A DNA stretch of 12,353 nt from Oribacterium sp. Lineage in GTDB: Bacteria > Bacillota_A > Clostridia > Lachnospirales > Lachnospiraceae. The DNA lies in the NCBI GenBank assembly GCA_017940955.1, contig JAGAXP010000038.1, forward strand, positions 1 to 12,353, read 5' to 3'. The position numbers and the translations under genes were made by a program. Shown here in pieces: positions 1-12,353 of the stretch (the first letter of the stretch is position 1; every line of letters starts with the position of its first letter). Below the pieces are notes generated by a model. The model was not told the DNA's origin, ran no database searches, and saw nothing but the letters and a program-made list of their open reading frames with translations.

Positions 1-1
1 C

Positions 2-160
2 AATATCATGAGCTCTGCCACCATGCGTGCGGCCCAGAAGAATCCTGAGGAATATAAGGATATGCTGGTCAGAGTTGCAGGCTACAGTGCATATTTCGTT
101 GAACTTGGAAAGGCACTGCAGAAGGATCTGATCCAGAGAACAGAATTAAGTTTTGGTTAA
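2..160 (+). CDS. Glycyl radical enzyme, C-terminal end (partial); candidate DHPS dehydratase or DHPS sulfo-lyase
   Basis: Only the last 52 residues are in the window; the gene runs off the left edge. Reading from base 2, the fragment holds the glycyl radical loop RVAGYSAYF followed by VELGKALQKDLIQRTE, the usual end of the pyruvate formate-lyase/glycerol dehydratase superfamily. The radical glycine is codon 80-82. These enzymes need a radical SAM activase, which is not in the window and may lie further left. The RVAGYSA...RTE ending resembles the glycerol dehydratase side of the family, which includes HpfG (DHPS dehydratase), HpsG (DHPS sulfo-lyase) and IslA (isethionate lyase). Family membership is seen directly. 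A DHPS substrate is inferred from the adjoining iron-type alcohol dehydrogenase and the sulfoglycolysis operon that makes DHPS. The substrate-binding part is missing, so glycerol, propanediol or isethionate cannot be excluded. Confidence 0.85.
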   Translation, partial: NIMSSATMRAAQKNPEEYKDMLVRVAGYSAYFVELGKALQKDLIQRTELSFG

Positions 161-177
161 TGATGCCACCGGGCGGT

Positions 178-208
178 GCCATCGGGGTTCCCGGGGCACC
201 CCGATGGC
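178..208 (+). terminator. GC-rich stem-loop after the glycyl radical enzyme gene (terminator or attenuator)
   Basis: A perfect 11-bp stem (GCCATCGGGGT / ACCCCGATGGC) encloses a 9-base loop, starting 17 bases after the stop codon. It is followed by TGCCTTAG rather than a clean T tract. It may stabilise the 3' end of the upstream message or terminate only partly, with read-through into the dehydrogenase gene. Confidence 0.5.
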
Positions 209-231
209 TGCCTTAGAAAAATATGCCATAT

Positions 232-261
232 GGGACAGTTCTCTCCGGAGAGAACCGTCCC
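232..261. repeat. GC-rich palindrome upstream of the alcohol dehydrogenase gene
   Basis: A 30-base near-perfect palindrome reads GGGAC-A-GTTCTCTCC / GGAGAGAAC-C-GTCCC, with one A:C mismatch. It lies 17 bases before the dehydrogenase Shine-Dalgarno AAGGAG (278-283). There is no T tract, so a simple terminator is unlikely. Its shape suggests a dispersed intergenic hairpin or an RNA processing or stability element. No promoter is evident between the two genes, so the dehydrogenase is probably expressed by read-through past both hairpins. Confidence 0.6.
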
Positions 262-289
262 CGGTGGATAAATATAAAAGGAGTATGAG

Positions 290-1447
290 ATGAAAGATTT
301 TGAATTTAAAGTACCGCAGACTATCAAATTCGGAGTAGGAAGCCTTAAGGAGATTCCTGAGATCGTGAGGTCGGAAATGAAGACAGATAAGGTTTTCCTG
401 GTTTCCGACAGAGGGCTGGAATCCATCGGAGTAGTCAAGAAGGTCGTAGACCTTATCGTGGCAGCGGGGATTAGCTGCGAAAGCTTCCTTGATGTTATCC
501 CGAACCCCACAGTTGCCTGTGTTAAGGAGGCAGCAGCAAAGTACAAGGAGTCCGGCGCAGGCTGCATCGTTGCTCTCGGCGGCGGAAGCCCTATGGATGT
601 TGCCAAGGCTGTGGGTGTTCTTTCAACCTATGGCGGAGAGATCCAGCAGTACGTTGGTACAGGCAAGGTTCCGGGACCTATCACACCTATCATTGCGGTT
701 CCCACAACGGCAGGTACCGGAAGTGAAGTAACAGCTTCAGCGGTAATTACTGACGAGGTGACCAATTTCAAGATGTCCGTTTTCAGCTATGAGCAGATTC
801 CGAAGTTTGCCATCCTTGATCCTGAACTTATCATGACTGCACCCGCATCTGTAGCAGCAGCCTGCGGTATCGACGCTCTCATCCACGCTATGGAAGCCTA
901 CGTTTCAAACAACGCGACTCCTTTCTCCGATGCCATGGCAGAGAAGGCTATGGAGCTTATCGGAAAGAATCTCCGCAGATTCGTTGCAAACCGTAAGGAT
1001 GCAGACGCAGCCAGCGCCATGATGCTTGGTTCAAACTTCGCAGGTATATCCTTCGCATGGGCAAGACTTGGTGACGTACATGCATTAAGCCACCCTGTAA
1101 GCGGACATTTCCATGTGGCTCACGGTGTTGCCAATGCTATCCTTCTTCCATATGTGGCTGAGTACAATGCAATCGCAGACCATGACGGAAAGTTCGAGAA
1201 GATCTACAGATACATCCGTGAGGAAAAGGGACCTGTAGTGAACTTCGTACCTATGATGCTGGTTGATGAAATTAAGAAGCTTAACAAGCAGCTCGGCATA
1301 CCCGGGAAGCTTTCCGATGTCGGAGTAACAGAGGATAAGATTGACGTAATGGCTGAAGATGCCATGAAGGGACAGGCCAATATCATGGCCAACCCCAGAC
1401 AGACAACACTAAAGGATTGTGTAATGCTTTATAAGAAGGCGCTGTGA
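290..1447 (+). CDS. Iron-containing (group III) alcohol dehydrogenase; candidate 3-sulfopropionaldehyde or hydroxyacetone reductase
   Basis: A full-length 385-residue group III alcohol dehydrogenase. The nucleotide-binding GGGSPMD is at residues 97-103 and VPTTAGTGSE at 137-146. By alignment with FucO the metal ligands are D195 and H199 (GIDALIHAME), H264 (GDVHALSHP) and H278 (AHGVANAILLP). An acidic residue after the second strand (VSDRG, D40) fits NADH preference. AAGGAG six bases before the ATG supports the start. The family reduces small aldehydes and ketones to alcohols. Next to the glycyl radical enzyme the likely job is disposal of its carbonyl product: 3-sulfopropionaldehyde to 3-hydroxypropane-1-sulfonate (as proposed for HpfD) if that enzyme is a DHPS dehydratase, or hydroxyacetone to 1,2-propanediol if it is a lyase. 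Substrate is inference; a general 1,3-propanediol or lactaldehyde reductase is the main alternative. A strong terminator closes this unit. Confidence 0.9.
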   Translation: MKDFEFKVPQTIKFGVGSLKEIPEIVRSEMKTDKVFLVSDRGLESIGVVKKVVDLIVAAGISCESFLDVIPNPTVACVKEAAAKYKESGAGCIVALGGGSPMDVAKAVGVLSTYGGEIQQYVGTGKVPGPITPIIAVPTTAGTGSEVTASAVITDEVTNFKMSVFSYEQIPKFAILDPELIMTAPASVAAACGIDALIHAMEAYVSNNATPFSDAMAEKAMELIGKNLRRFVANRKDADAASAMMLGSNFAGISFAWARLGDVHALSHPVSGHFHVAHGVANAILLPYVAEYNAIADHDGKFEKIYRYIREEKGPVVNFVPMMLVDEIKKLNKQLGIPGKLSDVGVTEDKIDVMAEDAMKGQANIMANPRQTTLKDCVMLYKKAL

Positions 1448-1479
1448 TCTGTTAAAAAACGAAATAATAAGTAATCGAG

Positions 1480-1534
1480 AACCACCATAATTGATTTACA
1501 TTAGTGAGAAATCATATATGGTGGTTTTTCTTTT
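1480..1534 (+). terminator. Strong intrinsic terminator after the alcohol dehydrogenase gene
   Basis: A 10-bp outer stem AACCACCATA / TATGGTGGTT with an inner TGATTT / AAATCA extension is followed directly by TTTTTCTTTT. It starts 33 bases after the stop codon and separates the dehydrogenase unit from the sulfoglycolysis operon. Confidence 0.9.
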
Positions 1535-1540
1535 GTACAA

Positions 1541-1602
1541 AATACCTCCTTTACAGAACTTTGGAATATCAAAATTCCAGGTTGGTTAAAGGGGGTATTT
1601 TT
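1541..1602. terminator. Second terminator-like hairpin, possibly bidirectional
   Basis: AATACCTCCTTTA (1541-1553) pairs with TAAAGGGGGTATT (1587-1599) with one G-T wobble; an inner TGGAAT / ATTCCA stem sits in the loop, and TTTTT follows. On the opposite strand the same stem ends in TATTTTG, so it could act in both directions. It backs up the terminator just upstream. Confidence 0.75.
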
Positions 1603-1762
1603 GTATATAAATAATCGCACAAAATGAGACATATGAAACATAAAAGTATTGATATTTAGTTGAAAATTAAGCTTTTTCCGGCGTGAATTCAAAGGCAATT
1701 TTACCAATCAAAAACGACAATTAATTAACAAAGGGCAAAAATAGTATGCATATGGTTGAAAA
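1603..1762. other. AT-rich non-coding stretch, no gene recognised
   Basis: This is the middle of the only gene-free region longer than 300 bases (1448-1869). It is strongly AT-rich, and no convincing coding frame, RNA gene or clear repeat was seen. The terminators to its left and the promoter to its right account for the rest of the gap. It may hold regulator or CcpA-type sites that cannot be assigned by eye. Confidence 0.5.
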
Positions 1763-1781
1763 TGCACTTTACAATTGTGCA
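1763..1781. promoter_or_regulatory. Candidate operator: inverted repeat TGCAC-N9-GTGCA over the -35 box
   Basis: TGCAC (1763-1767) and GTGCA (1777-1781) form a symmetric repeat around TTTACAATT, which contains the -35 hexamer. A bound protein would block RNA polymerase, so a substrate-released repressor is the simplest reading. No regulator gene is in the window. The symmetry is seen; operator function is inference. Confidence 0.45.
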
Positions 1782-1795
1782 AAATTAACTATAAT
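1768..1795 (+). promoter_or_regulatory. Sigma-A type promoter for the sulfoglycolysis operon
   Basis: A -35 TTTACA (1768-1773) and a consensus -10 TATAAT (1790-1795) are separated by 16 bases, in an AT-rich setting. Transcription would start near 1802, giving a leader of about 65-70 bases before the transaldolase. This is the only convincing promoter seen in the window. Confidence 0.75.
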
Positions 1796-1823
1796 ACATA
1801 TTAATTAAATGAATTAACTAAAT

Positions 1824-1854
1824 ACCGGCTTTCAAAATACATCAAATTGCCGGT
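1824..1854 (+). promoter_or_regulatory. Leader stem-loop just before the transaldolase ribosome binding site
   Basis: ACCGGC (1824-1829) pairs with GCCGGT (1849-1854) across an A-rich 19-base loop, ending four bases before a perfect AAGGAGG (1858-1864). It could protect the 5' end of a highly expressed message or affect initiation. No known riboswitch fold was recognised. Confidence 0.45.
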
Positions 1855-1869
1855 TCTAAGGAGGAAGTT

Positions 1870-2556
1870 ATGAAGTTTTTTCTTGACAGTGCAAAATTAG
1901 ACGAGATCGACTATGCGTATAAGACATTCGGAATCGATGGTGTAACAACTAATCCAAGACACATCATGCTCAGCGGAAAGCCATTCGTGACAGCCATCAC
2001 AGACATCGCTAACTGGATCAAGGAGAATGGCCTTGAGGGCATCGACAAGTTCCCTGTATCTATCGAGATCAACCCGCATCTTGACAAGACAGAGGATATG
2101 GTAGCTGAAGCAAAGAAGTATGCTAAGGTTTCTCCGAACTTTGCCATCAAGATCCCGGCAACAGAGGCAGGTATCGCAGCAGCAAGACAGCTTGAGAAGG
2201 AAGGCATCAGAACAAACCTTACACTTGTATTTGCACCTTCACAGGCAATTTTCGCAGCAAAGAATGGTTCACTTTTCGTATCACCCTTCATCGGCTGGAA
2301 AGAGGACAACGGTGAGGATTGCAAGCAGTACATCAAGGACATCGTTGATATCTATAAGAACTACGGCTTCTACGGAAAGACACAGATCATCTGTGCAGCA
2401 CTTCGTTCACCGAAGCAGATGGTTGACTGCGCAGTAGCAGGAGCTGACATCATCACAGCAGGACTTGCAGTTTACAAGAGCGCTCAGCATCATGCATACA
2501 CAACACAGGGAATCGGAACCTTCTGTGATGCATGGGATAACACAAAGGCAGAGTAA
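1870..2556 (+). CDS. sftT: 6-deoxy-6-sulfofructose transaldolase (small transaldolase/FSA fold)
   Basis: A 228-residue protein of the short TalC/fructose-6-phosphate aldolase type. Visible family marks are FFLDSA (D6), GVTTNP (24-29, N28), the Schiff-base lysine K94 in AIKIPAT, and NLTLVFAPSQA (116-126). Two places differ from sugar-phosphate enzymes as I know them. The loop normally ending in an arginine (APYVGRxDD type) reads SPFIGWKED, with W143 at that position, and TTNPS is TTNPR (R30). Both fit a changed anion site, here sulfonate. In the sulfo-TAL pathway the enzyme cleaves sulfofructose and transfers the dihydroxyacetone unit to glyceraldehyde-3-phosphate, releasing sulfolactaldehyde and fructose-6-phosphate. 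It is first in its operon, behind the promoter and an ideal Shine-Dalgarno. The specific role rests on the GH31 and reductase neighbours and these substitutions; the fold itself is near certain. Confidence 0.9.
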   Translation: MKFFLDSAKLDEIDYAYKTFGIDGVTTNPRHIMLSGKPFVTAITDIANWIKENGLEGIDKFPVSIEINPHLDKTEDMVAEAKKYAKVSPNFAIKIPATEAGIAAARQLEKEGIRTNLTLVFAPSQAIFAAKNGSLFVSPFIGWKEDNGEDCKQYIKDIVDIYKNYGFYGKTQIICAALRSPKQMVDCAVAGADIITAGLAVYKSAQHHAYTTQGIGTFCDAWDNTKAE

Positions 2557-2659
2557 TTTCATAAACGTTTATTGAGATAAACAGGATATGTCATAAACAA
2601 AGGACATTTCCGTCAGAAGAATATAAGACTTGATTTGAAAAAAGTCTTTGGAGGAAGCA

Positions 2660-3523
2660 ATGAAGATTGGTTTTATCGGACTCGGAATCATGGGCGAGTC
2701 CATGTGCGCAAATATAGTTAAGAAGCATGACGATACAGTTTACTGTTTCGATTTTGTAAAGGAAAAGGTTGAGGAGCTTGCCAAGGTCGGAGCAGTTCCC
2801 GCTGAGAACAATGCTGATCTGGCTGAGAAAGCTGATGTGATCATTTCCATGGTTCCTAAGTCGGAGCATTCAAAGGCAGTTTATACCGAGATTCTTCCGA
2901 AACTCGGAAAAGGAAAGATCTGCATCGATATGAGCACCATCGATCCGAGTGTTTCAGTTGAAATCGCAAAGATGGTTAAGGAAACCGGAGCTCAGTTCGC
3001 AGACGCTCCTGTAGTTAAGTCAAAGCCGGCAGCAATCGCAGGAAAGCTTGGCATCTACGTTGGATGCGACGAGGAGCTTTACGATACAGTTCGTCCGATA
3101 CTTGCTTACATGGGTGAGAATATCATCCGCATGGGTGAGAACGGAACCGGAATCACCATGAAGATCCTTCACAATGCACTTGTTGGTCAGATCCAGAACG
3201 GTGTTAATGAGGTTTCAAATCTTGCGGCAGTTTGCGGCATAGATATCCAGACCTTCGCAACAGCTATTTCTTACGGCGGCGGACAGAATTTCTATCTTGA
3301 CAGCAAAAAGGACGTTATCGAGAAGAACGATTTCACAACAGCCTTCTCCATTGAGAACATGTATAAGGATGTAAACATCTGCAAGAAGCTTGCTGAGGAA
3401 AAGGGTCTTCCCATGCCGGGCGAGATGAATGTAGTAAGAATTTATGACAAGGCTATGGAAATGGGATTCGCAAAGGAGGACTTCTCTGCAACCATTAAGG
3501 TTGTGAGATCAGAGAAGGTTTAA
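2660..3523 (+). CDS. 3-sulfolactaldehyde reductase, YihU-like (3-hydroxyisobutyrate dehydrogenase family)
   Basis: A 287-residue beta-hydroxyacid dehydrogenase. The Rossmann motif GLGIMG is at residues 7-12, and D31 after the second strand favours NADH. The catalytic lysine is K168 with N172 (MKILHN). The substrate loop at 115-125 reads DAPVVKSKPAA. The usual family loop is DAPVSGG; E. coli YihU has VGRTSANA, whose arginine binds the sulfonate, and K120 falls at that arginine. The role is reduction of sulfolactaldehyde to DHPS, re-oxidising NADH in a fermenter. I chose the ATG at 2660: GGAGG (2650-2654) sits five bases upstream, and a TTG four codons earlier overlaps that ribosome site. The gene follows the transaldolase by about 100 bases and is followed after three bases by the cupin gene. 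Another short hydroxyacid substrate is possible but less likely here. Confidence 0.88.
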   Translation: MKIGFIGLGIMGESMCANIVKKHDDTVYCFDFVKEKVEELAKVGAVPAENNADLAEKADVIISMVPKSEHSKAVYTEILPKLGKGKICIDMSTIDPSVSVEIAKMVKETGAQFADAPVVKSKPAAIAGKLGIYVGCDEELYDTVRPILAYMGENIIRMGENGTGITMKILHNALVGQIQNGVNEVSNLAAVCGIDIQTFATAISYGGGQNFYLDSKKDVIEKNDFTTAFSIENMYKDVNICKKLAEEKGLPMPGEMNVVRIYDKAMEMGFAKEDFSATIKVVRSEKV

Positions 3524-3526
3524 GCC

Positions 3527-4198
3527 ATGGAGCTTTTACAGCATTTAAATGAAGTAAATGATGTGACCATAAAATCTGTGCTGGATACTGAGGCCTTCAA
3601 GACCTACGGACGTGTGGTTGAGGGTTATGATTTTTCTGAGATTACAGAATATATGGAAGCAAATACACCGATTCCCGAGGCGGGTAATGTCTATGTTCCG
3701 TCTGTACCTGAGATGGAAGCATTAGCCGAAAAGGAAAAGGTTGAAAAGATAATCTACGGAGGGATGCCCATACAGATAGGTTACTGTAACGGCAGGAACA
3801 CAACCTACAACGGCTTTGAGTACCACAAGGGCAGCGAGATAAATGTAGCGGTCACAGATTTCATGCTTTGTCTCGGCCATGTCTGGGATATAAAGGACAA
3901 TACCTACGACATCAAGGATGTGCAGGTTTTCTTCGTTCCGAAGGGCACAGCCATAGAGATGTATCAGACAACTCTTCACCTTTCACCCTGCAGGGTAACA
4001 GATGAGGGCTTCAAGGGAGTTGTGATCCTTCCTAAGGGAACCAATACACCTCTTGAAAAGCTTGAGCCTGTGGACGATGAGGGAAAGCTTCTCCTTCAGA
4101 GAAACAAATGGGTAATAGCTCATCCTGAAAGGGAACCGTTGGTTAAGCAGGGCGCTGTAACCGGTGTTATCGGACCAAATAAGGAACTCCATTATTGA
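3527..4198 (+). CDS. Cupin-fold protein, DUF4867-like; sulfosugar isomerase or accessory protein
   Basis: A 223-residue protein with a single cupin-type barrel. Candidate metal ligands are H100 and E104 in EYHKGSE, H118 in LGHVW, and H151 in the TTLHLSPC segment that follows VPKGTAIEMY. The overall pattern matches what I recall of DUF4867, a family found in Firmicute sulfo-TAL clusters. Related cupins include D-lyxose isomerase and archaeal phosphoglucose isomerase, so an aldose-ketose isomerase or an anomer-converting role on SQ is reasonable. The locus also carries an L-fucose-isomerase-like protein better placed to be the main SQ isomerase, which leaves this one possibly auxiliary. It starts three bases after the reductase stop, with its ribosome site (GAGAAGG) inside the upstream gene, so the two are probably translationally coupled. 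Fold moderately sure; function not established by the sequence. Confidence 0.75.
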   Translation: MELLQHLNEVNDVTIKSVLDTEAFKTYGRVVEGYDFSEITEYMEANTPIPEAGNVYVPSVPEMEALAEKEKVEKIIYGGMPIQIGYCNGRNTTYNGFEYHKGSEINVAVTDFMLCLGHVWDIKDNTYDIKDVQVFFVPKGTAIEMYQTTLHLSPCRVTDEGFKGVVILPKGTNTPLEKLEPVDDEGKLLLQRNKWVIAHPEREPLVKQGAVTGVIGPNKELHY

Positions 4199-4208
4199 TA
4201 TAATTGGA

Positions 4209-4237
4209 CGTTTTACAGTCCACTGGACTGTAAAACG
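4209..4237. repeat. 29-base palindrome between the cupin and sulfoquinovosidase genes
   Basis: CGTTTTACAGTCCA and its exact reverse complement flank one central C. As RNA this folds to a hairpin of about 12-13 bp with a tiny loop. No T tract follows, so termination would be weak. It starts 11 bases after the cupin stop and may serve as a 3' stability element or processing site, or belong to a dispersed intergenic repeat family. Confidence 0.7.
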
Positions 4238-4300
4238 ATTGTGTGTCAGATATAAACAGGGAAAAACATGTTTTATAGATGAGAGGGGAATTAAATCGAT

Positions 4301-6307
4301 ATGGAATTACTTATAAATAATCAAAAGCTTGAATTGACTGACAGAGGACAGACTCTTCTAAAGACCGGTGAAGATACTCCTATGATCTACATAGGGCACG
4401 GTAAAGAGTCGGTTGATATGTACAGGGGAAACTTCAGGATTGAGGATTATGTGGCGGACAAAATTCCGCTCCATGTGACTGAGGTTTCGGAAGGTGAAAA
4501 GGGCACTGAAGTTAATTTCGAAAACAAGATAACAGCAGTGTTCAGAGTCGATGGAGACCTTGCAGAAATAAGTTTCAAGTGCCTCGATGATACAGTTAAC
4601 AGATTCTGGTTCAGGGTTAATGCAGACAAAACAGAGCATGTATACGGCTGCGGTGAGCAGATGTCCTACTTCGATCTGAGAGGAAGACACTTTCCTCTTT
4701 GGACATCGGAGCCGGGTGTGGGAAGAGATAAAACAACCTACGTAACCTGGAGATCAGACGTTGAGAATAAGGCCGGCGGGGATTACTACAATACAAACTA
4801 TCCGGAGCCAACCTATGTTTCATCAAAGTGCTATTACTTACATGCAGACTCAACTGCATATGCAGATTTTGACTTCAGGAATGATGAGTTTCATGAGCTG
4901 CAGTTCTGGGAGGTTCCTGCTTCCGTCCGCATAGAATCGGCAGAAAGCTATACAGAGCTTCTGGAAAAGGAAACAGAATTTTTCGGAAGACAGCCTGAGC
5001 TTCCGGACTGGGTTTATAACGGACTTATCTTCGGAGTTCAGGGCGGAAATGAAAGATCCTTCGGACTTGCGGAAAAGGTTCGTAAGGGCGGAGTTAATCT
5101 CGCAGGTATCTGGTGCCAGGACTGGTGCGGAAAGAGGATCACAAGCTTCGGTAAGAGACTTCAGTGGGACTGGCATTTCCACAAGGAGATGTACCCGGGT
5201 CTTCCGGAAAAGATAAAGGGACTTCATGAACAGGGGATCAAGTTCCTGGGTTATGTAAATCCTTATCTTGTAAACGACGGTGAGCTTTTCAGAGAAGGCG
5301 AGGAAAAAGGCTATTTCGCAAAGAGACACGACGGAACAACCTATCTTGTGGATTTCGGAGAGTTCTACTGCGGAGCCGTGGACCTTACAAATCCTGAGGC
5401 CTTCGAGTGGTTCAAGGGAATCATAAAAAAATACAGCATTGACATCGGTATAGACGGATGGATGGCTGATTTCGGAGAATATCTCCCGACTGACGATATC
5501 GTTCTTTACAGCGGTAAGTCAGCAATGGTAGAGCATAATCATTGGCCTGAGCTTTGGGCTAAATGTAATTACGAAGCAGTTTCAGAGACAGGAAACCTTG
5601 GAAAGATAGTTTATTTTATGAGAGCCGGAGCAGCAGGCAGCCAGAAGTACTGCACACTCCTCTGGGCAGGAGATCAGTCAGTCGATTTTTCAAGACATGA
5701 CGGATTATGTACAGTCATTTCTGCGGCATTAGGCTCAGGAATGATGGGTAATGGTCTCAGCCACAGCGATATCGGAGGATATACATCACTTTTCGGCAAT
5801 GTAAGAACCAAGGAAGTTTTCATGAGATGGGCGGAGATGGCAGCATTTACACCTGTTATGAGAACTCACGAGGGCAACAGACCGGACGACTGCTACCAGT
5901 TCTATGATGATGAAGATGGTATCAGAAGGATGGCAAGACTTGTAGACATTTACAGAGAGATGTCACAGTACACAAAGGATGCCGTAAAGGAAAATCATGA
6001 AAAGGGAATACCGGTACAGAGACCGCTGTTCCTTCACTATGATGAGCCGCGCTGCTACGAAGAGCAGTTCGAATATCTCCTTGGAAGAGATGTGTTGGTG
6101 GCACCGGTTTACGAAGCCGGTAAGACTGAGAGGGAGGTTTACCTTCCTGATGACGAGTGGGTACACCTTTGGACAGGACGCACCTACGGAAAGGGTGTCA
6201 ATGTTGTAGGCGCCGAGCTTGGATTCACACCGGTATTTTACAGAAAGAACTCAAAGTACAGAGAGCTTTTTGAAAAGATCGGTGAGAAATACGGTAAGCT
6301 CAGCTGA
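4301..6307 (+). CDS. sftG: Sulfoquinovosidase, GH31 (YihQ-like)
   Basis: A 668-residue GH31 alpha-glycosidase (E. coli YihQ is about 680) that closely follows YihQ as I recall it. Long matching stretches include WCQDWCGKRITSFGKR (271-286), WMADFGEYLPTD (387-398), WAGDQSVD (455-462) and HSDIGGYTSLF (488-498). The nucleophile is D390 and the acid/base D458. The sulfonate-recognition set known from YihQ (R301, W304, Y508) is present as R286, W289 and Y494 with identical spacings, which separates it from ordinary alpha-glucosidases. It hydrolyses alpha-SQ glycosides such as sulfoquinovosyl glycerol to SQ. No signal peptide is visible, so cleavage is cytoplasmic and the glycoside must be imported intact. 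The Shine-Dalgarno-like GAGGGGAA is 10-11 bases upstream, slightly far. This gene anchors the assignment of the whole locus. Confidence 0.95.
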   Translation: MELLINNQKLELTDRGQTLLKTGEDTPMIYIGHGKESVDMYRGNFRIEDYVADKIPLHVTEVSEGEKGTEVNFENKITAVFRVDGDLAEISFKCLDDTVNRFWFRVNADKTEHVYGCGEQMSYFDLRGRHFPLWTSEPGVGRDKTTYVTWRSDVENKAGGDYYNTNYPEPTYVSSKCYYLHADSTAYADFDFRNDEFHELQFWEVPASVRIESAESYTELLEKETEFFGRQPELPDWVYNGLIFGVQGGNERSFGLAEKVRKGGVNLAGIWCQDWCGKRITSFGKRLQWDWHFHKEMYPGLPEKIKGLHEQGIKFLGYVNPYLVNDGELFREGEEKGYFAKRHDGTTYLVDFGEFYCGAVDLTNPEAFEWFKGIIKKYSIDIGIDGWMADFGEYLPTDDIVLYSGKSAMVEHNHWPELWAKCNYEAVSETGNLGKIVYFMRAGAAGSQKYCTLLWAGDQSVDFSRHDGLCTVISAALGSGMMGNGLSHSDIGGYTSLFGNVRTKEVFMRWAEMAAFTPVMRTHEGNRPDDCYQFYDDEDGIRRMARLVDIYREMSQYTKDAVKENHEKGIPVQRPLFLHYDEPRCYEEQFEYLLGRDVLVAPVYEAGKTEREVYLPDDEWVHLWTGRTYGKGVNVVGAELGFTPVFYRKNSKYRELFEKIGEKYGKLS

Positions 6308-6431
6308 CATAAAGAGAACCGGGTAACATACGTTAGAAGTATCAGAAACGTGAGACTTACGGTAAGGCCGGCTGACATAAATAGCGGATAGCTAAGCATT
6401 GGCATTTCAGGTGAACTGAAAAGGGATACAC

Positions 6432-7259
6432 ATGATAAGTACTGATTACGTTCTATTCTTTCTTGATGTTTTTCTCGCCCACATCATGCATGGAGTCACA
6501 GGGTTTGCGGGAACACTTCTCGCCATGCCTTTCGGACTCATGCTGGTGGGATATCCGGTGGCGAAGCCGGTACTGAATATCCTCGGATTGTTCAGCGGGA
6601 TCTATGTATTCCTGGGTAACAGGAAATACGTAGTCTGGAAGGAATTATGGAAGATAGTAGCCATCATGGCTGTCGGAATTCTGGCAGGCATCTATATAAA
6701 GGATATGCTTCTCGGGAAAGAGAAGCTGCTGTATCTTGCGCTTGGGATATTCGTTATAGCGGTTTCGGTGCACGGGCTTATAAAGGAGCTGAGATCGGAC
6801 TCCGAAAAAAAGAACGGTAAGGAAGCATCAGACAAAGATTCAACGGCAGCTGAAGATGAGGCCGGAGAGATTGAGTCGGGAACCGGTGAGAAAGAAAGTG
6901 AAAAAGCTTTTTCGCCTCTGAATTACCTTCTTCTTCCGGTGGCAGGAGTTATACATGGCATCTTCGTAAGCGGCGGACCCTTACTGATAAGCTATCTGAC
7001 AAAACGCATCCCGGAAAAAAATCAGTTCAGAACAACCATATCAACGGTATGGATATTTCTGAATGCACTGGTTCTTTTGGATGATATAAGATCCGGTTAC
7101 TGGGATATGAAGCTTGTGATAACAACACTGATTGCGGCACCGTTCCTTTTCGGGGGATTGAAGATAGGCTCCATACTATACAGGAGGATGAGCCAGCATA
7201 CATTCATGATAGTTACATTTGTTTTACTCCTTTTAATGGGAATAAAACTGCTGTTCTGA
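6432..7259 (+). CDS. TauE/SafE-family membrane exporter (sulfonate or sulfite efflux)
   Basis: A 275-residue integral membrane protein made of two related halves. Each half starts with a histidine-glycine membrane segment: AHIMHGVTGFAGTLLAMPF (16-34) and GVIHGIFVSGGPLLISY (172-188). Further hydrophobic segments lie near 47-62, 75-92, 98-115, 203-216, 227-247 and 257-275. This matches the TauE/SafE family of anion exporters, which recurs in sulfonate-degradation clusters. The halves are joined by an unusually long polar linker (about 121-158) rich in Glu, Asp, Lys and Ser. The expected cargo is the pathway end product: DHPS or 3-hydroxypropane-1-sulfonate, or sulfite if the glycyl radical enzyme is a C-S lyase. 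AAAAGGGA lies five bases before the ATG. It follows the GH31 gene by 124 bases with no terminator, so co-transcription is likely. Cargo and direction are inferred. Confidence 0.8.
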   Translation: MISTDYVLFFLDVFLAHIMHGVTGFAGTLLAMPFGLMLVGYPVAKPVLNILGLFSGIYVFLGNRKYVVWKELWKIVAIMAVGILAGIYIKDMLLGKEKLLYLALGIFVIAVSVHGLIKELRSDSEKKNGKEASDKDSTAAEDEAGEIESGTGEKESEKAFSPLNYLLLPVAGVIHGIFVSGGPLLISYLTKRIPEKNQFRTTISTVWIFLNALVLLDDIRSGYWDMKLVITTLIAAPFLFGGLKIGSILYRRMSQHTFMIVTFVLLLLMGIKLLF

Positions 7260-7420
7260 AAAGGCTGAACAGAAACAGCTTACGGGATTTTATATTGAAT
7301 ACATAAGCTGAAGAAACTCTCCGGCCGTAAGGATCCGGAAATGAAACAAATAAACAAAAAAATCAAAGGTCATAAGACCAGGATAATAAAAAAACATAGG
7401 TACACAGGAGGAAGGTTACT

Positions 7421-8560
7421 ATGAGAAAACAGTTTATGGCAGGAATTCTTGCTGCAGCAATGACAGCAGCAGCGCTTACAGGATGCGGAAGTTCAAATAC
7501 ATCTGCACCTGCAACAGAGGCAGCAAAAACAGAGGCTGCAAAAACAGAGACTGCAGCTACTGAGGCAGCAAAAACAGAGGCTGCAGCTGAGACAAAGGCA
7601 GAAGAGAAGCAGGCAGCAGCAGGAAGCGGACAGACAGTTAAGGTTATCTGCCCATACGGTGTAGGCGGTACAGCTGATATCATCGCAAGAAAGTTTTCTG
7701 AGGTTGCTACAAAGACACATCCTGAATACAACTTCATCGTTGAACAGCAGACAGGCGGAGACGGATTCGCAGCTGCAACAGCATTCACACAGGAGGATCC
7801 AAGCACAACAGATCTTCTGGTTTACGGATACGGCGTAGCTTACCGTCATGATCTCGGAAAGCAGTTCAATACAGAGGTTGTTGATTTCGACAGAAGTGAG
7901 ATACTTCCGCTTGCAACAGTAGATGACAGAACATGGATCCTTTACACAACACCTGATCAGACACTTGCAGGTCTTCTTGAGAAGGCAAAAGCCGGCAGCC
8001 TTAAGATGTCCGGTGGAAACCCTCTTTCAGATCCACATCTTGCATTAGGTTCACTTCTTGCTCAGGAAGATGGAAAGGTTATGGTAGTACCTTATGATGG
8101 TGGTGCTGCTCAGAAGAAGGGTCTTACAGACGGTGAGGTTGACTGTTTCGTAGGTACAACACAGGCTGCACAGGAAGATGTTGAGGCAGGTATCCTTATC
8201 CCTGTTCTTGCATTCTCAGACAAGGCATTCAAAGGTTTCAAGGGACCTCAGGGTGATATAGTTGTTCCTTCACTTGCCGGTGATGACAAGGCTGCTGACC
8301 TTGATGCTTCCAAGGATTATACAAAGTCAATCCTTCCTGCAGGCGGTTCTATCGCAACACGTAAGGGTGCTTCACAGGAGTGGCAGGATGCAGTAGTTCA
8401 GGTTGCAAAGGACGTTTGGGCTACAGACGAGTACAAGGATTTCATCGCAAGCATCATGCTTAACGATACAGAGTACTATGGCGAGGATGATGTTCAGCAC
8501 TATGAGGATGCATGTGCAGCAGCAGTAGAAGCATTCAAGCTTCTCAGTGGCCAGCAGTAA
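7421..8560 (+). CDS. Tripartite tricarboxylate transporter substrate-binding lipoprotein (TctC/Bug family)
   Basis: A 379-residue extracytoplasmic binding protein. Residues 1-22 are a lipoprotein signal with lipobox ALTGC, so C22 should be lipid-anchored outside the membrane. Residues 32-67 form a low-complexity tether of repeated TEAAK-like units. The binding domain opens with VKVICPYGVGGTADIIAR (73-90), the characteristic Bug/TctC start. AGGAGG stands 9 bases before the ATG. It delivers substrate to the TctA/TctB membrane pair encoded next. The usual TctC ligands are carboxylates, but this copy sits inside an SQ operon just after the glycosidase and exporter, so SQ, sulfoquinovosyl glycerol or another sulfonate is the likely cargo. 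TTT systems have been linked to sulfolactate import elsewhere. Family is sure; ligand is inferred from context. Confidence 0.9.
   Translation: MRKQFMAGILAAAMTAAALTGCGSSNTSAPATEAAKTEAAKTETAATEAAKTEAAAETKAEEKQAAAGSGQTVKVICPYGVGGTADIIARKFSEVATKTHPEYNFIVEQQTGGDGFAAATAFTQEDPSTTDLLVYGYGVAYRHDLGKQFNTEVVDFDRSEILPLATVDDRTWILYTTPDQTLAGLLEKAKAGSLKMSGGNPLSDPHLALGSLLAQEDGKVMVVPYDGGAAQKKGLTDGEVDCFVGTTQAAQEDVEAGILIPVLAFSDKAFKGFKGPQGDIVVPSLAGDDKAADLDASKDYTKSILPAGGSIATRKGASQEWQDAVVQVAKDVWATDEYKDFIASIMLNDTEYYGEDDVQHYEDACAAAVEAFKLLSGQQ
7517..7585 (+). repeat. Exact 24-base direct repeat in the TctC linker
   Basis: The 24 bases at 7517-7540 recur exactly at 7562-7585, offset 45 bases and so in frame, encoding EAAKTEAA at residues 33-40 and 48-55. 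It makes the Ala/Glu/Lys/Thr tether between the lipid anchor and the binding domain. Slippage here would change tether length without a frameshift. Confidence 0.85.
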
Positions 8561-8654
8561 TTAAAAGTTAGAAAAGATTCCTTGGTAAGTGATGAATAGT
8601 CATTACCGGTTCCCATACCTCCAGAGGTTTGGTTAAAAAACAGTGTTATTAACT

Positions 8655-8692
8655 GCCCGGCGATGCCTTTTCGGCAGCGTCGGGCTTTCTTT
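8655..8692 (+). terminator. Intrinsic terminator/attenuator between tctC and tctB
   Basis: GCCCGGCGATGCC (8655-8667) pairs with GGCAGCGTCGGGC (8673-8685) with one wobble and one A-G mismatch, around a TTTTC loop, followed by TTTCTTT. Since tctB and tctA have no visible promoter, this is best read as a partial terminator that lets the binding protein be made in excess over the membrane subunits. An ATG inside the stem (8663) is in frame with tctB but is not credible as its start. Confidence 0.85.
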
Positions 8693-8707
8693 GAAAAGGA
8701 TAAGATA

Positions 8708-9184
8708 ATGAAAAAAACAATTAAGATTAAAACAAACCTGCTGGCAGGTACAGTGATGGGACTTTTCTCCCTCATCATGCTTTTGATAATGCCTTCGCAG
8801 GTAAGACTTCCCATGTGGGATTCCGGAGCGCCCAGTCCCAGGATCATTCCGGGCATATGTTTAGTGGGTATCCTTATCTGCTCAGTCATACTTCTTGTGC
8901 AGAGTCTTGTTTTCCATAAGGAGCATATCTATGAATTTGTTTGGGAGAATGAAAGAAAAGAGCTTCTCCTTATCGCAGCACTTGTTGTGTTTGTTATTCT
9001 TACAAATGCGCTGGGTTTCATACCTGCGGGCATGCTTATCTTCTGTGCAATCCAGTGGTATGAGGGTGAAAGAAAACCGTTTATTTATATCTATACACTG
9101 GCTATGGTAGTCATAGTTTACTTCCTTTTCCAGAATGTCTTCCATGTTGATCTTCCTGCAGGAATACTTAAGGGAATAATCTAA
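8708..9184 (+). CDS. Tripartite tricarboxylate transporter small membrane subunit (TctB)
   Basis: A 158-residue protein with about four membrane segments, near 11-28, 47-66, 84-103 and 126-141 with a short hydrophobic stretch around 105-115. The typical TctB pattern is present: a first helix, a polar loop with SPRIIPG, and a C-terminal FHVDLPAGIL. It forms the membrane complex with TctA. I placed the start at 8708 (MKKTIKIK) because AAAAGGA is seven bases upstream; an in-frame ATG 45 bases earlier lies inside the terminator stem and would add an unlikely arginine-rich extension. TctB proteins diverge quickly, so the call relies on topology and its position between TctC and TctA. The TctA gene begins 12 bases after its stop. 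Confidence 0.87.
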   Translation: MKKTIKIKTNLLAGTVMGLFSLIMLLIMPSQVRLPMWDSGAPSPRIIPGICLVGILICSVILLVQSLVFHKEHIYEFVWENERKELLLIAALVVFVILTNALGFIPAGMLIFCAIQWYEGERKPFIYIYTLAMVVIVYFLFQNVFHVDLPAGILKGII

Positions 9185-9196
9185 AGAGGTGTCGTT

Positions 9197-10753
9197 ATGG
9201 GTTATTTTGATTATGTTGCTTCCGCACTTGCAGCGGTATTTACAGTTACCAATATGATGTTCATTCTCGGTGGAATGCTTATGGGTATGGTCATCGGCTG
9301 TATCCCGGGACTCAGTGTCACACTGGGAATCATCCTTTTCCTTCCGCTAACATACGGAATAAAGGATCCAAGTACAGCCATAATAGCACTTCTTGCAGTT
9401 TACGTAGGCGGAATGTACGGCGGTTCCATCAGTGCCATCACACTTAACACACCGGGTACAAACTCAGCTATCGCCACAACCTTTGACGGATATCCTCTGG
9501 CAAAGAAGGGCAGAGTTCTGCAGGCACTTGATACTTCTCTTTTTGCTTCCTCCTTCGGAGGCATCATCGGAGCTCTTTTACTCCTGGTACTTGCAGCTCC
9601 TATTGCGGCTTTTGTTTCAAAGTTCACCTCAGTTGAGTATTTCTCAATGGCTATCCTCGGAATCTCACTTCTTGCGGGTGTTTCCGGAAATTCTCTTCCC
9701 AAAGGTATCATGTCAGGTCTTTTCGGAATACTCATTGCCTGCGTCGGTGTTGATGCGGTAACCGGTGTTTCCAGATTCACTTTCGGAGTATCGATCCTTC
9801 AGTTCGGTATCGATATGCTTCCAGCCATGATCGCACTTGTAGCTCTTAAACAGGTTGTCGGAAAGCTTGCAGAGTTCAAGGTAAACGGCGGAAAGATGGA
9901 GGATGCCAATAAGATCGATAAGAAGGGCTTAACTCTTGCAGAAGCCAAGTCGATCCTTCCCGCAACGGCACTTTCAACTATCATCGCTTCCTTCATCGGC
10001 GCTATGCCGGGTGTAGGCGGAGGCGTTGCACAGTTCCTTTGCTACAATCAGGCAAAGCAGATATCAAAGCATCCCGAAAAGTTCGGTAAGGGTTCACTTG
10101 AAGGAATCGCAGCAGCAGAGTCTTCAAACAATGCAGTTGTTGGTTCTGCAATGATCCCTCTCATGACTATGGGTATCCCGGGAGACGGTGTTACAGCCCT
10201 TCTTCTCGGAGCCTTCATTCTTCATGGTATGCAGCCGGGACCTAACATGTTCACAAAGCAGGCTGTACAGGCTTATACCATCATTGTTGGATGCTTTGTT
10301 GCGAACTGTTTCCTCTGGCCTCTGGGCAAGGTTATGACCAGAGCGGTTGCAAAGGTAGTTCAGGTTAAGTACACATATCTTGCACCTGCCATCATGCTTT
10401 TCTGCTTCGCTGGAGCTTTTGCAGGAACAGGAAACTTCAAGGAAATGGTTTTCTGTGCAGTACTTCTTGTATTCAGTTATCTTCTCAAGATTATGGAGAT
10501 AGATGCCATCCCGCTTCTTCTCGGACTTATCCTTGCGAAGATCATGGAAACAAATTTCGTTACAGCAATGATGTCTTATGACAGAGATTATTTCATCTTC
10601 TTCAAGAGACCTATATCTCTTATCATCCTTCTCATCACAGTGGTTCTGGTTGGCTCAATGATCAGAATTAACAAGAAGGTTGAGGCCCTTAACGAAGAGC
10701 AGGCTGAAGAGATGGAAAAGCTTCACGAGGAAATTTCGGTGGAGACAGTGTAA
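9197..10753 (+). CDS. Tripartite tricarboxylate transporter large permease subunit (TctA)
   Basis: A 518-residue membrane protein of normal TctA length with many hydrophobic helices. Signature motifs are clear: GCIPGLSVTLGIILFLPLT (34-52), GGMYGGSISAI (71-81) and NTPGTNSAIATTFDGYPLA (84-102) in the first half. In the second half they recur as MPGVGGGVAQFL (270-281) and MTMGIPGDGVTALLLGAF (323-340). The paired Pro-Gly loops of the two halves form the substrate pocket in this family. The C terminus (about 493-518) is charged and cytoplasmic. Uptake is driven by an ion gradient and fed by the lipoprotein TctC. The Shine-Dalgarno AGAGGTG directly follows the tctB stop, so the two are coupled. In this operon it is the only evident importer, so it should bring in the sulfosugar or its glycoside. 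The cargo is inference. Confidence 0.93.
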   Translation: MGYFDYVASALAAVFTVTNMMFILGGMLMGMVIGCIPGLSVTLGIILFLPLTYGIKDPSTAIIALLAVYVGGMYGGSISAITLNTPGTNSAIATTFDGYPLAKKGRVLQALDTSLFASSFGGIIGALLLLVLAAPIAAFVSKFTSVEYFSMAILGISLLAGVSGNSLPKGIMSGLFGILIACVGVDAVTGVSRFTFGVSILQFGIDMLPAMIALVALKQVVGKLAEFKVNGGKMEDANKIDKKGLTLAEAKSILPATALSTIIASFIGAMPGVGGGVAQFLCYNQAKQISKHPEKFGKGSLEGIAAAESSNNAVVGSAMIPLMTMGIPGDGVTALLLGAFILHGMQPGPNMFTKQAVQAYTIIVGCFVANCFLWPLGKVMTRAVAKVVQVKYTYLAPAIMLFCFAGAFAGTGNFKEMVFCAVLLVFSYLLKIMEIDAIPLLLGLILAKIMETNFVTAMMSYDRDYFIFFKRPISLIILLITVVLVGSMIRINKKVEALNEEQAEEMEKLHEEISVETV

Positions 10754-10807
10754 AAAGGCAGATTATGATCTACAGGTAAGGGATAAAATCAAATTTACTG
10801 AAAAGTG

Positions 10808-10853
10808 AGTGATGACCGGACTGAAAAGGAATTTCAAGTACCGGTCATCATTT
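10808..10853 (+). terminator. Stem-loop after tctA (weak terminator or processing site)
   Basis: TGATGACCGG (10810-10819) pairs exactly with CCGGTCATCA (10841-10850); an inner ACTGAAA / TTTCAAGT pairing with one bulge lengthens the stem. The tail is ATTTCAAAAT, a poor T tract. It may reduce read-through into the isomerase gene. A TATAGT at 10888-10893 could be a -10 box, but no good -35 precedes it. Confidence 0.55.
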
Positions 10854-10915
10854 CAAAATAAGACAATAAACAATAGATTCATAAAACTATAGTAATCAGA
10901 AAAGAGGAATTAACA

Positions 10916-12256
10916 ATGGGTTTTCAGGTAGCATATGTACCTATAGGAGTAGGTACATTTCATTTAGAGAGTGCGCAGATTCAGTTTGAAAAGTCAATTA
11001 AGATGCTTAAGGATATCACAGAGGATGTAGTGGTTCCGGAGAAGATGCTTCTCTCCATAGATCTTCTTGATGAATTTCTGGATGGTATAAATCCGGATAT
11101 TATAGTACTTCAGAACATAACATTTGCAAATGCAGCCTATGCAACAGAGGTTCTGAGAAGATTTACATGTCCTATACTTCTCTGGACTCTGAGAGAGCCG
11201 GTTATCGACGGTGGAAGACTGAGACTTAATTCTCTTACAGGAGCATTTTCAGCAGCAAACAGTATAAAGGCATTCAGAAAGGACTCAAAGTTTGAGTATA
11301 TGTTCGGTGCTCCTGATGAGAAGGAGATCATCGACAAGGCACGTGCTGTTATCAATGCTGCAAGAGTAAAGAAGGATTTAAAGGGCTTAAAGCTGGTATC
11401 CATCGGACATACTCCTCAGGGCTTCGGCTTCGGAAGAGCTCTGGACGCTGACATTACCTCTGTATTCGGTGCAACTCTTGACTCAATCGAATCAAGAGAG
11501 CTTATCAATAAGGCAAAGTCATATACAGACGAAGAGTGCGAAGAGTATCTTGACGATGCCAAAAAGCAGATCGTAGGACTTGAGAATACTCCGGAGAAGA
11601 ATGTAAAGGATTTCGCAAAGCTTTATAAGGCTTATAAGGATTACGTTACAGAGAATCATATCGGAGCAATCTCTTCCCGCTGCTGGCCTGATTTCTTCAC
11701 TGATTTCGGAACACCTGTATGTGCTGTACTTTCACTTCTTAATTCACTGGGAGTATCTGCCAGCTGCGAATCCGACACCTACGGTGCTCTGTCAATGTAT
11801 ATCGGATCAAAGTTCACAGGTAAGTCCTGTTTCTTCGGTGATCCCGTTTCTCTTGATGAAGGCGAGAACACAATAACTTTCTGGCACTGCGGAATGGCTG
11901 CCTGCGATCTTGCCAGAAAGGATACCGGTGCAGCAGTAGGAGTTCATCCAAACAGAAAGCTTGGTCCCACCATGGAATTTGGCTGCGAGAGCGCTGAGCA
12001 TGCTACGATTTTTCGCGTAGGAAGAGATGAGAACGGTAAGTTCAGATTCTTCATCGCAGAGGGTTCTGTGCTTGATAAGCCAAAGCAGTTCCTCGGAACT
12101 TCAATAGTAGTTAAGACAGAGAATAATTCCAGGAAGATTGTAGAGGATGCAGTAAAGGGCGGCTGGGAGCCACACTATGTTGTGACTTACGGAAGCTGCG
12201 CAGACGAACTTGAAGTTCTCGGAAACATGCTTGGTATTGAGGTCTGCAGATTCTAA
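10916..12256 (+). CDS. sftI: L-fucose/L-arabinose isomerase-like protein; probable sulfoquinovose isomerase
   Basis: A 446-residue protein of the L-fucose isomerase-like family (COG2407 type). The C-terminal half carries the metal site: E285 in CESDTYGALSM, D309 in FFGDPVS and H420 in EPHYVVTYG. The 24-residue gap between E285 and D309 equals that between E337 and D361 in E. coli FucI, where H528 completes the Mn site. WHCGMAA (323-329) and EHATIFRVGR...GKFRFFIAEG (361-383) are further family marks, and SSRCWPDF (253-260) lies in the active-site region. Role: aldose-ketose conversion of SQ to 6-deoxy-6-sulfofructose, feeding the transaldolase. AGAGGAA seven bases upstream supports the start. 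The isomerase chemistry is well supported; the SQ substrate is inferred from the operon. Its placement last, after the transporter and a hairpin, suggests separately tuned expression. The alternative is that the cupin protein is the SQ isomerase. Confidence 0.8.
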   Translation: MGFQVAYVPIGVGTFHLESAQIQFEKSIKMLKDITEDVVVPEKMLLSIDLLDEFLDGINPDIIVLQNITFANAAYATEVLRRFTCPILLWTLREPVIDGGRLRLNSLTGAFSAANSIKAFRKDSKFEYMFGAPDEKEIIDKARAVINAARVKKDLKGLKLVSIGHTPQGFGFGRALDADITSVFGATLDSIESRELINKAKSYTDEECEEYLDDAKKQIVGLENTPEKNVKDFAKLYKAYKDYVTENHIGAISSRCWPDFFTDFGTPVCAVLSLLNSLGVSASCESDTYGALSMYIGSKFTGKSCFFGDPVSLDEGENTITFWHCGMAACDLARKDTGAAVGVHPNRKLGPTMEFGCESAEHATIFRVGRDENGKFRFFIAEGSVLDKPKQFLGTSIVVKTENNSRKIVEDAVKGGWEPHYVVTYGSCADELEVLGNMLGIEVCRF

Positions 12257-12310
12257 GCGGCCTCTGTCATAAATAAAGGATGTAACATATCAGTTGGTGG
12301 ACCGGGGGGA

Positions 12311-12353
12311 CGGGGTTGGTGGTCCATTTTCCTAAAATGGATCACCAACCCCG
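12311..12353. repeat. Long perfect-arm hairpin at the right edge
   Basis: Two 20-base arms (12311-12330 and 12334-12353) pair along their full length with one G-T wobble around a CCT loop, and the repeat touches the window edge, so it may extend further. It lies 54 bases after the isomerase stop and probably ends the operon as a terminator or forms part of a palindromic repeat. A following T tract cannot be checked. The G-rich stretch just before it (12284-12310) repeats GTTGGTGG and could pair in other ways. Confidence 0.7.

Follow-up and report, generated by a model that had tools for sequence, protein, structure and literature searches.

Introduction

Sulfoglycolysis that runs past DHPS by means of the glycyl radical enzyme HpfG has already been published (PMC9594981, PMC11489063). 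In Enterococcus gilvus, sulfo-transaldolase genes are linked to HpfG, HpfH and HpfD, and the passages on this species describe the conversion of sulfoquinovose (SQ) to 3-hydroxypropanesulfonate (3-HPS) within one cell as demonstrated in culture (PMC11489063). The same source names Epulopiscium among the bacteria with the extended pathway, and Faecalibacterium prausnitzii is thought, in the text concerned, to possess it with a putative hpfG (PMC12330013). Both hpfGHD and sulfo-SFT genes occur in one genome in Enterocloster, where they are listed for MAGs of E. clostridioformis (nine) and E. aldenensis (one) (PMC12330013). In E. clostridioformis YL32, however, locus tags put hpf well apart from sft, and this strain, as described there, made DHPS with no 3-HPS observed in culture despite carrying both gene sets, so that gene presence is no proof of flux (PMC12330013). 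The sulfo-SFT pathway of Eubacterium rectale also proceeds by a transaldolase route to DHPS, with a SQase and SftX/DUF4867, but the passages describing it present DHPS as the exported product and leave hpf genes unmentioned (PMC11968277, PMC8397734). For Oribacterium, our literature searches listed no publication on growth with or breakdown of SQ, nor on 3-HPS as a product. Here we describe a locus that makes this genus a further member of a group for which sulfoglycolysis with HpfGHD is in print in Enterococcus gilvus, Vibrio, Epulopiscium and Enterocloster.

Results

The analysed stretch of DNA, hereafter the window, comprises 12,353 nucleotides of an Oribacterium sp. genome (Lachnospiraceae). 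It starts within the gene of a glycyl radical enzyme (GRE), of which the final 52 codons are present (2-160), and continues, all on the plus strand, with an iron alcohol dehydrogenase gene (290-1447) and then a cluster of sulfo-transaldolase genes (1870-12256). Translation and Pfam searches thereby confirmed a sequence-only reading in which a GRE C terminus and an iron alcohol dehydrogenase lie ahead of SQ-to-DHPS genes on the same strand; that reading had placed the system in positions 1-3523, where sulfo-transaldolase genes are indeed found, while the cluster extends far past 3523. The same gene set is present in full in five genomes of the genus Oribacterium, and its recurrence indicates that the arrangement is not due to chance. 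We consider it highly probable that the window represents an Oribacterium-type locus for extended sulfo-transaldolase sulfoglycolysis, leading from SQ via DHPS to 3-HPS.

The GRE end probably corresponds to the 3' end of hpfG, encoding the glycyl radical DHPS dehydratase, the remainder of which lies left of the window. Positions 2-157 encode 52 residues containing the glycyl radical motif RVAGYSA, followed by a stop codon at 158-160. This fragment matches Pfam Gly_radical (43 bits, cut-off 22.2), and its best NCBIfam model is HpfG (96.1 bits vs 63.4 for HpsG), full-length cut-offs being inapplicable to a piece of this size. It is identical at 51 of 52 positions to HpfG of Oribacterium WCC10 (L001); across the 26 HpfG rows compared, taken from 39 HpfG loci, identity is 40-51 of 52, vs at most 37 of 52 for 15 other motif-bearing GREs, with 19 rows lacking the motif string left out. 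Full-length HpfG exceeds the curated cut-off of the equivalog model (NF048009, 1000 bits) in all five Oribacterium relatives (1522.8-1559.2 bits), out of 17 genomes of the genus. In the family sample, nine of 299 genomes have an HpfG over cut-off. The radical SAM activase sought on the basis of the sequence-only reading was found as HpfH, which adjoins HpfG in each of the five relatives: by model in L001 (NF048008, 520.8 bits, cut-off 500) and by tblastn matches of 67-69% in the other four. This position falls left of the window, whose own left flank is presumably like that of the relatives.

In a FastTree of 60 GREs, which has several long outgroup branches and 17 of 57 forks open, and from which we used only the HpfG clade, the 26 included HpfG rows (of 39 loci) form one clade with support of 100. 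It takes in Hungatella hathewayi (L019) and Klebsiella spallanzanii (L048), K. oxytoca not being among the rows; H. hathewayi and Klebsiella are lineages known to convert DHPS to 3-HPS. This placement is that of the relatives' enzymes, the window fragment being too short to place, and sets them apart from the HpsG and pyruvate formate-lyase rows, both labelled by model. Choline lyase and glycerol dehydratase, neither of which has a labelled row in the tree, were judged as alternatives by model and alignment scores alone.

One such alternative takes the GRE for a general diol dehydratase, acting on glycerol or propanediol, which sits here by chance. The closest solved chain is indeed a glycerol dehydratase (1r8w, 631.3 bits), and the L001 enzyme keeps its H164, H281, S282, C433, E435 and D447 (residue numbers counted by hand on the printed alignment), which we take to be the substrate-contacting positions, namely the catalytic Cys/Glu and the diol-binding His/His/Ser/Asp. 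However, the L001 enzyme scores 1540.7 bits on the HpfG model vs 677.8, slightly below the cut-off of 678.2, on the subfamily model for glycerol dehydratase/PFL2, and both its linkage to sulfonate genes and its grouping with Hungatella and Klebsiella HpfG, in that tree without a labelled glycerol dehydratase, render a general diol dehydratase very improbable. The sequence-only reading had also listed an HpsG-type C-S lyase, which would give hydroxyacetone and sulfite for sulfite reducers, and the fragment does match the HpsG model as well. Against this, the full L001 enzyme reaches only 515.6 bits on HpsG (NF048011, cut-off 1000), a model-labelled HpsG from another genome (L144, 1478.2 bits) lies outside the HpfG clade, though on a long branch, and the neighbouring aldehyde/alcohol reductase fits a dehydratase; sulfite release by a lyase is thus extremely improbable. 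Model scores of the relatives, the diol-dehydratase residues kept in L001, the activase and the tree all support the dehydratase branch, in which HpfG action is followed by reduction to 3-HPS, and the Oribacterium GRE is accordingly predicted from sequence to be an HpfG converting DHPS to 3-sulfopropionaldehyde.

The hpfD-like iron alcohol dehydrogenase (290-1447, 385 aa; Pfam Fe-ADH and ADH_Fe_C over cut-off) is the predicted 3-sulfopropionaldehyde reductase. It shows 88-95% identity to five Oribacterium-genus loci and 70% to H. hathewayi L019, and in all six loci HpfH and HpfG precede it in the same orientation. Over this protein, no NCBIfam model passed its cut-off and no HpfD model matched. 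Among 80 loci, similar dehydrogenases accompany HpfG in 39 (61-95%) and occur in 41 where the stretch examined shows no HpfG (54-71%); since these ranges overlap, an HpfD-like dehydrogenase alone is not diagnostic.

Between the dehydrogenase and the first transaldolase gene, a hairpin (1479-1527) runs into a T-rich stretch, forming an intrinsic-terminator-like element at the end of the hpf unit (1479-1535, plus strand), and a promoter-like TTTACA-16-TATAAT, identified by consensus only (11 of 12 matches), lies ahead of sftT (1768-1795, plus strand). The fold of 1478-1540 has an energy of -19.8 kcal/mol (z -4.43), equalled by none of 200 shuffles. The consensus terminator scan did not list this hairpin, and the whole scan was not richer than shuffles (16 promoter-like sites vs a mean of 19.2; 8 terminator-like vs 9.2). 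No Rfam family matched the window when gathering thresholds were applied. The hpf and sulfo-transaldolase genes therefore apparently form two transcription units: the claim that the GRE and dehydrogenase directly precede an operon stands as to adjacency, but not as to a single operon.

The sulfo-transaldolase cluster, likewise entirely on the plus strand, opens with an sftT/sqvA-like 6-deoxy-6-sulfofructose transaldolase (1870-2556), whose closest solved chain is BmSF-TAL (8bc3, 283.1 bits), followed by two chains named only transaldolase (282.0 and 275.2 bits) and by 1vpx (151.8 bits). The next gene (2660-3523; Pfam NAD_binding_2 and NAD_binding_11) encodes a member of the 3-hydroxyisobutyrate dehydrogenase family, for which gene context points to a role as SftR, the 3-sulfolactaldehyde reductase; it scores 145.7 bits on the sulfolactaldehyde reductase model (cut-off 348), under the 194.9 of the HIBADH model. 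Next is sftX (3527-4198; Pfam DUF4867, 265.6 bits), a protein with no function established in the literature; SftX is equated with DUF4867 in PMC13219744 and PMC11968277. The yihQ/sftG-type GH31 sulfoquinovosidase (4301-6307) reaches 962.8 bits on NCBIfam PRK10426 (cut-off 553), a model titled alpha-glucosidase, and 780.8-788.1 bits against YihQ chains, with 6pnr as the best solved chain (1117.6 bits). A TauE/SafE-family permease (6432-7259; Pfam TauE, 86.3 bits, cut-off 32.6) is a candidate exporter, probably of a sulfonate. At the end of the cluster lies an sftI-like sulfoquinovose isomerase (10916-12256), whose sole NCBIfam match is SftI, at 415.1 bits below the curated cut-off of 700. The sulfo-TAL/SFT set of SQ isomerase, SF transaldolase, SLA reductase and sulfoquinovosidase is thus found together, with isomerase and reductase, like HpfD, under curated NCBIfam cut-offs.

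The least expected member of the cluster is a probable tripartite tricarboxylate-type transporter (7421-10753, plus strand), with TctC-, TctB- and TctA-type proteins, which is a candidate importer of SQ or SQ-glycerol. In Pfam, TctA scores 435.4 bits (cut-off 28.9), TctB 65 (29.1) and the TctC-like protein (7421-8560) 19.1, under its cut-off of 27; the set is kept in all five HpfG-bearing Oribacterium genomes. No link between such transporters and SQ uptake was found in the literature searched.

Linkage of the two gene sets bears on whether they act in sequence or are independent neighbours. In the latter case, hpf would act on imported DHPS that other cells had released, and most of the DHPS made from SQ would leave the cell, much as in E. 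clostridioformis YL32, which in the published passages stops at DHPS (PMC12330013). Consistent with independence are the terminator-like and promoter-like elements in the intervening DNA, the roughly 6-7 kb of other genes that separate hpfD from sftT in three of the five relatives (L001, L049 and L055), one genus member (G307) with SftI and no detected HpfG, and the family sample, where SftI exceeds 400 bits in only two of nine genomes with HpfG over cut-off, leaving seven without a high-scoring SftI. On the other hand, HpfG and the cluster's SftI (410.7-418.7 bits) share a contig in all five HpfG-bearing members of the genus, while SftI occurs at all in one of the 12 others (Fisher p 0.00097 over 17 genomes, kinship ignored); SftI directly adjoins HpfH in G153; and the sulfo-transaldolase cluster of Epulonipiscium viviparus (L050) encloses the hpf genes. 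We therefore regard independent operation as unlikely, and a joint route from SQ to 3-HPS as the better reading.

Discussion

The claim that one cell takes SQ past DHPS gains genetic support from HpfG over cut-off in all five relatives, the adjacent HpfH and the tree. In the proposed route, SQ or its glycerol glycoside would be imported, YihQ would free SQ, and SftI would convert it to sulfofructose, from which SftT would split off sulfolactaldehyde for reduction to DHPS by SftR. HpfH, whose gene is expected immediately to the left of the window, would install the radical on HpfG, which would dehydrate DHPS to 3-sulfopropionaldehyde; HpfD would then reduce this to 3-HPS for export. We infer both the direction of flux through this route and which substrates HpfD, SftR, SftI and the transporters accept.

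The HpfD step would provide an extra NADH sink, allowing pyruvate to go oxidatively to acetate, and SQ = 3-HPS + acetate + CO2 is an exact formula balance. The earlier argument that a second NADH is absorbed in this way holds on paper solely on condition that the electrons of pyruvate are passed back to NADH, through PFOR plus Rnf or through formate dehydrogenase. PFOR is over cut-off in four of the five relatives, RnfC in all five and formate dehydrogenase in three. Pyruvate formate-lyase-type genes are also present, full-length in four genomes and as a fragment in G002, with one named by model (L084); their presence means that NADH recovery would be bypassed unless formate is oxidised. That Oribacterium alone ferments SQ to 3-HPS, acetate and CO2 with no need of H2 or formate, passing pyruvate electrons on to HpfD, either by PFOR and Rnf or by formate dehydrogenase, and importing SQ by the tripartite transporter, is a tentative and on balance doubtful proposal. 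In L001, hpfH is immediately preceded by a gene pair for a formate dehydrogenase and a GltD-like protein. This pair was considered as a purpose-built electron supply and rejected: it adjoins hpfH in only one of five relatives, formate dehydrogenase lying elsewhere in the genome in two others, and we claim no functional link.

Compared with the E. gilvus locus as described, that of Oribacterium is set apart by the tripartite transporter and by an apparent division into two transcription units, whereas E. gilvus carries, in addition, HpfX and HpfYZ, which lead to 3-sulfopropionate (PMC11489063). Such a bifurcated branch was rejected for HpfYZ (PF08442, succinyl-CoA-synthetase-like), which has no match above cut-off in any of the five Oribacterium genomes, four of which gave weak scores of 19.5-22.6 bits (cut-off 29.5); no HpfYZ was found among the window proteins scanned. 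F. prausnitzii L006 resembles the window in having TctA (69%, 41% covered, truncated where the stretch ends) by SftI (74%), then HpfH, HpfG and HpfD, but differs in gene order and shows no other sulfo-TAL genes within the stretch examined. Epulonipiscium L050 links SftT, SftR, SftX, YihQ, TauE, HpfH, HpfG, HpfD and SftI; here, unlike in the window, the hpf genes are flanked by TauE and SftI, and TctCBA was not detected in the stretch.

These findings extend HpfG-dependent sulfoglycolysis to Oribacterium. The end product of an SQ fermenter decides whether sulfide can be formed from it, as DHPS feeds Bilophila and 3-HPS, in the published account, did not (PMC11489063). If Oribacterium does convert SQ to 3-HPS in one cell, DHPS would be withheld from sulfide-forming neighbours, given the reported lack of growth of Bilophila wadsworthia on 3-HPS (PMC11489063).

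The truncated glycyl radical enzyme is a probable HpfG

The sequence-only reading had placed the C terminus of a glycyl radical enzyme (GRE) and an iron alcohol dehydrogenase ahead of the genes for sulfoquinovose (SQ) breakdown on the same strand, and this arrangement was confirmed. The first 160 bases of the window hold the 3' end of a GRE gene on the forward strand (52 codons with the motif RVAGYSA, then a stop; Pfam Gly_radical, 43 bits), followed, likewise on the forward strand, by the iron alcohol dehydrogenase gene hpfD (290-1447) and then, ending at 12256, by sftT, sftR, sftX (DUF4867), yihQ, tauE, tctC/B/A-like genes and sftI, in that order. Among solved chains, the transaldolase scores best with BmSF-TAL (283.1 bits), just ahead of two chains annotated simply as transaldolase, and the next chain reaches 151.8 bits. 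The GH31 enzyme exceeds the cut-off of the YihQ-type model PRK10426 (962.8 bits against 553), and its scores with solved YihQ chains are 780.8-788.1 bits. SftI (415.1 bits) and the sulfolactaldehyde reductase (145.7 bits) score below their curated cut-offs of 700 and 348, and both names are therefore partly context-based.

The window dehydrogenase was scanned against genome_contigs (84,980 species, one genome each), and the best 80 of 88 relatives were kept. The five closest (88-95%) come from Oribacterium sp. WCC10, UBA4274, C9 and P6A1 and from Lachnospiraceae bacterium JC7, which falls in the same genus. All five share the gene order HpfH, HpfG, HpfD, with HpfG at 1522.8-1559.2 bits (equivalog cut-off 1000), and the radical SAM activase that had been sought is present in each as the adjacent HpfH (520.8 bits in the WCC10 locus, L001; cut-off 500). 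The L001 GRE scores 1540.7 bits with the HpfG model, 677.8 with the PFL2/glycerol dehydratase subfamily model (cut-off 678.2) and 515.6 with the HpsG model. Aligned to glycerol dehydratase 1r8w, it keeps H164, H281, S282, C433, E435 and D447 (residue numbers counted by hand), as expected of a vicinal-diol dehydratase.

The window's own 52 GRE residues are identical to L001 HpfG at 51 positions; identity was 40-51/52 across 26 HpfG rows (26 of 39 HpfG loci used) against at most 37/52 for 15 other motif-matching GREs, a further 19 rows without the motif string being left out. A FastTree of 60 GREs united the 26 HpfG rows, Hungatella hathewayi and Klebsiella spallanzanii among them, in one group with support 100 and left the model-labelled HpsG of L144, from another genome, outside it. 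Of the two routes past DHPS, the sulfonate product of SQ breakdown, that had been put forward, these scores and the tree argue for the dehydratase and against the C-S lyase.

The hpf and sft sets and their neighbours

The interval from hpfD to sftT contains a hairpin followed by a U-run (1479-1527; z -4.43, equalled by none of 200 shuffles) and a promoter-like site (1768-1795; 11/12 consensus matches), the consensus scan being weak evidence, with 16 promoter-like sites in the window against 19.2 in shuffles and the hairpin absent from its own list. The hpf and sft sets of the window appear to be two units, not one. They adjoin in L002 and L003 as in the window, and are separated by ~6-7 kb of other genes in L001, L049 and L055. 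In two of these five closest relatives the gap (L001 11733-17586, L049 11466-17254) holds an ABC sugar transporter, a LacI-type regulator and a GH32-like gene (names by eye); that of L055 holds different genes.

The hpfG-hpfD gap of the window (175-261) carries two strong inverted repeats, at about 175-212 and 232-261. For the second, GGGACAGTTCTCTCCGGAGAGAACCGTCCC, the half-site has no counterpart in the loci of the five Oribacterium relatives, and the longer half-site is absent from every other locus compared; this element may be a palindromic repeat that was inserted here.

Upstream of hpfH, three of the five relatives carry a related LuxR-type regulator (L001 3-587, L002 5025-6161, L049 4602-5843), each with a GerE domain over cut-off and with identities of 63% (L002 vs L049) and 76% (the L001 piece vs L049), which is a candidate regulator of the hpf unit. 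A formate dehydrogenase alpha gene (845.5 bits, cut-off 666.25) and a GltD-like NAD(P)-binding partner stand immediately upstream of hpfH in L001 (1454-5985), between it and the regulator; such a pair adjoins hpfH in just this one relative. In L003 (4389-5627) and L055 (4774-6012) the regulator's place is taken by a gene resembling a reverse transcriptase (RVT_1 at 65 bits for L003; the L055 protein starts with the same residues), perhaps a mobile intron.

Co-occurrence of HpfG and SftI

Among the 80 loci, HpfG is present in at least 39 and SftT, SftR or SftI (≥60%) in at least 11, all of which have HpfG; these counts are lower bounds, because flanks were limited to 10 kb and contigs are often short. 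Within the genus, HpfG is over cut-off in 5 of 17 genomes, every one with SftI on the same contig (410.7-418.7 bits; Fisher p 0.00097 for the association, without correction for relatedness), and G307, of the same genus, has SftI (420 bits) with no HpfG detected. The family sample gave HpfG over cut-off in 9 of 299 genomes, two of which (G001, G153) have SftI above 400 bits. HpfG is frequently found without this SftI, but the two are linked in these Oribacterium genomes.

Two of the nine, G159 and G234 (~2.2 Mb each), have about 25 and 15 PFL-like GRE matches; some of these score just over the HpfG cut-off, at only 1014-1057 bits, yet are not part of the HpfG-locus clade. The cut-off may be loose enough to let in a sister family.

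A TctC/B/A-like transporter

TctC/B/A-like genes (7421-10753 in the window) are flanked by tauE and sftI, both here and in all five HpfG-bearing relatives. The window's TctA scores 435.4 bits and its TctB 65 bits; its binding protein diverges from the TctC family, reaching 19.1 bits against a cut-off of 27. G307 has TctA and TctB next to SftI before its contig ends, and a TctA (69%, cut by the stretch end) adjoins SftI in the Faecalibacterium prausnitzii locus L006. Among the matches listed in the literature searched, none tied sulfoquinovose uptake to a tripartite tricarboxylate transporter, the sole match for the two terms together concerning a taurine respirer. This system may be a hitherto unreported candidate SQ importer.

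Relation to published pathways

In published accounts, HpfG/HpfD-extended sulfoglycolysis is proposed for Vibrio scophthalmi and Enterococcus gilvus (PMC9594981); E. gilvus on SQ is shown to form 3-hydroxypropanesulfonate (3-HPS) and 3-sulfopropionate, with Vibrio and Epulopiscium also named (PMC11489063); and ten Enterocloster MAGs are described as combining hpfGHD with a sulfo-SFT pathway, with no 3-HPS observed for Enterocloster YL32 and F. prausnitzii thought to have the extended pathway too (PMC12330013). The extended route is reviewed in PMC12890257. The window's system is thus of a known kind, and no earlier report was found for the genus: searches returned no literature on Oribacterium with sulfoquinovose or hydroxypropanesulfonate, and no paper among those listed by a broader search mentions Oribacterium, most subscription journals lying outside the search, so that absence is not proven.

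Predicted route and redox balance

Conversion of SQ to DHPS and pyruvate is NADH-balanced, and dehydration and reduction of DHPS would use one further NADH. By formula arithmetic, SQ (C6H12O8S) equals 3-HPS (C3H8O4S) plus acetic acid (C2H4O2) plus CO2, and pyruvate oxidation would therefore yield exactly the needed electrons. The relatives also have pyruvate formate-lyase-type genes, four full-length and one a fragment (genome G002), with the enzyme of locus L084 at 1177.7 bits (cut-off 994.2), and formate could therefore be lost instead. None of the five relatives' genomes encodes an HpfZ-like protein (PF08442) over cut-off, four of them giving weak matches below it, and the E. gilvus-type 3-sulfopropionate branch is therefore not expected. 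As for pyruvate oxidation, PFOR is over cut-off in four of the five relatives and a fragment in the fifth, RnfC is present in all five and formate dehydrogenase in three; on paper, these relatives are able to return the electrons of pyruvate.
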